Positions 1-64,000 of a stretch of 64,000 nt of DNA are shown here, one piece after another; position 1 is the stretch's first letter, and the number at the start of each line of letters is the position of its first letter. Under the pieces are notes generated by a model. The model was not told where the DNA came from, did no database searches, and worked only from the letters and a program-made list of their open reading frames with translations. The translations under genes and the position numbers were made by a program. The DNA comes from Clostridia bacterium (GTDB lineage: Bacteria > Bacillota > Clostridia > Oscillospirales > Acutalibacteraceae): assembly GCA_017461625.1 (NCBI GenBank), contig JAFTXJ010000009.1:1-64000 (forward strand), read 5' to 3'.

Positions 1-113
1 CCACGGCTCTGTAAACTCCGGAAATCTTAATTTAGGGTACTTTTCAATACCGTTAGTTGAGGATATTTATTTGCCAAAGCCCCTCCGTTAAAATATTAGT
101 GGAGGTGGTCTTT

Positions 114-1061
114 ATGACTGAAAATACACAATACAAGACGCTTGTAAACACTTGGTTAAATCAAAAGAAGCCAATGATTACACCGTCAACACACGCAAAC
201 TTTGTTCTTATTGCAGAGAACCACTTGATTCCGTATTTCGGAAAACGGAAAATAGGCAGTATTTCCGAGACGGATATTCAAAATTACATCGGTTATCTCT
301 ACAATGAAGGACGGTTAGACAAAAACGGTGGTATTACCGTCAAAGGCATACGAGATATAATTCTTGTCTTACGCCTGTCAATGCACTATGCCTATAAGGA
401 ACGGATTATCCCACTTCTTAATTGGGATTTGATTGAGTATCCAAAAGATACAAGTGTAAAAAAAGTGACCTCGCTATCAAAAGACCAAGAGCAGGAACTT
501 ATTCAATGCATCTATATGGACTTGAATCGCCGTACTGCGGGTATTCTGATAGGCTTATTTACAGGTGTCAGAATTGGAGAATTATGCGGATTGCAAATGT
601 CAGATATTTCTTTAGCAGAGAAAACAATAACAATAAATAAAACTGTGCAAAGAATATATGACAAGAAGAAAGGCACTACATACATCAATGTTGGTCCACC
701 TAAGACTAAAACATCCGCAAGAACAATCCCACTACCTACTCTGCTTGTTAATATTATCAAGAAATTTTATACCGATAATCCAAATCATTATTTTTTAACA
801 GGCAAAACAAAACCTACTGAACCGAGAACTTACCGACAGTTTTTCACCCGATTTCTGAAAAGGAACGGGTTGCAACAGGTAAAATTTCACGAAATCCGAC
901 ACACTTTTGCTGTCAGGGCAATTGAGATTCCTGAATTTGATGTAAAGTCGCTTTCTGAAATACTTGGGCATAAAAATGTTTCGTTTACACTTAATGTTTA
1001 CGGCAGTGCAAATATGCAACAAAAGGTTAAGTGTATGAATTTGCTCAATGATTTACTATAA
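114..1061 (+). CDS. Tyrosine recombinase/integrase of a mobile element
   Basis: Site-specific DNA recombinase, 315 aa. An N-terminal SAM-like core-binding domain (about residues 5-110) is followed by the catalytic domain. The catalytic set is visible: R153 in GVRIGE, H259 and R262 in HEIRH, H286 in LGH and the nucleophile Y296 in NVYG. The ATG at 114 follows GGAGGTGG and is preferred to an upstream in-frame ATG at 57 that has no ribosome binding site. Its neighbours are a relaxase fragment and a methyltransferase, so it is probably the integrase of an integrative or mobilizable element that has lost most of its cargo. No att site was identified next to it. Confidence 0.93.
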   Translation: MTENTQYKTLVNTWLNQKKPMITPSTHANFVLIAENHLIPYFGKRKIGSISETDIQNYIGYLYNEGRLDKNGGITVKGIRDIILVLRLSMHYAYKERIIPLLNWDLIEYPKDTSVKKVTSLSKDQEQELIQCIYMDLNRRTAGILIGLFTGVRIGELCGLQMSDISLAEKTITINKTVQRIYDKKKGTTYINVGPPKTKTSARTIPLPTLLVNIIKKFYTDNPNHYFLTGKTKPTEPRTYRQFFTRFLKRNGLQQVKFHEIRHTFAVRAIEIPEFDVKSLSEILGHKNVSFTLNVYGSANMQQKVKCMNLLNDLL

Positions 1062-1075
1062 TTTTCAAAAAACTA

Positions 1076-1104
1076 TTGACAAAAACAAACATTTGTTCTA
1101 TAAT
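1076..1104 (+). promoter_or_regulatory. Consensus sigma-A promoter with LexA-like palindrome in the spacer
   Basis: TTGACA at 1076-1081 and TATAAT at 1099-1104 with a 17-bp spacer: a perfect vegetative promoter. The spacer carries CAAACATTTGTTC (1086-1098), which differs from the Firmicutes SOS core GAAC-N4-GTTC at one core base. It would drive the relaxase remnant. LexA control is an inference. Confidence 0.75.
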
Positions 1105-1188
1105 CATAAGTACAATTAAATAATTACAGAATTGCGTGATTGTGAAAAACAGTTGCTCGAAAATTTTGATACAGGGAGGTGAAAATTT

Positions 1189-1434
1189 ATAGCGATAACA
1201 AAAATTAAAAAGTTAAAAACGGGACTTTCAAAGCTGATTGATTATGCAATGAATCCGTCAAAAACGACTGCCAATAAAATTTTTAATGACGGTATGAAGA
1301 ACGAAGAAGTAGTTTTTGTCAGAGGCATAAACTGCACACCCGAATTTGCAAAAGCACAGATGCAGGATAACATATTAAATTTTCTTAAAAGTTACGTATA
1401 CCTCAAAACATTAGCACCAATAAAGAATTCATGA
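1189..1434 (+). pseudogene. Truncated MobA-type relaxase (N-terminal fragment, ATA in place of start codon)
   Basis: The reading frame begins IAITKIKKLKTGLSKLIDYAMNPSK, which matches the N-terminus typical of Firmicutes relaxases (DNA-nicking mobilization proteins). The expected start is at 1189-1191, placed correctly after AGGGAGGT (1173-1180), but it reads ATA. Relaxase-like sequence continues through FVRGINC to about nucleotide 1365, then changes to unrelated residues and stops at 1434. Full relaxases are usually several hundred residues, so only about 60 remain. A later in-frame ATG at 1249 lacks a ribosome binding site. I read this as a dead remnant cut off by a junction near 1367-1390. 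Confidence 0.72.
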
Positions 1435-1904
1435 ACAATACTGTTGCCGGGACAAGAGAAAAAGTGTTCTCGAAATGGATAAATTATGAAATATCAGATG
1501 ATGCAGAATATTTAAGAATTAAACACAAATGTTCCATGACCGCCGGCAAAAAGGTTTGCGACATAATTAATTCAGAGTTTTCGCCCGAAAATGTTTTTGA
1601 TTTTTTTCAGATATATCCCTTTGAGTATTATTATGCAAAAACTACTCCTACAGAAACGACTATTTTAAGAGTGCCTGCACAAGCTGATTTTGATGATGTT
1701 ATTGAATTCAAAGGCTGTACATATGATGTCCCTTCATCACAGTTAAACATTATAAGCACCTTTGAAAATATTAACACTGGCAAAACGCTTCAATTTAGAA
1801 ATGAATGTAGATTTTCCCATGGTCAGTTTAATGGAACTCCTGAAGCAAAAATGTATGTTGTCCGTAATACCCCTTTAACCGAAATATATGAACCGATAGA
1901 ATGA
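1431..1904 (+). CDS. Hypothetical protein, probably the C-terminal remnant of a larger protein beside a DNA methyltransferase
   Basis: 157 aa with no signal peptide or membrane segment. The frame stays open upstream of the ATG to 1389, reading plausible protein (RIPQNISTNKEF), so the ATG at 1431 is probably internal and the true N-terminus lost at the relaxase junction. It overlaps the relaxase-fragment stop (ATGA) and has no clear ribosome binding site. A conserved-looking patch ends the protein (FRNECRFSHGQFNGTPEAK). Lying tail-to-tail with an m5C methyltransferase, it may be the broken restriction endonuclease of a type II system. That is an inference from position, not from a recognised motif. 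Confidence 0.5.
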   Translation: MNNTVAGTREKVFSKWINYEISDDAEYLRIKHKCSMTAGKKVCDIINSEFSPENVFDFFQIYPFEYYYAKTTPTETTILRVPAQADFDDVIEFKGCTYDVPSSQLNIISTFENINTGKTLQFRNECRFSHGQFNGTPEAKMYVVRNTPLTEIYEPIE

Positions 1905-1908
1905 CAAA

Positions 1909-1935
1909 ACAGCTCGTCAATTAATGACGAGCTGT
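1909..1935. terminator. Bidirectional hairpin between convergent genes
   Basis: ACAGCTCGTCA (1909-1919) pairs perfectly with TGACGAGCTGT (1925-1935), loop of 5 nt. It sits between the convergent 1904 and 1948 gene ends. Confidence 0.8.
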
Positions 1936-1947
1936 TCTATGTTGCTA

Positions 1948-3246
1948 TTATATAAAATAGTCATTCCATTTTTCTGACAAGTGCATTGCAATGTTATATG
2001 CCAATACACAAGGAACGGCATTTCCTATTATTTTATATGCATTACTAGAGTTGACAGAAGCGTTCTCAAACGTTTTTGGTATAATAAATTGATAGTCATC
2101 AGGAAAGGTTTGAATACGAGCACATTCTCGAATAGTTAACCTTCTTTCGGATAAGCCTATTTTTAACTCTTCCGTATGTTGACCGCCATTTTCAGCGCTC
2201 AATCTTCTGAACTCAATATTTCCATGATGTTCGGAACGGATGGTAGGAGCAATTGAATCCATTTTTACTTCCGTTTGCCCCTGACAATGCTTCCCCATAA
2301 ATTTCGCTTTCGAATATTTTTGCTGCGATATGTCCTTAGACTCATGTGGCTCAACAAGGTCTATAAAAGCCTCCGTACAAGTAACATATCTTTCCAAACT
2401 ATTGTCCTTGTTTGAATGTGTTTGCGGCGGATATGGATCATAATAATCAGGAATGGTGTTTTGGGACAATGCTTCAAGAGCTTCAGGTTTTAACGAATTC
2501 TTTTTAAAACCGAAGAAAATGACTCTTTCTCGGGATTGTGGAACACCATAATCGGCAGCGTGTAATACTCTTGCCGGTACAACTAAATACCCACCATTTG
2601 CGGCGTCTGCAAAATCACTTTCTATTATTTCCTTTACATCCTCAAGATTCGTTAATCCTTTAACATTCTCAGCAATAAACATCTTTGGTTGTGTTAACGA
2701 AATAACTTCACGCATCCAAATGTATAGTTGTCCTCTATTTTCTACAGAAGGTTCGTCTGCTGAAATTCTTTCTCCATTATGACTTTTTTGTGAATTAAAT
2801 CCTTGTCTTTTACCTGCAATAGAAAAATCCTGACATGGAAAGCCCCCGGTAACAACATCTATATTATCAGGAAATACCTTTTTTCCGTTTTGTGCAATCT
2901 TAACCAAATCTACTATACTTTCAATATGATATATGCGATTTGAATGCTCGTTTCTTTTTTGAAAATAAGAAACCCATGCTGCTTTTGCGTCAGGTCTAAT
3001 ATCGTTTGCAAAAACCGTTTTAAATCCTGTGGGGGCAACTTTAACATATTTTTCATTTTCTTCAGTTACCCATGTGGGATGAATGCTGGTGTTTATAGAG
3101 CGTTTCAAACAAGTGAAATCACCTTCAAAACCGATATCCATTCCACCACAACCACTAAATAGTGATAAAACCCTCAACGATCCATCGTCTACATATTCAA
3201 TAGGTTCTTCATCAAAAAAAGAATCAAATAACGTTAACTGTTCCAT
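1948..3246 (-). CDS. DNA (cytosine-5-)-methyltransferase, type II
   Basis: Transfers methyl groups from S-adenosylmethionine to C5 of cytosine in a specific DNA site. 432 aa, complete. Motif I FSGCGG is at residues 30-35, motif IV PCQ at 137-139 with catalytic C138, motif VI ENV at 193-195, motif VIII QSRER at 237-241, and motif X GNAVPC lies near the C-terminus. The target recognition domain lies between motifs VIII and IX. The start codon overlaps the stop of the upstream XRE gene by one base (TAATG), so the two are co-transcribed and probably translationally coupled. No intact restriction enzyme lies beside it, so it may be an orphan methylase or the survivor of a decayed restriction-modification system. 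Confidence 0.96.
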   Translation of the reverse strand: MEQLTLFDSFFDEEPIEYVDDGSLRVLSLFSGCGGMDIGFEGDFTCLKRSINTSIHPTWVTEENEKYVKVAPTGFKTVFANDIRPDAKAAWVSYFQKRNEHSNRIYHIESIVDLVKIAQNGKKVFPDNIDVVTGGFPCQDFSIAGKRQGFNSQKSHNGERISADEPSVENRGQLYIWMREVISLTQPKMFIAENVKGLTNLEDVKEIIESDFADAANGGYLVVPARVLHAADYGVPQSRERVIFFGFKKNSLKPEALEALSQNTIPDYYDPYPPQTHSNKDNSLERYVTCTEAFIDLVEPHESKDISQQKYSKAKFMGKHCQGQTEVKMDSIAPTIRSEHHGNIEFRRLSAENGGQHTEELKIGLSERRLTIRECARIQTFPDDYQFIIPKTFENASVNSSNAYKIIGNAVPCVLAYNIAMHLSEKWNDYFI

Positions 3247-3476
3247 TAATTTTTCACCTCGTTGGAAATATTATCGTCATTGTAAACCAAAATGTCCTGC
3301 GTATTGCAATTAAACAATTCGCACAACTTGTTCAATGTTTCGAAATTAATGGCAGTTTGTTTTTCATGATACAAAAACGATACGGTGTTGCGAGCTAAAC
3401 CTGTTTTATTACATACATCTTGTATAGTCATTTTATGTTTACCCATCAAGGTGGATAAATTACATTTGATTGACAT
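3246..3476 (-). CDS. Small XRE/Cro-like regulator coupled to the methyltransferase
   Basis: 76-aa helix-turn-helix protein made almost entirely of a Cro/CI domain: NLSTLMGKHKMTIQDV (helices 1-2), TGLARNTVSFLYH (recognition helix) and the terminal FNCNTQDILVY common to this subfamily. The start at 3476 follows AGGTGAG; a longer frame to 3524 runs back through the promoter and is rejected. It is the first gene of a two-gene operon with the methylase, as are controller proteins of type II restriction-modification loci. Its likely job is autoregulation, possibly through the CTAATCA inverted repeat upstream. Confidence 0.85.
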   Translation of the reverse strand: MSIKCNLSTLMGKHKMTIQDVCNKTGLARNTVSFLYHEKQTAINFETLNKLCELFNCNTQDILVYNDDNISNEVKN

Positions 3477-3495
3477 TAAACTCACCTCTATAGAT

Positions 3496-3580
3496 AGGAT
3501 ATCATATTTCTCATGAAAAGTCAAGTTAAAACGCTTAGATTCCTAATCATAATAATTATATTTCTAATCATTTTGATTAG
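3496..3580 (-). promoter_or_regulatory. Promoter and inverted-repeat operator candidate of the XRE-methylase operon
   Basis: Minus-strand -35 TTGACT (3519-3524) and -10 TATCCT (3496-3501) with a 17-bp spacer. Upstream, CTAATCA (3564-3570) and TGATTAG (3574-3580) form an inverted repeat, and a further CTAATCA lies at 3543-3549. These are candidate binding sites for the 76-aa regulator. Confidence 0.6.
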
Positions 3581-3800
3581 TTTTTAGATTTTGCATAGAA
3601 ATATAGTATAACACCAATCAAACGTTAAGAATTAGCTTTAACAAATGCAAATTTTTGCCGTTCACAATAATTTATCAATTGCCGTGTCTACTTATAATAG
3701 GTGCGGTGATTTTGTCTTTTTGGGGACTTGACTTTTCGGAAATTTTGAGCATCTTTATTAAACCAAGCCGCAGGGCTAATATTTAGAAAGAGGTGCTTTT
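3581..3800. other. AT-rich intergenic stretch, remnant of mobile element
   Basis: No ORF or RNA gene seen. A loose TATAAT at about 3693 could be part of a promoter for the small gene at 3801. The sequence just before 3801 has a ribosome binding site (AAAGAGGTG). Confidence 0.4.
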
Positions 3801-3995
3801 ATGAAAATCCAAAAGCCATTACCGGGGATGGCCCTCGAAGAAACCGAAAGACAGCTCCACTATATGAACGCTGTCATTATGTTCAAGGTGATGCACTCTC
3901 GTGGTATCATCAATGAAAAGGAACTGCATTTATGCAAGGAGGAGATGCTGAAAAAGTACAATCCGCCCCTTGATCCGTACAAAGATGAGGTGTAA
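3801..3995 (+). CDS. Small SHOCT-like protein of mobile elements
   Basis: 64 aa, start ATG after AAAGAGGTG. The C-terminal half (MFKVMHSRGIINEKELHLCKEEMLKKYNP) resembles the short helical SHOCT-type proteins often found upstream of recombinase genes in Clostridia elements. No recombinase follows here; the gene is followed by 31-bp repeats and a terminator. Its function is unknown, and I take it as a leftover of a transposon. Confidence 0.6.
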   Translation: MKIQKPLPGMALEETERQLHYMNAVIMFKVMHSRGIINEKELHLCKEEMLKKYNPPLDPYKDEV

Positions 3996-4014
3996 AAATG
4001 GCTCGATTTTTGCA

Positions 4015-4088
4015 TTTGACCCCCCTTGGGCCGAAAAACGGCATTTTTGACCCCCCTAACCTCAAAAACCGAGAGATTTGACCCCCCT
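4015..4088. repeat. Three 31-bp-spaced copies of TTTGACCCCCCT
   Basis: TTTGACCCCCCT occurs at 4015-4026, 4046-4057 and 4077-4088, exactly 31 bp apart, with AT-rich variable sequence between. Multiple short repeats with a GGGGTCAAA core are typical of IS21-family ends, so this may be one end of a lost insertion sequence. No istA/istB remains are in the window. Confidence 0.7.
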
Positions 4089-4124
4089 CCCGATTTTTGT
4101 ATCAAAATTAGCCGTCATCTTCAT

Positions 4125-4162
4125 AGACCGTAATGTCGAAATGCATTACGGTCTTTTGTTTT
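4125..4162 (+). terminator. Intrinsic terminator
   Basis: AGACCGTAATG (4125-4135) pairs perfectly with CATTACGGTCT (4144-4154), followed by TTTGTTTT on the plus strand. It insulates the mobile remnant from the convergent polymerase gene. Confidence 0.8.
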
Positions 4163-4169
4163 GCAAAAA

Positions 4170-5414
4170 TTATTTATGCATCTGTCCCGGCAAAGTTATA
4201 TCGTTGGTCTGATTCATTGGGGCTTTCACCTCTTCAAGCAAGGCAGCGGAGTGAACAGCTTTGTTACCAAAGCGTTGACGAAGAACTTCCACTGCGTTAT
4301 CAAGCTTTTCTATTTTTTCAATTTTTTTCACATCGTTGAACATATCCACTTGAAAAGCTTCGTCTGCAGGGCGAAGGTCAATCGCTCTCACGGTTACGGC
4401 TCTGACCTTGATTTTTTCAGGCAAATTGTCGTCAAACAGCTTTCTTCCCGTGCGAGCAATTATATCCGCACTCTGGGTGGGAAAAGGTGTTTTACATTGA
4501 TATTGCTTAACGCTGAGATTGTTATCTTTAATTGAAATCTGCACTCCGCAAGCGGAAAGGTTGTGAGCCTTAAGCTTGTGGCCGATATCCTGACTCATTT
4601 CAAGCATAACGAGCCACACTTCCTTTTCAGTAGTCAAATCTTCCTTGCAGGTTATACCGTGACCAATTGATTTCACTTCAGATTTATAATCCTTGTGCAT
4701 CACCTTGGAAGTATCTGTTCCGTTGGCGAAGTGCCAAAGCTGCTCCCCTTTCACACCAAACCAGCTTTTTAAAAGCTCGGGATTTGTTGCCGCCAGCTGA
4801 CCGATTGTGTGCACACCATAAAAATTCAGCTTCTGCACTGTTGAACGACCAACATACAGAAGCTCGTTCACAGGCAAGGGCCACACTTTTTCTTTATAAT
4901 CTTCAATGCTGATTTCGGTAACGGCATCGGGCTTTTTCATATCAGAGCCGAGCTTAGCAAAAATCTTGTTAAAAGAAACACCGACGCTCACCGTAAGACC
5001 CAATTCCTCTTTCATTTCACGGCGGATTCGTTGAGCAATATCTACCCCTGAGCCAAACAACATACCGCTGTCGGTAACGTCAAGCCAGCACTCATCCATA
5101 CCGAACGGCTCAACCAAATCGGTATATCTGCAATAAATTTCTCTTGCAAGCTTGGAGTATTTCATATACTGCTCAAAATGAGGCTCAACCATAATCAGAT
5201 CAGGACAAAGACGCTTTGCCTCCCAATTGACCATAGCTGTTTTAACCCCGCACTTTTTTGCAAGCTCACTCTTTGCGAGAACGATGCCGTGGCGGTTTTC
5301 GGTGCTTCCGCAAACAGCAACGGGCTTACCTCTTAATTCAGGATTGAGCATAATTTCAACCGAAGCATAAAAGCTGTTAAGGTCACTGTGTAAAATTACA
5401 GGTGTTTTTTTCAT
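4170..5414 (-). CDS. Y-family (DinB/UmuC-type) DNA polymerase
   Basis: Error-prone translesion polymerase, 414 aa. The palm begins ILHSDLNSFYASVE (first catalytic Asp) and continues with the steric and second metal-site regions around VEPFGMDECWLDVT (second acidic pair). A helix-hairpin-helix region (LLYVGRSTVQKLNFYGVHTIGQL) and the little-finger domain follow. The ATG at 5414 follows TAGGAAC; the open frame to 5519 covers the promoter and is not used. It is divergent from the XRE-ImmA operon, and both promoters sit in the same 105 bp, so the pair is probably co-regulated. It is closer to the Firmicutes DinB/UmuC group than to Pol IV proper. Confidence 0.93.
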   Translation of the reverse strand: MKKTPVILHSDLNSFYASVEIMLNPELRGKPVAVCGSTENRHGIVLAKSELAKKCGVKTAMVNWEAKRLCPDLIMVEPHFEQYMKYSKLAREIYCRYTDLVEPFGMDECWLDVTDSGMLFGSGVDIAQRIRREMKEELGLTVSVGVSFNKIFAKLGSDMKKPDAVTEISIEDYKEKVWPLPVNELLYVGRSTVQKLNFYGVHTIGQLAATNPELLKSWFGVKGEQLWHFANGTDTSKVMHKDYKSEVKSIGHGITCKEDLTTEKEVWLVMLEMSQDIGHKLKAHNLSACGVQISIKDNNLSVKQYQCKTPFPTQSADIIARTGRKLFDDNLPEKIKVRAVTVRAIDLRPADEAFQVDMFNDVKKIEKIEKLDNAVEVLRQRFGNKAVHSAALLEEVKAPMNQTNDITLPGQMHK

Positions 5415-5545
5415 AAAGTTCCTAAACTTCCTATTGACAATAATTAAATTTCGTTTTATAATGGTGTAAAACTTCCTAAACTTCGTGTTTATTGTATCAT
5501 CTGTTGCGAAGTTTGTCAACGATAATTTTTGAAAGGAGAGGTCTT
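5415..5545. promoter_or_regulatory. Divergent promoters with shared AAACTTC half-sites
   Basis: Plus strand: TTGACA 5434-5439, 17 bp, TATAAT 5457-5462, driving the XRE operon. Minus strand: TTGACA 5514-5519, 17 bp, TACAAT 5491-5496, driving the polymerase. The heptamer AAACTTC occurs at 5424-5430, 5469-5475 and 5478-5484, and inverted at 5508-5514, next to the minus -35. These sites would let one repressor cover both promoters. Promoters are seen directly; repressor binding is inferred. Confidence 0.75.
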
Positions 5546-5977
5546 ATGAAAGATTTTTCTCAAAAAGTGAGAGAGGCAAGAACTCTTTTAAAATTAAATC
5601 AGGAGGAATTAGGCAAGCTGGTCGGTGTGTCAACAAGGGCTGTTGTTGCCTATGAAACTACCGCCACCAAGCCGAGAGCATCCACCCTTCGCAAGCTTGC
5701 AGAAACATTACAGGTATCGGTGGATTATCTTACTAATGATAAAATCGATGACCCGTTATACGGCATTGAAAAGCAACCCTTTGTTGAGGAAGCAAGAAAT
5801 CTCTACGGTGACAAGGCGGCAAGAGAAATTGACTTTTTAATGGAACGCAATGCCGCACTTTTTGCAGGGGGCGAAATTTCGCAGGACGCAAAAGATGCTT
5901 ATTTTGAAGCGGTTATGCAGGCTTATCTTGAATGTAAAAACAAAGCCAAGCAGACTTACGGCAAAAAGGCTGAATAA
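5546..5977 (+). CDS. XRE-family repressor of the polymerase/ImmA module
   Basis: 143 aa. The N-terminal helix-turn-helix (residues 4-60) has the classic QEELGKLVGVSTRAVVAYETT and PRASTLRKLAETLQVSVDYL helices. A C-terminal acidic and helical region of about 80 residues could form the dimer or protease-recognised part. The start at 5546 follows GAAAGGAGAGG. It is 12 bp upstream of an ImmA-like protease gene, as in ImmR/ImmA and DdrO/IrrE pairs, where the protease cleaves the repressor. It is likely to repress itself and the divergent polymerase through the AAACTTC sites. Confidence 0.88.
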   Translation: MKDFSQKVREARTLLKLNQEELGKLVGVSTRAVVAYETTATKPRASTLRKLAETLQVSVDYLTNDKIDDPLYGIEKQPFVEEARNLYGDKAAREIDFLMERNAALFAGGEISQDAKDAYFEAVMQAYLECKNKAKQTYGKKAE

Positions 5978-5989
5978 AGAGGGATTTTT

Positions 5990-6526
5990 ATGGCTGATTT
6001 TAATTATATATGCTCCTTAGTTGAAAATATACGGAGCAAATATGACCAAAATAATCCGTTCAGGCTTTGCGATGAAATGGGAATCATTACCCTTTTTGCA
6101 CCTATGGGCGACTCCCCTGTTGCCTGCAAAGGATTTTTTCTGACACAGAGCAGAATAAAAAGTATAACTATCAACAGCGATTTATCAGAAGATTTTCAGC
6201 GAATCATCTGTGCCCACGAGCTTGGTCACGCAATGCTTCACAGGGACCGAAGCGGAGTGAATGCATTTCACGATTTTTCATTTTTTGACGGTGTTGACAG
6301 GCTTGAATATGAAGCAAATATTTTTGCAGCAGAGTTTCTTCTTCCTGACGATGAAGTGCTGAAAATTCTCAATGACGACCTTTCGTTTTTTCAGGCGGCA
6401 GCTAAGCTTTATGTGCCCGCAGAGCTGCTGGATTTTAAATTCCGCACACTTAAATGGAAAGGCTACAAGGTGATTGAGCCTCCCCTTAACGCAACAGGTA
6501 ATTTTTTAAAAAAAGTTCACGAATAG
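5990..6526 (+). CDS. ImmA/IrrE-family metallo-endopeptidase
   Basis: 178-aa zinc protease. The HExxH motif is H76-E77-L-G-H80 within ICAHELGHAMLH, and the glutamate-bearing EYEANIFAAEFLLP helix supplies the third ligand region, as in COG2856. There is no signal peptide, so it acts in the cytoplasm. Family members cut a cognate XRE repressor after a stress signal (ImmR in ICEBs1, DdrO in Deinococcus). Here the XRE gene is immediately upstream. No transfer functions are coded in this operon, which suggests a stress-response rather than a conjugation role. Confidence 0.93.
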   Translation: MADFNYICSLVENIRSKYDQNNPFRLCDEMGIITLFAPMGDSPVACKGFFLTQSRIKSITINSDLSEDFQRIICAHELGHAMLHRDRSGVNAFHDFSFFDGVDRLEYEANIFAAEFLLPDDEVLKILNDDLSFFQAAAKLYVPAELLDFKFRTLKWKGYKVIEPPLNATGNFLKKVHE

Positions 6527-6527
6527 G

Positions 6528-6806
6528 ATGAGGATATTGGAAAACAGAATTTATGTTTCGGTGGATGTTTGTTTTGACATCTACGGTCAGATGATACCCA
6601 CAAATATTAAATGGGAAGACGGATCAGTCTACCCCATTGACAAGGTAACGGACATCCGCCAGGCTTCCGCCGCAAAAGCAGGCGGCCAGGGTGACAGATA
6701 CACAGTTATGATTGCAGGAAGGGAAAAGTATCTGTTTTTTGAGCGTTCCTGTGCACGAAACGGCAACATTCTCGGAAGTTGGTTTGTGGAGAGGAAAGCC
6801 GTATGA
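6528..6806 (+). CDS. Small beta-rich protein of the polymerase/XRE/ImmA operon
   Basis: 92 aa, unknown function. It begins one base after the ImmA stop codon and its own stop overlaps the next start (ATGA), so it is translationally coupled on both sides. The pattern of alternating hydrophobic residues, KWEDGSVYPIDKV and RYTVMIAGREKYLFFE suggests a small beta-barrel. Similar short proteins accompany polymerase genes in Firmicutes; I do not recognise a named family. It could be a partner of the polymerase or a ligand-binding partner of the protease. Confidence 0.7.
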   Translation: MRILENRIYVSVDVCFDIYGQMIPTNIKWEDGSVYPIDKVTDIRQASAAKAGGQGDRYTVMIAGREKYLFFERSCARNGNILGSWFVERKAV

Positions 6807-7699
6807 CTGATAACATTTATAAAATTTGCCCCACTTATGAAACTGACACATTCACCCTTAGATTAATAAAAGTTGAAGATGCTGAAAACCTGCTCAACTG
6901 TTATTCAGACAAACAAGTTTCGCAAAAAGCTAACAAAGATTACTGCACAAGCGATTTTTATTACACAACCGTTAAAGAAATGGAAGAATGTATCCGCTTT
7001 TGGCTAAAAGAATATGAAGAACAACGATATGTCAGATTTGCAATCATCTTAAAATCAACCGATAAAGCTGTTGGTACTCTGGAAATTTTTGGTGGTGAAG
7101 ACGGTGTATTAAGAATTGATATAGCATGCTCTTTTGAAAAACATATTGAAGAACTTATCAGATTGACGGTTTTCAATCTTATCAAAGACTTTAATATCAA
7201 AAGCTTAAAAATCAAAGCATCTAATACACCCGACCGAATTCCATTGCTTGAAAAATATGGCTTCATCCCATCTGAAACATTTAGAAAAGGTTTAGGTTAT
7301 TACGAAAGACCTATTTTTAGATTTTTTGATGAGTCCAAAGGCGTTGCTTACTGCGGTTTGGCTTGTTGCGTTTGCAGTGAAAACGAGAATTGCAAAGGCT
7401 GCCGAAATGACGGATGTAAAGATAAAAACTGGTGCAAAAGCTATAATTGCTGTAAAGCAAAAAAATTGAACGGATGTTGGGAATGTGAACAGTTCCCCTG
7501 CGATTATTCTATACTCAACAAACTAAGAGTTAAAACATTTGCAAAGTATATTGGCAAAAACTCAGATGAAAAGCTAATATCAAAATTACAAGAGTTTGAA
7601 AAAGACGGTATTCTTTATCATCATTACAAAAAATTAGTGGGAGATTATGATTTGTTTGAAAGTGAAAATGATATTTTAGACTTTCTCGATAATACCTGA
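6803..7699 (+). CDS. GNAT acetyltransferase-like domain fused to a Cys-rich DUF3795 domain
   Basis: 298 aa. Residues about 15-160 resemble a RimJ/RimL-type GNAT fold (TFTLRLIKVEDAENLL at the start, IPLLEKYGFIPSE at the end). Residues about 180-290 are a DUF3795 domain with many cysteines (YCGLACCVCSENENCKGC and CWECEQFPC), likely to bind zinc or another metal. The first ATG used (6803) overlaps the preceding stop and follows GGAGAGGA. The fusion suggests an acetylation step tied to a metal- or substrate-binding module; the substrate is unknown. The acetyl-CoA loop of the GNAT part is poorly conserved, so activity is uncertain. Confidence 0.78.
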   Translation: MTDNIYKICPTYETDTFTLRLIKVEDAENLLNCYSDKQVSQKANKDYCTSDFYYTTVKEMEECIRFWLKEYEEQRYVRFAIILKSTDKAVGTLEIFGGEDGVLRIDIACSFEKHIEELIRLTVFNLIKDFNIKSLKIKASNTPDRIPLLEKYGFIPSETFRKGLGYYERPIFRFFDESKGVAYCGLACCVCSENENCKGCRNDGCKDKNWCKSYNCCKAKKLNGCWECEQFPCDYSILNKLRVKTFAKYIGKNSDEKLISKLQEFEKDGILYHHYKKLVGDYDLFESENDILDFLDNT

Positions 7700-7728
7700 T
7701 TGATTTAATCGTTTGTTTATGATAGAAT
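7700..7728 (+). promoter_or_regulatory. Promoter of the GH36 gene
   Basis: TTGATT (7700-7705), 17-bp spacer, TAGAAT (7723-7728). Confidence 0.65.
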
Positions 7729-7759
7729 GGTGTTAATACATTTGAAACGAGGTATTTGT

Positions 7760-9436
7760 ATGTACAAATTCTTTGCGGAACTTACTATGGGTGGCAGGGC
7801 TTTTTCAACAAAAGACCTTAACAACGACGCTTTCACTCTTGAAATGAGCGAAAATGACGGCACCCTTGTTGCCACACTCAAGGCTAAAGAAGATATTACT
7901 ATGTCTACACTTGCCCTCACCTGCGAGCGCAAGTTTGATGATAACGATTTATTTTATGCAAACGGTTATCAATCCTGGACAACCTCCAGAGAATTTTCAA
8001 AATCTGATAACACTCACGGCTACGCTAAGGCTGCTAATTTTTCAAAGCTTACCAAGGCCATGAGCTCTGTTTTTGGTGACTATCACTTTGCTGAATACGG
8101 TAAACAGGGTTGTTTCCATTCATATACTTACTGTTACTTCAGAAAAAGAGACAGCAGAAGCATCACCCTATACGGCTCAAAGAGTGAGCGTCAGGGCTTC
8201 ACCGTTTTCGAGGCTGATATGAATGACGGCGTTTTCAAAATCAAAAAGGATATTGAAGGCCTCGAGCTTAAAGCCGGCGACGAATACGAAGTATTTAATA
8301 TTGCAATTATCGAAGACAAATTTGATGTTGCATTTGATAAGTATTTCTTTGATTTTGTAAAGGTTAAAGAGCCTAAAATCAAACACCTTGCAGGCTATAC
8401 TTCATGGTATAACTACTTCCAGAAGATTGATGAACATATCATTCTCCGTGACCTTGACGGTATGGATAAAGCCAAGGATGTTGTGGGTATTTTCCAGGTG
8501 GATGACGGCTATGAATCTGCTGTTGGTGACTGGCTGATTCCCGACAAAAAGAAGTTCCCTAACGGAATGAAATATATTGCCGATAAGATTCACGATAAGG
8601 GCTATATGGCAGGTATCTGGCTTGCTCCGTTCAATGCTCAGAGAAGCGCAAAAATCCGCAAGGACCACCCCGATTGGTTCATTCTGGACCCCAAAACAGG
8701 CAAACAGCTTTTCACCTGCCCGGGCTGGGGTGGCGCTTATGTAATGGATATTTATAACCCCGAGGTCAGAGATTATATCAAGAGAGTTTTTGACACCGTT
8801 CTTAACGACTGGGGCTTTGATATGGTAAAGCTCGATTTCCTTTACAGCCAGTGTATGTACCCGAGAAATGGCAAAACCCGTGGCGAAATTATGTGTGACG
8901 GTGTTGACTTCCTTCGTGAAGTTTGCGGTGACAAGCTTATACTTGGTTGTGGTGTTCCACTCGGTGCTTGTATGGGCGTGTTTGATGCTTGCAGAATCGG
9001 TTGCGATGCCAACAAAGCTTTTGGCGGTGACATTCTTAACAGACTTGCTATCAACAACGAAATTCCCTCATCACAGAATGCGATTATCAACACCATTTTC
9101 AGAAACCACCTTGACGGCAGAGCATTCTGCAACGACCCCGATGTTCTTTTCCTGAGAGATAACAACATTAAATACACCTTTGAGCAGAAGCTCCTTTTAG
9201 GCAAGGTTAATGCTGTTTGCGGTAATGTGTTGTTCGTTTCTGACAATGCAGGTGATTACGACTCAAAACAGCTCCACTTTATGACAGAATTCTTTAAAGA
9301 TAAAGATTATAAGGTGCTTGGTGCTCAGTTTGAAACAGATGAAATCATTCGCCTTGATTACACAGAAGACGGAATAAATAAAACACTTAAATTCAATGTT
9401 CAGACAGGTAAGAGTAACATTATAGATTGTGTATAA
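7760..9436 (+). CDS. Glycoside hydrolase family 36, alpha-galactosidase-like
   Basis: 558 aa, cytoplasmic (no signal peptide). An N-terminal beta-rich region (1-205) precedes a TIM barrel with clan GH-D landmarks: GYTSWYNYF, FQVDDGYE, GIWLAPFNA, the nucleophile D359 in VKLDF and the likely acid/base D416 in RIGCD. It is expected to release terminal alpha-galactose from raffinose-type sugars or related alpha-glycosides. It is shorter than classical GH36 enzymes of about 720 residues, and belongs to the compact subgroup common in gut Clostridia. It stands alone with its own promoter and terminator, with no transporter beside it. Confidence 0.88.
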   Translation: MYKFFAELTMGGRAFSTKDLNNDAFTLEMSENDGTLVATLKAKEDITMSTLALTCERKFDDNDLFYANGYQSWTTSREFSKSDNTHGYAKAANFSKLTKAMSSVFGDYHFAEYGKQGCFHSYTYCYFRKRDSRSITLYGSKSERQGFTVFEADMNDGVFKIKKDIEGLELKAGDEYEVFNIAIIEDKFDVAFDKYFFDFVKVKEPKIKHLAGYTSWYNYFQKIDEHIILRDLDGMDKAKDVVGIFQVDDGYESAVGDWLIPDKKKFPNGMKYIADKIHDKGYMAGIWLAPFNAQRSAKIRKDHPDWFILDPKTGKQLFTCPGWGGAYVMDIYNPEVRDYIKRVFDTVLNDWGFDMVKLDFLYSQCMYPRNGKTRGEIMCDGVDFLREVCGDKLILGCGVPLGACMGVFDACRIGCDANKAFGGDILNRLAINNEIPSSQNAIINTIFRNHLDGRAFCNDPDVLFLRDNNIKYTFEQKLLLGKVNAVCGNVLFVSDNAGDYDSKQLHFMTEFFKDKDYKVLGAQFETDEIIRLDYTEDGINKTLKFNVQTGKSNIIDCV

Positions 9437-9457
9437 CATATAAATACAACAATTATC

Positions 9458-9496
9458 CCCGACATCAGAGACAATTTGATGTCGGGTTTATTGTTT
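9458..9496 (+). terminator. Intrinsic terminator after the GH36 gene
   Basis: CCCGACATCA (9458-9467) pairs with TGATGTCGGG (9477-9486), then TTTATTGTTT. Confidence 0.88.
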
Positions 9497-9552
9497 AATA
9501 TGTCAATATTTTAAGCCTAAAAAAAGTTTTATAATATTTTAAAAGTTTTTTC

Positions 9553-9579
9553 GTTACATTTTGTATTTTGGCTGACTAC
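9553..9579 (+). promoter_or_regulatory. Candidate ECF-type autoregulated promoter
   Basis: GTTACA (9553-9558) and GACTAC (9574-9579) with a 15-bp spacer lie just upstream of an ECF sigma gene. They do not resemble sigma-A boxes. Autoregulation is inferred from family behaviour. Confidence 0.45.
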
Positions 9580-9619
9580 ATAATGAGAGCAAAAATCAAC
9601 CTGAAAGGAGACGGTGCAA

Positions 9620-10159
9620 TTGCCGGCAAAAAAACAGACGACTGCTTTGCTGCAGCAATTATATGATGACTATCGGCTGAAGCTGTTTAATTTCTGCCTT
9701 GCCCGTCTTTCAGGTGAGCGAGAGTCGGCAGACGATTGTGTGCAGGAGGCGTTTCTCGTGCTCAGCTCAAAGCTGAATAACGGCGAGACAATCGAAAACC
9801 CGAGAGCTTTTCTTTACAGAACGGCAGAGAATTTCGTCAAGCGCAAACAGGAACAGATTGTCAAAGACACCAAACGACTTGTTCCTCTTGAAACAGCAAC
9901 CGAAGCCGCTGCTAGCGATGAGATATATAATGAAACGCTTGACAGTATCGACTTCGATGCTCTTGCCGAAATGCTGATTGCAACACTCGACGAAGGCGAA
10001 AAATTGCTCTACAATCTGCGATACATACAAAACACGCGTGTTGATGAAATCGCAACCATTCTTAATATTTCACGACCTGCGGTTTCAATGAGACTTATGA
10101 GGCTTAAAACAAAAATAACCGATATGGTCACTCAATTAGATTTCGAGAAAGGAGGCTGA
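9620..10159 (+). CDS. ECF-type RNA polymerase sigma factor
   Basis: 179 aa. Sigma region 2 is seen in LYDDYRLKLFNFCLARL and DDCVQEAFLVL, and region 4 in LRYIQNTRVDEIATILNISRPAVSMRLMRLKTK. The ribosome binding site GAAAGGAG ends at 9610. A GTG at 9614 is only 3 bp away, while a TTG at 9620 has a 9-bp spacing, so I favour TTG; the GTG start would add two residues. It heads a three-gene operon with a membrane protein in the anti-sigma position and a secreted LRR protein, so it probably controls a cell-surface response. Confidence 0.9.
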   Translation: MPAKKQTTALLQQLYDDYRLKLFNFCLARLSGERESADDCVQEAFLVLSSKLNNGETIENPRAFLYRTAENFVKRKQEQIVKDTKRLVPLETATEAAASDEIYNETLDSIDFDALAEMLIATLDEGEKLLYNLRYIQNTRVDEIATILNISRPAVSMRLMRLKTKITDMVTQLDFEKGG

Positions 10160-10164
10160 CCGTT

Positions 10165-11136
10165 ATGACCGTAAGCGTTAATAAAGATATATTTCTTCAC
10201 ACCGATTTCAACGGAGATTTAACAGAATATCTTTGCAATTACCTTAACGCACTCATCGATGAAGAATTCGAAAAAGAAGACGCGGATTTTGATTTTATTG
10301 ACGAATGTGCAGATGCAATAAACTCAATCCGAGACGGTTTTATTGATGCTGTTATCCCCGTAATTTCACGAAAAGATTTTATGGCAAAGCTCGGCATCAG
10401 AACGGTACGCTTTTCAAAGGCTTTTGCGGCAGTTATTGCTGCGGCTATTATGCTTGTTGCAGTGAACGGCATTATTGCAAGTGCAACAGATTATAACATT
10501 ATCGAAGAAGTTTCCAAAAAGGTAGCTGGTTTTTTTGCCCAAACAGACAAGAAGCCTGATTTCACAGAAAAAGCTGAAATAACAGCCACTACTACCTTTA
10601 CACCGATAACTGTCGTTATTGTTCCTCAAAGACTTATTGTAACATTTGATTCATCATTTAAAGATGAATATACCATAGGTGAAAAATTTGACCCTAAAGG
10701 AATTGTCATAAGGGTATCATTTTCTGATGGCGAGGTTAAGGTTATTTCTTCTGATAATTATGAAATCATCACCGATAAAGACTTCGGTAAATCAGAGAAA
10801 CTTGAAACCGTTACAGTTAAGTATGAGAAACTTACCGAAACATTTTCGGTAAGGGTTCTCCGTGATGAAGATACAAAGGTTCTTAACTCTGTTTATGCCA
10901 CATTCCCTGAGAATTTTAATTTCAGGACTGACGATATTAACAACATCGACCTGTCAGGAATGGAAGTCTTTGCCGTTTACAGTGATAAAACGGAAGAAAA
11001 ACTCAGAAAAAGCGATTATACAATTAAAACAGAAATTCTTCCCGACGGAAAAACGGCAATGATTACGGTAAAACACAAGTCAGTTTATGCTTCATTCGGC
11101 ATAAAAGAAAGGTCACAAGGTGAAGATAATGAATAA
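10165..11136 (+). CDS. Single-pass membrane protein with bacterial Ig-like domains, probable anti-sigma factor
   Basis: 323 aa, starting 5 bp after the sigma gene with AAAGGAGG upstream. Residues 1-85 are acidic and cytoplasmic, residues about 86-107 form a transmembrane helix (AAVIAAAIMLVAVNGIIA), and the rest is outside. The outer part contains two group-3-like Ig domains (about 155-230 and 240-320), with signatures such as YTIGEKFDPKGIVIRVSFSDG. The topology and place in the operon fit an anti-sigma factor sensing the envelope, but no classical zinc-type anti-sigma motif is present. Confidence 0.75.
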   Translation: MTVSVNKDIFLHTDFNGDLTEYLCNYLNALIDEEFEKEDADFDFIDECADAINSIRDGFIDAVIPVISRKDFMAKLGIRTVRFSKAFAAVIAAAIMLVAVNGIIASATDYNIIEEVSKKVAGFFAQTDKKPDFTEKAEITATTTFTPITVVIVPQRLIVTFDSSFKDEYTIGEKFDPKGIVIRVSFSDGEVKVISSDNYEIITDKDFGKSEKLETVTVKYEKLTETFSVRVLRDEDTKVLNSVYATFPENFNFRTDDINNIDLSGMEVFAVYSDKTEEKLRKSDYTIKTEILPDGKTAMITVKHKSVYASFGIKERSQGEDNE

Positions 11137-13594
11137 AACTATTTCAAAAATACTTTCACTTATTCTGTCGGTAATGGTAACTGTCGGAATGGTTAATCTC
11201 GGTGCTTTTAAAATTAAGGCAGAAGCTCTTACCTATGGTGATTTTGAATATCAGATTTATTTTGATGAATATGCATCAATTACGAAATACAACGGCACCG
11301 ATGAAGTTGTTGAAATTCCTTCCGTAATCGGAAACAAACCTGTTGAGGCAATTGCAAAACATGCTTTTGAGAACAATAAAACTATATCAGAAGTAACAAT
11401 TCCACCAAGCGTCAAGACAATTCAGTCAGATGCTTTTAATAACTGTTCTTCTCTCAAAACAGTTAATCTTTCAGAAGGTCTAGAAGCACTATATCCTGCT
11501 TTCGAATTTACAGCTATTGAAAGTGTAACAATTCCATCAACTGTAAGATTTATGTATATAAATGCATTTACTAACGGGTGCGTAAAAGAGATTATTTTTG
11601 ATGCAAGTTATACAAAAGAATGCCATATAGCAGAGTTAGGAACAAATTGGTATGACGAGAACACAGAACTTGTTTTCAAAGGTCTTCCTGACGTTCAAAT
11701 TGATTTAGAATTGCGTAACGCAAATTATGTTTTCTATATGAAGGATGGAAATTACTGTTACAGACCTGATTATAAAAATACAACCGTTCCGGAGATTTTC
11801 ACTTGCGGAGATTATAAATACACTCTCGATTCAGGAGAAGCGACAATCGTCCGTTACAACAATTTTGATGCCGAAGAAGTTATTGTACCTCAAACTCTTG
11901 ACGGATATCCTGTTACAACAATTGGTGAATTTGCATTTTCTTCAGCTTCTGAAGTTGGAAAATCATTTGTTGACACAACTATATCTTATACATACAATTT
12001 CAAAAAAATTACCGTACCTGCAGGTGTAAAATCTGTAGAAAGATATGCGTTTGCAGAAAACGAATCGCTCGTCGAAGTTGTTCTCCCTGATGGTCTTACG
12101 AACTTTGGATACTGTGCATTTATGTTTTGCGGAAATCTTGAAAAAATCAATATTCCAAGCGGGACTGAAGTCTTACCGGACAATTTCCTTTTTGCTTCAC
12201 CAAATATGAGAACTACTTTACCGGATAGTTTAAAAATTGTCGCTAACGAAGCAATTCACATCACTACTTATGACAGAGATTACACCGACAACCCCGATTT
12301 TAACGCTGTTTTGCCGGATAGTGTAGAGTTTCTCGGCGAGGACTTGTTTAGTGGTTGCTGTTATGTAGCTGAACTGTCTTTGCCTCAAAGCCTTCAGGAA
12401 ATGCATGGTACATTTCGAGCTATGACGGATTTAAAGAGAATAAATTTTAACGACAGTCTGCATATAATTGGTGACTATACTTTCGTGGATTGTGTAAATT
12501 TAGAGGAAACTATCATTCCCGACAGTGTAACCCAAATTGGCGAAAATGCTTTTGACGGTTGTGAAAAATTATCAAAAGTTTATATGTCTGAAAACGTTAA
12601 GTGTGTCCCATACAGAGCTTTCTATGATTGTGTATCTCTGAACTATTTCAGTTGGAATTCTGACGAAAAAACTATCGGCAAAGATGCTTTCTACGGTTGC
12701 CCATTGAACGGCTTCGATTTTTCAAACTCATACGGAATTGATGACGGAGCTTTCTATGGTTCAAGCATTGAAAGTGCGAAGATTGGTAAGGGAGATTATG
12801 AAACAGACGAAAAACAAACTATCGGTGCACAAAGTTTTATGTGCTGCAGTGAATTGCAAACAGTTTCGCTCGGCGGTAATGTAACTGAGGTTGGTTCGCA
12901 AGCCTTTGCTGAATGCGAAAACCTCGAAACTGTTGTTATTGCAGATTCCGTTGAGAAAATTGCAGATGATGCTTTTGACGGCTCGGAAAAAGTGACAATT
13001 TACTGTTGGGAAGATTCTTACGCCCAAGCTTATGCAACCGAACAAAAAATAAAAGTAACTACCCTTGTTATCGACCCTATTCCAAATCAGACTTATACAA
13101 CAAAAGAAATAAAGCCTGCGTTGACAGTATCAATGTCTTCGCAGAAGCTTGACAACAGCGATTACACGGCAGATTTCTATAATAACGTTAACATAGGAAC
13201 TGCAAGTGTTGTTGTAGCGGGTAAGGGAGATTTTGATATGCTCATTTCTAAGGCGGATTTTGCAATCGTTGCAAAAAACATCGCAGATGTGCAATTTTCA
13301 TCAATTCCTGCCCAAACATATGAAGATTCTGCTATCACACCTGAAGTATCACTCAATTATAACGGCACAAATCTTCAGGAAGGCAAGGACTACACAATTA
13401 CCTATGAAAACAATAATTCTGTCGGGACCGGTACCGTTAGGATTAAAGGTATAGGTAATTATAAAGGAACGGTGACCATTAATTTTGAAATTAGAGAACC
13501 TTCTGTTCCCCAAAAAATCATTAACATAATTGCCGATTCCTTCTCATCCTTCTTCGCTAAAATTCTTACATTCTTTAATTCGATTTTTAGATAA
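11129..13594 (+). CDS. Secreted BspA-like leucine-rich repeat surface protein
   Basis: 821 aa. A signal peptide (residues 1-33, hydrophobic LSLILSVMVTVGMV, cleaved near AEA) is followed by many LRR_5 repeats of the form IPxSVTQIGENAFDGCEKLSKV (about 50-630). Two MBG/YDG-like beta modules follow (about 640-790; DYTITYENNNSVGTGTVRIKGIGNYKGT). The tail is hydrophobic (FFAKILTFFNSIFR) without an LPXTG motif. The ATG at 11129 follows AAGGTGA; a GTG at 11120 lies inside that site. The gene overlaps the anti-sigma candidate, so it is a member of the sigma operon. Likely an adhesin or host/polymer-binding protein. Confidence 0.88.
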   Translation: MNKTISKILSLILSVMVTVGMVNLGAFKIKAEALTYGDFEYQIYFDEYASITKYNGTDEVVEIPSVIGNKPVEAIAKHAFENNKTISEVTIPPSVKTIQSDAFNNCSSLKTVNLSEGLEALYPAFEFTAIESVTIPSTVRFMYINAFTNGCVKEIIFDASYTKECHIAELGTNWYDENTELVFKGLPDVQIDLELRNANYVFYMKDGNYCYRPDYKNTTVPEIFTCGDYKYTLDSGEATIVRYNNFDAEEVIVPQTLDGYPVTTIGEFAFSSASEVGKSFVDTTISYTYNFKKITVPAGVKSVERYAFAENESLVEVVLPDGLTNFGYCAFMFCGNLEKINIPSGTEVLPDNFLFASPNMRTTLPDSLKIVANEAIHITTYDRDYTDNPDFNAVLPDSVEFLGEDLFSGCCYVAELSLPQSLQEMHGTFRAMTDLKRINFNDSLHIIGDYTFVDCVNLEETIIPDSVTQIGENAFDGCEKLSKVYMSENVKCVPYRAFYDCVSLNYFSWNSDEKTIGKDAFYGCPLNGFDFSNSYGIDDGAFYGSSIESAKIGKGDYETDEKQTIGAQSFMCCSELQTVSLGGNVTEVGSQAFAECENLETVVIADSVEKIADDAFDGSEKVTIYCWEDSYAQAYATEQKIKVTTLVIDPIPNQTYTTKEIKPALTVSMSSQKLDNSDYTADFYNNVNIGTASVVVAGKGDFDMLISKADFAIVAKNIADVQFSSIPAQTYEDSAITPEVSLNYNGTNLQEGKDYTITYENNNSVGTGTVRIKGIGNYKGTVTINFEIREPSVPQKIINIIADSFSSFFAKILTFFNSIFR

Positions 13595-13633
13595 CCTATA
13601 TTTTAGTTACTGTGTATAACGGATGAAAATTCA

Positions 13634-13670
13634 GGAGCTGCCTCACTTTTAGTGAGACAGCTCCCTTTTT
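13634..13670. terminator. Bidirectional terminator
   Basis: GGAGCTGCCTCAC and GTGAGACAGCTCC form a long stem (13634-13664) with a single C/A mismatch, followed by TTTTT. It serves the convergent LRR and YhcH genes. Confidence 0.85.
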
Positions 13671-14130
13671 AAATTTGAATTTTAAATACGATTTTTTCTA
13701 CATTACATTCTTTGTCGGCACAAAGGCAGGGAGCGTGAGCATCCTCAGGCAAGAGGAAGAGGAACGAGCCTTTAGTTAAAACAAAATCAAATTTGCTTTT
13801 ACCGCTGTAAAAAGCAATGTCGCCACCCTTTGAATACTCTTCGCTGATGAGGTTGTCTTCAACGTCGCCGAGGGGAACCCAACCGATTTTTTCCATACCG
13901 TTGACGATATACTGCAAATCGGCATATTTTTTATGAGCTTCAAACTTCACTTCCTTATCAGCCTCAGTACGATACTGAGCAATTGAAGCAAACAGACGCT
14001 CCCCGTCAATATGGTATGTTCCGGGAGCAAAATGCTCCTGCTTATGCTTTTCAATAAATTCCAGAATCTGTTCAAAAACAGGATACTCTTCTTTATACTG
14101 TAAAAGGTTATCAGCTTTATCTATTATCAT
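13669..14130 (-). CDS. YhcH/YjgK/YiaL family protein
   Basis: 153 aa, single cupin-like domain of the DUF386 family. Recognisable parts are FEAHKKYADLQYIVNGMEKIGW (the conserved EAHxKYxDxQ metal-binding region) and the C-terminal GSFLFLLPEDAHAPCL. Members occur in sialic acid and other sugar operons and are proposed sugar-binding or isomerase/epimerase helpers; the exact reaction is not settled. It is alone here. It shares a divergent promoter region with the YczE-like gene. Confidence 0.9.
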   Translation of the reverse strand: MIIDKADNLLQYKEEYPVFEQILEFIEKHKQEHFAPGTYHIDGERLFASIAQYRTEADKEVKFEAHKKYADLQYIVNGMEKIGWVPLGDVEDNLISEEYSKGGDIAFYSGKSKFDFVLTKGSFLFLLPEDAHAPCLCADKECNVEKIVFKIQI

Positions 14131-14150
14131 ATTAACATCTCCTTTTCTTG

Positions 14151-14215
14151 ATTATAAACTTTTGGTTGCATTATTGCAATATAAAATTTGACTTTTTATT
14201 TTTTAAAGCTATAAT
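14151..14215. promoter_or_regulatory. Divergent promoters for yhcH-like and yczE-like genes
   Basis: Minus strand: TTGCAA (14174-14179), 17 bp, TATAAT (14151-14156). Plus strand: TTGACT (14188-14193), 16 bp, TATAAT (14210-14215). The two -35 boxes are 8 bp apart. Confidence 0.7.
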
Positions 14216-14246
14216 ATTATAGAAACTTAATCCAAAGGATGTCTTT

Positions 14247-14933
14247 ATGAAAAAGCCTATATTTTACACCGAGCTTTCGTACATATTGGGAATTTTAATT
14301 TTAGCATTCGGAACAGCACTTGTAACATTGGCCGACTTCGGTCTTTCTATGGTGGTTGCACCTGCATATCTGATTCATTTAAAGCTGTCGCAATACTGGA
14401 GCTTCATCACCTTCGGCATGGCAGAATATTTGTTTCAAGCCCTTTTACTTGTGATTTTATCGGTAATTCTCAAAAAGTTTAAAATATCATACCTTTTTTC
14501 TTTTGTTACAGCGGTGCTTTACGGCCTTGCACTTGACGGCTGCATTCTTTTAACAAGCGGGATTTCTTCCACCGATTTCAGGTTCAGAATTGCACTCTTT
14601 GTCATAGGAACAGTTTTGTGCACATTCGCTATTTCTTTGTTTTTTCACACATATATTTCTCCTGAGGCTTATGAGGTTTTTGTTAAAGATTTGGCTCAGG
14701 CTAAAGGGTTTGATATTGGTAAAACCAAAATTATTTATGACTTTTCAAGCTGTGCACTGTCAATTATTATGTCTTTCTGCTTTTTCGGTTTGTTCCAATT
14801 TGAAGGCATCAATGTAGGAACTATCGTTATGGTTTGTGTTAACGGTGCAATGATTGGTTTTTTCAGCAAAAAATTAGACAAACATTTTGAATTTAAAGAT
14901 GCCCTGCCATTAAGAAAATATTTTGAAAGGTAA
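14247..14933 (+). CDS. YczE/DUF6198-like integral membrane protein
   Basis: 228 aa with about five to six membrane helices. The N-terminus SYILGILILAFGTALVTLADFGLSMVVAPAYLI has the G(L)GxxL..A..G(x)SP pattern of YitT/YczE-like proteins, whose transport or other role is unknown. It overlaps or nearly abuts the following GNAT gene (4-bp gap), so both are one transcription unit. Confidence 0.8.
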   Translation: MKKPIFYTELSYILGILILAFGTALVTLADFGLSMVVAPAYLIHLKLSQYWSFITFGMAEYLFQALLLVILSVILKKFKISYLFSFVTAVLYGLALDGCILLTSGISSTDFRFRIALFVIGTVLCTFAISLFFHTYISPEAYEVFVKDLAQAKGFDIGKTKIIYDFSSCALSIIMSFCFFGLFQFEGINVGTIVMVCVNGAMIGFFSKKLDKHFEFKDALPLRKYFER

Positions 14934-14937
14934 TACT

Positions 14938-15381
14938 ATGATTAGAAAAGCTACACCGCAAGATAAAGAACTTTATATGAAATTTACTGATGCATTTTAT
15001 CACAGCGAGGCTGTTTTACATCCCGTACCCGATTCACACAGGGAGGCTATGTGGGCAGAGTTGATGCGTTCAGACGATTATGCCGAATGCTTTTTCATCG
15101 ACAAAGACGGTATTGACGCAGGCTTTTTGCTTATGGCATATACCTTTTCTCAGGAGTCCGGCGGCAAGGTTGCATGGGTTGAAGAAATATTTATTAGCCC
15201 CGAATTCCGCGGTCAGGGATTGGGTACTGAATTTTTCAAATTCATCAAAGAAAAAATTGAACCCACCTGCTCAAGAATCCGCCTTGAGGTAGAAGAAGAC
15301 AACCAGAGAGCCAAAAAGCTTTATGAATCCTTGGGATTTAAAATTCTCCCCTATCAGCAGATGGTGAAAGAGTTATACTAA
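14938..15381 (+). CDS. GNAT family N-acetyltransferase
   Basis: 147 aa. The acetyl-CoA binding signature is in VEEIFISPEFRGQGLGTEFFKFI (R/Q-x-x-G-x-G) and the C-terminal strand-helix in NQRAKKLYESLGFKILPYQQMVKEL. The ATG at 14938 is preferred to one at 14923, which lies inside the preceding gene. The substrate is unknown. Confidence 0.9.
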   Translation: MIRKATPQDKELYMKFTDAFYHSEAVLHPVPDSHREAMWAELMRSDDYAECFFIDKDGIDAGFLLMAYTFSQESGGKVAWVEEIFISPEFRGQGLGTEFFKFIKEKIEPTCSRIRLEVEEDNQRAKKLYESLGFKILPYQQMVKELY

Positions 15382-15387
15382 AGAAGA

Positions 15388-15430
15388 AGGGCTGTTCGTT
15401 GAAACGAACAGTCCTCTTATTTTTTTACAT
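15388..15430. terminator. Terminator between convergent genes
   Basis: Stem of AGGGCTGTTCGT (15388-15399) with ACGAACAGTCCT (15404-15415), followed by CTTATTTTTTT on the plus strand. Confidence 0.85.
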
Positions 15431-16454
15431 CGCCACGTGCAGTCACTACTCTGTAGCCTGCTGATTCAACCTTTTTCTTTAATTTTTCAACACTCTCTGC
15501 CGCTTCTTCGTCGGTGCTGATTTTGTTATCATAAAGCATATAAAGCTCCCTCACACGCTTTGGAGAGAGGTTTGGCATAACAACATTTGCCCCTGCCCGA
15601 AGCCCCATTTCACGACCCTGAGAGTGTATTGTGCCCAAAGCAGTGGTTGACGGAATAAGAGCGTACGGAAACATAAGGCGAAGAATTGACACAAGACGAA
15701 GTGTTTTATATAAGCTGCCGCTTTCAAAGTTGGCAAACGGGGTATCCTCATGGCGGATAAAGGGTCCGATGCCTATCATATCAGGCTGAAGCTCTTGCAA
15801 AAAACGCAAATCTGCAACAAGGTTTTCAGTGGTCTGATATGGTGAATCCACCATAAAGCCCGAGCCCACCTGAAATCCGATTTCTTTTAAATGAAAAAGG
15901 CATTTCTTTCGGTTTACAAGGCTTAAATCATCGGGATGAAGACGGCTGTAATGATCATCTGTTGCCGTTTCATGGCGGAGCAAAAAACGGTTTGCCCCTG
16001 CATTGAAATAAGCCTGATAACTCTCTTTGCTTCGCTCACCTACAGAAAGTGTAATAGCACAATCGGGGTACAAATTCCTGATTGACGAAATAATATCGCA
16101 CATTACTTCATCGGTGAAATGCGGATCCTCACCGCCTTGCAAAACAAAGGTGCGAAAGCCCAATTCATACCCCTCAGAACAGCAATCAAGAATATCTTCC
16201 TTGCTAAGGCGGTATCTTACAGCTTTTGCATTGCTGCAACGGATTCCGCAGTAATAGCAATTATTTTTGCAGATGTTGCTGAACTCCACAAGACCTCTGA
16301 TATACACTTCGTCAGCATAATTTTTTCGCCTGATTTCATCGGCAGCCGAAGCCAAGAGCTCATTGGCTTCAGCGGAATCTATAAGTAATTTTAAATCCTC
16401 ATCAGGCAAATCTCTATTGAGTTTCAGTCGGTTTATTATATTCAAAAAATCCAT
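15417..16454 (-). CDS. hydE: [FeFe]-hydrogenase H-cluster radical SAM maturase HydE
   Basis: 345 aa radical SAM enzyme. The 4Fe-4S ligands are C62, C66 and C69 in the CX3CX2C motif NICKNNCYYC. The BATS-type C-terminal region and the sequences RLSKEDILDC, TLSVGER and IGPFIRHEDTPF are characteristic of HydE, which helps build the dithiomethylamine-bearing diiron site. The ATG at 16454 follows CGGAG; a GTG at 16460 lies inside that site. It overlaps no gene but starts 3 bp before the end of cysK on the message, so the two are coupled. Neither hydG nor hydF is in the window. Confidence 0.92.
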   Translation of the reverse strand: MDFLNIINRLKLNRDLPDEDLKLLIDSAEANELLASAADEIRRKNYADEVYIRGLVEFSNICKNNCYYCGIRCSNAKAVRYRLSKEDILDCCSEGYELGFRTFVLQGGEDPHFTDEVMCDIISSIRNLYPDCAITLSVGERSKESYQAYFNAGANRFLLRHETATDDHYSRLHPDDLSLVNRKKCLFHLKEIGFQVGSGFMVDSPYQTTENLVADLRFLQELQPDMIGIGPFIRHEDTPFANFESGSLYKTLRLVSILRLMFPYALIPSTTALGTIHSQGREMGLRAGANVVMPNLSPKRVRELYMLYDNKISTDEEAAESVEKLKKKVESAGYRVVTARGDVKK

Positions 16455-16456
16455 AT

Positions 16457-17389
16457 TCACTCCGAAAACATCTCAGTTGAAAGGTATCTTGCTCCTGTAT
16501 CCGGCAAAAGAACAACTACAGTTTTGCCGTCATTCTCTGCTCTTTTGGCAATTTCAACAGCACCTTTAAGGGCAGCACCTGATGAAATGCCCACAAGAAT
16601 ACCCTCTTTTTGGGCTAACATTCTGCCGAGAGCAAAGGCATCTTCATTTGCAACAGGAACGATTTCGTCATAAATATTAGTATTAAGAACATCGGGAACA
16701 AAACCTGTACCAATACCTTGCAATGAGTGTGCACCTGCCGGTTTGCCTGAAAGAACAGCAGAATCTGAAGGCTCAACGGCAATAATTTTTATATCGGGAT
16801 TTTGCTCTTTCAAAAACTCACCCGTTCCGGTTATTGTTCCGCCTGTGCCTACACCTGCAACAAAAAAATCAACCTCACCGTCAGTATCTTCCCAGATTTC
16901 AGGACCTGTTGTTTTCTTGTGAGCCAAGGGGTTTGACGGATTTATAAACTGACCTGCAATAAAACTGTTGGGAATTTCTTTATTAAGTCGCTCCGCTTCT
17001 GCAATTGCACCTGACATACCCTTACTGCCGTCTGACAAAACAAGCTCAGCACCGTAAGCCTTCATAAGCTGACGGCGTTCTACCGACATTGTGTCAGGCA
17101 TAACAATAATCACCCTATAACCTCTTGCTGCGGCAACGGCAGCAAGACCGATACCCGTATTGCCCGAGGTTGGTTCAATTATAACAGAATCATCAGTAAG
17201 CTTTCCCTCTTTTTGGGCATCATCAAGCATCTTTTTGGCAACCCTGTCTTTAACCGAACCTGCAGGATTCAGAAATTCAAGCTTTGCAAGAACCTTTGCT
17301 TTTAATGAAAACTCTTTTTCAATATTGTTTAACCTCAGCAACGGTGTTGAACCGATAAGCTCATCAGCTGAGTTGTAAATTTTTGGCAT
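16457..17389 (-). CDS. cysK: Cysteine synthase (O-acetylserine sulfhydrylase)
   Basis: 310 aa PLP enzyme making cysteine from O-acetylserine and sulfide. The PLP lysine is K47 in NPAGSVKDR, the phosphate/substrate loop is TSGNTG (74-79), and GTGTGGTITG is the second glycine-rich loop. It lies 8 bp downstream of an Rrf2/IscR-type regulator gene and directly upstream of hydE. This links sulfur supply with an iron-sulfur enzyme for hydrogenase maturation. Confidence 0.96.
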   Translation of the reverse strand: MPKIYNSADELIGSTPLLRLNNIEKEFSLKAKVLAKLEFLNPAGSVKDRVAKKMLDDAQKEGKLTDDSVIIEPTSGNTGIGLAAVAAARGYRVIIVMPDTMSVERRQLMKAYGAELVLSDGSKGMSGAIAEAERLNKEIPNSFIAGQFINPSNPLAHKKTTGPEIWEDTDGEVDFFVAGVGTGGTITGTGEFLKEQNPDIKIIAVEPSDSAVLSGKPAGAHSLQGIGTGFVPDVLNTNIYDEIVPVANEDAFALGRMLAQKEGILVGISSGAALKGAVEIAKRAENDGKTVVVLLPDTGARYLSTEMFSE

Positions 17390-17397
17390 AGTATCAC

Positions 17398-17799
17398 CTA
17401 TTCACACAAATCAGAAAGCTTAACACTTTCAAGATAATCGTTTATAATTTTGTCAAGATTTTGCCATATTGGCAAGGTTTTACATTCGCACGAACGCTGA
17501 CAGTCACCATCGCTCTTTTCAAGGCAAGCAACAGGAGCAAGGCTGCCCTCGGTTGCTGTGAGAATTGAACCCACTGTATATTCATGGGCAGACCTTGTAA
17601 GCTTATATCCGCCGCCTTTACCACGCACTCCCTCTACAAAACCGTTTTTAACAAGCAACGATATTATACTTTCCATATATTTTTCAGATATTTGCTGGTT
17701 GTTAGACACACTTTTAAGAGAAACAAAGCCTTCATCACATCTTTCAGCAAGTTCAATCATAACTCTGAGTGCATAACGCCCTCTTGTTGAAATCATCAT
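17398..17799 (-). CDS. Rrf2/IscR-family transcriptional regulator
   Basis: 133 aa. An N-terminal winged helix (MISTRGRYALRVMIELA, then QQISEKYMESIISLLVKNGFVEGVRGKGGGYKL) is followed by cysteines C92, C100, C104 and C106 in a C-x7-C-x3-C-x-C arrangement. This resembles IscR (C92, C98, C104), so an Fe-S cluster is likely, though CymR-like sulfur regulators without a cluster are the alternative. It is the first gene of the operon with cysK and hydE and likely autoregulates through the AACCTAT inverted repeat in its promoter. Confidence 0.9.
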   Translation of the reverse strand: MMISTRGRYALRVMIELAERCDEGFVSLKSVSNNQQISEKYMESIISLLVKNGFVEGVRGKGGGYKLTRSAHEYTVGSILTATEGSLAPVACLEKSDGDCQRSCECKTLPIWQNLDKIINDYLESVKLSDLCE

Positions 17800-17827
17800 A
17801 ATCTCACCTCATAAGTAAAACCTGTTT

Positions 17828-17861
17828 AACCTATTATACCACAGGGTTTATAGGTTTGCAA
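17828..17861 (-). promoter_or_regulatory. Promoter and inverted repeat of the regulator-cysK-hydE operon
   Basis: -35 TTGCAA (17856-17861) and -10 TATAAT (17833-17838) with 17 bp between. AACCTAT (17828-17834) and ATAGGTT (17850-17856) form an inverted repeat overlapping both boxes, a good place for a repressor. Confidence 0.7.
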
Positions 17862-17869
17862 TAACAATT

Positions 17870-17899
17870 CTACCCCGAACAGGAAAATGTTCGGGGTAG
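17870..17899 (-). terminator. Hairpin terminator after the isomerase-like gene
   Basis: CTACCCCGAACA (17870-17881) pairs perfectly with TGTTCGGGGTAG (17888-17899). The T tract on the minus strand is weak. Confidence 0.7.
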
Positions 17900-17903
17900 A
17901 ATA

Positions 17904-18671
17904 TTATAACGAACTTCTCAAAATTGTGAGTGCCTGACGGCAATCGTTTTCGTAATCATCTGTACCTGATTCAACAGAAACTCTGCCGGTATAACCTGCA
18001 GTTTTCAGAATATTTAAAATCCTTGAATATTCACAGCCATCATCGGGTGTGGGATAGCGACGTTTTGTATAGTCGCCAATGTGAACGTGCTTGATATAAT
18101 CAATATACTTTGCAAGATTTTCAAAAGGCTCGTTTTCATTATACATGTGATAAAGGTCGGGGTTAATTCCGACAGAGGAATGATTAACATCCTTACAGAT
18201 TTGTGCCGCTTTTTCAACAGTGTTGAGGATATTGCACTCTACACTTCTTAAAGGCTCAAGGGCAACGGTAATGCCGTTTTTCTTTGCATTTTCGGCGGTA
18301 ATATAAATTGATTTATAAAAGCGTTCCATACATTCGTCAGGATCTTCACCCTCAGGAATGCTTCTTGCTCCGCCACTGCCGAAAACAGACACTTTTACAC
18401 CCAACTGAGCTAATTTGTAAAAAAGAGAGTCTGTGTATTCATTTACAACATCAGGCTTCATTTCACTGCCTGAAATTGCAATTTCACCGGGGAAAAGGCA
18501 GTTTGTTGCCTCGGCAATAACACCGTATTCTTTAATAAGGGCAAGGGTTTCATCAAACTTTTCTTTTGAATAGTCACCAACCTGCCTTGCATTTAGCTCA
18601 ACAAAATCACAGCCTGCATTAACAGAGGCAATATATCTGTCAATACCGCCTGCACATGCTCCGAATCTCAT
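17904..18671 (-). CDS. Sugar phosphate isomerase/epimerase family protein (AP-endonuclease 2-like TIM barrel)
   Basis: 255 aa. Xylose-isomerase-like TIM barrel with conserved metal-site regions: VALEPLRSVECN, VGINPDLYHM, HVHIGDYTKRRYP and GRVSVESG. Members isomerise or epimerise sugars or inositol derivatives; the substrate is not evident. The ATG at 18671 follows GGAGG with a 7-bp spacing, preferred to TTG at 18677. It is translationally close to the HAD phosphatase gene (3-bp gap), suggesting action in one pathway. Confidence 0.85.
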   Translation of the reverse strand: MRFGACAGGIDRYIASVNAGCDFVELNARQVGDYSKEKFDETLALIKEYGVIAEATNCLFPGEIAISGSEMKPDVVNEYTDSLFYKLAQLGVKVSVFGSGGARSIPEGEDPDECMERFYKSIYITAENAKKNGITVALEPLRSVECNILNTVEKAAQICKDVNHSSVGINPDLYHMYNENEPFENLAKYIDYIKHVHIGDYTKRRYPTPDDGCEYSRILNILKTAGYTGRVSVESGTDDYENDCRQALTILRSSL

Positions 18672-18673
18672 AA

Positions 18674-19279
18674 TCAAACCTCCAAATCCAGTGTTTTTAT
18701 AATATCATCAACTACAAAATCTGCTTGTGTTTCTTTCTCTTCAATGGTAAAAAGACAACCCTTTGTGCCTGCATTTTTGCCTGACATAACATCAATCTCT
18801 CTGTCACCGATCATAACAGTTTCATTTTTGTTAAGATTGTGTTTGGCAACAATGTGATTGACCGCATCAGGGCACGGCTTCATAGGAAAGCCGTTTTCGG
18901 AAGTTACAAAATCTTCAAACAAGTCATACACACCGTATTTTTTCAGGTAATAAAAAGCACTTGCTCCGCGATGAGTATAGAGAAAATTTTTGCCACCGTT
19001 TTCATGCACCTTTTTAAGAGTTTCAATTGTGTTGGCAAACGGAACCGCAATGGGCTCAAGGTCAAAATCATGCTCATATTCCCTGAAGCGTTCTTTTTGC
19101 TCGTCGGTTGTGCCGTAATAATCATAAGCGGTAGCGAAGCTGATTTCAAGCATGCGTTTGGTTTCGACATAATCAATATTAATGCCGTAGTCATTCATCA
19201 TTTTTTCAAAGGCAGTGGTTATATGGGGGTAGCTGTCAAAAAGCATACCGTCAAAATCCCAAATATAGTTTTTAAACAT
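18674..19279 (-). CDS. HAD-superfamily phosphatase
   Basis: 201 aa. Motif I is DFDG (8-11) with nucleophile D8, motif II is LYTHRG, and motifs III/IV are PCPDAVNHIV and VMIGDREIDVMSGKNAG. A four-helix C1 cap lies between motifs I and II, as in phosphoglycolate phosphatase-like HAD-IA enzymes. It is coupled to the TIM-barrel isomerase-like gene. The substrate is unknown, probably a sugar phosphate. Confidence 0.9.
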   Translation of the reverse strand: MFKNYIWDFDGMLFDSYPHITTAFEKMMNDYGINIDYVETKRMLEISFATAYDYYGTTDEQKERFREYEHDFDLEPIAVPFANTIETLKKVHENGGKNFLYTHRGASAFYYLKKYGVYDLFEDFVTSENGFPMKPCPDAVNHIVAKHNLNKNETVMIGDREIDVMSGKNAGTKGCLFTIEEKETQADFVVDDIIKTLDLEV

Positions 19280-19289
19280 AATATCACCC

Positions 19290-19323
19290 TAAAAAACAAA
19301 ACAGCCCCGCCTTTAAGCGGGGC
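19290..19323 (-). terminator. Terminator of secG
   Basis: GCCCCGC (19304-19310) pairs with GCGGGGC (19317-19323). On the minus strand it is followed by TGTTTTGTTTTTT. Confidence 0.9.
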
Positions 19324-19333
19324 CGAATCTGAA

Positions 19334-19585
19334 TCAGAAAATAAACATAAAGAGAACTGTTGCACCTAAAGTAAGTACAAAGAAAGCAGCTGCAAGAATT
19401 TTTGTGCCTTTTTCAAGTTTCTTTTCCATGCTCTTACCTTTGCCTTTGCCGAAGAATGTATCAGCACCACCGGCAATTGCACCTGAAAGACCGGCTGAAC
19501 GGCTCTCCTGCATAAGAACTAAAGCAACCAAAGCGATGCTTACAAGAATAATTGCTGCACCGATAATATACTGCCAAACTGTCAT
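19334..19585 (-). CDS. secG: Preprotein translocase subunit SecG
   Basis: 83 aa with two membrane helices (residues about 5-24 and 62-82) and the SecG loop signature VLMQESRSAGLSGAIAGGADTFFGK. It stabilises SecYE during SecA-driven export. It has its own promoter (TTGCAT, 17 bp, TAATAT) and terminator. Confidence 0.95.
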   Translation of the reverse strand: MTVWQYIIGAAIILVSIALVALVLMQESRSAGLSGAIAGGADTFFGKGKGKSMEKKLEKGTKILAAAFFVLTLGATVLFMFIF

Positions 19586-19675
19586 ATTATAAACCTCCGT
19601 TAGATTTTTACTAAGTTATATTATCACAATGGAGTTAAAAATGCAATAGCTTTTTCAAAAAATTCCATAGAATAA

Positions 19676-19780
19676 TATAATTCCTTCAGGGTATGATATT
19701 TACTGCGGACAGGTCAACAGGCGTTTGCAGACTTTCCGCAGACCGTTTGGGCGGAAAGTTCTGCACAAACGGTTTTTTTA
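19676..19780 (+). ncRNA. Candidate small RNA with alternative hairpins and intrinsic terminator
   Basis: On the plus strand, TATAAT (19676-19681) precedes about 90 nt of GC-richer sequence with no ORF. ACTTTCCGC (19731-19739) pairs with GCGGAAAGT (19751-19759), or CCGTTTG (19743-19749) pairs with CAAACGG (19766-19772), followed by seven T. The two stems exclude each other. No plus-strand gene follows, and the stems are not a good terminator for parC. It matches no RNA class I recognise. The -35 region is poor. Confidence 0.38.
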
Positions 19781-22021
19781 TAACATAGATAACTGCTCAC
19801 CGGCATCTTCTGCACTTGGAAGTGCCCCGGTTGACGGAAGATTTTTAGTTTTATATCTGTAAGGCTTTGCAAACTCACCCTGAACATAATCACGTACATT
19901 AACAAGGGTATGACCTTTTTTCATAGTGAACACGCAGATGCCCTGAGTGTCTTTAGTTGTTTTTGGTGAAATTGCTCCTGTATTGATAAGAAGCAATCTG
20001 CCTGCCGAAGATTGAAGCACCAGATCGCAGTCGTCTGTGATGTGACGCATACTTGCAAGGGGGAACTTTTCACAATAAGCTTTAATAAGCTTTTTACGGT
20101 TGGTTTTGGTCTGATAAGCAGATAAATCAACCTTGGCAACTCTGCCGTTTTCAAAGAAGAAGAGAATATAACCTGCGTAATCGGTTGTAACAACCATACC
20201 GATTGCCGTTTCGCCTTCATCCATACTGAGCTTTGAAGCCACAAAGTCACCTAACACGCTCGCTTTGCCCATATCAAAGTCATTTACCTTTGATTTGTAA
20301 ACCTGACATTTGTTTGTAAAGAACAGGAGTTCCGCCTTATTGGTGGTTTCAACGGTAGAGATAATCTCATCACCCTCTTTAAGCTTTTGCTCACCGCTTG
20401 TTCTCAAAGCCTGTGGAGTAATCTTTTTGAAATAACCCTCTTTTGTGAAGAAAAGAGTCACGGGGTAATCGGGAATTTCTTCCTCCTCCCCTTCTTCAAA
20501 GTTAATGTCCATAGCAAAGCAGATTTCGGTAGCCCTTGGTTTGCCGAATTTTTTGGAAACCTCGGTAAGCTCATTGACGATAATCTTCTTTATTCTTGAC
20601 TTGTGAGAGAGGATATTTTCCATATCTTCAATGTCTTTAATAAGCTGTTCAATATCCTGCAATCTTTTGAGAATATATTCTCTGTTAAGATGACGAAGCT
20701 TGATTTCAGCAACATATTCTGCCTGAATTTCATCAATGCCGAAACCGATCATCAAATTGGGAACAACTTCGCTTTCTTCTTCGGTATTGCGTACAATGGC
20801 AATTGCCTTGTCAATATCAAGAAGAATTTTCTGAAGACCTTGCAACAGGTGAAGCTTGTTTTTAGCCTTTGAAAGGTCAAAGAATACACGACGTCTTACA
20901 CATTCAGTGCGGAAAGCAATCCACTCTTCAAGAAGCTCTTTAACACCAAGAACTCTCGGCACACCTGCAATAAGTACATTGAAGTTGCAAGAGAATGTAT
21001 CTTCAAGAGGAGTTGATTTATAAAGCTTTTGCATAAGCTTATCAGGGTCAACACCCTTTTTAAGGTCGATTGCGATTTTAAGACCGGACTTATCTGTTTC
21101 ATCACGAATGTCTGAAATCTCTCTTACTGTACCAGCCTTATACTTTTCAATAACCTTATCGATTATAGCCTCGGCAGTGGTTGTGGGGGGAATCTGTGTA
21201 ATTTCAATACACTTATTCTCTTTATCATAATTATAAACAGCCCTTACCTTAAATCCGCCACGACCTGTACGGTAAATCTCTTCCATCTGGTCGCGGTCAT
21301 AAATAAGCTTACCTCCACCGATAAAATCAGGAGCTTTTAAAGTATCAGCAACATTGTGGTCGGGATTTTTGATAAGCTCTATAGCTGTTTCACAAACCTC
21401 AGCAAGATTAAATGAGCAGATTGAGCTTGCCATACCAACGGCAATACCTGTGTTTGCATTAACAAGCACAGACGGATAGCTGACCGGCAAAAGAGTAGGT
21501 TCGAGCATTGTATTGTCGTAGTTATCAACAAAGTCAACTGTGTCTTTATCAATATCTTTAAAAAGCTCTGCAGCAATTTTATCAAGCTTTGCCTCTGTGT
21601 AACGTGAGGCAGCCCACTGCATATCTCTTGAATACGCTTTACCGAAGTTACCCTTTGAGTCAACATAAGGGTGAAGTAACGCCTCATATCCGCGTGAAAG
21701 ACGAACCATTGTGTCATAAATTGCGGCATCACCATGGGGATTGAGACGCATTGTCTGACCAACGATGTTGGCAGACTTGGTACGAGGTCCTGTAAGCAGT
21801 CCCATTTTATACATAGTATAAAGCAATTTACGGTGAGAGGGCTTGAAGCCGTCAATTTCTGGAATCGCACGAGACATAATTACGCTCATGGCGTATGGCA
21901 TATAGTTAAACTCAAGGGTTTCGGTTATCGGCTGTTCAACAACTACACCTGCACCGAGAATATGAGCATTGGGGTTAAGACCGTCATCTTTAACCTGCTT
22001 TGTCTGTTTCTTTTTAGCCAT
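19778..22021 (-). CDS. parC: DNA topoisomerase type IIA subunit A (ParC-like)
   Basis: 747 aa. The breakage-reunion domain has the catalytic tyrosine Y141 in AASRYTEAKL and the quinolone region LNPHGDAAIYD. A coiled-coil and a C-terminal beta-pinwheel with degenerate repeats follow. The Ser83-equivalent of GyrA is Ala (A99). It cuts and passes DNA to separate daughter chromosomes. It lies 14 bp after parE and starts after AAGGGGGCGG. It differs from canonical GyrA, so it is probably topoisomerase IV or a second divergent type IIA enzyme. Confidence 0.9.
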   Translation of the reverse strand: MAKKKQTKQVKDDGLNPNAHILGAGVVVEQPITETLEFNYMPYAMSVIMSRAIPEIDGFKPSHRKLLYTMYKMGLLTGPRTKSANIVGQTMRLNPHGDAAIYDTMVRLSRGYEALLHPYVDSKGNFGKAYSRDMQWAASRYTEAKLDKIAAELFKDIDKDTVDFVDNYDNTMLEPTLLPVSYPSVLVNANTGIAVGMASSICSFNLAEVCETAIELIKNPDHNVADTLKAPDFIGGGKLIYDRDQMEEIYRTGRGGFKVRAVYNYDKENKCIEITQIPPTTTAEAIIDKVIEKYKAGTVREISDIRDETDKSGLKIAIDLKKGVDPDKLMQKLYKSTPLEDTFSCNFNVLIAGVPRVLGVKELLEEWIAFRTECVRRRVFFDLSKAKNKLHLLQGLQKILLDIDKAIAIVRNTEEESEVVPNLMIGFGIDEIQAEYVAEIKLRHLNREYILKRLQDIEQLIKDIEDMENILSHKSRIKKIIVNELTEVSKKFGKPRATEICFAMDINFEEGEEEEIPDYPVTLFFTKEGYFKKITPQALRTSGEQKLKEGDEIISTVETTNKAELLFFTNKCQVYKSKVNDFDMGKASVLGDFVASKLSMDEGETAIGMVVTTDYAGYILFFFENGRVAKVDLSAYQTKTNRKKLIKAYCEKFPLASMRHITDDCDLVLQSSAGRLLLINTGAISPKTTKDTQGICVFTMKKGHTLVNVRDYVQGEFAKPYRYKTKNLPSTGALPSAEDAGEQLSML

Positions 22022-22035
22022 TTAACCGCCCCCTT

Positions 22036-24018
22036 TTAGCTTAAATCGGTCATATCAATGTAAAGATGACCGTTATCTGTAATGTGCTGTTTTCTGCCTG
22101 CAAGGTTGTCACCAAGAAGCAAATCAAACACCTGGCTTGTTCTTTCGGCATCCTCAGGCTCAACCTTAACAAGTCGCCTTGTCTGAGGGTTCATTGTGGT
22201 AAGCCACATCATATCAGGGTCATTTTCACCAAGACCCTTTGAACGCTGAATGGTGAATTTCTGATTGCCGATTTCTTCAAGAGCCTGTGCCTTTTCTTTT
22301 TCATCATAGGCAAACCAAACCTGATCTTTGGTGTTGATTTCATAAAGAGGTGTTTCAGCAATAAACACCTTTCCCTCCTGAATAAGGGTTGGCATAAGTC
22401 GATAAATCATTGTGAGGATAAGAGTTCTTATCTGAAAGCCGTCAACGTCGGCATCGGTACAGATAATAACCTTGCTCCAACGAAGCATATCAAGATTAAA
22501 TGAAGAAAGATTTTTGCTTGATTTAGCCTTAACTTCGACACCGCAACCAAGCACCTTAATCAAGTCGGTGATAATGTCGTTTTTAAAAATCTTTTCATAT
22601 TCACTCTTAAGACAGTTAAGAATTTTACCTCTTACGGGAATAACTGCCTGAAATTCCGCATTTCTTGCCTGCTTACAGGCACCGAGAGCAGAGTCACCCT
22701 CCACTATGAAGATTTCTCTCACAGCGGTATCCTTGCTTCTGCAGTCAACAAATTTTTGAATTCTGTTAGTGAAATCCATATTTGTCTGCAGAGTCTTTTT
22801 AAGATTTTGACGAGTAGTTTCAGCCTTGATACGGCTGCGCATATTGATAAGCACCTGGTCGGCAATTTTGTCGGCCTCGGCTCTGTTTTCAATAAAATAA
22901 ATTTCAAGCTGATGACGGAAAAATTCTGTCATGGCGTCCTGAATAAATTTGTTGGTGATTGCCTTTTTGGTCTGATTTTCGTAAGAAGTCTTAGTTGAAA
23001 ACGAAGAAATAACAAGGATAAGACAATCTTCAATATCTTCAAATTTAATTCTTGCATCAGACTTTGTATATTTATTTGAAGTTTTGATATAAGAATCAAG
23101 CTGATAAACAAAAGCATTTCTCACAGCTTTTTCGGGTGCTCCGCCGTGCTCAAGCCAGCTTGAGTTATGATAATATTCCTTAAGCTGAGCCTTATTTGAG
23201 AAGCAAAGAGATGCATTGATTTTAACTCTGTAATCCTCCTGGTCATCACGGTCACGACCCATACGCTCTGCCTGCCAGGTTTGCACAGAGGTGAGAGAAG
23301 CATCATTTGCAATTTCTTTAACATAATCGGTAATACCGTTTTCATAGCGGTATTCATAAGTGTCAAAGCTGTTTTTACCCGTCTGGTCTTTTAAAACAAA
23401 GGTAATACCGGCATTTACAATAGCCTGACGCTTGATGATACTCTGATAATATTCAAGAGGAATTGCGATATCGGTGAAAACCTTAAGGTCAGGCTTCCAT
23501 TTGATTCTTGAACCGGTGTCACGGTGACGGTATTCTTCTTTAACCATTTTACCAGATGGTTTACCTGACTTGAAGTTCAGCAAATATTTAAAGCCGTCAC
23601 GGTGAATTTCAGCCTCCATATATTCTGAAGCATACTGAGTGGCACAAAGACCAAGACCGTTAAGACCAAGTGAAAACTCATAGCTACCACCTGAATTGGT
23701 ATTATACTTACCGCCTGCGTACAATTCACAGAAAACAAGCTCCCAGTTATACTTTTTTTCTTTCTCATTATAGTCAACAGGGATACCACGACCAAAGTCC
23801 TGAATCTCAACAGAATTATCAGAAAAGCGGGTGATCACAATTTTATCACCATAGCCTTCACGTGCCTCATCTATGGAGTTTGAAAGAATTTCAAATATCG
23901 AATGCTGGCAACCTTCAAGACCGTCAGAACCAAAGATAACAGCAGGGCGTTTTCTTACTCTGTCGGCACCCTTAAGGGATGTTATGGTATCGTTGCCATA
24001 GCTTGCTTTTTTCGGCAT
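22036..24018 (-). CDS. parE: DNA topoisomerase type IIA subunit B (ParE-like)
   Basis: 660 aa ATPase subunit. The GHKL ATP-binding parts are seen in LSNSIDEAREGYGD, VEIQDFGRGIPVD and LGLNGLGL. The TOPRIM region holds EGDSAL and the DADVDG metal site. The C-terminus is QRSKGLGENDP...LLGD. It is co-transcribed with parC from a consensus promoter. Domain layout is normal, but the sequence is diverged from the standard GyrB/ParE signature EGDSAGGSAKQGR. Confidence 0.92.
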   Translation of the reverse strand: MPKKASYGNDTITSLKGADRVRKRPAVIFGSDGLEGCQHSIFEILSNSIDEAREGYGDKIVITRFSDNSVEIQDFGRGIPVDYNEKEKKYNWELVFCELYAGGKYNTNSGGSYEFSLGLNGLGLCATQYASEYMEAEIHRDGFKYLLNFKSGKPSGKMVKEEYRHRDTGSRIKWKPDLKVFTDIAIPLEYYQSIIKRQAIVNAGITFVLKDQTGKNSFDTYEYRYENGITDYVKEIANDASLTSVQTWQAERMGRDRDDQEDYRVKINASLCFSNKAQLKEYYHNSSWLEHGGAPEKAVRNAFVYQLDSYIKTSNKYTKSDARIKFEDIEDCLILVISSFSTKTSYENQTKKAITNKFIQDAMTEFFRHQLEIYFIENRAEADKIADQVLINMRSRIKAETTRQNLKKTLQTNMDFTNRIQKFVDCRSKDTAVREIFIVEGDSALGACKQARNAEFQAVIPVRGKILNCLKSEYEKIFKNDIITDLIKVLGCGVEVKAKSSKNLSSFNLDMLRWSKVIICTDADVDGFQIRTLILTMIYRLMPTLIQEGKVFIAETPLYEINTKDQVWFAYDEKEKAQALEEIGNQKFTIQRSKGLGENDPDMMWLTTMNPQTRRLVKVEPEDAERTSQVFDLLLGDNLAGRKQHITDNGHLYIDMTDLS

Positions 24019-24066
24019 AGATAATATCCTCCGTCAACCAAAATTTCGCATTATACATTACATTTT

Positions 24067-24095
24067 ATTATACAATATATGTAAATTATTGTCAA
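24067..24095 (-). promoter_or_regulatory. Consensus promoter of parE-parC
   Basis: TTGACA (24090-24095), 17 bp, TATAAT (24067-24072) on the minus strand. Confidence 0.85.
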
Positions 24096-24116
24096 GAAAA
24101 GTGGCAGATGATGTGT

Positions 24117-24161
24117 TTTAAAAAGAAAATCGCTGAACATCAATTTAAGATGCTCAGCGAT
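24117..24161 (-). terminator. Terminator after the ACP gene
   Basis: ATCGCTGA-x-CATC (24129-24141) pairs with GATG-x-TCAGCGAT (24149-24161). On the minus strand it is followed by TTTCTTTTTA. Confidence 0.88.
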
Positions 24162-24181
24162 AAATCTTTTATTCATCTGAA

Positions 24182-24415
24182 TCAGTTAACTTCTGAATCA
24201 ATGTATCTTACAAGGTCACCCAAAGTAACAAGCTTCATAAGCTCTCTGTCGGGGATTTCGATACCGAAATGCTCTTCGATTTCACAGATAAGGTCAAAAA
24301 GCTCGAATGAATTGAGACCCATATCAGCTGTGAGGAGTGTATCCTCATTAAAATCAGGGAGATCATTGCCTGTAAAGTTTTCAAAAATCTGTTTCAAATC
24401 TTCAATAACGTTCAT
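24182..24415 (-). CDS. Acyl carrier protein
   Basis: 77 aa. The phosphopantetheine serine is S36 in MGLNSFELFDLI, a variant of the usual DSL site (NSF here). The rest is acidic and helical as expected. The ATG at 24415 follows AAAGGAAA with good spacing. It lies 15 bp after an acyl-CoA/ACP ligase and in line with two acyltransferases, so it is probably a dedicated carrier for this lipid cluster rather than the AcpP of fatty acid synthesis. Confidence 0.93.
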   Translation of the reverse strand: MNVIEDLKQIFENFTGNDLPDFNEDTLLTADMGLNSFELFDLICEIEEHFGIEIPDRELMKLVTLGDLVRYIDSEVN

Positions 24416-24430
24416 AATCAATTTCCTTTC

Positions 24431-26071
24431 TTACTGGTTGTCGTATCTTCTCTTAATTTTGAGTGTTGTGGTTTTCGGGAATTCTTCATCACGGATGATG
24501 ACTTCCTGTATCTTCTTATAAGCAGGCATCTGCCTGTTAAAAGCGTTAACCTGTTCCTGAATTTCAGCTTTAGCGTTAGGATACTTTTCTGTATCAAGGA
24601 ACATTTCAATAGCTATGTTGTCATTCTTTGCAAAAACAACAGCCTCAATAATGCTTGGTATTTCATCAATGATTTTACCTTCAAGCTCTTCAGGTGAAAC
24701 ATTTTTACCGTTTGAGAGAATGATAAGGTTCTTGATTCTGCCTGTAATAAAGAGGAATCCGTCATCATCAAGGTAACCAAGGTCACCTGTTTTGAACCAA
24801 CCGTCTTCAGTAAAGCTCTTTGCAGTTTCTTCTTCGTCGCCATAATAGCCTTTGAATACGTTTGAGCCTTTAACCTGAATTTCACCAATTCCGTTTTCAT
24901 CTTTGTTGGCAATACGAACCTTATTGCAATCAATTACAAGGCCTGAGCTGCCACGCTTCTGATGCTGAGGACGGTTAACACTAACGATGGGAGCACACTC
25001 TGTGATACCGTAACCAACAACCACATTGATACCCCAAGCAGTCATGTCTTCTTCTGCCTTCTGACTGAGAGCAGCACCGCCACAGATTACAAGGTCAAAT
25101 TCTCCTCCGAGGCCTTCATAAACTTCACTGAAGAGTTTCTTTCTCACGTCAATACCAAGTTTAAGAAGGAAGTTGGATATTTTGATACCCTTCTTCATAA
25201 TCTCGGCTTTGCCTTTTTCTTCGGCAGTTGCCCAGACTTTTTTATGTATCATTTCAACTGCTGTGGGTACAGCAATCATTGTAGTGGTTTTATCTGTTAC
25301 CATGTCTTTCTGAATGTTACGAAGGCTGGTAATTGCGTGAATACGACCACCATACATCAAAGCAGCAAGAACATTGGCTGTGATTGAAAATGTATGATGA
25401 AGAGGAAGAAGAAGCGGACCTCTGCCTTCACCTGTTACATATCGGCAAACACAATAAGCATTTGAAGCAATGTTTCCGTGAGTGAGCATTACACCCTTAC
25501 TTTTGCCTGTTGTGCCTGAAGTGAATACAATAGCAGCCATATCATCAGGATTTACTTTAACATCGTCAAAAGCAGTGTTACCCTCTGCGATAAGCTTAGC
25601 ACCGTCTTCTTTGAGATGATGAATCTCCTTCATGCAGATGAATGTTTCAACTGTGGGGCAGTTTTCTTTAAAATAATCTGCATAGTCTGCAAAAGATTTT
25701 GAATAGATAACACCCTTACAACCGCAACGATTAACAAGATCGGCAAGCTCTTTGTGAGAAAGCTCTCTGTCAAGTGGCAGTGCCACATTCCCTGTGTTGG
25801 TTACGGCAAAATATGAAACGATCCATTTATAGCTATTTTCACCAAGAACGGCAATAGTGTCATTCTTGAAGCCTTTTTCTAAAAGAACTGTTCCGAAATT
25901 TTTAATTTCATCATAAAATTCACGATAAGTTTTGTATTTGTCGCCCTGCTTACCCTTGCGAGGGATACGGAAAGCATGATCTGTTTCATATTTGTCAGCA
26001 ACAAAATCAATAACTTCACGCAATGTTTCTAACGCAGGAAAGTCGTAAAGTGGATATGCCTGGTTTTTCAT
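24431..26071 (-). CDS. AMP-forming long-chain acyl-CoA/acyl-ACP synthetase
   Basis: 546 aa ANL-family adenylating enzyme. The P-loop is FTSGTTGKSKG (183-193), followed by VVGYGITECAP, GWFKTGDLGYLDDDGFLFITGR and the C-terminal catalytic lysine region FPKTTTLKIKR. It activates a fatty acid with ATP and passes it to CoA or to the adjacent ACP. It is 7 bp downstream of the acyltransferase gene. There are no membrane helices. Confidence 0.93.
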   Translation of the reverse strand: MKNQAYPLYDFPALETLREVIDFVADKYETDHAFRIPRKGKQGDKYKTYREFYDEIKNFGTVLLEKGFKNDTIAVLGENSYKWIVSYFAVTNTGNVALPLDRELSHKELADLVNRCGCKGVIYSKSFADYADYFKENCPTVETFICMKEIHHLKEDGAKLIAEGNTAFDDVKVNPDDMAAIVFTSGTTGKSKGVMLTHGNIASNAYCVCRYVTGEGRGPLLLPLHHTFSITANVLAALMYGGRIHAITSLRNIQKDMVTDKTTTMIAVPTAVEMIHKKVWATAEEKGKAEIMKKGIKISNFLLKLGIDVRKKLFSEVYEGLGGEFDLVICGGAALSQKAEEDMTAWGINVVVGYGITECAPIVSVNRPQHQKRGSSGLVIDCNKVRIANKDENGIGEIQVKGSNVFKGYYGDEEETAKSFTEDGWFKTGDLGYLDDDGFLFITGRIKNLIILSNGKNVSPEELEGKIIDEIPSIIEAVVFAKNDNIAIEMFLDTEKYPNAKAEIQEQVNAFNRQMPAYKKIQEVIIRDEEFPKTTTLKIKRRYDNQ

Positions 26072-26078
26072 CTCTAAA

Positions 26079-27383
26079 TTATTCCCCTATCTTTGCTTTT
26101 TTCTCTTCTGATAATTTTTTATAAATTTCTTCTACTGCAAGTGAAACCTTGGTACCTGAAAACTCTTTGCTGTGAGGGAAAACATACCAGGTATCATCAA
26201 TTGTGTTAAGGTCGATGCAGTTTTGGAAATCACCATAACGATATTTAAATTCAACGTGGCAGGCGTACTGACTTGCTGCCGGAATCACCATTTCAAAAGG
26301 TTCGCCGTCATAATCACGAGTTCCGGTTACCTTAAAGCCGTTCATATCGTGAACAATTTTACCATTACCAAGACGAATATAGCCTTTTGCGTTGGGAAGG
26401 TCGTTTACATGACATTCGCTCTCAAAATAATATGTACCGTCGTCAATCTGCTTTCTTACCTGAGTACGCTCCCAATCATACCAATCGGTGGGGAACTTAA
26501 ACTCAGTTTTACCCTTATCTGCTTCAAGCTCGCCATAGTAGTTGAGAGTCCAGCTCTTACCGCAAGCTTTGCAGAACACTTTTGCACCCTTGGAATCCAT
26601 TTCGTGCTCTTTGCCGCAAGCGGGGCATTGATAAAGAATATTATGAAGACCTTCGGCACGCTTTTTATATTTGAGAGGAACTCTGTTTTCACTCTGCCAA
26701 CGGAAGTCGTCGTTTGCAAGGTGTTCAATAATTTTTTTGTGAATCTCTTCAACGGGAGCTTTTTTAACTTCTTCCCCTGAGTAAATCTGAGTAAGAGTTG
26801 CCTCTGTATGGAAACAGTAACGATGGCTTGCTATGTTCCAGAAAGGATTGTAGATGTGGTTACCACTCATTTTAAGAGTAACAACAGGAACAGCAAGGAA
26901 CTTGCAAAGCTGTGCAACTGACTCCGGGATAACTTCTGTTTTACCACAAAGAGAATAACGGGATTCAGCATATACGCCAAACATCCTGCCGTCTTTAACA
27001 ATCTTACGGGCTGTTCTTACGAGGCTGAGGTCATTAGTATATTTTCTGGTAGGCCAACCGCCAAGAGCACGAAGAATACATTCTCTGCCGATAAAGTCGT
27101 CAACAGCTGCAGGATAAACGCCTCGAGTGCTTCCGAGAACTGTACCCATTACATAAAAGTCGTAAAACGAGTTATGGTTACAAATCAAAACACAGGGGCT
27201 TGGAATTTTATCAATATTAACTTTGTTCACCTTAAGATTGTGGTGAGCTGCTCTGATTTTGCCGTAAAGACCGTGAAAAAAGCGCATATATGCTCTCTGC
27301 ACGATGGGCTTCTTGCCCATATCAAATTTTTGGGTTGCAGGTGGGCCTGCATAAACATACTTACTGAGCTTTTTCTTAGCCAT
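26079..27383 (-). CDS. PlsC-like acyltransferase with zinc ribbon (paralogue 1)
   Basis: 434 aa. The acyltransferase box NHNSFYD has H70 and D75 in HX4D spacing, and motif III-like GVYAESRYSLCGKTEVIP follows. After residue 245 is a zinc ribbon with C253, C256, C271 and C274 (YQCPACG and FCKACG), then a beta-rich domain of about 150 residues with DYDGEPFEMVIPAA. The true start is the ATG at 27383 after GGGGGAG, not the longer frame to 27563. It probably moves an acyl chain from ACP or CoA to a phospholipid or glycan acceptor. The zinc ribbon plus C-terminal domain is unusual for PlsC. Confidence 0.88.
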   Translation of the reverse strand: MAKKKLSKYVYAGPPATQKFDMGKKPIVQRAYMRFFHGLYGKIRAAHHNLKVNKVNIDKIPSPCVLICNHNSFYDFYVMGTVLGSTRGVYPAAVDDFIGRECILRALGGWPTRKYTNDLSLVRTARKIVKDGRMFGVYAESRYSLCGKTEVIPESVAQLCKFLAVPVVTLKMSGNHIYNPFWNIASHRYCFHTEATLTQIYSGEEVKKAPVEEIHKKIIEHLANDDFRWQSENRVPLKYKKRAEGLHNILYQCPACGKEHEMDSKGAKVFCKACGKSWTLNYYGELEADKGKTEFKFPTDWYDWERTQVRKQIDDGTYYFESECHVNDLPNAKGYIRLGNGKIVHDMNGFKVTGTRDYDGEPFEMVIPAASQYACHVEFKYRYGDFQNCIDLNTIDDTWYVFPHSKEFSGTKVSLAVEEIYKKLSEEKKAKIGE

Positions 27384-27486
27384 ACACTGACTCCCCCATA
27401 TTAAAATATTAGAGTTAGTATACCAAAATGTTTTTCTAAATTCAACTAAAATCCGACATTTTTTGAAAAATGTCACAATTAAAATA

Positions 27487-28812
27487 TTATGCTTTGAGAG
27501 CCTTTCTTCTTGCTGCCATTCGTTCTTTTTTCTCAGCATCAAGCTTATTAAAAATTTCTTCAACGGCTAATGACATCTTGGTGCCCGAAAACTTATCTGA
27601 TTCAGGATATATAAACCAGGTGTCTTCAAGTGTATTAAGACTCACACAATCACGATAATCACCGTATTTGTGGTTAAACTCAATATGGCAGGCATACTGA
27701 CCGGCAGCAGGAATAACCATTTCAAACGGTTCGCCGTCATAATCACGAACACCCTTCAGATTAAATCCGTTCATGTCATGAATCAGTTTACCCTTGCCCA
27801 ATCTCAAGAAACCGTCTGAGTTCGGTAAATCATCAACCACAACATCGCTTTCAAAGTAATAGTCGCCATTTTCAATTTCTTTTTTAACCTGTTCACGCTC
27901 CCACACATACCAATCTGTGGGGAATTTAAACTCGGTTTCACCGTCATCAGCTTCAAGCTCACCGTAATAATTAAGAGTCCAGCTCTTACCACAAGCTTTA
28001 CAAAATACTTTTGCCCCTTGAGAATCCATCTGATGCTCTTTGCCGCAGTGCGGACACTGATAAAGCACCTTATGAAGACCTTTGGCACGTTTTTTATTCT
28101 TAAGCTTTTTACGGTTTTCACTCTGCCAACGGAAATCGTCATGAGCAAGATGAGCTCTGAGCTTTTCGTTGATTTCTTCAACGGTTGCTTCTTTAATTTC
28201 TTCAGGAGTAAAAATCTGAGTCATTGTTGCTTCAACAGGCACCTCAAAACGGTGACTACCGGCATTCCAGAAAGGGTTAGCAATGTGATGACCGCACATT
28301 TTAAGTGTAACAATCGGCACACCCCAACGCTTTGCCATCTGACCAACAGAATCAGGTATAACCTCTGTTTTGCCACAAAGAGAATGACGTGCTTCAACAA
28401 AAATGCACATCATATTCCCCTGCTCAACAATTCGTTTGGTTGAACGGATGAGGCTGATGTCTGTTGTGAACTTTCTTGTGGGCATGCAACCGAGACGCCT
28501 TACTAATTTTTCAATAGATAAAAAAACATTAGGTGCCGCTGCATACACACCACCCTGAAAAGCAGTTGCGGCAACCATTATAAAATAATCAAGAGGGCTG
28601 TTGTGATTGCAAAAGAGAACATATGGTGGCTTTACACCTTCCATTCTCACTTTTTTTAATTTGCCTCTGTAAAGTATTTTGCCGGCATAAGCAAGGATTG
28701 CCAAAGCAAGCTTAACCCACCATGTCTGTTTTACAGGCGGTTTTTCCATATCGAATTTAACTGTTGCCGGAGGGCCTGAGCGGACATATTTGCTTATTTT
28801 TTTATATTCCAT
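27487..28812 (-). CDS. PlsC-like acyltransferase with zinc ribbon (paralogue 2)
   Basis: 441 aa, closely similar to the next gene along its whole length. It has the same NHNSPLD box (H70, D75), the zinc ribbon YQCPHCG/FCKACG and the shared tail RDYDGEPFEMVIPAAGQYACHIEF. The ATG at 28812 follows GAGGAGG; the frame to 28839 is not used. It has its own promoter (TTGAAT, 17 bp, TATAAT) and 103 bp separate it from paralogue 1. The pair arose by tandem duplication and may have different acyl or acceptor specificity. Confidence 0.88.
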   Translation of the reverse strand: MEYKKISKYVRSGPPATVKFDMEKPPVKQTWWVKLALAILAYAGKILYRGKLKKVRMEGVKPPYVLFCNHNSPLDYFIMVAATAFQGGVYAAAPNVFLSIEKLVRRLGCMPTRKFTTDISLIRSTKRIVEQGNMMCIFVEARHSLCGKTEVIPDSVGQMAKRWGVPIVTLKMCGHHIANPFWNAGSHRFEVPVEATMTQIFTPEEIKEATVEEINEKLRAHLAHDDFRWQSENRKKLKNKKRAKGLHKVLYQCPHCGKEHQMDSQGAKVFCKACGKSWTLNYYGELEADDGETEFKFPTDWYVWEREQVKKEIENGDYYFESDVVVDDLPNSDGFLRLGKGKLIHDMNGFNLKGVRDYDGEPFEMVIPAAGQYACHIEFNHKYGDYRDCVSLNTLEDTWFIYPESDKFSGTKMSLAVEEIFNKLDAEKKERMAARRKALKA

Positions 28813-29117
28813 AGCTATTTCCTCCTCTTTAAAGTACAAATCGTTTATATTATATCAAAAAACGTAAAGCAATTCAATGCTTACACGACACAACCCTTGC
28901 AACTGTCGTAACCAATTATTACCATATCTTTTTTCAAAAAAGCACCGCAACTTTTGCTGCGGTGCTAATGGTGATCCATCGGAGATGCAACAGCTAAGCT
29001 GTCGCTTTATCCTTTTGTATGTCCGTGCTCCTCTGCCTTCGGCATACCGTCGCACATGGACTAATGGAGTTCAAATCTCCTCACCGCTTATCCGCAATTC
29101 TTCTCTTCAAAAAAATA
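28813..29117. other. Gene-free stretch with a partial copy of the tRNA-Lys 3' end and its terminator
   Basis: Holds the promoter of paralogue 2, then 28941-28986, which repeats the tRNA-Lys terminator and the last 22 nt of the tRNA (see repeat entry). Between the copies, the segment 28987-29117 includes GGAGTTCAAATCTCC, a T-arm-like sequence in plus orientation, but no complete tRNA or protein. Confidence 0.55.
28941..28986 (-). repeat. 46-bp direct repeat, copy 1 (tRNA-Lys 3' end plus terminator)
   Basis: The 46 bp from AGCACCGCAAC to ATCGGAGAT matches 29118-29163. It covers a rho-independent hairpin (AGCACCGCA/TGCGGTGCT) and CCA plus the tRNA acceptor and part of the T-arm. After GGAGAT the sequences diverge. 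Duplication of a tRNA 3' end is what integration of an element, or loss of a tandem tRNA, leaves behind. Confidence 0.75.
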
Positions 29118-29143
29118 GCACCGCAACTTTTGCTGCGGTGCTA
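29118..29143 (-). terminator. Terminator of tRNA-Lys
   Basis: AGCACCGCA and TGCGGTGCT form the stem, followed on the minus strand by ATTTTTTTG. It is part of repeat copy 2. Confidence 0.9.
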
Positions 29144-29144
29144 A

Positions 29145-29220
29145 TGGTGATCCATCGGAGATTCGAACTCCGGACACCTTGATTAAAAGTCAAGTGCTCT
29201 GCCGGCTGAGCTAATGGATC
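29145..29220 (-). tRNA. tRNA-Lys (anticodon TTT)
   Basis: Minus strand, 76 nt including encoded CCA. Acceptor GATCCAT/ATGGATC, D-arm TAGCTCAGCCGGCAGAGCA, anticodon stem-loop CTTGACTTTTAATCAAG giving TTT, T-arm CCGGAGTTCGAATCTCCG. Promoter: TTGACT (29268-29273), 17 bp, TATTAT (29245-29250). Confidence 0.97.
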
Positions 29221-29309
29221 ATACGCTCTTTTTGGCGCTCAGTTATAATATACCATTTCAAGGCTAAAGTCAATACTTTTTTCAAAATTTTTTCAAAAAA
29301 TTTTTTAAG

Positions 29310-29338
29310 TTGCAAAAAAGCAATATGTAGTATATAAT
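29310..29338 (+). promoter_or_regulatory. Promoter of the GT4-metF-metH operon
   Basis: TTGCAA (29310-29315), 17 bp, TATAAT (29333-29338). No S-adenosylmethionine riboswitch or T-box is seen in the 16 bp before the start codon. Confidence 0.75.
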
Positions 29339-29353
29339 AATTGGGGTGATTTT

Positions 29354-30496
29354 ATGGGTGAGCCTATCAGAATTTTAAACTTATTTACAATAATGAACCG
29401 TGGCGGTGCCGAAACAATGGTGATGAATTATTATCGCAATGTTGACCGCAGTAAAATTCAGTTCGATTTTCTCGTTCACAGGCAGGAACGCGGTGCATAT
29501 GATGATGAAATTGAGGCTATGGGCGGGCGTATTTACCGTATGTGCCCCATATATCCTCAAAACTTCAGCCGATACAAAAAGATGCTCAAAGTATTTTTTG
29601 ACGAGCATCCTGAGTATAACATTCTCCACTCACATATGTCAGAGCTTGGCTGTTATGCGTTTATTGAGGCTCATAAAAGAGGAATCAAAGTAAAAATCTG
29701 CCACGCTCACAATGCCCCCGTTAAGGGAAGTATGACCCTTAAAGAAAAAGCTCAGCTCATTTTCAGAGATTATTTTAAACACAAAATGCTCCCCTATTCA
29801 GATTTTCTCTTTATCTGTGGTGAAGAGGCCGGCAACTGGCTTTACGGCAAAGAGAACAAACACCGTTTTGTTATGATGAATAATGCCGTTGATTCACAAA
29901 AATTCAGATATTCACCTGACCACAGGAACAAAATCAGACAAGAATTAAATCTTAAAGATGATTTTGTTATTTTAAATGTCGGCAGATTTAATCCGCAAAA
30001 AAACCATACTTTTATTATAGATGTTTTTGAGCAAATTCAGAATCTCCATCCAGACTCCAAGCTGCTTCTTGCAGGCAACGGCGAACTGGAAGAAGAAATT
30101 AAAGCAAAAGTGCGATCACTGAAATTAGAAAACAAAGTTTTGTTCCTCGGCTTGAGAGATGACATACACAAGCTTTTCAGTGCAAGCGATGCTTTCTTGT
30201 TCCCATCATTATATGAAGGCCTGCCTGTAACAATGGTGGAGGCTCAATCATCAGGCATAAAATGCTTTATTTCTGATGCAATACCAAATCAGTGCATTCT
30301 CGGTGATGATGTTACGGTAATCAGCCTTAATGAATCCGCCGAAAACTGGGCAAAAAAAATCGCCGTTCTCGCCGACGGATATGAAAGGCAAGACCGATAC
30401 GATAACATGGTCACTGCCGGATTTGATATTCAAGCCAACGCCAAATGGCTTGAAGAATTTTATTTGACTGAATACAGCAAAAAATATAAGGACTGA
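29354..30496 (+). CDS. GT4-family glycosyltransferase
   Basis: 380 aa GT-B enzyme of the capsular/exopolysaccharide type. The N-terminal domain starts ILNLFTIMNRGGAETMVMNYYR, typical of EpsF-like enzymes. The C-terminal donor domain has VGRFNPQKNH, LLAGNGELEEEI, FLGLRDDIHKLFSASDAFLFPSLYEGLPVTMVEAQSSG with the EX7E pair. It probably adds a sugar to a lipid-linked glycan at the inner membrane face. Being co-transcribed with metF-metH (4-bp gap) is odd and may be accidental. Confidence 0.9.
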   Translation: MGEPIRILNLFTIMNRGGAETMVMNYYRNVDRSKIQFDFLVHRQERGAYDDEIEAMGGRIYRMCPIYPQNFSRYKKMLKVFFDEHPEYNILHSHMSELGCYAFIEAHKRGIKVKICHAHNAPVKGSMTLKEKAQLIFRDYFKHKMLPYSDFLFICGEEAGNWLYGKENKHRFVMMNNAVDSQKFRYSPDHRNKIRQELNLKDDFVILNVGRFNPQKNHTFIIDVFEQIQNLHPDSKLLLAGNGELEEEIKAKVRSLKLENKVLFLGLRDDIHKLFSASDAFLFPSLYEGLPVTMVEAQSSGIKCFISDAIPNQCILGDDVTVISLNESAENWAKKIAVLADGYERQDRYDNMVTAGFDIQANAKWLEEFYLTEYSKKYKD

Positions 30497-30500
30497 TATT

Positions 30501-31340
30501 ATGATCTCAAACAACAGCAAATGCCCCGTTTCGTTTGAAATTTTCCCACCGAAAGGTGAACTCAATATACAGGACTTCAGAAGCATGATGGACGGTTTCA
30601 GCAAACTAGACCCTGAATTTATCAGTGTTACATACTCTGCAGGTGGCGGTGGCAACAGTCACAAGACCATTGACCTTGCTTCAATTATTCAGAATGAATA
30701 TAACATACCATCCATCGCTCACCTGACCTGCATCAATTCAAACAAGCAGGAAGTCAACAGTGTTATCGACTCGATAATTGCAAACGACATTAAAAGCGTG
30801 CTTGCACTTCGCGGTGACATTGTTGAAGGTAAGGTTCCAACTGATTTTAAATTTGCAAAGGAGCTTATTCCCCTTCTTAAAAAAAGAGGGCTCAAAGTGG
30901 GTGCAGCCTGCTACCCTGAAGGTCACGTAACCTGCGAAGACCTTAATGATGATATAAAGTTTCTTAAAGAAAAAGAAGATGCCGGTGCTGACTTCTTTTT
31001 GAGTCAGTTGTTTTTTGATAACAATTCATACTACAAATTTATTGAAAGAGCTGACAAACAAGGCATAACAAAGCCCATTCACGCAGGAATTATGCCCATC
31101 TCATCAAAATCACAAATTATGAGAATGATTTTTATGTGCGGTGCATCTTTGCCGAGAGACATTATTCTCATACTCAATAAATACGAAAACAATCCCGATG
31201 ATTTGAGAAAAGCGGGCATTGAATACGCTTCAAAGCAGATCATCGACCTTATGCAAAACGGTGTTGACGGAATACATATCTATTCCATGAACAAACCCGA
31301 AACTGCAGCGCGAATTATTGAAAATATTAAGAAGGCATAA
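30501..31340 (+). CDS. metF: Methylenetetrahydrofolate reductase
   Basis: 279 aa FAD-dependent TIM barrel that reduces 5,10-methylene-THF to 5-methyl-THF. Seen: SFEIFPPKGE at the N-terminus with the catalytic Glu, FISVTYSAGGGG, LALRGD, DFFLSQLFFD and HAGIMPI. The adjacent metH takes its product as methyl donor. Two bases separate the genes. Confidence 0.95.
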   Translation: MISNNSKCPVSFEIFPPKGELNIQDFRSMMDGFSKLDPEFISVTYSAGGGGNSHKTIDLASIIQNEYNIPSIAHLTCINSNKQEVNSVIDSIIANDIKSVLALRGDIVEGKVPTDFKFAKELIPLLKKRGLKVGAACYPEGHVTCEDLNDDIKFLKEKEDAGADFFLSQLFFDNNSYYKFIERADKQGITKPIHAGIMPISSKSQIMRMIFMCGASLPRDIILILNKYENNPDDLRKAGIEYASKQIIDLMQNGVDGIHIYSMNKPETAARIIENIKKA

Positions 31341-31342
31341 CC

Positions 31343-33679
31343 ATGTTTAAAAAAGACAGATTTTATATAACCGACGGAGCTATGGGCACCGCACTGCAAA
31401 AATCAGGGCTTAAACCGGGTGCACTACCCGAAAGCTTCAACACAGAAAATCCCGATGCAGTGCTCAATATTCACAAAAGCTATGTTGAAGCAGGTGCAAA
31501 TATTGTAACCACAAACACATTCGGTGCGAACCGCCTTAAATTGGGTGATGACAACAAAGTTGAAACTGCCATTGTAAATGCAGTTAAAATTGCAAAGCAA
31601 TCAGGTGCAGAGTTTGTCGCACTTGATATTGGTCCTACAGGTGCTTTGCTTGAACCGATGGGTCAGCTTAAATTTGACGAAGCTTATGATATTTTTGCCA
31701 CTCAGGCAAAGGCAGGTACCAAAGCAGGTGCGGACCTTGTTATTATTGAAACAATGTCTGATCTTCTTGAAATCAAAGCTGCAATTCTTGCGGTTAAAGA
31801 AAACTCAGATTTGCCCATTATCGCCACAATGACCTTTGACTCAGACGGCAGAACGTTCCTTGGCACTGACCCCAAAACAGCAGCAATTGCACTTTCTTCC
31901 TACGGTGTTGATGCATTAGGAGTTAACTGCTCATTAGGACCTGACGAGCTTCTGAGCGTTGTGGAAGAAATGCTCGAATATTCAAAAGTTCCCGTTGCAG
32001 TTCAGCCCAACGCAGGTCTCCCTACAATCGAAAACGGTGAAACCGTATACAAAGTAACACCCGAGGATTTTGCAAACTCTTGTGAAAAGATGATTGATAA
32101 GGGTGTTCAGATTATAGGCGGATGCTGCGGAACAACACCTGAACACATCAGAGCTTTAGCCGAAATGCTCAAAAACAAAAAGCCCATTGAGCGTAAAATA
32201 AAAGCATACACTGCATTCACAAGTGCCAGAAAAGCAGTGATTCTTGACGGTAAAAATTCTGCCGTAATCGGTGAAAGAATTAACCCTACCGGCAAAAAGA
32301 AGCTTAAAGAAGCTCTCAGGAACAAGGATTACGACTATGTTATAAACGAAGCCGTATCTCAGCAAGAGAACGGGGCAGATGTGCTTGACGTGAATGCCGG
32401 ACTGCCTGAAATTGATGAAATTGAAACCTTAAAGCAGCTTGTTCGTGAAATTCAGGCTGTGTCTTCGCTCCCCTTACAGATTGACTCCTCCGACCCCGTT
32501 GCTGTTGAAGAAGCTGTGAGAATTTACAACGGCAAACCCATTATCAATTCCGTTAACGGTTCAAAAGAAAGCATGGACTCAATTCTGCCGATTGTTAAAA
32601 AATACGGAACAGCAGTTGTTGCCCTCACTCTTGACGAAAACGGAATCCCCCCTACAGCAAAAGACAGACTTGAGGTTGCAAAAAGAATTGTAAACGAAGC
32701 AGAAAAATACGGTATTTCTAAAGACGATATTCTCATCGACTGCCTCGTGCTCACCGTTTCAACAAATCAGAGTATGGTTAAAGAAACACTGAAAGCCGTA
32801 AGCCTTGTAAAAAAAGAGCTTGGGGTTAAAACGGTGCTTGGTGTCAGCAATGTTTCATTCGGTATGCCGAACCGTGAAGCTATCAACGCTGCGTTTCTTG
32901 CCGAGGCATTCGGTGCCGGGCTTGATATGCCGATTCTCAATCCACTTTCAGCCAAATACCGTGAAATTATTGCTGCCCACATGGTAATAAACAACGAAGA
33001 TATTTCAGGTGAAAGCTTCATTGCACAATTCGGTAATATTCAGACTGCATCGGTTAACACCACCGCTGAGCTCGATTTAAAATCTATTATTATAAGCGGA
33101 AGAAAGGCTCTTGCTGCTGATGCAACAAAAGAGCTTTTAAAAACAGAAAATCCTATTGATATAATCAACAACTATTTCATTCCGGCTTTGGATGTGGTTG
33201 GTGAAAAATTTGAAAAAGGAACAATATTTTTGCCGCAGCTTATGGCATCGGCCCAGGCTGTTAAAAACGGATTTGATACAATTAAAGAGTTTATGGGTGA
33301 AACTGCCCCGACAAAAGGAAAAATCGTGCTTGCCACTGTTAAAGGTGACATTCACGACATAGGCAAAAACATTGTTAAAATGCTCCTTGAAAACTACGGC
33401 TATGATGTAATTGACCTTGGCAAGGATGTTGAACCTCAGGCTGTGGTTGATGCTGTGTTAAAAAACAATGTTAAGCTTGTAGGTCTGAGTGCATTGATGA
33501 CAACAACGGTAAAATCAATGGCAGACACCATAGCCGCTTTGAACAAGGCCGGTGCTAAATGCAAGGTTATGGTCGGTGGTGCAGTGCTTAACAAAGAATA
33601 TGCTGAAATGGTTGGGGCTGATTTTTATGCTTCAGACGCAACAGAATCAGCAAAAATCGCTGCACAGATATTGGGATAG
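31343..33679 (+). CDS. metH: Cobalamin-dependent methionine synthase, short form
   Basis: 778 aa. The homocysteine-binding domain (1-290) has zinc cysteines C196, C261 and C262 (VNCSLG, GGCCGTT). The pterin-binding domain (about 300-560) starts with VIGERINPTG, and the B12 cap follows (about 570-650). The B12-binding Rossmann domain (about 655-778) has the DxHxxG site D669, H671 and G674. The roughly 330-residue SAM activation domain of E. coli MetH is absent, so reactivation needs another protein. Such short MetH forms occur in Clostridia and Thermotoga. Confidence 0.96.
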   Translation: MFKKDRFYITDGAMGTALQKSGLKPGALPESFNTENPDAVLNIHKSYVEAGANIVTTNTFGANRLKLGDDNKVETAIVNAVKIAKQSGAEFVALDIGPTGALLEPMGQLKFDEAYDIFATQAKAGTKAGADLVIIETMSDLLEIKAAILAVKENSDLPIIATMTFDSDGRTFLGTDPKTAAIALSSYGVDALGVNCSLGPDELLSVVEEMLEYSKVPVAVQPNAGLPTIENGETVYKVTPEDFANSCEKMIDKGVQIIGGCCGTTPEHIRALAEMLKNKKPIERKIKAYTAFTSARKAVILDGKNSAVIGERINPTGKKKLKEALRNKDYDYVINEAVSQQENGADVLDVNAGLPEIDEIETLKQLVREIQAVSSLPLQIDSSDPVAVEEAVRIYNGKPIINSVNGSKESMDSILPIVKKYGTAVVALTLDENGIPPTAKDRLEVAKRIVNEAEKYGISKDDILIDCLVLTVSTNQSMVKETLKAVSLVKKELGVKTVLGVSNVSFGMPNREAINAAFLAEAFGAGLDMPILNPLSAKYREIIAAHMVINNEDISGESFIAQFGNIQTASVNTTAELDLKSIIISGRKALAADATKELLKTENPIDIINNYFIPALDVVGEKFEKGTIFLPQLMASAQAVKNGFDTIKEFMGETAPTKGKIVLATVKGDIHDIGKNIVKMLLENYGYDVIDLGKDVEPQAVVDAVLKNNVKLVGLSALMTTTVKSMADTIAALNKAGAKCKVMVGGAVLNKEYAEMVGADFYASDATESAKIAAQILG

Positions 33680-33685
33680 AACAAA

Positions 33686-33718
33686 AGATGTAAGGTTTTG
33701 AGCCTTACATCTTTTTCT
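33686..33718. terminator. Terminator of the metF-metH operon
   Basis: AGATGTAAGG (33686-33695) pairs with CCTTACATCT (33703-33712), followed by TTTTTC. It overlaps the 3' end of folA on the other strand. Confidence 0.9.
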
Positions 33719-34199
33719 TATATGTGCAGAAAGTAAATTTAATTCCGTTCTCTTCTTTTTCTTCCGATTTTTCACAAAGAGTCCATTCAGGTTTTGATGA
33801 AATGTCGGGGAATTTTTTATCGGCTTTTTCAGCAACCGCATCAACGTGAGTAACAACTGCGGTATCACAGTAATCAAGGAACATTTTATAAATTTCTGCT
33901 CCGCCGATAACATAAACATCATCCGAGTTATACTCTTTAAGCTTTTCAAGAGTTTCTTCAACGCTGTGAGTAATCACAGCACCCTCACGCTCAAAGCTGT
34001 TATCACGGGTAAGAACAATGTTCACCCTGTTTTTAAGAGGGTTGCCACCGGGGAAGCTGTCAAGGGTCTTTCTGCCCATTACAACAACCTTGCCCGATGT
34101 GGTGGTGCGGAAAAATTTCATATCTTCACGAATGGGAAACACAAGGTCACCGTCGTTACCAATGTTCCATTCGTTATCAACATTAACTATAAGTTTCAT
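33705..34199 (-). CDS. folA: Dihydrofolate reductase
   Basis: 164 aa. Reduces dihydrofolate with NADPH, returning the folate oxidised by ThyA. The catalytic acid is D26 in REDMKFFR, the NADPH site includes VVVMGRKTLDSFPGGNPLKNRVNIVLTR, and YVIGGAEIYKMFL is the C-terminal signature. The start at 34199 follows AAAGGAG. It lies 13 bp after thyA in one operon. Confidence 0.95.
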   Translation of the reverse strand: MKLIVNVDNEWNIGNDGDLVFPIREDMKFFRTTTSGKVVVMGRKTLDSFPGGNPLKNRVNIVLTRDNSFEREGAVITHSVEETLEKLKEYNSDDVYVIGGAEIYKMFLDYCDTAVVTHVDAVAEKADKKFPDISSKPEWTLCEKSEEKEENGIKFTFCTYKKKM

Positions 34200-34212
34200 T
34201 TTTTCTCCTTTA

Positions 34213-35043
34213 TCAGATTGCAACAGGAATTTTGCCTTCATTCGGATGGCACTGATAATCTATGAGTTTAAAGCTGTCAACAGTAAAGTCATAGAAATTT
34301 TTAACCTCAGGGTCAATCCAGAACTTAGGTGCAGGGAACTGCTCTTTTTTTATAATCTCTTTAACCATAGGAATATGGCGGTCATAAATATGAGCATCGG
34401 CAATAACGTGAACAAGCTCACCTGCTTTAAGACCGCTTACCTGAGCAAACATACAAAGAAGTACTGCATACTGGCAGACATTCCAGTTGTTGGCTGTGAG
34501 CATATCCTGACTGCGCTGATTCAATATTCCGTTAAGAGTATCACCTGAAACATTGAGAGTAAAACTATACGCACAGGGAGCAAGACCCATTTCGTGCAAA
34601 TCGTGATGATTAAAGATATTTGACATAATTCGACGGCTTGCAGGGTTATTTTTCAGGTCGTAAAGCATTCTGTCAACCTGGTCAAATTCGCCCTCAGGGT
34701 AAATATGCTTAACGCCAAGCTGATAGCCGTATGCCTTGCCGATTGAGCCTGTTTCATCTGCCCAACTGTCCCAGATTTTGCTGTTAAGGTCGTGGATATT
34801 GTTTGACTTTTTCTGCCATATCCACAAAATCTCATCAATACAGCTCTTAAATGCTGTTTTTCTGAGTGTTGTAACAGGAAATTCTTTAGTTAAATCATAT
34901 CTGTTAACAATGCAGAATTTTTTGATTGTATGGGCAGGAGTGCCATCATCCCACACGGGGCGCACCTTTTCATTTTCATCAGAATAGCCATTAGCTAAAA
35001 TATCTTCAATGTTTTCTACAAAAACTTTATCTGCGTAGCTCAT
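34213..35043 (-). CDS. thyA: Thymidylate synthase
   Basis: 276 aa. Methylates dUMP using methylene-THF. The catalytic cysteine is C157 in LAPCAYSFTLNV, dUMP contacts are in NQRSQDMLTANNWNVCQYA, and HVIADAHIYDRH follows. The ATG at 35043 follows AAAGG with 9-bp spacing; the one at 35052 lies inside that site. The sequence has insertions near residues 20-50 seen in Firmicutes forms. Promoter: TTGCAA, 17 bp, TATAAT. Confidence 0.95.
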   Translation of the reverse strand: MSYADKVFVENIEDILANGYSDENEKVRPVWDDGTPAHTIKKFCIVNRYDLTKEFPVTTLRKTAFKSCIDEILWIWQKKSNNIHDLNSKIWDSWADETGSIGKAYGYQLGVKHIYPEGEFDQVDRMLYDLKNNPASRRIMSNIFNHHDLHEMGLAPCAYSFTLNVSGDTLNGILNQRSQDMLTANNWNVCQYAVLLCMFAQVSGLKAGELVHVIADAHIYDRHIPMVKEIIKKEQFPAPKFWIDPEVKNFYDFTVDSFKLIDYQCHPNEGKIPVAI

Positions 35044-35096
35044 GTTATGCATCCTTTCACAATCTTGTATCCTCGCTGATTATACCACAGTTACAT

Positions 35097-35354
35097 TCAT
35101 GTTGCAAGAATTATCTTTATGAGCAAATTCATAACAATCCCCGGTGTACCGAAAACAACTCCGCTACCGATTGTAAGAGCGTTAAGTGAAAGGTTGACCC
35201 CCGTTAAAATCCCCGATGCATTCACAGCCATTAAGGCCGTAAGTCCTTGTATCGCTGTCAAAAAAAGTGATTTTACAAAGTGCTTACTCTTTTTCATCGC
35301 AAGCAAAGAAATAAAGGCACAGACAACACCGGAAAATGCAAGCAAACTTACCAT
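35097..35354 (-). CDS. bofA: Pro-sigma-K processing inhibitor BofA family protein
   Basis: 85 aa with two to three hydrophobic segments. The C-terminal AVNASGILTGVNLSLNALTIGSGVVFGTPGIVMNLLIKIIL is the BofA signature. In Bacillus it holds the SpoIVFB protease inactive during sporulation. Its start overlaps the yaaL stop. It supports a spore-forming background. Confidence 0.88.
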   Translation of the reverse strand: MVSLLAFSGVVCAFISLLAMKKSKHFVKSLFLTAIQGLTALMAVNASGILTGVNLSLNALTIGSGVVFGTPGIVMNLLIKIILAT

Positions 35355-35551
35355 TCGTTTCCCCTCCGTATTTGGTTTAAAATAATACTCTGCCTTGTTT
35401 CAAGCTCACAGAGCCTGAACACTGCCGCATTTATGTGAAGGTCGTCACGGGCATTATTAAACTCACTGTAAGCACAGCAAAGCTGAGCTTTAATGTTTTC
35501 CAATTCATCAAACAAATTGTGCTCTGCTTCATTTTTTAAAAAGCTTTTCAT
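35348..35551 (-). CDS. yaaL: YaaL/DUF2508 family protein
   Basis: 67 aa, helical, of unknown role: ELENIKAQLCCAYSEFNNARDDLHINAAVFRLCELETR matches the DUF2508 pattern. It precedes bofA with a 7-bp overlap, the same order as yaaL-bofA in Bacillus subtilis. Confidence 0.85.
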   Translation of the reverse strand: MKSFLKNEAEHNLFDELENIKAQLCCAYSEFNNARDDLHINAAVFRLCELETRQSIILNQIRRGNEW

Positions 35552-35655
35552 ATCACTTGTCCCCTCCGATAAATTAATATAATTATAAAATACTCTTTAT
35601 GCAGAAAATTTGATTTATATATTAATTTGTGGTATATTGGATAACGGTGATAATA

Positions 35656-36867
35656 ATGTTTGATATAATTGTTTTGGGTGCAGGTGCTTCAGGCATCGTA
35701 GCAGCAATAACAGCAAAAAGAGAAAAACCTTCGTTAAGAATTGCAATTATCGAATCTATGCCTGTTATCGGCAAAAAAGTTCTTGCAACAGGCAACGGCA
35801 GATGTAATTTATCTAACATAAACGCGTTAAAACACGAATATTATAACAAGGCTTTTGCAACAAATATACTCCCAAAGTACGATGTTAATAAAACATTGGA
35901 ATTTTTTAATTCTATCGGTCTTTATACAGTCACAGATGACGAGGGTAGGATTTACCCAATGAGCAACACTGCCACTTCGGTGGTGGATGTTTTGCGTTTT
36001 GAATGTGAAAGGCTCGGTATAACAGTTATCACCGACGAAAAAATCAGTAACATCAAAAAGAACGGTGACTTTTTTGTCCTCGGTGGTCGCCACAGAGCAA
36101 AAAAAGTTATACTTGCCTGCGGTGGTAAAGCCTCACCGTCACAAGGCTCAGACGGAAGTGGATTTGAAATTCTGAACGACCTTGGTCATACTATTCAAAA
36201 GCCACTCCCCGCCCTTGTTCAGCTTGTGAGCGATAACAAAATTGTGCGTTCATTTAAAGGAATAAGAGTCAAAGGTAAAATAAAAATCTTTGCAGAAAAT
36301 GAAGAAATCGGCAAAGCAGAGGGTGAAATTCTTTTTACAGAATACGGTCTTTCGGGAATTGCTTCTATGGACGCACAGAGAATTTTATGCTCTCATTTAG
36401 ATAATAAAAAATGCAGTGTTGTGATTGACCTTGTGCCCGAATTTTCAAAAGAAGAAATCCGTCAAAGAATCAACAGCACAATCAGCAACAACCCGGCATT
36501 AAAAAGCGAAAATCTGCTTATTGGTTTTCTTCCAAAAAAGATCAGCAAAGGGCTTATCAAATGTGCTTACGTTAAAGATAACACACCCATAAATGAAATC
36601 AGTGAAGATAATCTTCAAAAAATCTGTGACCTTTGCAAAAGCTTCCGAGTTTATATTTCTGCAAGTAAGGGCTTTGAAAACGCCCAGGTTACAAGAGGCG
36701 GTGCAGACGTGAGTGAGTTTGATGCCAACACCCTTGAATCTCTTAAAATAAAGGGGCTTTACGTAACAGGCGAATTGCTTGACGTTGACGGCGGTTGCGG
36801 TGGCTTTAACCTGCAATGGGCATGGTCAAGCGGTATGACTGCAGGAGAAAATGCTGCAAATATTTAA
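35656..36867 (+). CDS. HI0933-family FAD-dependent oxidoreductase
   Basis: 403 aa. The FAD-binding Rossmann motif VLGAGASGIVAA opens the protein and ATGNGRCNLSN is the family's conserved second motif. The C-terminal VTGELLDVDGGCGGFNLQWAWSSG completes the flavin site. Function is unknown across the family (YhiN/BaiN-like); BaiN of gut Clostridia reduces bile acid intermediates, so a role in bile acid chemistry is possible but not shown. The ATG at 35656 follows GGTGATAATA. Confidence 0.92.
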   Translation: MFDIIVLGAGASGIVAAITAKREKPSLRIAIIESMPVIGKKVLATGNGRCNLSNINALKHEYYNKAFATNILPKYDVNKTLEFFNSIGLYTVTDDEGRIYPMSNTATSVVDVLRFECERLGITVITDEKISNIKKNGDFFVLGGRHRAKKVILACGGKASPSQGSDGSGFEILNDLGHTIQKPLPALVQLVSDNKIVRSFKGIRVKGKIKIFAENEEIGKAEGEILFTEYGLSGIASMDAQRILCSHLDNKKCSVVIDLVPEFSKEEIRQRINSTISNNPALKSENLLIGFLPKKISKGLIKCAYVKDNTPINEISEDNLQKICDLCKSFRVYISASKGFENAQVTRGGADVSEFDANTLESLKIKGLYVTGELLDVDGGCGGFNLQWAWSSGMTAGENAANI

Positions 36868-36876
36868 CAAAGCTAT

Positions 36877-36910
36877 GGGCTGTTTCAAAAAGAAACAGCC
36901 CGTAATTTTT
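36877..36910. terminator. Terminator between convergent genes
   Basis: GGGCTGTTTC (36877-36886) pairs with GAAACAGCCC (36892-36901), then GTAATTTTT. Confidence 0.88.
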
Positions 36911-37457
36911 ATGTTGCTATTTTGTTTAAAAAGTCTTCAATTTCAACTCCGTTAACCTGTATTTCATTTAGCACAGCTGTGCCTTTGTAAACAAAAACAC
37001 TGACTGTTATCTCATACTCATCTGAAACTCCCATTAACTTTGCAGCAAAGAAATCAGTTGATTCTTCAGCTTCTCTGTAAAGCTCATAGTCAAGCTTTTT
37101 ATTATACCAGCTAAAGTGGTGAAAACTATCCTTTGGTGTTCCTAACCAATCACCTTTCTCCGGAGGATTATCAGATAACGCAGAAACATACGAAAGACCG
37201 CTTTCATCAGTTTCAATTATTGCATATTGTCTTTCATAATAATTAGTCCGATCCTTATTGAATCCAAACTTTATCGGGCAATGAAGTTCAACAAAGGTAG
37301 TATAATCTCCGTAAATCTCAGCTCCCTCAATAGCGAAAGTATATTCCGTTCCTTTAGAGCAAACTATATAATCACTTATCGGATTCACAAAAGCCAGGAA
37401 CACAGCAATTAAAACCTGAATTGAAAGCACTATTATAATCGGCTTCACTTTACGCAT
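36909..37457 (-). CDS. GDYXXLXY-type membrane-anchored protein
   Basis: 182 aa. An N-terminal signal anchor (PIIIVLSIQVLIAVFLAFV) is followed by YGDYTTFVELHCP, matching the GDYXXLXY family, and an extracellular beta-rich region. The ATG at 37457 follows GGAGG and overlaps the upstream gene by 8 bp. The partner family DUF2157 often sits next to GDYXXLXY genes, as here. Function unknown. Confidence 0.8.
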   Translation of the reverse strand: MRKVKPIIIVLSIQVLIAVFLAFVNPISDYIVCSKGTEYTFAIEGAEIYGDYTTFVELHCPIKFGFNKDRTNYYERQYAIIETDESGLSYVSALSDNPPEKGDWLGTPKDSFHHFSWYNKKLDYELYREAEESTDFFAAKLMGVSDEYEITVSVFVYKGTAVLNEIQVNGVEIEDFLNKIAT

Positions 37458-38892
37458 TTTCTTCACCCTCCATTCTCTTGAAGGACTTAGCCAGCTTATA
37501 GTTTATGAACAGAAGTATTCCACCCATAACAATGCATGCAATGCCACTGTAAACAACATCAAATCTTCCTGCGAAAATGGTAAAATAAATTATAAAACAC
37601 AACATAATAATACCAAGATTTACCGTCAGCATTTTTGCTTTTTTAATACCCGCTGTGATTATTGTTATGCTGATTCCAAGAGCGATAATGGTCACGATAA
37701 TATTAAGATTATCAACAGAATCATATGTCAAGTATTCAGCAAAAACAGAACACACCGTGCATATTGCGGCGGTTGAAGAAGACAACACAACAAAGGCTAT
37801 TTTTGCAGGATTCTTTTTAAAGCTGCTTTTTCCTGCATAAATGCCCACAGCAATGATAACAGCACTCACCAACGGTGCAATGCCGGGAAAAAGCAGCTCC
37901 GGCACATCGGTATAGTGATAACCATCACAAAGACAAGCATTTGTTGCAGCGCACAATATGCACATCACGGCAGAAATCGCAGGGACACAGATATACCTGA
38001 AAGGGTACGCACTCTTTTCGCCTTTATCAGCAGAATACAGTGCTGTAAAAATCCCCAGAACGATAATAATAACAGTTGTTGTTTCATTTGATTCGGTAGT
38101 TTCAATAGCCCAAAGACTCAAAACAAAAGATGATGAAACAAGAACACTCCATAGAGAAATTTTACGCCTGTAATCATCGGAGGACTTTGTAAAAATAAAA
38201 ATAAAACCTACAATAAATAACAGCACACTCACAATAAAATTGAATGCATCAAAATCCCCTACATACCCTGCAACAAAACAAGTTGTTGCCACATAATATA
38301 TCACCATCGGAAAAGCAGAATTCATTAAAAATGCAATCGGCAGAATCATTATGGATACCCCGATACAGGCAACATCAAATTCAAGGTTAATTCCAAACAA
38401 AGAAATAATGAAGTAAAATGTTGAAACCAGACCTGCAACCCAAGCAACTGAAGAGCCTTCGCACCAACCTATACTGTTTGGTTTCTTTATGTGCGTATAT
38501 ATTGCAATACCTCCGCCAAGCAGCAAAGGAATAAAACTTAGAACTGCAAGAACGGCTTCGGGAATTTTATCCCAAAAGGCAACAAACACAATAACCAATC
38601 CGGTTGCTAATAAAAGCGAACCAAGCGTTGCAAAAACAATAATCATTGCTCGCTTACGATCAGATTTTGGTGCTTCAAAACCTATGTTTCTTTTTTCACC
38701 ATATATCAGTTCTTCAATTCCTACATCAAAAGCTTTTGCAAGTAACACAAGCATATCAATATCAGGCTGAGTTCTGTCATTTTCCCAGCTTGAAATTGTT
38801 TGCCTAGTTACATTTACTTTTTCTGCAAGCAGATCCTGAGTCAACTTTCTTTCATTTCTCAGTTTTTTGATATTTTTGGAAATCTTTGCCAT
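37450..38892 (-). CDS. XRE helix-turn-helix fused to a DUF2157-like polytopic membrane protein
   Basis: 480 aa. Residues 5-62 are a full HTH (RKLTQDLLAEKVNVTRQTISSWENDRTQPDIDMLVLLAKAFDVGIEELI). From about residue 80 there are about twelve hydrophobic helices. This makes a membrane-tethered DNA-binding protein. It is coupled to the GDYXXLXY gene, so the membrane part may report a surface signal to the HTH. A palindrome TGCGTTGCAACGCA (38951-38964) upstream could be its operator. Confidence 0.82.
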   Translation of the reverse strand: MAKISKNIKKLRNERKLTQDLLAEKVNVTRQTISSWENDRTQPDIDMLVLLAKAFDVGIEELIYGEKRNIGFEAPKSDRKRAMIIVFATLGSLLLATGLVIVFVAFWDKIPEAVLAVLSFIPLLLGGGIAIYTHIKKPNSIGWCEGSSVAWVAGLVSTFYFIISLFGINLEFDVACIGVSIMILPIAFLMNSAFPMVIYYVATTCFVAGYVGDFDAFNFIVSVLLFIVGFIFIFTKSSDDYRRKISLWSVLVSSSFVLSLWAIETTESNETTTVIIIVLGIFTALYSADKGEKSAYPFRYICVPAISAVMCILCAATNACLCDGYHYTDVPELLFPGIAPLVSAVIIAVGIYAGKSSFKKNPAKIAFVVLSSSTAAICTVCSVFAEYLTYDSVDNLNIIVTIIALGISITIITAGIKKAKMLTVNLGIIMLCFIIYFTIFAGRFDVVYSGIACIVMGGILLFINYKLAKSFKRMEGEENA

Positions 38893-38950
38893 ATCAGGTC
38901 ACCTCCTTGGCTTTATTATTACATTTTTATAATAAAAAGTCACGCAACAA

Positions 38951-38964
38951 TGCGTTGCAACGCA
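38951..38964. promoter_or_regulatory. Palindromic operator candidate
   Basis: TGCGTTGCAACGCA is a perfect 14-bp palindrome 59 bp upstream of the XRE-DUF2157 start. The half GTTGCGT occurs again 4 bp away. Confidence 0.45.
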
Positions 38965-39005
38965 GTTTTTTTTAAAAAGAACCCCCGGTTTAACCGGAGG
39001 TTCTT
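38965..39005 (-). terminator. Terminator of PHP gene 1
   Basis: AAGAACC-x-CCGG (from 38977) pairs with CCGG-x-GGTTCTT (to 39005). On the minus strand a TTTTTAAAAAAAA follows. Confidence 0.85.
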
Positions 39006-39010
39006 ACAAA

Positions 39011-40558
39011 TTAAAATATGTTACCGATAATTCTGCCGAGGAGGCCTGTGTATCTGTCGAGCATAGCGAAGATGAAATCAAGGAATCCTAAATCAAAAAC
39101 AATATCCATTCCGTCATCCTCTGCAAGCTCTGCATTAAGGGTAAAGCCCTGTGTATAGATAATTCCGCCTTCGCCAAAAACTTCTGCACGAACATAGCCT
39201 TTGATCTGGTCAGCATAGTCGTTAAGGTCGAATGCTTTATCATCAGCCTTTGTTGTGGCAATAACTTTACCGTCTGAAATCCAACGAACGATAAGTGCAT
39301 TGTCACTGTCAATTGTAATTGTATCTTCCTCATCGTTAACTTCGATTGAGTTGATTACAGGTCTTGTTGCAGCTTTAAGGTAGCCTTCATCATCAATAGA
39401 CTTCCACTGTGCACCAACCTGACCGTCATCGTTTTCAGCAATAATTTCTTCACGCTCAGCATCATAAGCAACAACAATGTCTGCAATTTCTTTGTAAAGA
39501 TCTGTTTCACCGTAATGAGCCTTAAGACCTTCAGCTATCTGAGCCAATTCATCGCGGTTAGCAATGCAGGTGCTCTGAGCAAGAATTTCACCGTTAAGAA
39601 GTGCGTTTTTGATGGCGGGAGTTGTCTTTTCTTTAGCAAGAACAACTGTTGAGCCTGTGTCAATTTTATCAAGCTGATGAGCATCACTTGATGCAATAGC
39701 AGTTACGGTTGAACCCTCTTCAGCAGCTTTTGAAAGCATAATGTCCCAAAGCTTTCTGTCGTATCTTGTTCTGCCGTCACCCTTGCTGTTGATATCAAGA
39801 CCGATGCATGTGTCATATTTATCTATATAACCGTAGAACTTATTGATATAATACCTGTAAGTAAGATTATCCATATCATAAGCATCTTCCTGGAAAAGCT
39901 CATAACGTGCCTGAGTGTACTCACCAAGGTGGTTCATAACAGAAACACCACCATGCTTTTCAACATTTCTTACAGCGTCATCATAATCACTGGGAGCAAC
40001 ACGGTTATAATCAGCAAACCATGCGTTAACGTGAGCGTTAACAGAAACAGCATTATGCTCAACACCGTAAGGGATTCTCATAATTTCTCTGCCGTCTTCA
40101 GTGATAAGGTAGTCATCACCGTTGCGGGTAACAACTTCATAACCGACACCGTTTGAGAAAGAGCCACCCTTTTCCTGAAGGTAAACAAGCTCGCCGTCAG
40201 TTTTGCCGATAAGCTCCATAACAGCGGTAACAAGGTTGGCACCTTTTGAAGTATCAGTCCAGCTGTAGTTAACTACGCTGTGATCTGTGGTTGATACCAC
40301 ATCAAAGCCTGTTTCGTAATGGCGTTCAATGGACTCAGCAAGAGTGTCATCACCGTCACTGGCATTGGTATGGGTATGAAGAGCTGTTTTGTACTGATTA
40401 ATTGTTTCCCAATCAATGTTTTCATAAGGGTTTGAAATTGAATAACCTGAGGTTGAAGGCTCACTGCCATCATCAGCAGAAGCGGCAAATCCGGAACCAA
40501 GAACCATTGCACAAAGAACAAGGCTTAAAACCTTAAACCAAATGCTTTTAGCGTTCAT
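39011..40558 (-). CDS. Secreted PHP-domain metallohydrolase, paralogue 1
   Basis: 515 aa. Signal peptide 1-28 (VLSLVLCAMVLGSGFAASA). The PHP domain begins NQYKTALHTHTNASDG with metal ligands H61 and H63, and continues with TTDHS, SVNAHVNAW, VSVMNHLGEY and ASSDAHQL. A C-terminal Ig-like domain (about 410-475) has VRWISDGKVI and YVRAEVFGEGG. The end is a hydrophobic helix. PHP enzymes cleave phosphoesters; extracellular substrates could be teichoic acids or nucleotides. It shares domains with the genes at 47631 and 55451. Promoter TTGCTC, 17 bp, TACAAT. Confidence 0.85.
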   Translation of the reverse strand: MNAKSIWFKVLSLVLCAMVLGSGFAASADDGSEPSTSGYSISNPYENIDWETINQYKTALHTHTNASDGDDTLAESIERHYETGFDVVSTTDHSVVNYSWTDTSKGANLVTAVMELIGKTDGELVYLQEKGGSFSNGVGYEVVTRNGDDYLITEDGREIMRIPYGVEHNAVSVNAHVNAWFADYNRVAPSDYDDAVRNVEKHGGVSVMNHLGEYTQARYELFQEDAYDMDNLTYRYYINKFYGYIDKYDTCIGLDINSKGDGRTRYDRKLWDIMLSKAAEEGSTVTAIASSDAHQLDKIDTGSTVVLAKEKTTPAIKNALLNGEILAQSTCIANRDELAQIAEGLKAHYGETDLYKEIADIVVAYDAEREEIIAENDDGQVGAQWKSIDDEGYLKAATRPVINSIEVNDEEDTITIDSDNALIVRWISDGKVIATTKADDKAFDLNDYADQIKGYVRAEVFGEGGIIYTQGFTLNAELAEDDGMDIVFDLGFLDFIFAMLDRYTGLLGRIIGNIF

Positions 40559-40716
40559 AAAATCTCCTCTTTTCTTTTATCAGTGGAAACCCACTTTATT
40601 AACAGAGTTATTGTATCACAAAACAAAATAAAGAGCAATCAAAAACATTATTATTTTTCCAAAATCGTCAAATTATACAAATACAATATCCTGAAATCTA
40701 CAAATTAACAATATGC

Positions 40717-40745
40717 TTGCATTAAATCTTTTTTTGGTGTAGAAT
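40717..40745 (+). promoter_or_regulatory. Promoter of the GT2 gene
   Basis: TTGCAT (40717-40722), 17 bp, TAGAAT (40740-40745). Confidence 0.65.
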
Positions 40746-40773
40746 TAAAATATATCCGTTAAGGAGGATGCCT

Positions 40774-41715
40774 ATGAATCCACTAATTTCCGTAATTGTT
40801 CCCGTTTTCAATGTTGAAAAGTATCTTGACAGGTGCATCACCAGCATTATCGAACAGACTTATAAAAACCTTGAAATCATCCTTGTTAACGACGGAAGTT
40901 CTGACAACAGTGGCGCCCTTTGTGATAACTGGGTAAAAAAAGATAACCGAATTAAAGCCTTTCACAAAGAAAACGGCGGTGCAGGTGACACAAGAAACTT
41001 CGGTATAGAAAAAGCTACAGGCGAATATATAGCTTTTGTTGATTCCGATGACGTAATTGCGCCAAACTATTTTGAGATTTTGTATTCAAACCTCGTTAAA
41101 TATAATGCCGATATTTCTTGCTGCGATTATTTTGAGTTTTTTGATGATCAACAGATAACCTTTAACAACGACCAAAGTAGCCGGTCAATTCAAGTAATGT
41201 CAGGATATGATGCCTGCAAAAAGATGATTGATTCAACTGTTACAATTGTTTTGGTGAGTCCGTGTTGCAAAATAAGTAAAAGTAAAATCATTAAAAATAA
41301 CCCCTTCCCGACAGGCCACGCTTGTGAAGACGAAGTGGCTTCGTGCAAATATTATTATTACAGTAATAAAGTTGTTCTTAGTAACGCAAAGTTATATGCA
41401 TATTATCAGCACCCTTCAAGTGTTATGCACGGCAACAAGGATAAGCTTAAAAAGGATACCGAATGGGCATTTAAGTTAAGATGTGAATTCTTTGAAAAAC
41501 TTGGTGAAACCGAGCTTGAAAGAGAGGCTGTTAATTCTCTTTTGAATGTTTATGTTTACTCAACTATCAAAACTCCAAAAAGGCTTGACAAAAGCTTTAT
41601 TAATTTTTTAAAAAAATATTGGTTTACCAACAAACTAAAACGTAATTCAAGAATTAAAATTATGCTATTCTTATTATCTCCACGCTTATTTAACCATTTT
41701 ATGAATTCGCTATAA
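40774..41715 (+). CDS. GT2-family glycosyltransferase
   Basis: 313 aa, GT-A fold. Nucleotide-sugar binding: ISVIVPVFNVEKYLDRCITSI, LVNDGSSDNSG, and the DXD motif D90-S-D92 in AFVDSDD. The ATG at 40774 has a 6-bp spacing from AAGGAGG; the ATG at 40768 touches it. Likely to decorate a surface polysaccharide. The acceptor is unknown. Confidence 0.92.
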   Translation: MNPLISVIVPVFNVEKYLDRCITSIIEQTYKNLEIILVNDGSSDNSGALCDNWVKKDNRIKAFHKENGGAGDTRNFGIEKATGEYIAFVDSDDVIAPNYFEILYSNLVKYNADISCCDYFEFFDDQQITFNNDQSSRSIQVMSGYDACKKMIDSTVTIVLVSPCCKISKSKIIKNNPFPTGHACEDEVASCKYYYYSNKVVLSNAKLYAYYQHPSSVMHGNKDKLKKDTEWAFKLRCEFFEKLGETELEREAVNSLLNVYVYSTIKTPKRLDKSFINFLKKYWFTNKLKRNSRIKIMLFLLSPRLFNHFMNSL

Positions 41716-41719
41716 TTAA

Positions 41720-41762
41720 GACCGCACAATATGTCATTTTGACGTACTGTGCGGTCATTTTT
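41720..41762. terminator. Terminator between convergent genes
   Basis: GACCGCACA (41720-41728) pairs with TGTGCGGTC (41748-41756), then ATTTTTATT. Confidence 0.8.
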
Positions 41763-41772
41763 ATTACTCTTT

Positions 41773-43242
41773 TCACTTTTCGATATTCAAAAATATATCA
41801 TCAGGTAAACCATAAAACATTTTATATCGTTCAGCCCATATAGTTCCTTCAATCGGATTTCCGCACCAAATATAAGAGCTAAATGGCAACTCATCAATCA
41901 TGATTGTTTTTTCACCTTTTTCCACCTTGCATTTGACATTTTCAAGTCTCTCACGATCAGCCTTATAAATAGTTCCGAAAAACATAAAAAAGAAAGCCAA
42001 ACAACCAGCTGTCACTGCTTTGCAACCAGGCACAACTTTCCGTTGACATAGCGCTTCTTTTTTCTTAACTGATAACAGTTTAATCATTTCTCCAAGGAGA
42101 ATGATAAACAAAACATAGGTTGCCATAAAGCATCTTCCTCCAACAGGAGTAACGACAAACAGCGGGGCAAGTAAACAGAGTATGCTCAGCACATAAAAAG
42201 AAAAGATGAACACTTTTTTATGGGTAAAAGACACGATAAGAAGAAAAGCAATCAAAGCAACCCCTGCCACTATTGTAAACCCTCCTTCTAACACCTTGAT
42301 AAGCATAATATTAATATTTAAAACTGATATTAAGAAATGTATTATTGATAAAACCGCATATAATACTATAATAACTAAACAAGTTTTACATAAAACAAGT
42401 GTTTTATTTTTTAAACATATTTTCATATCAGAATATATCAAAACACCTATAAATGCAAAAGCTATATTTAGCACCACATTAGACATAAAAAATCCATCAT
42501 ATATTTCTGTACCATAGTTTATAACTGCCGTTTTAATTAAGGACATGAAACTACCAGCCATAGTTCTGTACCCATCTGACTCGTTCGATATGGATACATA
42601 TGCCGTATTAGAAAACATATATATAGTTCCTATAATACAGCCGACAAAATATCCCATATAAGGCAAAAACATCTTACGATATTTTACAAATCCAAATATT
42701 AATGCAAAAGCACCCAATAATATACTGTATATAGTCAGATGCTCAACAATAAGAGTGCAGATAACACCCAAAACCAAGAATATTGCCATATGTAATACGT
42801 TCATTATTCCTTTAATATCGTTCGGATTCTTTTTTAAAAAATAATAAATAAAAATCAGTGTAAAGAAAATTGATACAGAATAATTTGAAAAGCCTGAGGT
42901 CCATACTACAGCCTGACTAAACACTTGACTTGGCATAAGAAGAAGTGTAATTGCTGCAAATGTGAAAGCCCAATTTTTATCTATAATTTTCTCTATAAGA
43001 TATACAATTCCCGTCAACACAAACGCCATAACAACTGACTTTAATACATTTGACCTTGTTAATGCAAGAACTATAAGGTTTCCAACGTATCTTCCGTTAT
43101 AATTATCAAACCAATTTTCTAATCGTTCAATACCAATATCGCTCCCCCATGCCCAATCGTCACCGGAATAAGGAAACAACAAACACAAAAAAATCAAAAC
43201 AAGAAAACAAATCGGGTATTTAATTTTTTTTATATAAGTCAA
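41773..43242 (-). CDS. DUF6056 polytopic membrane protein, glycosyltransferase-like
   Basis: 489 aa with about eleven helices. The N-terminal PYSGDDWAWG...WFDNYNGRYVGNLIVLAL pattern matches DUF6056, a family thought to be GT-C-like enzymes that use lipid-linked sugars; a catalytic acid pair may be the DD in GDDW. Starts with TTG (43242) after AAGGAGGG. It follows the chromate transporter genes with a 21-bp gap. The final ~90 residues form a soluble tail. Confidence 0.75.
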   Translation of the reverse strand: MTYIKKIKYPICFLVLIFLCLLFPYSGDDWAWGSDIGIERLENWFDNYNGRYVGNLIVLALTRSNVLKSVVMAFVLTGIVYLIEKIIDKNWAFTFAAITLLLMPSQVFSQAVVWTSGFSNYSVSIFFTLIFIYYFLKKNPNDIKGIMNVLHMAIFLVLGVICTLIVEHLTIYSILLGAFALIFGFVKYRKMFLPYMGYFVGCIIGTIYMFSNTAYVSISNESDGYRTMAGSFMSLIKTAVINYGTEIYDGFFMSNVVLNIAFAFIGVLIYSDMKICLKNKTLVLCKTCLVIIVLYAVLSIIHFLISVLNINIMLIKVLEGGFTIVAGVALIAFLLIVSFTHKKVFIFSFYVLSILCLLAPLFVVTPVGGRCFMATYVLFIILLGEMIKLLSVKKKEALCQRKVVPGCKAVTAGCLAFFFMFFGTIYKADRERLENVKCKVEKGEKTIMIDELPFSSYIWCGNPIEGTIWAERYKMFYGLPDDIFLNIEK

Positions 43243-43263
43243 ATTAAACCCTCCTTTTAATGT

Positions 43264-43833
43264 CTATATCGCTTCCCCTATAAATCCTGCGACGATGCCG
43301 AGAATGGCTGAGAGGGCTATTATAATAATCGGGTGTGTTTTTTTCATTGTAAGAACAAACATCAGTGCAAAAATCACTAACGAGCTAACAAATCCGAAGG
43401 TCATAACTGAGGCAAGGCTTACTGCTGTGGGAAAGAAAACAGTTTTTCCGATTGTAAGCACTGCAGTGCCGATAAGTCCGATTGCGGCAGGCTTCAGACC
43501 TGTCATACAACCACTGACAACCTTACTGTTTTTAAACTTTTCATAGAATTTTGCAACGAGAAGAATAACAATAAATGACGGCAATGTTGCACCGAGAGTG
43601 GCACAGATTGCACCAAAGATACCTCCTGTTTCAATACCGACATAGGTTGAGATGTTGATAGCAAAGGGGCCCGGTGTGCTTTCACTGACAGCAACAAAGT
43701 TTATAACCTCTGTATCAGTCAACCAACCGTGAAGCTTAACCTCCTCCTGAATAAAAGGGAGCATTGCGTATCCGCCGCCAAAGGTGAATAAGCCGATTTT
43801 AAAGAATGTGAGGAACAATTCAAGATATATCAT
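43264..43833 (-). CDS. Chromate transporter half, subunit 2
   Basis: 189 aa, one CHR domain with five to six helices. Family motif: FTFGGGYAMLPFIQEEV and ESTPGPFAINISTYVG. The ATG at 43833 follows AAGGAGGAA and overlaps the other half by 14 bp. Short CHR proteins occur as pairs that work together as an antiparallel dimer to move chromate or sulfate-like anions. Confidence 0.9.
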   Translation of the reverse strand: MIYLELFLTFFKIGLFTFGGGYAMLPFIQEEVKLHGWLTDTEVINFVAVSESTPGPFAINISTYVGIETGGIFGAICATLGATLPSFIVILLVAKFYEKFKNSKVVSGCMTGLKPAAIGLIGTAVLTIGKTVFFPTAVSLASVMTFGFVSSLVIFALMFVLTMKKTHPIIIIALSAILGIVAGFIGEAI

Positions 43834-44395
43834 TTTTATTCCTCCTTGTAACAATCAGTGAATGAACAAGTCCGATTACTCCGCAACCGATAACAACATA
43901 AATAACATTGATATTGAAAATTGCTACAACTAAAAATGCAAGAGCAAGAACGATGTAACTAAAAAGATTTTTGGGGCACTGTTTATACATTGAAATCAAA
44001 GCTTTTATAATCAAAGCCAACACACCTGCACGTATACCGTTAAAAGCGTACTGAACTATTTTATTGGACTCAACAAGTCCTAATACCATTGAAAGCAGTG
44101 AAATAATCACAACTGACGGCAAAACAAGCCCGAAGGTTGCACAGAATGCACCCCAGAAGCCACAGATTTTATATCCGATAAAAGTTGCTGCATTTATGGA
44201 AATAGGACCGGGAGTTGATTCTGAAATGGCAATGATATCAAGAATATCCTGATCGGTAATCCATTTTTTCTTTTCAACAACTTCTGTCTGAATAAGCGGA
44301 ATCATTGCATAACCGCCACCGAAGGTGAATGCACCTATTCTGAAAAAGCTCATAAACAGATACATCACTGTTTTTAATTTTTCTTTTCTGTTCAT
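43820..44395 (-). CDS. Chromate transporter half, subunit 1
   Basis: 191 aa, single CHR domain: FTFGGGYAMIPLIQTEV and ISESTPGPISINAATFIGYK. Complements the 189-aa half downstream. Its start is 12 bp after the SLC13-type permease. The natural substrate in an anaerobe is uncertain. Confidence 0.9.
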   Translation of the reverse strand: MNRKEKLKTVMYLFMSFFRIGAFTFGGGYAMIPLIQTEVVEKKKWITDQDILDIIAISESTPGPISINAATFIGYKICGFWGAFCATFGLVLPSVVIISLLSMVLGLVESNKIVQYAFNGIRAGVLALIIKALISMYKQCPKNLFSYIVLALAFLVVAIFNINVIYVVIGCGVIGLVHSLIVTRRNKNDIS

Positions 44396-44407
44396 TTTCT
44401 AATCCTT

Positions 44408-45517
44408 TCATCTGATAATAATATAAAGCAACAGGTTAGCCGCTAAAAATACAATATTTATAACTGTGAAAACAAAAATATATTTGCTTGTTTTTACATC
44501 TTCTTTTGCAATAAATTTAAAAGAAATCAAGCTTGCCATTGAAGCAATAAGGGTGCCCAATCCGCCGAGATTTACTCCTACCAACAAATCAGAGGCCTTG
44601 TTTGTAAAGCCTGATAAAAGCAAAGCCGCCGGAACATTAGAAAACACCTGGGATGATGCAATACCGACAAGCACTTCATTATCTTTGACGATACTTTGCA
44701 GAAATTCATTAATTACGGAAATTTCACCTAAATTGCCTATAAAAACAAACAAAAATATAAAAGTTAAGAGCAAACTATAATCAACTTTTTTTATTGTTTT
44801 TTTATCAAAAATTAAAACACAAACAACGGTTAATGCCAAGGTTATGTAATAAGGTATCACTCTAAAAACAGTCAGTAAGGAAATCACAAATAAAATTGCA
44901 TAAACCGAAAGCTTTTTATAATCCAAAACGAGTTTTTCTGATTTACCGAAAGAGTTGTTAATTCTTCCGTTTCCCAAAACCAACGATGAAACAATCACTA
45001 AAATCAAAGATAAAACAGCATAAGGTAGTATTGCCTCAATAAACTCCCCTGCCCCCATTTCAAAAAATGAAAACAGATAAAGATTCTGCGGATTACCTAT
45101 AGGAGTGAGCATACTGCCAAGGTTTGCAGCAACGGTTTCAACTGCCACTAAAGGAATAATTGCCTTTTGATTTGATGACATTTTAAGTGCAACTATTGTA
45201 AACGGTACGAAGGTTATCAATGCCACATCATTGGTAATAACCATTGAAGAAAAGAAGCACAACAGGCTGAGGATTAAGCCCAAACCTTTTAAAGAACTTG
45301 TCTTATTTAGAAGCTTTTTGGCACAAAGGTCAAAAACACCTAAACCACTGACCCCTGCAACAACAGCCATAAGGCAAAAAAGCAATGCAAGCGTTTTAAA
45401 ATCAATATAATTTATATATTCTTCATTCGGCAAAACAACAAACATGGATGCAACCGCCAGCACAAAAGAAACTACAAGAACAATTTCACTTTTTAAAAAA
45501 TCTTTTACTTTAGCCAT
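44408..45517 (-). CDS. SLC13/ArsB-NhaD-type anion permease
   Basis: 369 aa with about eleven helices. The hairpin-loop signatures are VITNDVALITFVPF, GSMLTPIGNPQN and ASSQVFSNVPAALLLSG, typical of the ion transporter superfamily (dicarboxylates, citrate, sulfate, arsenite). The ATG at 45517 follows GGAG and overlaps brnQ by 8 bp. Neighbouring chromate transporter halves make an oxyanion substrate plausible. Confidence 0.85.
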   Translation of the reverse strand: MAKVKDFLKSEIVLVVSFVLAVASMFVVLPNEEYINYIDFKTLALLFCLMAVVAGVSGLGVFDLCAKKLLNKTSSLKGLGLILSLLCFFSSMVITNDVALITFVPFTIVALKMSSNQKAIIPLVAVETVAANLGSMLTPIGNPQNLYLFSFFEMGAGEFIEAILPYAVLSLILVIVSSLVLGNGRINNSFGKSEKLVLDYKKLSVYAILFVISLLTVFRVIPYYITLALTVVCVLIFDKKTIKKVDYSLLLTFIFLFVFIGNLGEISVINEFLQSIVKDNEVLVGIASSQVFSNVPAALLLSGFTNKASDLLVGVNLGGLGTLIASMASLISFKFIAKEDVKTSKYIFVFTVINIVFLAANLLLYIIIR

Positions 45518-46814
45518 TTTGATTTCTCCGATTTTCATCTGCAATATTTCCGACTATCATTCCGACAATACAAAAAGCTACTGACGGAACAATCCATCCG
45601 AGCCCCAATGAACTCAACGGCAAAGCTGATATAAAATCAAATCTTACTCCAAATGTGGCAAAAGCATCAAAAATACCCATAACCGTTGCAGCTATTGCAG
45701 AAAAACGATAACCCCAAACATTGATTTTATCACCGAAAAAGCTGAGTAAAACCGTAACCAACACAGGTGGATAAACTACGCTCAAAACAGGTGACGCCAC
45801 ATTCACCAAAGCTTCTACACCAAAAGACGACACTACTGCACTGAAAACACAAATTGCAACAATTATCGGCTTGTAACCCACTTTACCTTTTGATAAATCT
45901 GAAAGATACTCAGCAGCACTTCCTGTAAGAGCAACAGCAGTTGAAAGGCAAGCAAAACCTGCAACAACAGCGAAGAATATCAACCCCGCCTGCCCCGGAA
46001 TCAGCGATTGAATCAAGGCAATCAAAAGCTCTGTGCGGTAAATATGCATATCATAAATACTTGATACCGTTGCGCCAAGATAAGTTAAACCGAGATAAAC
46101 AATAAGCAAGCCTATTCCTGCCACAACACTTGCACCTGCCGCAACTGTTGCCTTTGCTTTTTGTTGTGTGTGACCTTTTTGAGCCGCACTGTTTAAAATC
46201 AAAACTCCGAAAATAACAGCAGCCAACACATCCATTGACTGATACCCGGCTGCAATTCCGTCACCAACAGGGCTACTGGTTTTGGGCAAAGCCTCCACAA
46301 TACCAAGAGGGTCAACCAGACCTTTAACAATAAGAAACAGAAGCCCGAGAAAAAGCACCGGCGTGAGAGCTTTACCGATAATATCAACAACTGCAGAATT
46401 ATTTATGCTCATAACAAGCACAAGTGCAAAAAAGCAAATTCCGAAAACAGGCATACTCACACTTTCAAAAAGCGGCATTATTGAAAGCTCGTATGTTGTG
46501 GCTGCAGTTCTGGGTATGCTGATAAGCGGCCCGATACACATAACGATGCTCAGCATTATCACCGTTCTTGCAACATTACCTAAAGGCTTAAAGATTCCCT
46601 TATATCCACCTGTTTTAATCTGAGCAAGAATTGCCACAACGGCAAGACCGATATCTGCAATGTAATATCCGAGAAAACCTGAGAACCATTCTGTTCCCGA
46701 TTTTAACCCGAGATACGGAGGAAAAATCATATTTCCTGCACCAAAAAACATTGCAAAAAGAGCAGCACCGATAACAAAGCTGTCTGATAAAGTTTTTTTC
46801 TTATTTAAGTTCAT
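45510..46814 (-). CDS. brnQ: Branched-chain amino acid transport system carrier
   Basis: 434 aa with about twelve helices. LIVCS-family opening: SFVIGAALFAMFFGAGNMIFPPYLGLKSG. A sodium-coupled importer of Leu/Ile/Val. It is the first gene of the transport operon. Promoter: TTGTAT, 16 bp, TATAAT upstream. No T-box or leucine-responsive leader is seen. Confidence 0.93.
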   Translation of the reverse strand: MNLNKKKTLSDSFVIGAALFAMFFGAGNMIFPPYLGLKSGTEWFSGFLGYYIADIGLAVVAILAQIKTGGYKGIFKPLGNVARTVIMLSIVMCIGPLISIPRTAATTYELSIMPLFESVSMPVFGICFFALVLVMSINNSAVVDIIGKALTPVLFLGLLFLIVKGLVDPLGIVEALPKTSSPVGDGIAAGYQSMDVLAAVIFGVLILNSAAQKGHTQQKAKATVAAGASVVAGIGLLIVYLGLTYLGATVSSIYDMHIYRTELLIALIQSLIPGQAGLIFFAVVAGFACLSTAVALTGSAAEYLSDLSKGKVGYKPIIVAICVFSAVVSSFGVEALVNVASPVLSVVYPPVLVTVLLSFFGDKINVWGYRFSAIAATVMGIFDAFATFGVRFDFISALPLSSLGLGWIVPSVAFCIVGMIVGNIADENRRNQNG

Positions 46815-46885
46815 TAAAACCCTCCAAAAATACCTGTGGATTATTATACCACAAAATATAATAAATACAAGCCTGGCAAAAGTAA

Positions 46886-46911
46886 AGCCCCTTGATTTTA
46901 CTCAAGGGGCT
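46886..46911 (-). terminator. Terminator of the GT32-like gene
   Basis: AGCCCCTTGA (46886-46895) pairs with TCAAGGGGCT (46902-46911); TTTACTTTTG follows on the minus strand. Confidence 0.85.
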
Positions 46912-46917
46912 GAATTG

Positions 46918-47616
46918 TTATTTATGAAATTTTGAAAAGAAGTCTACGCCAAAAATCCTATGCAACGGTTTTGTGATTTTGCTTCTTAACTGTTGGCTTT
47001 TGCTCATCCACATACCGGAATACCAATGAACCGAAACCGTACTATCAGTTTTGTTAAGTCTACCCGTTGTACTTTCATACGGATTGAAATAATCAGCGGG
47101 ATAAATCTCTGCACCGGCAACAGTCTGCCGTTTTCCGTTTTGGCAAAGTCCCAGACTTACCAAAGCTTTGGTATTGAGGATCGGGCAACCCACTGTACCA
47201 TTTTTACCGTCAAGTAAGAAGTCGTATTCCGCTACCATTTTTTCAACAGCTTCACCGTGTGCAACCGAACCAAAGCCAACTCCGGTGTTGATATATTCAT
47301 CTGTTTCAAAGCCGAAATAAGCTTCATTTTCAAGTAGCTCATCAGGATTTTTGAGTAATTCAACATCGGTGTCAAAATATATTCCACCGTGTTCATTAAC
47401 CACCAACAAGCGAACATAGTCACTCAAAAAGGCAAATCTTTTTTCGTTGTAACACATTTTTGTATATTCATTTTTGTTTATGTCAAAATTATCTTCATTC
47501 CACTCGATAATTTCATAATCGGGGCAAAAACGTTTCCAACTTTCTATGCATTTTTGAGCAAGCTTTGGCTTTTCACCCCTACCGAACCAACAATAATGAA
47601 TCGTTTTAGGAATCAT
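46918..47616 (-). CDS. GT32-like glycosyltransferase (capsular polysaccharide type)
   Basis: 232 aa. IPKTIHYCWFGRGEKP opens the protein and the DXD site D82-T-D84 is in GGIYFDTDVELL. The SVHWYSGMWM region near the C-terminus is shared with mannosyl- and galactosyltransferases of this family. It lies 14 bp after a secreted PHP gene, so both are co-expressed; a surface glycan role is likely. Confidence 0.9.
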   Translation of the reverse strand: MIPKTIHYCWFGRGEKPKLAQKCIESWKRFCPDYEIIEWNEDNFDINKNEYTKMCYNEKRFAFLSDYVRLLVVNEHGGIYFDTDVELLKNPDELLENEAYFGFETDEYINTGVGFGSVAHGEAVEKMVAEYDFLLDGKNGTVGCPILNTKALVSLGLCQNGKRQTVAGAEIYPADYFNPYESTTGRLNKTDSTVSVHWYSGMWMSKSQQLRSKITKPLHRIFGVDFFSKFHK

Positions 47617-47630
47617 AACGAAACTCCGTT

Positions 47631-49007
47631 TTATTCAAGAGCATCCTCAATGGCTTTTACGATTTCCTGAGCATAAACAACAAGTCTTGTGCTTGTGATG
47701 ATGTAAACAAATCTCTTCCACAAAGCTTCGGGGCTTGTGTCTTTTACATATTCAAGAACTTCACCGTCATCAATAACGAGTGCCTGAGAAGCACAAAGTC
47801 CGCCTTCACCAAAAAGCTCTGCACGAACATAGAGGAAATCTTCGCTGCCTTCAATAGCATCAAGGTCAAGAACGATTTCCTGATCAGCAGATGTAACATC
47901 CTGCTTTGCGATTACTTTACCGTTAGCAATCCACTGAATGTAATCAGTTTCTCTTGCGTTAACAGAAACCTTGTGACCGTCAACTGTGAGCTTATCAAAC
48001 ATAGGATAAGGAAGCTGTTGGTCCATAACGTCAAATTCTTCTGCAGGGCCGATAACATCGTTACCTCTGAGGATTCTGGTGATCATAAAGAATGAACCTG
48101 ACTGCATTGTAGCTTTAATTGTATCCATATTGTTTTCTTCCATAAGGAAAACGCTGAAGCTTGAGTCAACAGTTCTTCTTTCATGAGTGTCGTTGTTTGA
48201 GAAACCGATGATATTTCTACCGTAGGGAAGAGTTTTCATAAGAAGGTTATCCCAAAGGATTCTGTCGTAACCTGTGGTGCCGTTCTTTTCGTTGAAAACT
48301 TCCATACCAAGGCAAGTGTCATAATCCATAAAAATATCGGTGAAATAATTAAGCTTGTCTTCGTCATAAACATTGTTCATGTCTTCGTTTGTATCAAGCC
48401 AGTCTCCGGGATGGTTGATAAATGAAAGACCGCCCTGCTCATCAATCTGGTTAACAGCGTATCTGTAGCCGTTTTCAAAACCGAGGTTAGTGTTACCGAA
48501 ATTTGAAGGAAGGAAAATACCGTTAACGTGGCTCTTTGAAGCTGTGAGAGCGTTAAGCTCGTTACCGCCTGTTACGCAAACCATACCTCTGCCACGAGCT
48601 TCACCTGTAGCCTTAAGAGGGAAAGAACCATTCTGAAGAGCTACGAACTCATCATCTGTGAAGCAGTCTCTCTTATAGCCAAGTAATGGCTGATATGAAT
48701 AGAGCAAACGCATATAAGGCTTTTTGTTCCATGCAACACCTGTTACACCATGATCGGTCATTGCAACAAAGTCAAAGCCCTGTTCATAGTGCTCAAGAAT
48801 GGTGTCAACCAATGATTCGTTAGCATCACTATAGGTTGAATGTGTATGAAGGTTACCTTTGTATTCATTGGTAACGCCCCATTCAACATCTGCATAAGGG
48901 GAAACAATTGTGTAGTCCTTTTCAACAGCAAAAGCAGGAATGCCTATTGAAAGCATAAATGCTGTAACAAGCAAAACTGAAATAGCTTTGAGTGAAAACT
49001 TTTTCAT
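47631..49007 (-). CDS. Secreted PHP-domain metallohydrolase, paralogue 2
   Basis: 458 aa. Signal peptide 1-27 (VLLVTAFMLSIGIPAFA). PHP ligands H54 and H56 in GNLHTHSTYSDANESL, then MTDHG, SHVNG, SFINHPGDW and FSNNDTHE. The C-terminal Ig-like domain has IQWIANGKVI and YVRAELFGEGG, as in paralogues 1 and 3. It forms an operon with the GT32-like gene. Promoter TTGACA (49061-49066), 17 bp, TAGAAT (49038-49043). Confidence 0.86.
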   Translation of the reverse strand: MKKFSLKAISVLLVTAFMLSIGIPAFAVEKDYTIVSPYADVEWGVTNEYKGNLHTHSTYSDANESLVDTILEHYEQGFDFVAMTDHGVTGVAWNKKPYMRLLYSYQPLLGYKRDCFTDDEFVALQNGSFPLKATGEARGRGMVCVTGGNELNALTASKSHVNGIFLPSNFGNTNLGFENGYRYAVNQIDEQGGLSFINHPGDWLDTNEDMNNVYDEDKLNYFTDIFMDYDTCLGMEVFNEKNGTTGYDRILWDNLLMKTLPYGRNIIGFSNNDTHERRTVDSSFSVFLMEENNMDTIKATMQSGSFFMITRILRGNDVIGPAEEFDVMDQQLPYPMFDKLTVDGHKVSVNARETDYIQWIANGKVIAKQDVTSADQEIVLDLDAIEGSEDFLYVRAELFGEGGLCASQALVIDDGEVLEYVKDTSPEALWKRFVYIITSTRLVVYAQEIVKAIEDALE

Positions 49008-49037
49008 AATAAAAACTCCTTTATTTTTGATACAATA

Positions 49038-49107
49038 ATTCTACTATTTAATTACACAAATGTCAATAAAAAAATGAATTGAATGAGTGATTTTATTGTG
49101 ATATAAT
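49038..49107. promoter_or_regulatory. Divergent promoters: PHP paralogue 2 and rhodanese
   Basis: Minus strand: TTGACA (49061-49066), 17 bp, TAGAAT (49038-49043). Plus strand: TTGAAT (49079-49084), 17 bp, TATAAT (49102-49107). Confidence 0.75.
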
Positions 49108-49128
49108 ACCACAAAAGGTGGTTAAACT

Positions 49129-49527
49129 ATGAAAAAATCTATTATTTTAGTGCTTTGCCTGTCTGTTTTCTTTTGTCTGATGGCTTGTCAACAGGCAGAC
49201 ACGCATCAAGAAAAAGAGGCTGTATATATGAACATCAATGCTCAGCAAGCAAAGGAAATAATGGACACGCAAGAAAACTATGTTATTCTTGACGTCAGAA
49301 CTCAGGAGGAATTTGATGAAAAGCATATTCCCGGTGCTGTGCTTATCCCCGATTATGAAATAACCAATAAAGCAGAAGAAATCCTTAAAGATAAAGACCA
49401 ACTGATTCTGGTCTATTGCCGAAGCGGAAGACGAAGTAAACTGGCGTCAGAGGAGCTTTTGAAGCTCGGCTATACAAATATAAAAGAGTTCGGCGGAATA
49501 ATCGACTGGCCGTATGAGACGGAGTGA
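49129..49527 (+). CDS. Lipoprotein rhodanese (sulfurtransferase)
   Basis: 132 aa. Signal peptide with lipobox LMAC (cysteine C20), so anchored outside the membrane. Single rhodanese domain with YVILDVRTQEEFDEKHIPGA and the active cysteine C97 in YCRSGRRS. Carries sulfane sulfur or acts as a redox/phosphatase-like domain; the substrate is unknown. The TGA is overlapped by the next gene's region. Confidence 0.92.
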   Translation: MKKSIILVLCLSVFFCLMACQQADTHQEKEAVYMNINAQQAKEIMDTQENYVILDVRTQEEFDEKHIPGAVLIPDYEITNKAEEILKDKDQLILVYCRSGRRSKLASEELLKLGYTNIKEFGGIIDWPYETE

Positions 49528-49532
49528 AGTTT

Positions 49533-50429
49533 ATGAATAAGAACGCGGCAAATAAATTTATTTTACAAAATGCTCGACCTCTTGAGTTGGCTGTTTATCG
49601 ATATTTCTTTGAAAATGAATCAAATCAAGCCGTTATTGACGAGCTTTCTAATTTTCAAAATGATGACGGTGGTTTCGGCAATGCCATTGAACCTGATTTT
49701 TTCAACCCCAATTCAAGCCCAATTGCAACAAACGATGCCATAATCACTCTTCACCGAGTAAACGCACTTAACAAGGATTCCGACATTGTAAAAGGTATTA
49801 TCAGATATTTGGAATCTCACGATTCTTTTGATGAAGACAAAAAGCGTTGGCTGTTTGCAATTGACAGTAACAAGGATTATCCCCATGCAATATGGTGGGA
49901 GAAAAAAGGTGACGGCATCAGCAACTTTAATCCGTCAATATCGTTGGCAACATTTTTAATTTGCTATGGAAATCGCAAGTCTTATTATGAAGAAATTTTA
50001 AAAGAGGGATTTGAATATCTTAAAAGCAGCAAAGAAATCAGCGGAGATGATTTGAACTGTTTTCTGTTGGCATATGAGCTTTTACAAACAAACAATATCA
50101 ATAATATACTTGACTTAAAAAGTTTCAGAAATTTGTTGTGTAACGCTATTGATAACACCATTTGTAAGGACATAAAAAAATACGGTGTTGAATACGTACC
50201 AATGCCATCCGCTATTTTTGCAGGTACATATAAAGAATTTATTACTTCCGAAATAAAACCATTAATACTTGCAGAAAGAGATATTTTAGGCAAACTGCAA
50301 ATGGAAGACGGCGGATTTGATATTACATGGAAATGGTATACTCAATATACCGAATTTGAGCAGGCAAGAGCTTGGTGGCGACCTCGCATCACCATTGAAA
50401 AACTTCTTTTTTATGAGATGCAAATATGA
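49533..50429 (+). CDS. Terpene-cyclase/prenyltransferase-fold protein
   Basis: 298 aa with alpha/alpha-barrel repeats: LSNFQNDDGGFGNAIEPDF (about residue 40) and LGKLQMEDGGFDITWKW (about 255), which match the QxxDGGFG pattern. There is no DXDD motif, so it is not a normal squalene-hopene cyclase. Many such Firmicutes proteins are of unknown role. The ATG at 49533 follows GGAG; its stop overlaps the next start (ATGA). Confidence 0.72.
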   Translation: MNKNAANKFILQNARPLELAVYRYFFENESNQAVIDELSNFQNDDGGFGNAIEPDFFNPNSSPIATNDAIITLHRVNALNKDSDIVKGIIRYLESHDSFDEDKKRWLFAIDSNKDYPHAIWWEKKGDGISNFNPSISLATFLICYGNRKSYYEEILKEGFEYLKSSKEISGDDLNCFLLAYELLQTNNINNILDLKSFRNLLCNAIDNTICKDIKKYGVEYVPMPSAIFAGTYKEFITSEIKPLILAERDILGKLQMEDGGFDITWKWYTQYTEFEQARAWWRPRITIEKLLFYEMQI

Positions 50430-50860
50430 TTAAAGAAGCCACAAAAAGTGATACACTAGTTTTAGCAAAATTAGCAGTGCAAATGTGGAGCAATCACACG
50501 TTACCAGAGCTTGATGAAGGTTTTGTAAAAATAATCAGCAACAATGATGCAGTTTGCTTTATAAAGTATGTAAATGATACACCAATCGGTTTTGCACAGT
50601 GTCAGCTTCGTCACGATTATGTTGAGGGAACACACTCCTCACCTGTTGGTTATCTGGAAGGGGTTTTTATTACTCCCGAACACCAACATAAAGGGTACGC
50701 AAAAGATCTGTTTAATAAATGCGAATTATGGGCAAAAGAAAAGGGTTGCTCAGAATTTGCAAGTGATTGTGAGCTCGATAACTCTGACAGCTTCAATTTT
50801 CATATGGCAATAGGCTTTGAAGAAGCTAACCGTATTATTTGCTTTAAAAAGAAGTTGTAA
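50426..50860 (+). CDS. AAC(6')-like GNAT acetyltransferase
   Basis: 144 aa. The sequence reads as an aminoglycoside 6'-N-acetyltransferase: LRHDYVEGTHSSPVGYLEGVFI, HQHKGYAKDLFNKCELWAKEKG, FASDCELDNSDSFNFHMAIGFEEANRII. These are hallmarks of the AAC(6')-I group in the Ie/Im-like branch. A true resistance role needs testing because chromosomal homologues often act on other amines. It is coupled to the terpene-cyclase-fold gene. Confidence 0.8.
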   Translation: MIKEATKSDTLVLAKLAVQMWSNHTLPELDEGFVKIISNNDAVCFIKYVNDTPIGFAQCQLRHDYVEGTHSSPVGYLEGVFITPEHQHKGYAKDLFNKCELWAKEKGCSEFASDCELDNSDSFNFHMAIGFEEANRIICFKKKL

Positions 50861-50880
50861 TTCGTGTTCTCCAAACTCAC

Positions 50881-51080
50881 GGCAGGAGCAAGCCCCTGCC
50901 CTACTGACGGTAACAGTTTGTAGAGTCCGGCATCCCCGACGGACCGTTTTGCGAAGCAAAAAGTTTTTCCCAGTCTTATGTGACAGAGGATTGATTTTAG
51001 CTGAATTTTTTACAATCCCTCAGTCTTTTTGCTACGCAAAAATCCAGCTCCCTTTACACAAGGGAGCCTGACAGGTGCGT
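50881..51080. repeat. Palindrome-rich interspersed repeat element
   Basis: A 270-bp gene-free stretch with several palindromes: GGCAGGAGC...CCCTGCC (50881-50900), TTTTGCGAAGCAAAA (50947-50961), TTTTTGCTACGCAAAAA (51026-51042) and GCTCCCTT...AAGGGAGC (51047-51067). The last two resemble repeats scattered in Ruminococcaceae-type genomes. It carries no ORF. It is probably a remnant of a repeat element. Copy number elsewhere is unknown. Confidence 0.6.
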
Positions 51081-51133
51081 CGAAATCGCCGCACATTACA
51101 CCAATAAAAACAAGTTTATAAAGGAAGATAAAA

Positions 51134-51592
51134 ATGATTAAAAAAGCAACGCTGAGTGATACACCGGCAATCGCAGAGTTGTACCGCGAGCAATTCAGAG
51201 AAATGGCAAAACTGCAACCGTATTTTATCTGCGAGGGTAACCAGAGCACGGAATTTATTGAAAAATCAATTACTGATGAAAGCTCTGACATTCTTGTTTA
51301 CGAAGATAACGGCAAGGCAGTTGGCTTTATATTACTCCAGGCAAAGACAAGGCCTGATTTTCCGTTTATCGTTCCCGGTAAATTTTGTTATATAATGGAT
51401 ATAATCGTAACCGAAAGAAGTCGCAACAAAGGCTTCGGAACAGATTTGATGAACGCTTCAAAGGAATGGGCAAAGGAGCATGATTGCAATTTCATAAGCC
51501 TTGATGTTCTAGCAAACAATCCGGGAGCAATCAAGCTTTATAACAAGCTCGGCTTTGTCACCAAAGCACAAGAGATGTATCATAAGCTTTAA
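51134..51592 (+). CDS. GNAT family N-acetyltransferase
   Basis: 152 aa. Acetyl-CoA site: YIMDIIVTERSRNKGFGTDLMNA; C-terminal SLDVLANNPGAIKLYNKLGFVTK. Starts at ATG 51134 after AAGGAAGATAAAA. It probably has its own promoter region within the repeat. Substrate unknown. Confidence 0.9.
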   Translation: MIKKATLSDTPAIAELYREQFREMAKLQPYFICEGNQSTEFIEKSITDESSDILVYEDNGKAVGFILLQAKTRPDFPFIVPGKFCYIMDIIVTERSRNKGFGTDLMNASKEWAKEHDCNFISLDVLANNPGAIKLYNKLGFVTKAQEMYHKL

Positions 51593-51621
51593 TTCCGTTT
51601 TTCCTCAAAGGAGGGATTTTT

Positions 51622-53403
51622 TTGAAAAGCTTTATTGAATTCAAAAATAGCAGACCATTAATAAACATTGACGGTAAATTGCACTATCCACTTGCATACA
51701 CAACCTATTTTGATGAGTGTGGTGAATTCGGTGACTTTGTGAAAAGTGGCTACAGAATGTTTTTTGTTAACACCTCTTTTACCGACTTGCCTATAAACAA
51801 TGTTTCAGGGTTTACTCCAACTAGAGTAGGTGTGTTTGAAAAAGAAACACCTGATTACTCTGAATTTGACTCAACAGTTGCCAAAATTCTTAATATTTGC
51901 CCTGACGCTTTTATTTTCCCTCGGATTACGGTTTCAATGCCACGCAAATGGATTAACGAAAACCCCACCGAAACTGTTGATACACCAAGCGGTAAGAGAG
52001 AATCTTTGTTATCTGATATTTATCTGCGTGACGGAACAATACTTCTGAAAGAATTTGTTAATCATATTCAGAAAGCCGATTACGCTCACAGAATTGCCGG
52101 GTATCAGCTCTGCGGAGGAACAACGCAGGAATGGATGCATCATGATACGTTCGGCTCTTTTTCACCAAAAAGTTTAACCAAATTCAGTGAGTGGATGTTG
52201 CAAAAATACGACATAACAAATACTTCATTGCCACAAAAAGAAGATTTTTACAACGGAGAATACTGCGAATCTGCAAGTAAATATGGTGAGTTCAGCTGTG
52301 AAATGGTGGCAAAAACAATTGAGCACTTTGCAAAAGAGCTTAAAGAATACATAAACAACGATAAAATTGTCGGCACATTTTACGGTTACAATGCTTTTGT
52401 TGATGATTATATGCTTGGTCTTCACGGGCTGAGACACATCATCTCTTCACAGTATATCGACTTTTTCTCTTCCCCCTGTTGCTACGACAATAACCGTTAT
52501 CTCGGCATCGACTGGGGCGATATGCTTCCTGTGGATTCGGTAAAGCTTCACCAAAAAATGTGCTTTATTGAGTGCGATATAAGAACCCACCTTACCCGAA
52601 GAATGCAGGATTCACGACCCGGTGAATACCCTGACGATATTCTGCTTTTAACCGACAAAGACGGAAACAAAACCGTCTGGAGTGGTCCTGACACACCGGA
52701 GCTTTCACTGTCTGCAATCCGCAAGGCTTTTATTCACCAACTCACAAAGGATTCGGGTATATGGTGGTTTGATATGTGGGGCGGTTGGTATCACGATCCA
52801 AGAATTATGGCAGAGCTTGAAGAAATGAAATCAGTTGCCCAATCTGCTGAAAACAAAAATCCTGAAAACTTTCCTGCTCCTGAAACTGTTTTATTCGTAG
52901 ATGAAACAGCATATCTTAACCTGCCAAGACACAATTATTTAAACGGCACTGTGAATAACATCAGAAATTCTATGGGTAATACGGGAATCCCCTTTGATAT
53001 GTTTATGGTAGAGGATGCAGAAAAAATAATGCATAAATATCACGCTGCGATTTTCACGACACCACTTCCCTCTCAGGCAGGTAAGGCTGCTGTTGAAATG
53101 TGTAAAAAAGCAGGAATCCCGTATCTTAATTCCACCGAAGAAAAGCCGTTTTTCACAACAGAGGAATTGCGTAATTTCCTCACTTCGAACGGTGTTCATT
53201 GTTACAACGCTGACGGAAATGTTATTTATTCAAGCGGAGGTTTCATAGGTATTCACAGTGTAAATTACGGTGAAGTTAAAATAAAGCTCCCCAAAGAATA
53301 CACCGTAAAACCTTTGCTTGGTACGGAGTTAGCTGAGCAGAAAACAGATGAATTTTCAATTGAAATTACAAAACATAATACTGCAATATTTGAATTGATG
53401 TAA
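51622..53403 (+). CDS. TIM-barrel glycoside hydrolase-like protein (GH42/clan A-like)
   Basis: 593 aa. No signal peptide. An N-terminal TIM barrel (about 1-400) with GYQLCGGTTQEWMHH (possible acid/base Glu), GTFYGYNAFVDDYMLG, FFSSPCCYDNNRYLGIDWGD and WWFDMWGGWYHDP, then a Rossmann-like domain (about 420-560) resembling the GH42 trimerisation module, then a small beta domain. Starts with TTG at 51622 after AAGGAGGG. Likely a cytoplasmic beta-glycosidase; substrate cannot be read from sequence. Confidence 0.75.
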   Translation: MKSFIEFKNSRPLINIDGKLHYPLAYTTYFDECGEFGDFVKSGYRMFFVNTSFTDLPINNVSGFTPTRVGVFEKETPDYSEFDSTVAKILNICPDAFIFPRITVSMPRKWINENPTETVDTPSGKRESLLSDIYLRDGTILLKEFVNHIQKADYAHRIAGYQLCGGTTQEWMHHDTFGSFSPKSLTKFSEWMLQKYDITNTSLPQKEDFYNGEYCESASKYGEFSCEMVAKTIEHFAKELKEYINNDKIVGTFYGYNAFVDDYMLGLHGLRHIISSQYIDFFSSPCCYDNNRYLGIDWGDMLPVDSVKLHQKMCFIECDIRTHLTRRMQDSRPGEYPDDILLLTDKDGNKTVWSGPDTPELSLSAIRKAFIHQLTKDSGIWWFDMWGGWYHDPRIMAELEEMKSVAQSAENKNPENFPAPETVLFVDETAYLNLPRHNYLNGTVNNIRNSMGNTGIPFDMFMVEDAEKIMHKYHAAIFTTPLPSQAGKAAVEMCKKAGIPYLNSTEEKPFFTTEELRNFLTSNGVHCYNADGNVIYSSGGFIGIHSVNYGEVKIKLPKEYTVKPLLGTELAEQKTDEFSIEITKHNTAIFELM

Positions 53404-53406
53404 AAA

Positions 53407-53440
53407 GAGCTTGGCATCGTGCCAAGCTCCTTAATTTTAA
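53407..53440. terminator. Bidirectional terminator
   Basis: GAGCTTGGCA (53407-53416) pairs with TGCCAAGCTC (53420-53429), then CTTAATTTTAA. Confidence 0.88.
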
Positions 53441-55314
53441 TCTAACATAAATCTGATAAAAAGTCCTCCCTGAACTGTTCTGTGTTGGAATCCTCGCATA
53501 TGTGAGGTATCGCAGAAATACCAGTCAGTCATTGGAACTCTTGTTCTCATTGTGTTATAAGCATTCCACAATGGGTGAACGAGGTATTCAAAGTCTTCTT
53601 TGCTTTCGCTCAAGCAGGCTGCCCATACGAGCCAGTCTGACTTTGTATATTTCTCTCGGCTGTCAAGGGGTACACCGAAGGTGAGCATTTCTTTTTTGTA
53701 TCTTGCGATTTCGCCCTGATAAAATTCCTGTGGAAAGAGGTCTGTTTTCCAGATTTTGTCCCAAACGGAGTTATATTTAAGGCTGAATGTTCCGGGCTTA
53801 TCATAAGCAAGGCGGAAGCTGCCGTCATCATTTGCGGCATTTTTAATCAGCGATTTTGCGTAATCCTTGGCAATTGACATCATACGCTCTGCTTCGTCTT
53901 TTTCCCCTAACCTATCAAGAATTCTGCTGAAGCCTGCAATACCCATAATTGCCTTTATTGAAAGGTTAACGTTGTGAGCAAGGTGGCCTGCAAAGTCATC
54001 GGTGCAAAGCTGATGCTCAGGGTCAAGACCGTAACGGATAAGATATTCACTCCACTTTTTGAGAGTGTCAATATGCTCTTTTGCAAACGAAACGTCATTC
54101 TCGGCATCACAGATTGCGGCACAGAGAATAATCATATTGCCACATTCTTCAACAGGCATCTGGTATTCACGCCTGTTTTCAGCATAAACCTGACCGTTAA
54201 GAATAGGATACTGACCAACATCGTGAGGAGCAAAGTCATATTCCCACGCATCCATAGCCGCATAATGGAAAACAGGGCGAAGCATACCCTTTAAAAGCTC
54301 AGGGTTATAAAGAAGATACATGGGAGCTGAGGGATATGTCACATCAACTGTTGCGGCACAACCGTTTGAAAAACACTCTTTTGAAATATAAAGATTGTTG
54401 CCGTCATTATCAACAACCAGCTTGTGAGCTGCCATAACCTGACGGTAAGCAAGGAGCAGAAGCTCGGCATAATCTTCGCCGCCCTTTTCGAGGGCTTCGG
54501 ATTTGATTTTGTCAGAAAAATCGGAGCATTTCTTTACAAGCTCGTCATATTCCCCCACTGCCTCGGCAATAGCCTCTTCAATGGTTTTGCCGTCTTTTTT
54601 CCAATATGCTTTAAGGTGTTCGTTAAAATAAACTATGCTTTCAATGTCATCATAAGCGAAGATAAAAAGTGCCTCACCGTCAAGCTCTTTTTCGCAAAAA
54701 ACAGCATACATTTCATCATAAACTTCATTGTCGGCATAAGCGTCACCAACAGCACCCAGGTAGAAAAATCCCCAGTCGATGCGGATATCATCACCGCTTC
54801 TGTGAAGAACATTCTGCTCACCGTTACCCATTTTGATAACGGTCATACCGTCAATATCTACCTTACGGCTGTATGCTCTGCCCTCGCCCTCTTTATTGAG
54901 AACAAACTCCTCGGTGCAAGAAAATTTAACCTTAACCTTGTGGTCTTTGCCGTCAAGGGATTCATAAGAAACCTTGCAATAGGCAACAGGGCGTGAAGCG
55001 TAATACAAATCTGTTACAAGGGTTGGTGAAGTAAATTTAACAGTCAACCGGATCTTATCATTTTTTGAAACAATCACAGTTGAAAAAGCATCAGCATCAA
55101 TGGTTTCAATTTCCATTGTAGGGGTTTTCTTGTTTCGGTGATAATATGATTTTCCTAAAAAGCGAAACTCTTCGCCATCAACTGTTACAATACCCACCAT
55201 TGTGTTGAAGCTGCCTGTCCAATGAACAAGGTGCTCAAGGGGTGATTCCTGTGCCCATACAGAAAAATACGGGTCAATATTTATAATCGGCAATGCCGGT
55301 GCTCTCATTTTCAT
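53437..55314 (-). CDS. DUF4965/DUF5127/DUF1793 glutaminase-like protein
   Basis: 625 aa, no signal peptide. Three regions of the glutaminase A-like architecture are seen: an N-terminal beta domain (RAPALPIINIDPYFSVWAQESPLEHLVHWTG), a middle DUF5127-like region, and an alpha/alpha-barrel C-terminus with LLLLAYRQVMAAHKLV, KECFSNGCAATVDVTYPS, FAPHDVGQYPILNGQ, MPVEECGNMIILCAAI and DDFAGHLAHNVNLSIKAIMGI. Fungal members are called glutaminase, but bacterial ones near glycosidases may be glycoside hydrolases. ATG 55314 follows AGGAG. Promoter TTTACT, 17 bp, TATAAT. Confidence 0.88.
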   Translation of the reverse strand: MKMRAPALPIINIDPYFSVWAQESPLEHLVHWTGSFNTMVGIVTVDGEEFRFLGKSYYHRNKKTPTMEIETIDADAFSTVIVSKNDKIRLTVKFTSPTLVTDLYYASRPVAYCKVSYESLDGKDHKVKVKFSCTEEFVLNKEGEGRAYSRKVDIDGMTVIKMGNGEQNVLHRSGDDIRIDWGFFYLGAVGDAYADNEVYDEMYAVFCEKELDGEALFIFAYDDIESIVYFNEHLKAYWKKDGKTIEEAIAEAVGEYDELVKKCSDFSDKIKSEALEKGGEDYAELLLLAYRQVMAAHKLVVDNDGNNLYISKECFSNGCAATVDVTYPSAPMYLLYNPELLKGMLRPVFHYAAMDAWEYDFAPHDVGQYPILNGQVYAENRREYQMPVEECGNMIILCAAICDAENDVSFAKEHIDTLKKWSEYLIRYGLDPEHQLCTDDFAGHLAHNVNLSIKAIMGIAGFSRILDRLGEKDEAERMMSIAKDYAKSLIKNAANDDGSFRLAYDKPGTFSLKYNSVWDKIWKTDLFPQEFYQGEIARYKKEMLTFGVPLDSREKYTKSDWLVWAACLSESKEDFEYLVHPLWNAYNTMRTRVPMTDWYFCDTSHMRGFQHRTVQGGLFIRFMLD

Positions 55315-55344
55315 AATAAACACTCCTATGCGTTATTTATGCTC

Positions 55345-55421
55345 ATTATATCAAAGGATTTTCACAAAGTAAACCGATTTTTTCATATATTCTTGATTAT
55401 TCTTTATAAAGTTGTTATACT
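55345..55421. promoter_or_regulatory. Divergent promoters: DUF4965 gene and PHP paralogue 3
   Basis: Minus strand: TTTACT (55368-55373), 17 bp, TATAAT (55345-55350). Plus strand: TTGATT (55393-55398), 17 bp, TATACT (55416-55421). Confidence 0.7.
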
Positions 55422-55450
55422 TAAGAGGAACTATGCTTTGGAGGTAAAAT

Positions 55451-56731
55451 ATGAAAAAATTTAAAATAACCAACCCCTATGAAAGCGTAACCGAGATTAT
55501 CTCAAAACCTGATAATCATTACAAAACGAATTTGCACACCCACTCTACATACAGTGATGCAAACTTCACCATGACCGAAATGATTGAAGGTTTTTATGAC
55601 TTAGATTTTGACATTCTCGCTATGACCGAGCACGGTGTGTGGGGCAAGGAATGGGATCAGGATCCCTCAATTATTCCACTTTATACATTTCAGTTATTGT
55701 GGCACGGCAAGCGTAAGCACCCTACCACAGAGGAATATAAGGCAATTTTAAACGGAACACACAAAACTCCAAAAAACAGCCGAACAAAAAAGAGAGGCCT
55801 TGAGTGTGTCCCGGGTTGCATTGAAGCAAATATGTTTACCCTTATGAAAAACCACGTTAACTGCTATTTTACAGATGATGCCTGCGAAGGAATCTGCGGA
55901 ATAGAAAATGACTTTGAAGAGCCTATCAGAAAAACCGAGGCAAGCGGCGGACTTTCGCACATTAACCACCCTACTGACTGGCTAAATGCCCGCAAATTCC
56001 CCGACTGTGCAACAGATGAGCAGAATGTTGCATTCTTTGCCGATTTATTGAGAAGATACCATTCTTGCATGGGTATTGAAGTGCTTAATATGTATGACGT
56101 GCCCAATCCATGTGACAGAATTTTGTGGGATTCACTTCTCAAAACACTTATTCCCGAGGGTAAGAGAACTGTTTGGGGATTTGCAAACAGCGACGCTCAC
56201 AGAGTTGGTGAAATTGACACAGCATTTATGGATTTTATTCTGCCTGAATATTCCATTCAAAATCTTCGTACAGCTATGGAAAACGGCACATTCTTCTCAT
56301 TCGCTCGTTATGCTCAAAACGAGCTTGGCAAGGATTTTGTGGGCAAGGGCGAAATGCCTAAAGTATGGGGCATCACCGTTGATGAAGATAATCAGACAAT
56401 CACAATCAAAGGCTCAAATTGCAAAGCGATTCAATGGATTGCAGACGGAAAGATTATCAAATCTGACAATCTAAATGCTGACGGTGAAATTGTGTCAACA
56501 ATAAATCTTGGTGAGCTCAGCGACAACATCAGTTGCTATGTCAGAGCTCAGCTTCTGGGCGACGGCGGAGTTCTGATGACTCAGCCCTTTATCTGCGATG
56601 ACGGTGATATGGGCAGATTCATTAATATCGTACCTGTTAAGAAGCCAACCACAGCCAAAGAAAAAAGACAAAAGAAGTTTAATGACACAAGACTCGGAGT
56701 TATTGTTAACAAGTTGAGTGGCAAAATATAA
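55451..56731 (+). CDS. Cytoplasmic PHP-domain metallohydrolase, paralogue 3
   Basis: 426 aa without a signal peptide, unlike its two paralogues. PHP ligands H29 and H31 in TNLHTHSTYSDANFTM, then MTEHG, ECVPGCIEAN, NHVNCYF, LSHINHPTDW and FANSDAHRVG. C-terminal Ig-like domain with IQWIADGKII and YVRAQLLGDGGV. It starts after GGAGGTAAA. Divergent from the DUF4965 gene. Substrate unknown; a phosphoester of a sugar or nucleotide is the family expectation. Confidence 0.87.
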   Translation: MKKFKITNPYESVTEIISKPDNHYKTNLHTHSTYSDANFTMTEMIEGFYDLDFDILAMTEHGVWGKEWDQDPSIIPLYTFQLLWHGKRKHPTTEEYKAILNGTHKTPKNSRTKKRGLECVPGCIEANMFTLMKNHVNCYFTDDACEGICGIENDFEEPIRKTEASGGLSHINHPTDWLNARKFPDCATDEQNVAFFADLLRRYHSCMGIEVLNMYDVPNPCDRILWDSLLKTLIPEGKRTVWGFANSDAHRVGEIDTAFMDFILPEYSIQNLRTAMENGTFFSFARYAQNELGKDFVGKGEMPKVWGITVDEDNQTITIKGSNCKAIQWIADGKIIKSDNLNADGEIVSTINLGELSDNISCYVRAQLLGDGGVLMTQPFICDDGDMGRFINIVPVKKPTTAKEKRQKKFNDTRLGVIVNKLSGKI

Positions 56732-56738
56732 AGATAAA

Positions 56739-56766
56739 ACCATCGGTGAGAGCCGATGGTTTTTTG
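56739..56766. terminator. Terminator between convergent genes
   Basis: ACCATCGG (56739-56746) pairs with CCGATGGT (56753-56760), then TTTTTT. Confidence 0.9.
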
Positions 56767-56769
56767 CTG

Positions 56770-57204
56770 TTATAAATATTGTCTGATGTCGATTGCAAGG
56801 CGTTCTTCAAGGTTAATCAGACGTTTGGCAATGTCCTTTGATTTTTCGTCTGCGGCTTCATATTCATTGAGATATTTATTAAGGGATTTAACACCCATAT
56901 TACAGCCGTCGGTCATTAAGTCGGCAATGGTTTCATCACTACCGTTGAATGCCATTTTAACATTTGTTTTAATCCAGGACATTCCCTTTGCCATTGGGTT
57001 GGGGTCTTTGCCCTCATCCTTAAAGCGGTCAAGCTCCTGCTGAATTTCGGTGTCAAGCTTATCGTGCTCAGCCTTGCATTCGGTAAGGTACTTTTTCATT
57101 TCTTCACTTTTAACATAACCAATAACATCTTCAATTGATGAAACACCCATTTTTACCCCTGCATCGCATTCACGCAAAAGCTTAATTGTATCTTGTTCTA
57201 TCAT
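56770..57204 (-). CDS. Ferritin-like four-helix protein (DUF2383-like)
   Basis: 144 aa, nearly all helix. LLRECDAGVKMGVSSIEDVIGYV, LTECKAEHDKLDTEIQQEL and CNMGVKSLNKYLNEYEAADEKSKDIAKRLINLEE look like helices of a DUF2383-type bundle. Metal ligands are not complete, so iron storage is not implied. Its ribosome binding site (AAAGGGTGAT) lies in the stem of the upstream hairpin (57212-57245). Confidence 0.7.
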   Translation of the reverse strand: MIEQDTIKLLRECDAGVKMGVSSIEDVIGYVKSEEMKKYLTECKAEHDKLDTEIQQELDRFKDEGKDPNPMAKGMSWIKTNVKMAFNGSDETIADLMTDGCNMGVKSLNKYLNEYEAADEKSKDIAKRLINLEERLAIDIRQYL

Positions 57205-57211
57205 AAAATCA

Positions 57212-57245
57212 CCCTTTCAAGGTAAGTATTCCCGCCTTGAAAGGG
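57212..57245. terminator. Hairpin that also contains a ribosome binding site
   Basis: CCCTTTCAAGG (57212-57222) pairs perfectly with CCTTGAAAGGG (57235-57245). It is followed by TTTATTC on the plus strand. On the minus strand its 3' arm is AAAGGGTG, the ribosome binding site of the ferritin-like gene. Confidence 0.6.
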
Positions 57246-57255
57246 TTTATTCATA

Positions 57256-58215
57256 TTATATTTTCGCCTCTGCAAAGCCAATACACTCTCTGCCGAAGAT
57301 GATGTTTGAAGTATCTCTTGCATTAAAATAAAGCCGCAAGGTGTTGCCGTGCTTTACAAGATGACTTGCATAAACAAACTGCTTCATCCAGTTTTTGCCG
57401 TTGACAACCATCGGGTCAACAAGCACCTTTTCAAACTTAAATTCAAGTCCGTCAGGCGAAGTGAGCAAAATAATTGACGAATGGCTTTTTCCGTCTTTTT
57501 CATAAATACCGTTCTGGATTCCGATATATCCGTCTTTGAGTTTATACACCTTAAGGCAACCTGAACAGAGGTTTAGGAAAGGATCATTTTTATCAGGTGA
57601 AATCAACGGAGTTTTTGCAGAGACATAATTTGTTGTCAGCTTATCACTTTCGGCATAGCTGATATAAGTTGGCTCACAGAAACGGCAGTCTTCAATATAT
57701 GTAAGTCCACAGGAATAATAAAGGCGGTTTATTCCGTTTTCCTGCAAGAGGTACGGATTTGAAATTGACATTCCCCTGTCGCTTTTTTCGTATTCACGTG
57801 TGTTTGTGATAACAGGCTGTGGCTTTGACCAGTGAAAAAGATCATCGCTTTCTGTAACATAGATTTCAGATTTCCAAGGAACAGCATTAACAACGTTCAG
57901 TGCATTCGCAGCAAGAGAACGTGTACGCTCATAAAACATATAATATCTGCCGTCAATCCGGTTGATATTGGGTCTCATAGCTCTGGGAACAACCTTCTGA
58001 ACTCTTTTGAATTTGATTCCGTCATCGCTTATAAATTGATATACACCAAGATTTGTGTGGCAGAACATATGCCATTTGTTATCGTGACTGTTTTCGGGAG
58101 TGAGCAAAGATGGGTCAGCAACAACTACCGAGCCGTCAAAAGGGCGAAGAACCGGACTGTGGGTACTCACCTTGAAATCAGCATTGATAATTTGATTAAG
58201 TGTTAAATTCTTCAT
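57256..58215 (-). CDS. Five-bladed beta-propeller glycosidase-like protein (GH43/GH32/GH130-like)
   Basis: 319 aa. Propeller blades are suggested by repeats such as VVVADPSLLTPENSHDNKWHMFCHTN, IDGRYYMFYERTR, SDDLFHWSKPQPVITNTREYEK, RLYYSCGLTYIEDC and LRLYFNARDTSNIIFGRE. An Asp near ADPSL and a Glu near YERT fit the catalytic pattern. The ATG at 58215 follows GGTGATG; the longer frame runs through tRNA-Ser and is rejected. Substrate unknown. Confidence 0.78.
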   Translation of the reverse strand: MKNLTLNQIINADFKVSTHSPVLRPFDGSVVVADPSLLTPENSHDNKWHMFCHTNLGVYQFISDDGIKFKRVQKVVPRAMRPNINRIDGRYYMFYERTRSLAANALNVVNAVPWKSEIYVTESDDLFHWSKPQPVITNTREYEKSDRGMSISNPYLLQENGINRLYYSCGLTYIEDCRFCEPTYISYAESDKLTTNYVSAKTPLISPDKNDPFLNLCSGCLKVYKLKDGYIGIQNGIYEKDGKSHSSIILLTSPDGLEFKFEKVLVDPMVVNGKNWMKQFVYASHLVKHGNTLRLYFNARDTSNIIFGRECIGFAEAKI

Positions 58216-58234
58216 AATATCATCACCAAAATAA

Positions 58235-58263
58235 ATCATAACATAAAAATAAAATAACCGCAA
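58235..58263 (-). promoter_or_regulatory. Promoter overlapping the tRNA-Ser terminator
   Basis: TTGCGG (58258-58263), 17 bp, TATGAT (58235-58240) on the minus strand. Its -35 lies in the 3' arm and loop of the tRNA-Ser terminator. Confidence 0.5.
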
Positions 58264-58284
58264 CCCCAAAAGATTACGGTTATT
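58243..58284 (-). terminator. Terminator of tRNA-Ser
   Basis: AATAACCG (58253-58260) pairs with CGGTTATT (58277-58284). A TTATTTTTATG tract follows on the minus strand. Confidence 0.78.
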
Positions 58285-58287
58285 CTT

Positions 58288-58376
58288 TGGCGGAAGCGGT
58301 GGGATTCGAACCCACGGTACCGTGAGGTACAACTGATTTCGAGTCAGTCCCGTTATGACCACTTCGATACGCTTCC
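58288..58376 (-). tRNA. tRNA-Ser (anticodon CGA)
   Basis: Minus strand, 89 nt including CCA. Acceptor GGAAGCG/CGCTTCC, anticodon loop CTCGAAA in GACTGACTCGAAATCAGT giving CGA, a long variable arm (TACCTCACGGTA) and T-arm GTGGGTTCGAATCCCAC. Promoter TTGACA (58418-58423), 17 bp, TAAAAT (58395-58400). Confidence 0.97.
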
Positions 58377-58424
58377 AAATATTCAACGAAAGGTATTTTA
58401 TCAAAATTATTATCTTTTGTCAAC

Positions 58425-58457
58425 AGAAAAACGACGGATACAAAAATATCCGTCGTT
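58425..58457 (-). terminator. Terminator of the alpha/beta hydrolase gene
   Basis: AACGACGGATA (58430-58440) pairs with TATCCGTCGTT (58447-58457), followed by TTTTCTG on the minus strand. Confidence 0.9.
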
Positions 58458-58464
58458 AAACTAT

Positions 58465-59919
58465 TTACGCAAACAGACCTTTTATAAAATCAAATGCAAT
58501 TTCAATTGTTACTTCATCGTTATTGAAATACATATTTTCTTCGGTCATTGGGAGTGTTGTTCCGTCATCCTCATTATTCATCAAAAACTGGGGGAACTTC
58601 GGATTTGAATGAACGGTTGCAGCACCCTTCTGTTCAAGAATATATGCATACAAATCACGATAATCATCACTGTACCACGTGTGAAGCATACCCTTTACAA
58701 ACCAGGTCTTTTCAGGCAACAGGCATGTTGAAGCATCAATCATATTATCAGGTGAAATGTGATTATGTCCGTCATCAACAGCCTGAACATAATCTTCGCC
58801 TAAGATTTCGCCGTAATTGCTGCAGGTTGCACCACCTGAAGTGTATTTTGTGTCAATCAAAGCGTCTGCCATATAGGACTTATTCTGTGTGGCAGGGATT
58901 GCACTAAATCCATAGTGGGAAACGAATGCAACAGTCACTCCGCTTGCCTCCATAGCTTTAATTGTTGAATTTATTGAAGGTCTTACCTGATACTGATACA
59001 CATCAATTTTTTCAATAAGCTTTGCATTTACTGTTTCATCAAGCATAAATTCTTTGGCATCTTCGTAATATTCATCAGGGACAAAACTCCAGAGACCGGG
59101 AAGATAACCAAAAATATCAATTAAGAATTCATCATAGATGTATTCACTTTCATGCTCAAAGAAACGGTCAATTTTGTTAACAAGCGGATTTACGATAAGA
59201 GGAGCAACATTTTTAATTAAGCTACGGATAACCACCTGCTGTGAAGATTCGCCGAGCATAAAGTTGTTAACATACTGAGCAATATCCTTTGCCTTAAAAT
59301 CAAAGTTGCCGGTATAAAGCTCACCGATGAGAGTAAGACCGTACATTGCCGTTGAACGGTAAATAACAGCGTTTAAATCAGAGTAGCCGTATTTATAAAT
59401 ATAAGCAGAGGCGATAACACCACCCATACTTTCGGCAATAAGGTTAACCTTTTCGCTGCCGTAAAAAGCTTTGACCTCTTCAACGAAAGCTCTCAGCTCA
59501 TCAGCAACAAGCATCGGGTCAGCTCGCCAGTCATATATAAACGAGCTGTAACCGTAACTGACTCTCGGCTGACGCTCAATTGTAACATTATAAGCCGATT
59601 CGCCATTGACATCATATTTTATGTATTCAAAAACAGGATTCACAGCCTCAACCAATGACTTTGCAAAACGCTTTTCACTGCCACCGAGAAGGAAGAAAAG
59701 CACAGGAGGAATAAGATTTTCAATCATTGCGTTCATATCTTCTTCCTCAGCACCGAAAACCTGCTTTTCGGTTTCAAGACCTAAATCCATAACAAGGCTT
59801 GTGTTTGCCATACCGGTTATATGAATAGTGGGAACATAGTCATCTTCCTGTGCAAAAGCTACCGTTACACAAGAAAAAACCAAAACCAGAGACAAAACCA
59901 AGCTTATTATTTTTTTCAT
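58465..59919 (-). CDS. Secreted alpha/beta hydrolase (lipase/LCAT-like)
   Basis: 484 aa. Signal peptide 1-23 (LVLSLVLVFSCVTVAFA). The nucleophile S164 is in the AESMGG elbow (GxSxG variant with A at the first place), preceded by FIYDWRADPMLVADELRAFVEEV as in LCAT-type lipases. A histidine near the C-terminus (DDGHNHISPDNMID) completes the triad. It probably hydrolyses or transfers an ester, perhaps of lipid or polysaccharide. Promoter TTGTAA, 17 bp, TAAAAT. Independent of its neighbours. Confidence 0.8.
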   Translation of the reverse strand: MKKIISLVLSLVLVFSCVTVAFAQEDDYVPTIHITGMANTSLVMDLGLETEKQVFGAEEEDMNAMIENLIPPVLFFLLGGSEKRFAKSLVEAVNPVFEYIKYDVNGESAYNVTIERQPRVSYGYSSFIYDWRADPMLVADELRAFVEEVKAFYGSEKVNLIAESMGGVIASAYIYKYGYSDLNAVIYRSTAMYGLTLIGELYTGNFDFKAKDIAQYVNNFMLGESSQQVVIRSLIKNVAPLIVNPLVNKIDRFFEHESEYIYDEFLIDIFGYLPGLWSFVPDEYYEDAKEFMLDETVNAKLIEKIDVYQYQVRPSINSTIKAMEASGVTVAFVSHYGFSAIPATQNKSYMADALIDTKYTSGGATCSNYGEILGEDYVQAVDDGHNHISPDNMIDASTCLLPEKTWFVKGMLHTWYSDDYRDLYAYILEQKGAATVHSNPKFPQFLMNNEDDGTTLPMTEENMYFNNDEVTIEIAFDFIKGLFA

Positions 59920-60016
59920 TTACCTCACCTCTATGAGATTTTAACACAAAAAATCTGTTATTACAACAACAATATTCTAAAACTACACATTTTAACAACA
60001 TAATTCGGAGGATTCT

Positions 60017-61546
60017 ATGAGCAATGCAAAACGGCTGTTGATAAATACTCTTATGCTCACCGCATCATCATTTTTGATGCGGACCGTTTCGGTAAGTTTT
60101 AACGTATACATCACTAACATTATAGGAGCTGAGGGAATCGGTTTGTTTCAGCTTGTATCCACGGTGTATGCAATGGCGATTACTTTTTCTTCGGCCGGGA
60201 TTCGTCTTGCATCAATGCGACTGATTGCAGATAGCCTGGCATTAGGAAAACAAAATCAGCGTCAGATTATGAAAAGATGTCTGTTTTACGGTTTTGTTTG
60301 CGGTGTTATAATCGGGCTGATTTTAATAGGAAGTGCAAATATTATTTCAACTAAATGGCTTGAAAGTGAAAGCACTGCATCTTCACTCAGAATTTTAAGC
60401 ATAAGCCTGCCTTTTGTTTCAATGTCAGCAGCACTTAACGGATATTTTACATCCGAAGGCAAAATTATGCGTTACACCTCGGTTCAGATTTTCGAGCAAT
60501 TATTTAAAATCGGAATAACAGTATTTTTTATAAGCAGAATTACTCACAAAAGCTCAGAAGAGTTTTGCGAGGCTATTGTTATGGGAATCAGCCTTGCAGA
60601 AATGTTTTCATTATTAAGCTCATACTCTGTATACAGATTTACATCCCGCACAGAAAAAGACAAAAAAATCAAAAACATCTGGAACAATCTTTTCAGAATT
60701 GCATTACCTGATGCTATAGGCTCGCAAATGCGTTCGGTTTTAACCACAGTTGAGCATATTCTTATTCCGAAAGGGTTAAAAAAATCCGGTGGGTCTGTGA
60801 GTGATGCTATTGCAACCTACGGAATAGTGCATGGGATGACTCTGCCTGTGATACTGTATCCGTCGGCACTCATCTCTTCCCTTTCCGGGCTGCTGGTACC
60901 GGAGATTTCATCACACCACACTTCAGGTCAGCAGAAGAGAATTTATTATATCATACGCCGTGTTTTACACTTAACATTGATTTTTGCCATAGGAACAGCG
61001 GGAATTATGTTTTTTAATGCAGAAAAACTATCTTACGCTTTTTATGAAAATGATGATTGTAGTTTTTACATAAAAATACTGGCTCCGCTGATAGTTGTGA
61101 TGTATATGGACACATCTGTTGACGGAATGCTCAAAGGCCTTGACCAGCAAATGAGTTATATGAAATATAATATCATTGATGCAGGCAGCTGTGTGGCACT
61201 TGTATATTTTCTTGTTCCTGTTATGGGTGTAAAGGGCTATATTCTTGTAATTTATCTCAGTGAGCTTATTAATTTTGTTTTAAGCTTCAGGAGACTCACT
61301 ATAGTAAGCGAAGTTGAGATAGAAATATATAAAGATTTGGTTGTTCCCCTGTTGGGAATTATAGTTTCTTGCTTATGCGGTGAATTTATAAGTAAAATTT
61401 TCAGCTTTAATATAAGTTTCAGGACTATTACTGTTTTTTATATTGTAATTGAAGTTTCAATTTATTTTTCTGTTTTGCGGCTGTTCAAAGCAATTGATCA
61501 GGAAGAAACTCTATGGTTAAAACGACTAATATTGAGAAAAAGCTAA
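60017..61546 (+). CDS. spoVB: Stage V sporulation protein B-like flippase
   Basis: 509 aa MOP/MATE-like exporter with about fourteen helices. The opening SNAKRLLINTLMLTASSFLMRTVSVSFNVYITNIIGAEGIGLFQL is the SpoVB pattern. It is thought to flip lipid-linked cell wall or cortex precursors during sporulation. ATG 60017 follows CGGAGGATTCT. Terminator at 61548. Confidence 0.9.
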   Translation: MSNAKRLLINTLMLTASSFLMRTVSVSFNVYITNIIGAEGIGLFQLVSTVYAMAITFSSAGIRLASMRLIADSLALGKQNQRQIMKRCLFYGFVCGVIIGLILIGSANIISTKWLESESTASSLRILSISLPFVSMSAALNGYFTSEGKIMRYTSVQIFEQLFKIGITVFFISRITHKSSEEFCEAIVMGISLAEMFSLLSSYSVYRFTSRTEKDKKIKNIWNNLFRIALPDAIGSQMRSVLTTVEHILIPKGLKKSGGSVSDAIATYGIVHGMTLPVILYPSALISSLSGLLVPEISSHHTSGQQKRIYYIIRRVLHLTLIFAIGTAGIMFFNAEKLSYAFYENDDCSFYIKILAPLIVVMYMDTSVDGMLKGLDQQMSYMKYNIIDAGSCVALVYFLVPVMGVKGYILVIYLSELINFVLSFRRLTIVSEVEIEIYKDLVVPLLGIIVSCLCGEFISKIFSFNISFRTITVFYIVIEVSIYFSVLRLFKAIDQEETLWLKRLILRKS

Positions 61547-61547
61547 A

Positions 61548-61578
61548 AGAGCTACCCTCGTGGGTAGCTCTAATTTTG
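61548..61578. terminator. Bidirectional terminator
   Basis: AGAGCTACCC (61548-61557) pairs with GGGTAGCTCT (61562-61571), then AATTTTGG. It closes spoVB and the rpsK-rplQ block. Confidence 0.9.
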
Positions 61579-61585
61579 GTTTAAC

Positions 61586-61942
61586 TTATTTGTTTGCAGG
61601 GTCGATGAGTTCGATGATGCACATTTCTGCAGCGTCACCGCGACGAGCTCCTGTTTTGATGATACGGCAATAGCCGCCGTTAACGTCCTTATATTTGGGG
61701 GCAATCTCATCAAAAAGCTTTTTAACTACGTCCTCTTTAGTAACGTAAGCTAAAACCTGTCTTCTTGCATGAAGGTTGTTATCTTTAGCAATGGTGATCA
61801 TTTTTTCTGCCATTGCACGAACTTCTTTTGCCCTTGTAACGGTGGTTTCTATTCTGCCGCTCTCTAAAAGATAAGTTACCATGCCTCTGAGCATTGACAA
61901 ACGATGGTCAGTTGCTCTACCAAGCTTTCTGGAACCGGGCAT
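61586..61942 (-). CDS. rplQ: 50S ribosomal protein L17
   Basis: 118 aa. [42 protein letters not shown] is the L17 signature. Start at 61942 after AAAGGAGTG. Last gene of the rpsK-rpsD-rpoA-rplQ group. Confidence 0.97.
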
Positions 61943-62003
61943 TAAAATCACTCCTTTACCGTTAATAGGTTGGATTTCTTAAAAATTCGAAATACAGCGA
62001 AAA

Positions 62004-62954
62004 TTACTCGTCATCTCTGCGAAGATCATAGCCTAATGAAGCAAGTTTTGCAACAACTTCATCAAGTGACTTTCTGCCGAGGTTACGAACTTTCATCATA
62101 TCGTCTTCTGACTTTCCGATCAAATCTTCAACTGTGTTTATACCTGCTCTCTTCAAGCAATTGAAAGAACGCACAGACAGGTCAAGTTCCTCAATGGTCA
62201 TCTCCAGAACTTTTTCTTTGCCATTCTTGCTCTTTTCAACCATAATCTCTGTTTCAAATGCCTCATCTGAGAGGTCACCGAAGAGACTGAGGTGATCGTT
62301 GAGGATCTTGGCGCCGAGAGATACAGCTTCTTTAGAAGAAATTGTACCATCTGTCCACACCTCAAGTGTAAGCTTGTCATAGTCAGTAATTTGACCAACA
62401 CGTGTGTTCTCGACTGTGTAATTCACTTTTAAAACAGGTGAAAAAATTGAGTCAACAGCAATTACGCCGATAACAGGCTGCATTTCCTGCTTGTTTTTGT
62501 CTGCTGACACATATCCTCTGCCCTTGTCACATGTAATTTCCATATGAACATCAGCATCAGAATCAAGGGAAGCGATGTGAAGCTCGGGGTTGAGAATTTC
62601 AACATCCGAATCACATTTAAAGCAACCCGCTGTGAGTTCGCCTTCGCCCTTAATATCTACATACATAGTTTTGGGGCCTTCACCGTGAATTTTAAGAATA
62701 ACGCTCTTGAGGTTAAGAACAATCTCAGTTACATCTTCCTTAACACCGGGAATTGTGGAGAACTCGTGAAGAATACCATCGATTTTAACAGAAGTGATAG
62801 CATAACCCGGGAGAGAGGAAAGAAGTACTCTTCTGAGGCTGTTGCCAAGAGTAGTACCATAACCTCTTTCAAGTGGGTCTACTACAAATCTGCCGTAAGT
62901 ACCGTCAGGGTAAACTTCAGCTGTTTCGATTTTGGGCTTTTCGATTCCTATCAT
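62004..62954 (-). CDS. rpoA: DNA-directed RNA polymerase subunit alpha
   Basis: 316 aa. N-terminal dimerisation domain ([30 protein letters not shown]) and C-terminal domain with the helix-hairpin-helix [42 protein letters not shown]. Start follows AAGGAGGGTTTTGA. Confidence 0.98.
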
Positions 62955-62998
62955 TCAAAACCCTCCTTGTAATTTACAGCAAAACTGCTTAGTAGTTA

Positions 62999-63622
62999 TT
63001 ATTTTGAATAGAACTCAACGATAAGCTGTTCTTCAACAGGAGTTGCGATCTGGTCGCGTTCCGGAAGATTTACAACCTTTGCTTCGTAGTTTGATGTTTT
63101 ATCAAGCCACTGCGGAACAGGACGAGAACCGTTTGTTTCGAGTACAGCTTTGATTTTTTCACTGTCACGGCTGCCTTCTTTAACGGTGATTACGTCACCT
63201 GCTCTGAGAAGGATTGAAGGAATGTTAACCTTCTTGCCGTTTACAAGGTAATGATTGTGTGTTACAAGCTGTCTGCCTTCTGCACGGGAGTTAGCCCAGC
63301 CCAAAAGGTAAACAATGTTATCAAGGCGGCTTTCGCAGATTCTGAGAAGGTTTTCACCTGTCTTACCCTGCTTGCGCTCTGCCATTGCGAAATATTTACG
63401 GAACTGGCTTTCGTTGATGCCATAGTAGCGTCTTGCCTGCTGTTTAGCACGAAGCTGCATACCATATTCCGAAGTCTTTTTGCGGCTCTGACCATGCTGA
63501 CCGGGAGCATATGAACGACGCTCGATAGCACATTTCTGTGTGTAGCATCTTTCACCTTTAAGGAAAAGTTTTTTGCCCTCACGGCGGCATAATTTACAAA
63601 CCGCACCGGTATATCTTGCCAT
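62999..63622 (-). CDS. rpsD: 30S ribosomal protein S4
   Basis: 207 aa. [25 protein letters not shown] with a CxxC zinc-type motif in the N-terminus, and the S4 RNA-binding domain [38 protein letters not shown]. Start follows AGGAGGTG. Confidence 0.97.
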
Positions 63623-63649
63623 GTAGTTACACCTCCTGAAATTATAGGT

Positions 63650-64000
63650 TTATACGCGCCTTCTCTTAGGCGGACGGCAGCCATTGTGAGGAATGGGAGT
63701 AACGTCTTTGATCATTGTTACGTCCAAACCTGCTGTCTGCAAAGCTCTGATTGCGGCTTCACGACCTGCGCCCGGGCCTTTTACGTAAACCTCAACTGTT
63801 TTCATACCGTGTTCAATAGCAGCCTTTGCTGCAACCTCAGCAGCTGTCTGAGCTGCGAAGGGAGTTGACTTCTTAGAACCTCTGAAGCCCATTTCACCGG
63901 CGCTTGCCCATGAAACTGCGTTGCCCTGAGTGTCGGTAATAGTAACAATTGTGTTGTTGAAGGTGGATTGAATATGAGCTGCTCCGCGCTCGATGTTTTT
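63650..64000 (-). CDS. rpsK: 30S ribosomal protein S11 (partial, N-terminus beyond the window)
   Basis: 116 residues are visible, from [23 protein letters not shown] to the usual end [13 protein letters not shown]. About 13-17 residues of the N-terminus lie past position 64000. Confidence 0.97.

Follow-up and report, generated by a model that had tools for sequence, protein, structure and literature searches.

A Y-family DNA polymerase gene lies divergent to an operon coding for an XRE repressor and an ImmA-type protease, and this locus is probably a switch that controls a mutagenic polymerase independently of LexA and is complete in itself, with a repressor and a protease of its own. The binding of XRE, its cleavage and the signal are what we infer from the DNA; the comparison of sequences among relatives establishes that the layout is kept, whereas the operator words vary together with the XRE DNA-binding domain.

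A polymerase gene divergent from an XRE-ImmA operon

The four genes were found at the places given in the sequence-only reading, with the polymerase starting at 5414 on the minus strand and XRE at 5546. The polymerase is divergent from the XRE-ImmA-92aa operon (5546-6806, plus strand), and the gap between them is 131 bp. The polymerase (4170..5414, minus strand, 414 aa), the presumed controlled output, is of the Y family (Pol IV/YqjH-like). Profile search showed the Pfam domains IMS and IMS_C above cut-off and also IMS_HHH_1, and the best NCBIfam match was DNA polymerase IV PRK03103 with 349.7 bits, under its cut-off of 381. Residues D11, D107 and E108, which we take to be the active-site acidic residues with a catalytic role, are invariant in 21 aligned sequences. 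The putative XRE repressor (5546..5977, plus strand, 143 aa) exhibits an HTH_3 domain above the gathering cut-off and a C-terminal tail, LFAGG...AYW, conserved in the alignment; its best solved relative is the DNA-binding domain of the ICEBs1 Xre. The following gene (5990..6526, plus strand, 178 aa) codes for a predicted ImmA/IrrE-type zinc metalloprotease with a HELGH motif and a downstream Glu, matching Peptidase_M78 above the gathering cut-off (E 3.6e-20). Its zinc-site residues H76, E77, H80 and E106 are invariant in 21 aligned sequences, the truncated L020 and L031 having been excluded, and its solved relatives are IrrE (3dte) and CapP (7t5t), with CapP top by sequence. As in COG2856/XRE pairs, an HTH_3 gene is here paired with an M78 gene in which HEXXH and the third ligand are intact. 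A GNAT-like gene (6803-7699) was rejected as a module member, being missing from that junction in the congener G305. In G305 an apparent homologue of this gene was seen beyond the opposite end of the polymerase gene (L261:9596-10117, judged by eye).

A divergent XRE within 300 bp was present in 58 of 167 non-redundant polymerase relatives, an arrangement-enriched set from which 14 of 181 loci had been removed as at least 95% identical to another. These 58 are called XRE-type; one locus with less than 150 bp upstream was placed in neither class, and among the 108 others three have a divergent ImmA within 1500 bp (L069, L076, L153) and are perhaps misfiled. Of the XRE-type loci, 52 of 58 have ImmA within 1500 bp; two of the remaining six are contig ends. 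The first order-wide set contained 25 XRE-type loci in 90, which is not a prevalence because it comprised our locus and the 89 best-scoring of about 150 listed matches, more existing. Likewise, the share of XRE-type among the 80 named loci, the best 80 of 578, is inflated because they were retrieved with an alignment of XRE-type polymerases only. In three species the reading frames of all four genes are open and the operators conserved. The four genes were seen to be conserved together, as the sequence-only reading needed.

The last gene of the operon (6528..6806, plus strand) codes for a 92-aa, all-beta protein. A profile link and an AlphaFold model indicate that it is probably a polymerase subunit, a standalone but divergent ImuB-C (DUF6504-like). 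The protein of the window (the whole stretch of 64,000 nucleotides that was analysed) matched no Pfam family at E 10 and no NCBIfam model, and a direct match to DUF6504 (PF20114) was obtained for 2 of 33 family members, with a best E of 0.064. Profile-profile comparison linked 28 members to five members from upstream of the polymerase at 98.6%, and those five to DUF6504 at 81.8%; the direct comparison with DUF6504 gave 27% (28 members) to 41% (all 33), and the XRE and ImmA controls 0.1% or less. The AlphaFold model was almost all beta and confident (pLDDT 88.5), and the 33 sequences share a conserved C-terminal Trp, W85 (at least 90%), followed by F86 (all). A YolD identity was rejected, as there was no PF08863 match and both the lexA-linked relatives and the profile link favour ImuB-C. 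The gene was found within the examined flanks, whose lengths differ, in 78 of 166 loci (35/58 XRE-type and 43/108 others), and G198 and G264 exhibit the order lexA-92aa-pol. Since its relatives often follow the polymerase gene or stand next to lexA, the protein belongs with the polymerase. It had been described as an unexplained third component of the module; the profile link gives it a probable polymerase-linked identity, but its gene is not always part of the XRE operon. SRAP-like genes, found by N-terminal pattern only, were not commoner near the polymerase in XRE-type loci (2/38 vs 6/73 loci of at least 6 kb).

Promoters and operator-like repeats in the gap

Two promoters close to consensus had been claimed within one region of about 130 bp, and both were recovered. 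The sigma70-type promoter of the XRE-ImmA-92aa operon (5434..5462, plus strand) reads TTGACA-17-TATAAT, with 12/12 consensus positions, and that of the polymerase (5491..5519, running 5519-5491 on the minus strand) reads TTGACA-17-TACAAT with a TG, with 11/12. They are the top two among 16 promoter-like sites in 4 kb, for which shuffles give 8.3. As the promoters stand face to face, the two inferred 5' ends overlap. Face-to-face promoters were present in 52 of the 58 XRE-type loci, the other six having no promoter pair by scan, and both promoters reached at least 11/12 in 28 of 58, compared to 0 of 1160 mononucleotide shuffles.

Copies of AAACTTC at 5424, 5469 and 5478, with an inverted one at 5508, are located exactly as first reported. 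Four copies per 131 bp compare with 0.036 expected (Poisson P 7e-8, about 3e-5 allowing for 489 windows); the whole 64,000-nt window showed no enrichment (20 observed, 17.8 expected). The operator-like repeat O1, AAGTTCCTAAACTTC (5416..5430, plus strand), directly upstream of the XRE -35 box, is the same in the congener G301 and has one change in G305. O2, AAACTTCCTAAACTTC (5469..5484, plus strand), lies halfway between the -10 boxes, covering the two inferred transcription starts, and is unchanged in both congeners. O3, the inverted AAACTTC half-site (5508..5514, minus strand), abuts the polymerase -35 box and is the least certain site because of one change in G305. The conserved intergenic sites looked for in relatives are thus found in O1 and O2, which are kept in two congeners while the promoter spacers drift; O3 is less conserved. 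A cultured commensal of the XRE type, Oscillibacter valericigenes An890 (L167), shares these operator words.

The pattern AANTTCCTAAANTTC occurs exactly in its own genome at this locus only, and exact matches of O2 in G000, G301 and G305 are confined to this locus, with a G variant in G242. AAACTTC was rejected as a genome-wide regulon motif, given the background frequency in the window and the restriction of the exact long operator to this locus, and the regulon appears to be confined to this locus. The two operator genome scans differed in patterns and mismatch limits, and a reversed control pattern totalled more matches than the operator pattern in all four genomes (G000, G301, G305 and G242).

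With the promoters masked, repeats at p <=0.05 were detected in 47 of 58 XRE-type loci, in 40 of 108 others and in 42 of 165 polymerase-internal controls, the mononucleotide-shuffle null being loose, with 25% of these controls passing; in 11 of the 58 XRE-type loci significant masked repeats were not found. The repeats are densest midway between the -10 boxes. The operator words vary among loci, and this variation follows the XRE DNA-binding domain more than it follows the polymerase: the partial Mantel r was 0.213 (p 0.0005) for the XRE HTH given polymerase identity and 0.071 (p 0.03) for the polymerase given the XRE HTH. The tree used for the relatedness and Mantel tests was built with FastTree from 164 rows.

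LexA boxes and XRE/ImmA genes among relatives

No LexA-like core with up to one mismatch was found in the 131-bp gap, in agreement with the sequence-only reading. The LexA box GAACNNNNGTTC upstream of the polymerase is missing here and clear in nine congeners, the genus being split into three species with the XRE/ImmA form and nine with the LexA-box form. A LexA core was present in 1 of 58 XRE-type loci (L170, an exact core) compared to 45 of 108 others, and the LexA-like words of XRE-type loci fall, by eye, mostly inside that locus's own repeated words. This bears out the sequence-testable part of the suggestion that control may be SOS-independent, namely the absence of the LexA box from XRE-type loci. 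A lexA gene was found in 9 of 26 XRE-type genomes compared to 57 of 66 others, a count that omitted two LexA-box congeners (G300, G310), took G253, which has both polymerase kinds, as XRE-type and entered G257 once; 17 of the 26 have no LexA above cut-off, and the genome of the locus itself has one (192.9 bits). The alternation is weaker after correction for relatedness: in 12 independent pairs, with the LexA trait scored from sequence in every row, the median p was 0.031 with up to one mismatch and 0.125 with exact boxes. Seven non-XRE loci carry a divergent 92-aa gene; a LexA-type box is present in five of these, and in four of the five it occupies the same slot between the -10 boxes.

Proposed switch, alternatives and known systems

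In the proposed switch, XRE dimers would bind the repeats and shut off both promoters. DNA damage would activate ImmA, the likeliest cue being single-stranded DNA by analogy with IrrE/PprI; this cue is uncertain because the 178 aa of ImmA leave no room for a GAF-like domain. Activated ImmA would then cut XRE within the C-terminal half, after which the polymerase would be made together with its ImuB-C-like partner, here encoded in the XRE operon, and once the signal ends newly made XRE would reset the switch. Since the promoters are opposed, the transcripts should interfere, which would make the switch sharper.

The module, with the polymerase facing XRE-ImmA-92aa, was also present in three of four phage genomes examined (PV036429, PV036413 and PV036430), all Ca. 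Heliusvirales and each described as a complete genome, with promoter-like pairs that are alike by eye. The module could therefore serve phage immunity rather than damage tolerance, and the locus might be what is left of an immunity region from a phage or integrative element, with XRE as the immunity repressor, ImmA as its antirepressor and the polymerase as a leftover first early gene. A phage-type integrase at 57-1061 of the window and one of the two copies in G242, near recombinase-like ORFs (a label taken from the ORFs), point the same way, but we regard a mere remnant as unlikely. To the right of the locus the sequence is ordinary chromosome; it matches G301 and G305 colinearly at 77-92% except for 9437-13665, missing from both, and no phage families were found in the four ORFs scanned there. 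The left flank is not shared. The ORFs around the second G242 copy look chromosomal (by eye), and the open genes in three species with conserved operators indicate that the switch is kept and not decaying. A phage origin would moreover be compatible with a present role in damage tolerance.

That XRE-ImmA is a toxin-antitoxin or autonomous pair, regulating only itself and divergent to the polymerase by chance, seems highly improbable. A zinc metalloproteinase/HTH-Xre pair is described as a putative toxin-antitoxin in a Brucella paper (PMC10538038, available in part), but the nearby XRE recurs in both the arrangement-enriched and the order-wide set, the repeats also lie on the polymerase promoter, and LexA boxes are missing from loci that have XRE. 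It is very unlikely, too, that SOS still controls the polymerase by way of a diverged LexA site, with XRE-ImmA for fine tuning only. The LexA of its own genome and the exact core of L170 would suit such control, but they stand against a gap devoid of LexA cores where nine congeners have clear boxes, against the many XRE-type genomes without LexA above cut-off, and against the position of most LexA-like words within the repeats of their own locus.

Such a polymerase switch was not found in the literature searched. CapH/CapP is, like the present pair, an HTH repressor with an ImmA-like protease, but CapP controls the anti-phage CBASS system and the output is not a polymerase. In ImmR/ImmA of ICEBs1 and related phage and ICE pairs, an XRE repressor and a zinc protease are likewise encoded as a pair and ImmA cleaves ImmR (PMC8072749, available in part); the outcome there is prophage or transposon excision, whereas the present pair lies next to an error-prone polymerase that has an ImuB-C-like partner. 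DdrO/IrrE (PprI) of Deinococcus, an XRE repressor cleaved by a COG2856 protease, mediates an SOS-independent DNA-damage response, in which PprI is activated by single-stranded DNA and the GAF-like domain of IrrE/PprI helps to bind it (PMC10904395, seen in part); it governs a set of repair genes, whereas here a single locus seems to make up the regulon and ImmA lacks the length for such a domain. The Deinococcus mutagenesis cassette is controlled by RecA and LexA, according to the available part of PMC8072749. An active Y-family polymerase with a standalone ImuB-C is also found in lexA-imuB-C-polY and DinB/ImuB-C/SRAP operons, and Timinskas and Venclovas report, in the part of their paper available, two YqjH subgroups, mostly of Clostridia, coupled to ImuB-C (PMC6511836). 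In such operons lexA is often present; here its place is taken by XRE-ImmA. The gene link DUF955-DinB-ImuB-C was already noted in a 2013 publication, where SOS-linked proteolysis was suggested; its main text does not contain the word HTH, and in the sections available there is no mention of a repressor partner, of operators, of the promoter layout or of an exchange with LexA.

A broader proposal, on which we find the case evenly balanced, is that in Clostridia control of an error-prone polymerase and its ImuB-C-like subunit has shifted repeatedly between LexA and a dedicated XRE/ImmA switch, with the same face-to-face scaffold and the same operator slot, including in LexA-less lineages; phages may have spread the module, which would constitute a LexA-free, single-locus damage-tolerance response. 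Error-prone polymerases drive stress-induced mutation, and accounts of their regulation usually centre on LexA and RecA. Where a repressor-protease pair replaces LexA, mutagenesis could escape inhibitors directed at RecA or LexA and respond to other cues. One genus offers a natural series of related polymerases under the two controls, so what a damage response would gain or lose by doing without LexA becomes directly testable.

The polymerase locus and its relatives within the genus

In the window, a Y-family polymerase gene (4170-5414, minus strand, Pfam IMS/IMS_C) faces, across a 131-bp gap, a gene for a predicted XRE repressor (5546-5977, plus, HTH_3), followed by genes for an ImmA/IrrE-type metalloprotease, ImmA (5990-6526, plus, Peptidase_M78), and for a 92-aa protein (ORF 6528-6806, plus), which matched no Pfam family and is probably a divergent ImuB-C-like (DUF6504-like) subunit. 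The gap contains a promoter toward XRE (5434-5462, plus, 12/12 consensus) and another toward the polymerase (5519-5491, minus, 11/12). With starts set about 7 bp past each -10 box, XRE transcription would begin near 5469 and polymerase transcription near 5484; since the promoters are face-to-face, the transcripts would overlap. The word AAACTTC is present in the gap at 5424, 5469 and 5478, with an inverted copy at 5508, which gives 4 copies per 131 bp versus 0.036 expected (P 7e-8, about 3e-5 across the window). These copies lie in the operator-like repeats O1 (5416-5430), O2 (5469-5484) and O3 (5508-5514).

A gene for a GNAT-like acetyltransferase whose C-terminal part is rich in Cys (6803-7699, plus) overlaps the end of the 92-aa gene; it is absent from this junction in the congener G305, where the polymerase has a look-alike ORF on its opposite side. 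On the left, a cytosine-C5 DNA methyltransferase gene (1948-3524, minus) has a small XRE (HTH_26) gene immediately upstream and an integrase gene (57-1061) nearby, and the methyltransferase/HTH_26 piece looks like a restriction-modification or mobile-element fragment.

Among the 18 genomes of the genus in the collection, G301 (97% complete) and G305 carry the same module, in one copy each as in the window's own genome, with an XRE 98% and 92% identical, respectively, and a polymerase 97% identical in both. The three-way alignment showed that O2 is identical throughout, that O1 and O3 each have one change, both in G305, and that both promoters keep their -35 and -10 hexamers, while the spacers between these have diverged. 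Rightward from a melibiase-like gene, the flanking sequence is colinear with G301 and G305 (77-92% identical) except for 9437-13665, missing from both; the module therefore has a single chromosomal location. The three genomes do not share the left flank, where the G301 contig stops. The 9437-13665 segment contains a sigma-70-like gene and genes for a Big_3 protein and a BspA-type leucine-rich repeat protein. Nine further congeners have a polymerase homologue 52-63% identical (L128-L136, L136 being a fragment), with neither XRE nor ImmA in the flanks examined and with an exact GAACNNNNGTTC core upstream of the polymerase, mostly as CGAACATTTGTTCG. The remaining six genomes gave no polymerase match or weak ones only.

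Promoter layout and operator words across loci

The polymerase search matched 239 of 295 genomes of the order. A first set of 90 loci (the window's own and the best-scoring 89 further rows) was completed with 11 loci from the genus search and 80 named loci (the best 80 of 578), and the 181 loci were reduced to 167 by removing those at least 95% identical. A divergent XRE gene within 300 bp of the polymerase start was found in 25 of the first 90 loci, with ImmA after it in 23, and in 58 of the 167 (XRE-type), 108 being others and one in neither class. ImmA is within 1500 bp in 52 of the 58; among the exceptions, L014 and L018, also the two of the first set, reach contig ends, ImmA is farther away in L151 and L154, and none was found in L190 and L209. 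XRE-type loci also occur in genomes without a MAG label, among them those of Oscillibacter valericigenes An890, Hespellia stercorisuis DSM 15480, Pseudoflavonifractor sp. MSJ-30 and Proteocatella sphenisci DSM 23131. This comparative pattern, like the locus anatomy, is directly observed.

A face-to-face promoter pair (each at least 9/12) was present in 52/58 XRE-type loci, with a median of 29 bp between the -10 boxes, which overlap in two (L204, L209); the other 6 had no pair, and the rule used gave no other promoter order. Both promoters reached 11/12 in 28/58 loci versus 0/1160 mononucleotide shuffles. With promoters masked, internal repeats passed the p 0.05 threshold in 47/58 XRE-type loci, 40/108 others and 42/165 polymerase-internal stretches; the polymerase-internal count reveals an overly permissive null, and the between-group comparison (Fisher p 5e-8 for XRE-type versus others) therefore bears the weight. 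Repeat density is maximal (0.87) at the midpoint between the -10 boxes. The words vary from locus to locus, AAACTTC being also present in L066 (genome G242, XRE 65% identical) and in the O. valericigenes locus. Over 1653 pairs, word similarity tracked XRE HTH identity with polymerase identity controlled (partial Mantel r 0.213, p 0.0005), the reverse test being weaker (r 0.071, p 0.03).

Apparent exchange with LexA control

Within 150 bp, 1/58 XRE-type loci had an exact LexA core versus 45/108 others (p 1.5e-9), and 9 versus 66 had one with at most one mismatch; at loci outside the first analysis, the exact core was present in 1/34 versus 23/43. By eye, near-matches at XRE-type loci fall mostly inside their own repeated words. 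LexA-box-like CGAA..TTCG operator words occur in a subset (L071, L072, L078, L098, L165, L170, L208); the XRE operator may derive from a LexA site, or these words may mislead LexA-box scans. After correction for relatedness, 12 independent pairs remained; on average, boxes with at most one mismatch ran in the opposite direction in 6.5 of them and in the same direction in 0.2 (median p 0.031), and exact boxes in 4.7 and 0.1 (median p 0.125). The polymerase tree requires at least 22 changes between XRE-type and not.

A divergent 92-aa gene is also present at seven other-class loci; six of these have the face-to-face layout (all except L179) and five a LexA-type box, which lies between the -10 boxes in L012, L013, L155 and L185. 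The promoter scaffold thus looks common to both forms, with the operator exchanged. At 42/108 other loci, XRE and a LexA core (exact or with one mismatch) were both missing. In G198 (L074), G264 (L017) and G199 (L088) the same polymerase has a third type of local control, a lexA-like gene immediately upstream of its operon, with the 92-aa gene between lexA-like gene and polymerase in the first two and after the polymerase in G199.

LexA itself scored above the curated cut-off in 9/26 XRE-type genomes versus 57/66 others (p 2.2e-6), the latter being 23 genomes picked for a LexA-type box (23/23) and 43 further ones (34/43), and several of the 17 LexA-less XRE-type genomes come from one genus and are thus not independent. 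Eleven of the 17 are at least 96% complete, including G242, a complete single contig without LexA match and with two XRE-type copies. Matches below the cut-off in 13 of the 17 are probably other S24-type repressors. The two G242 modules (L263, L264) have different operators; from ORF reading, one is near recombinase-like ORFs and the other beside an SRAP-like (MCGRY) ORF and a long dnaE-like ORF.

Phage copies and relation to known systems

The polymerase has homologues in 126 phage records, the closest eight 57-62% identical. Four of the eight, each a Ca. Heliusvirales record, were inspected: in three the polymerase faces XRE-ImmA-92aa, so the module can travel; the fourth, PV036438, has the 92-aa gene and a different annotated repressor at that place. 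The module may have originated as a phage immunity switch.

Repressor-protease pairs of this sort are an established device; at this locus XRE binding, XRE cleavage and the inducing signal are inferred. A gene association of DUF955, DinB and ImuB-C was published in 2013, and ImuB-C has been noted next to YqjH-type polymerases mostly from Clostridia (Timinskas and Venclovas, PMC6511836). According to a Deinococcus review, RecA and LexA control the mutagenesis cassette there and DdrO/IrrE governs other genes (PMC8072749); single-stranded DNA activates PprI (PMC10904395). Among the titles listed, which cover a minority of subscription papers, none dealt with an XRE-ImmA switch of such a polymerase or with LexA being exchanged for it; a pair wired to a polymerase-ImuB-C unit and alternating with LexA on the same promoter scaffold appears undescribed. 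The window's own genome encodes LexA, and the window's polymerase therefore appears to have left SOS control, or never to have entered it, in a LexA-bearing cell.
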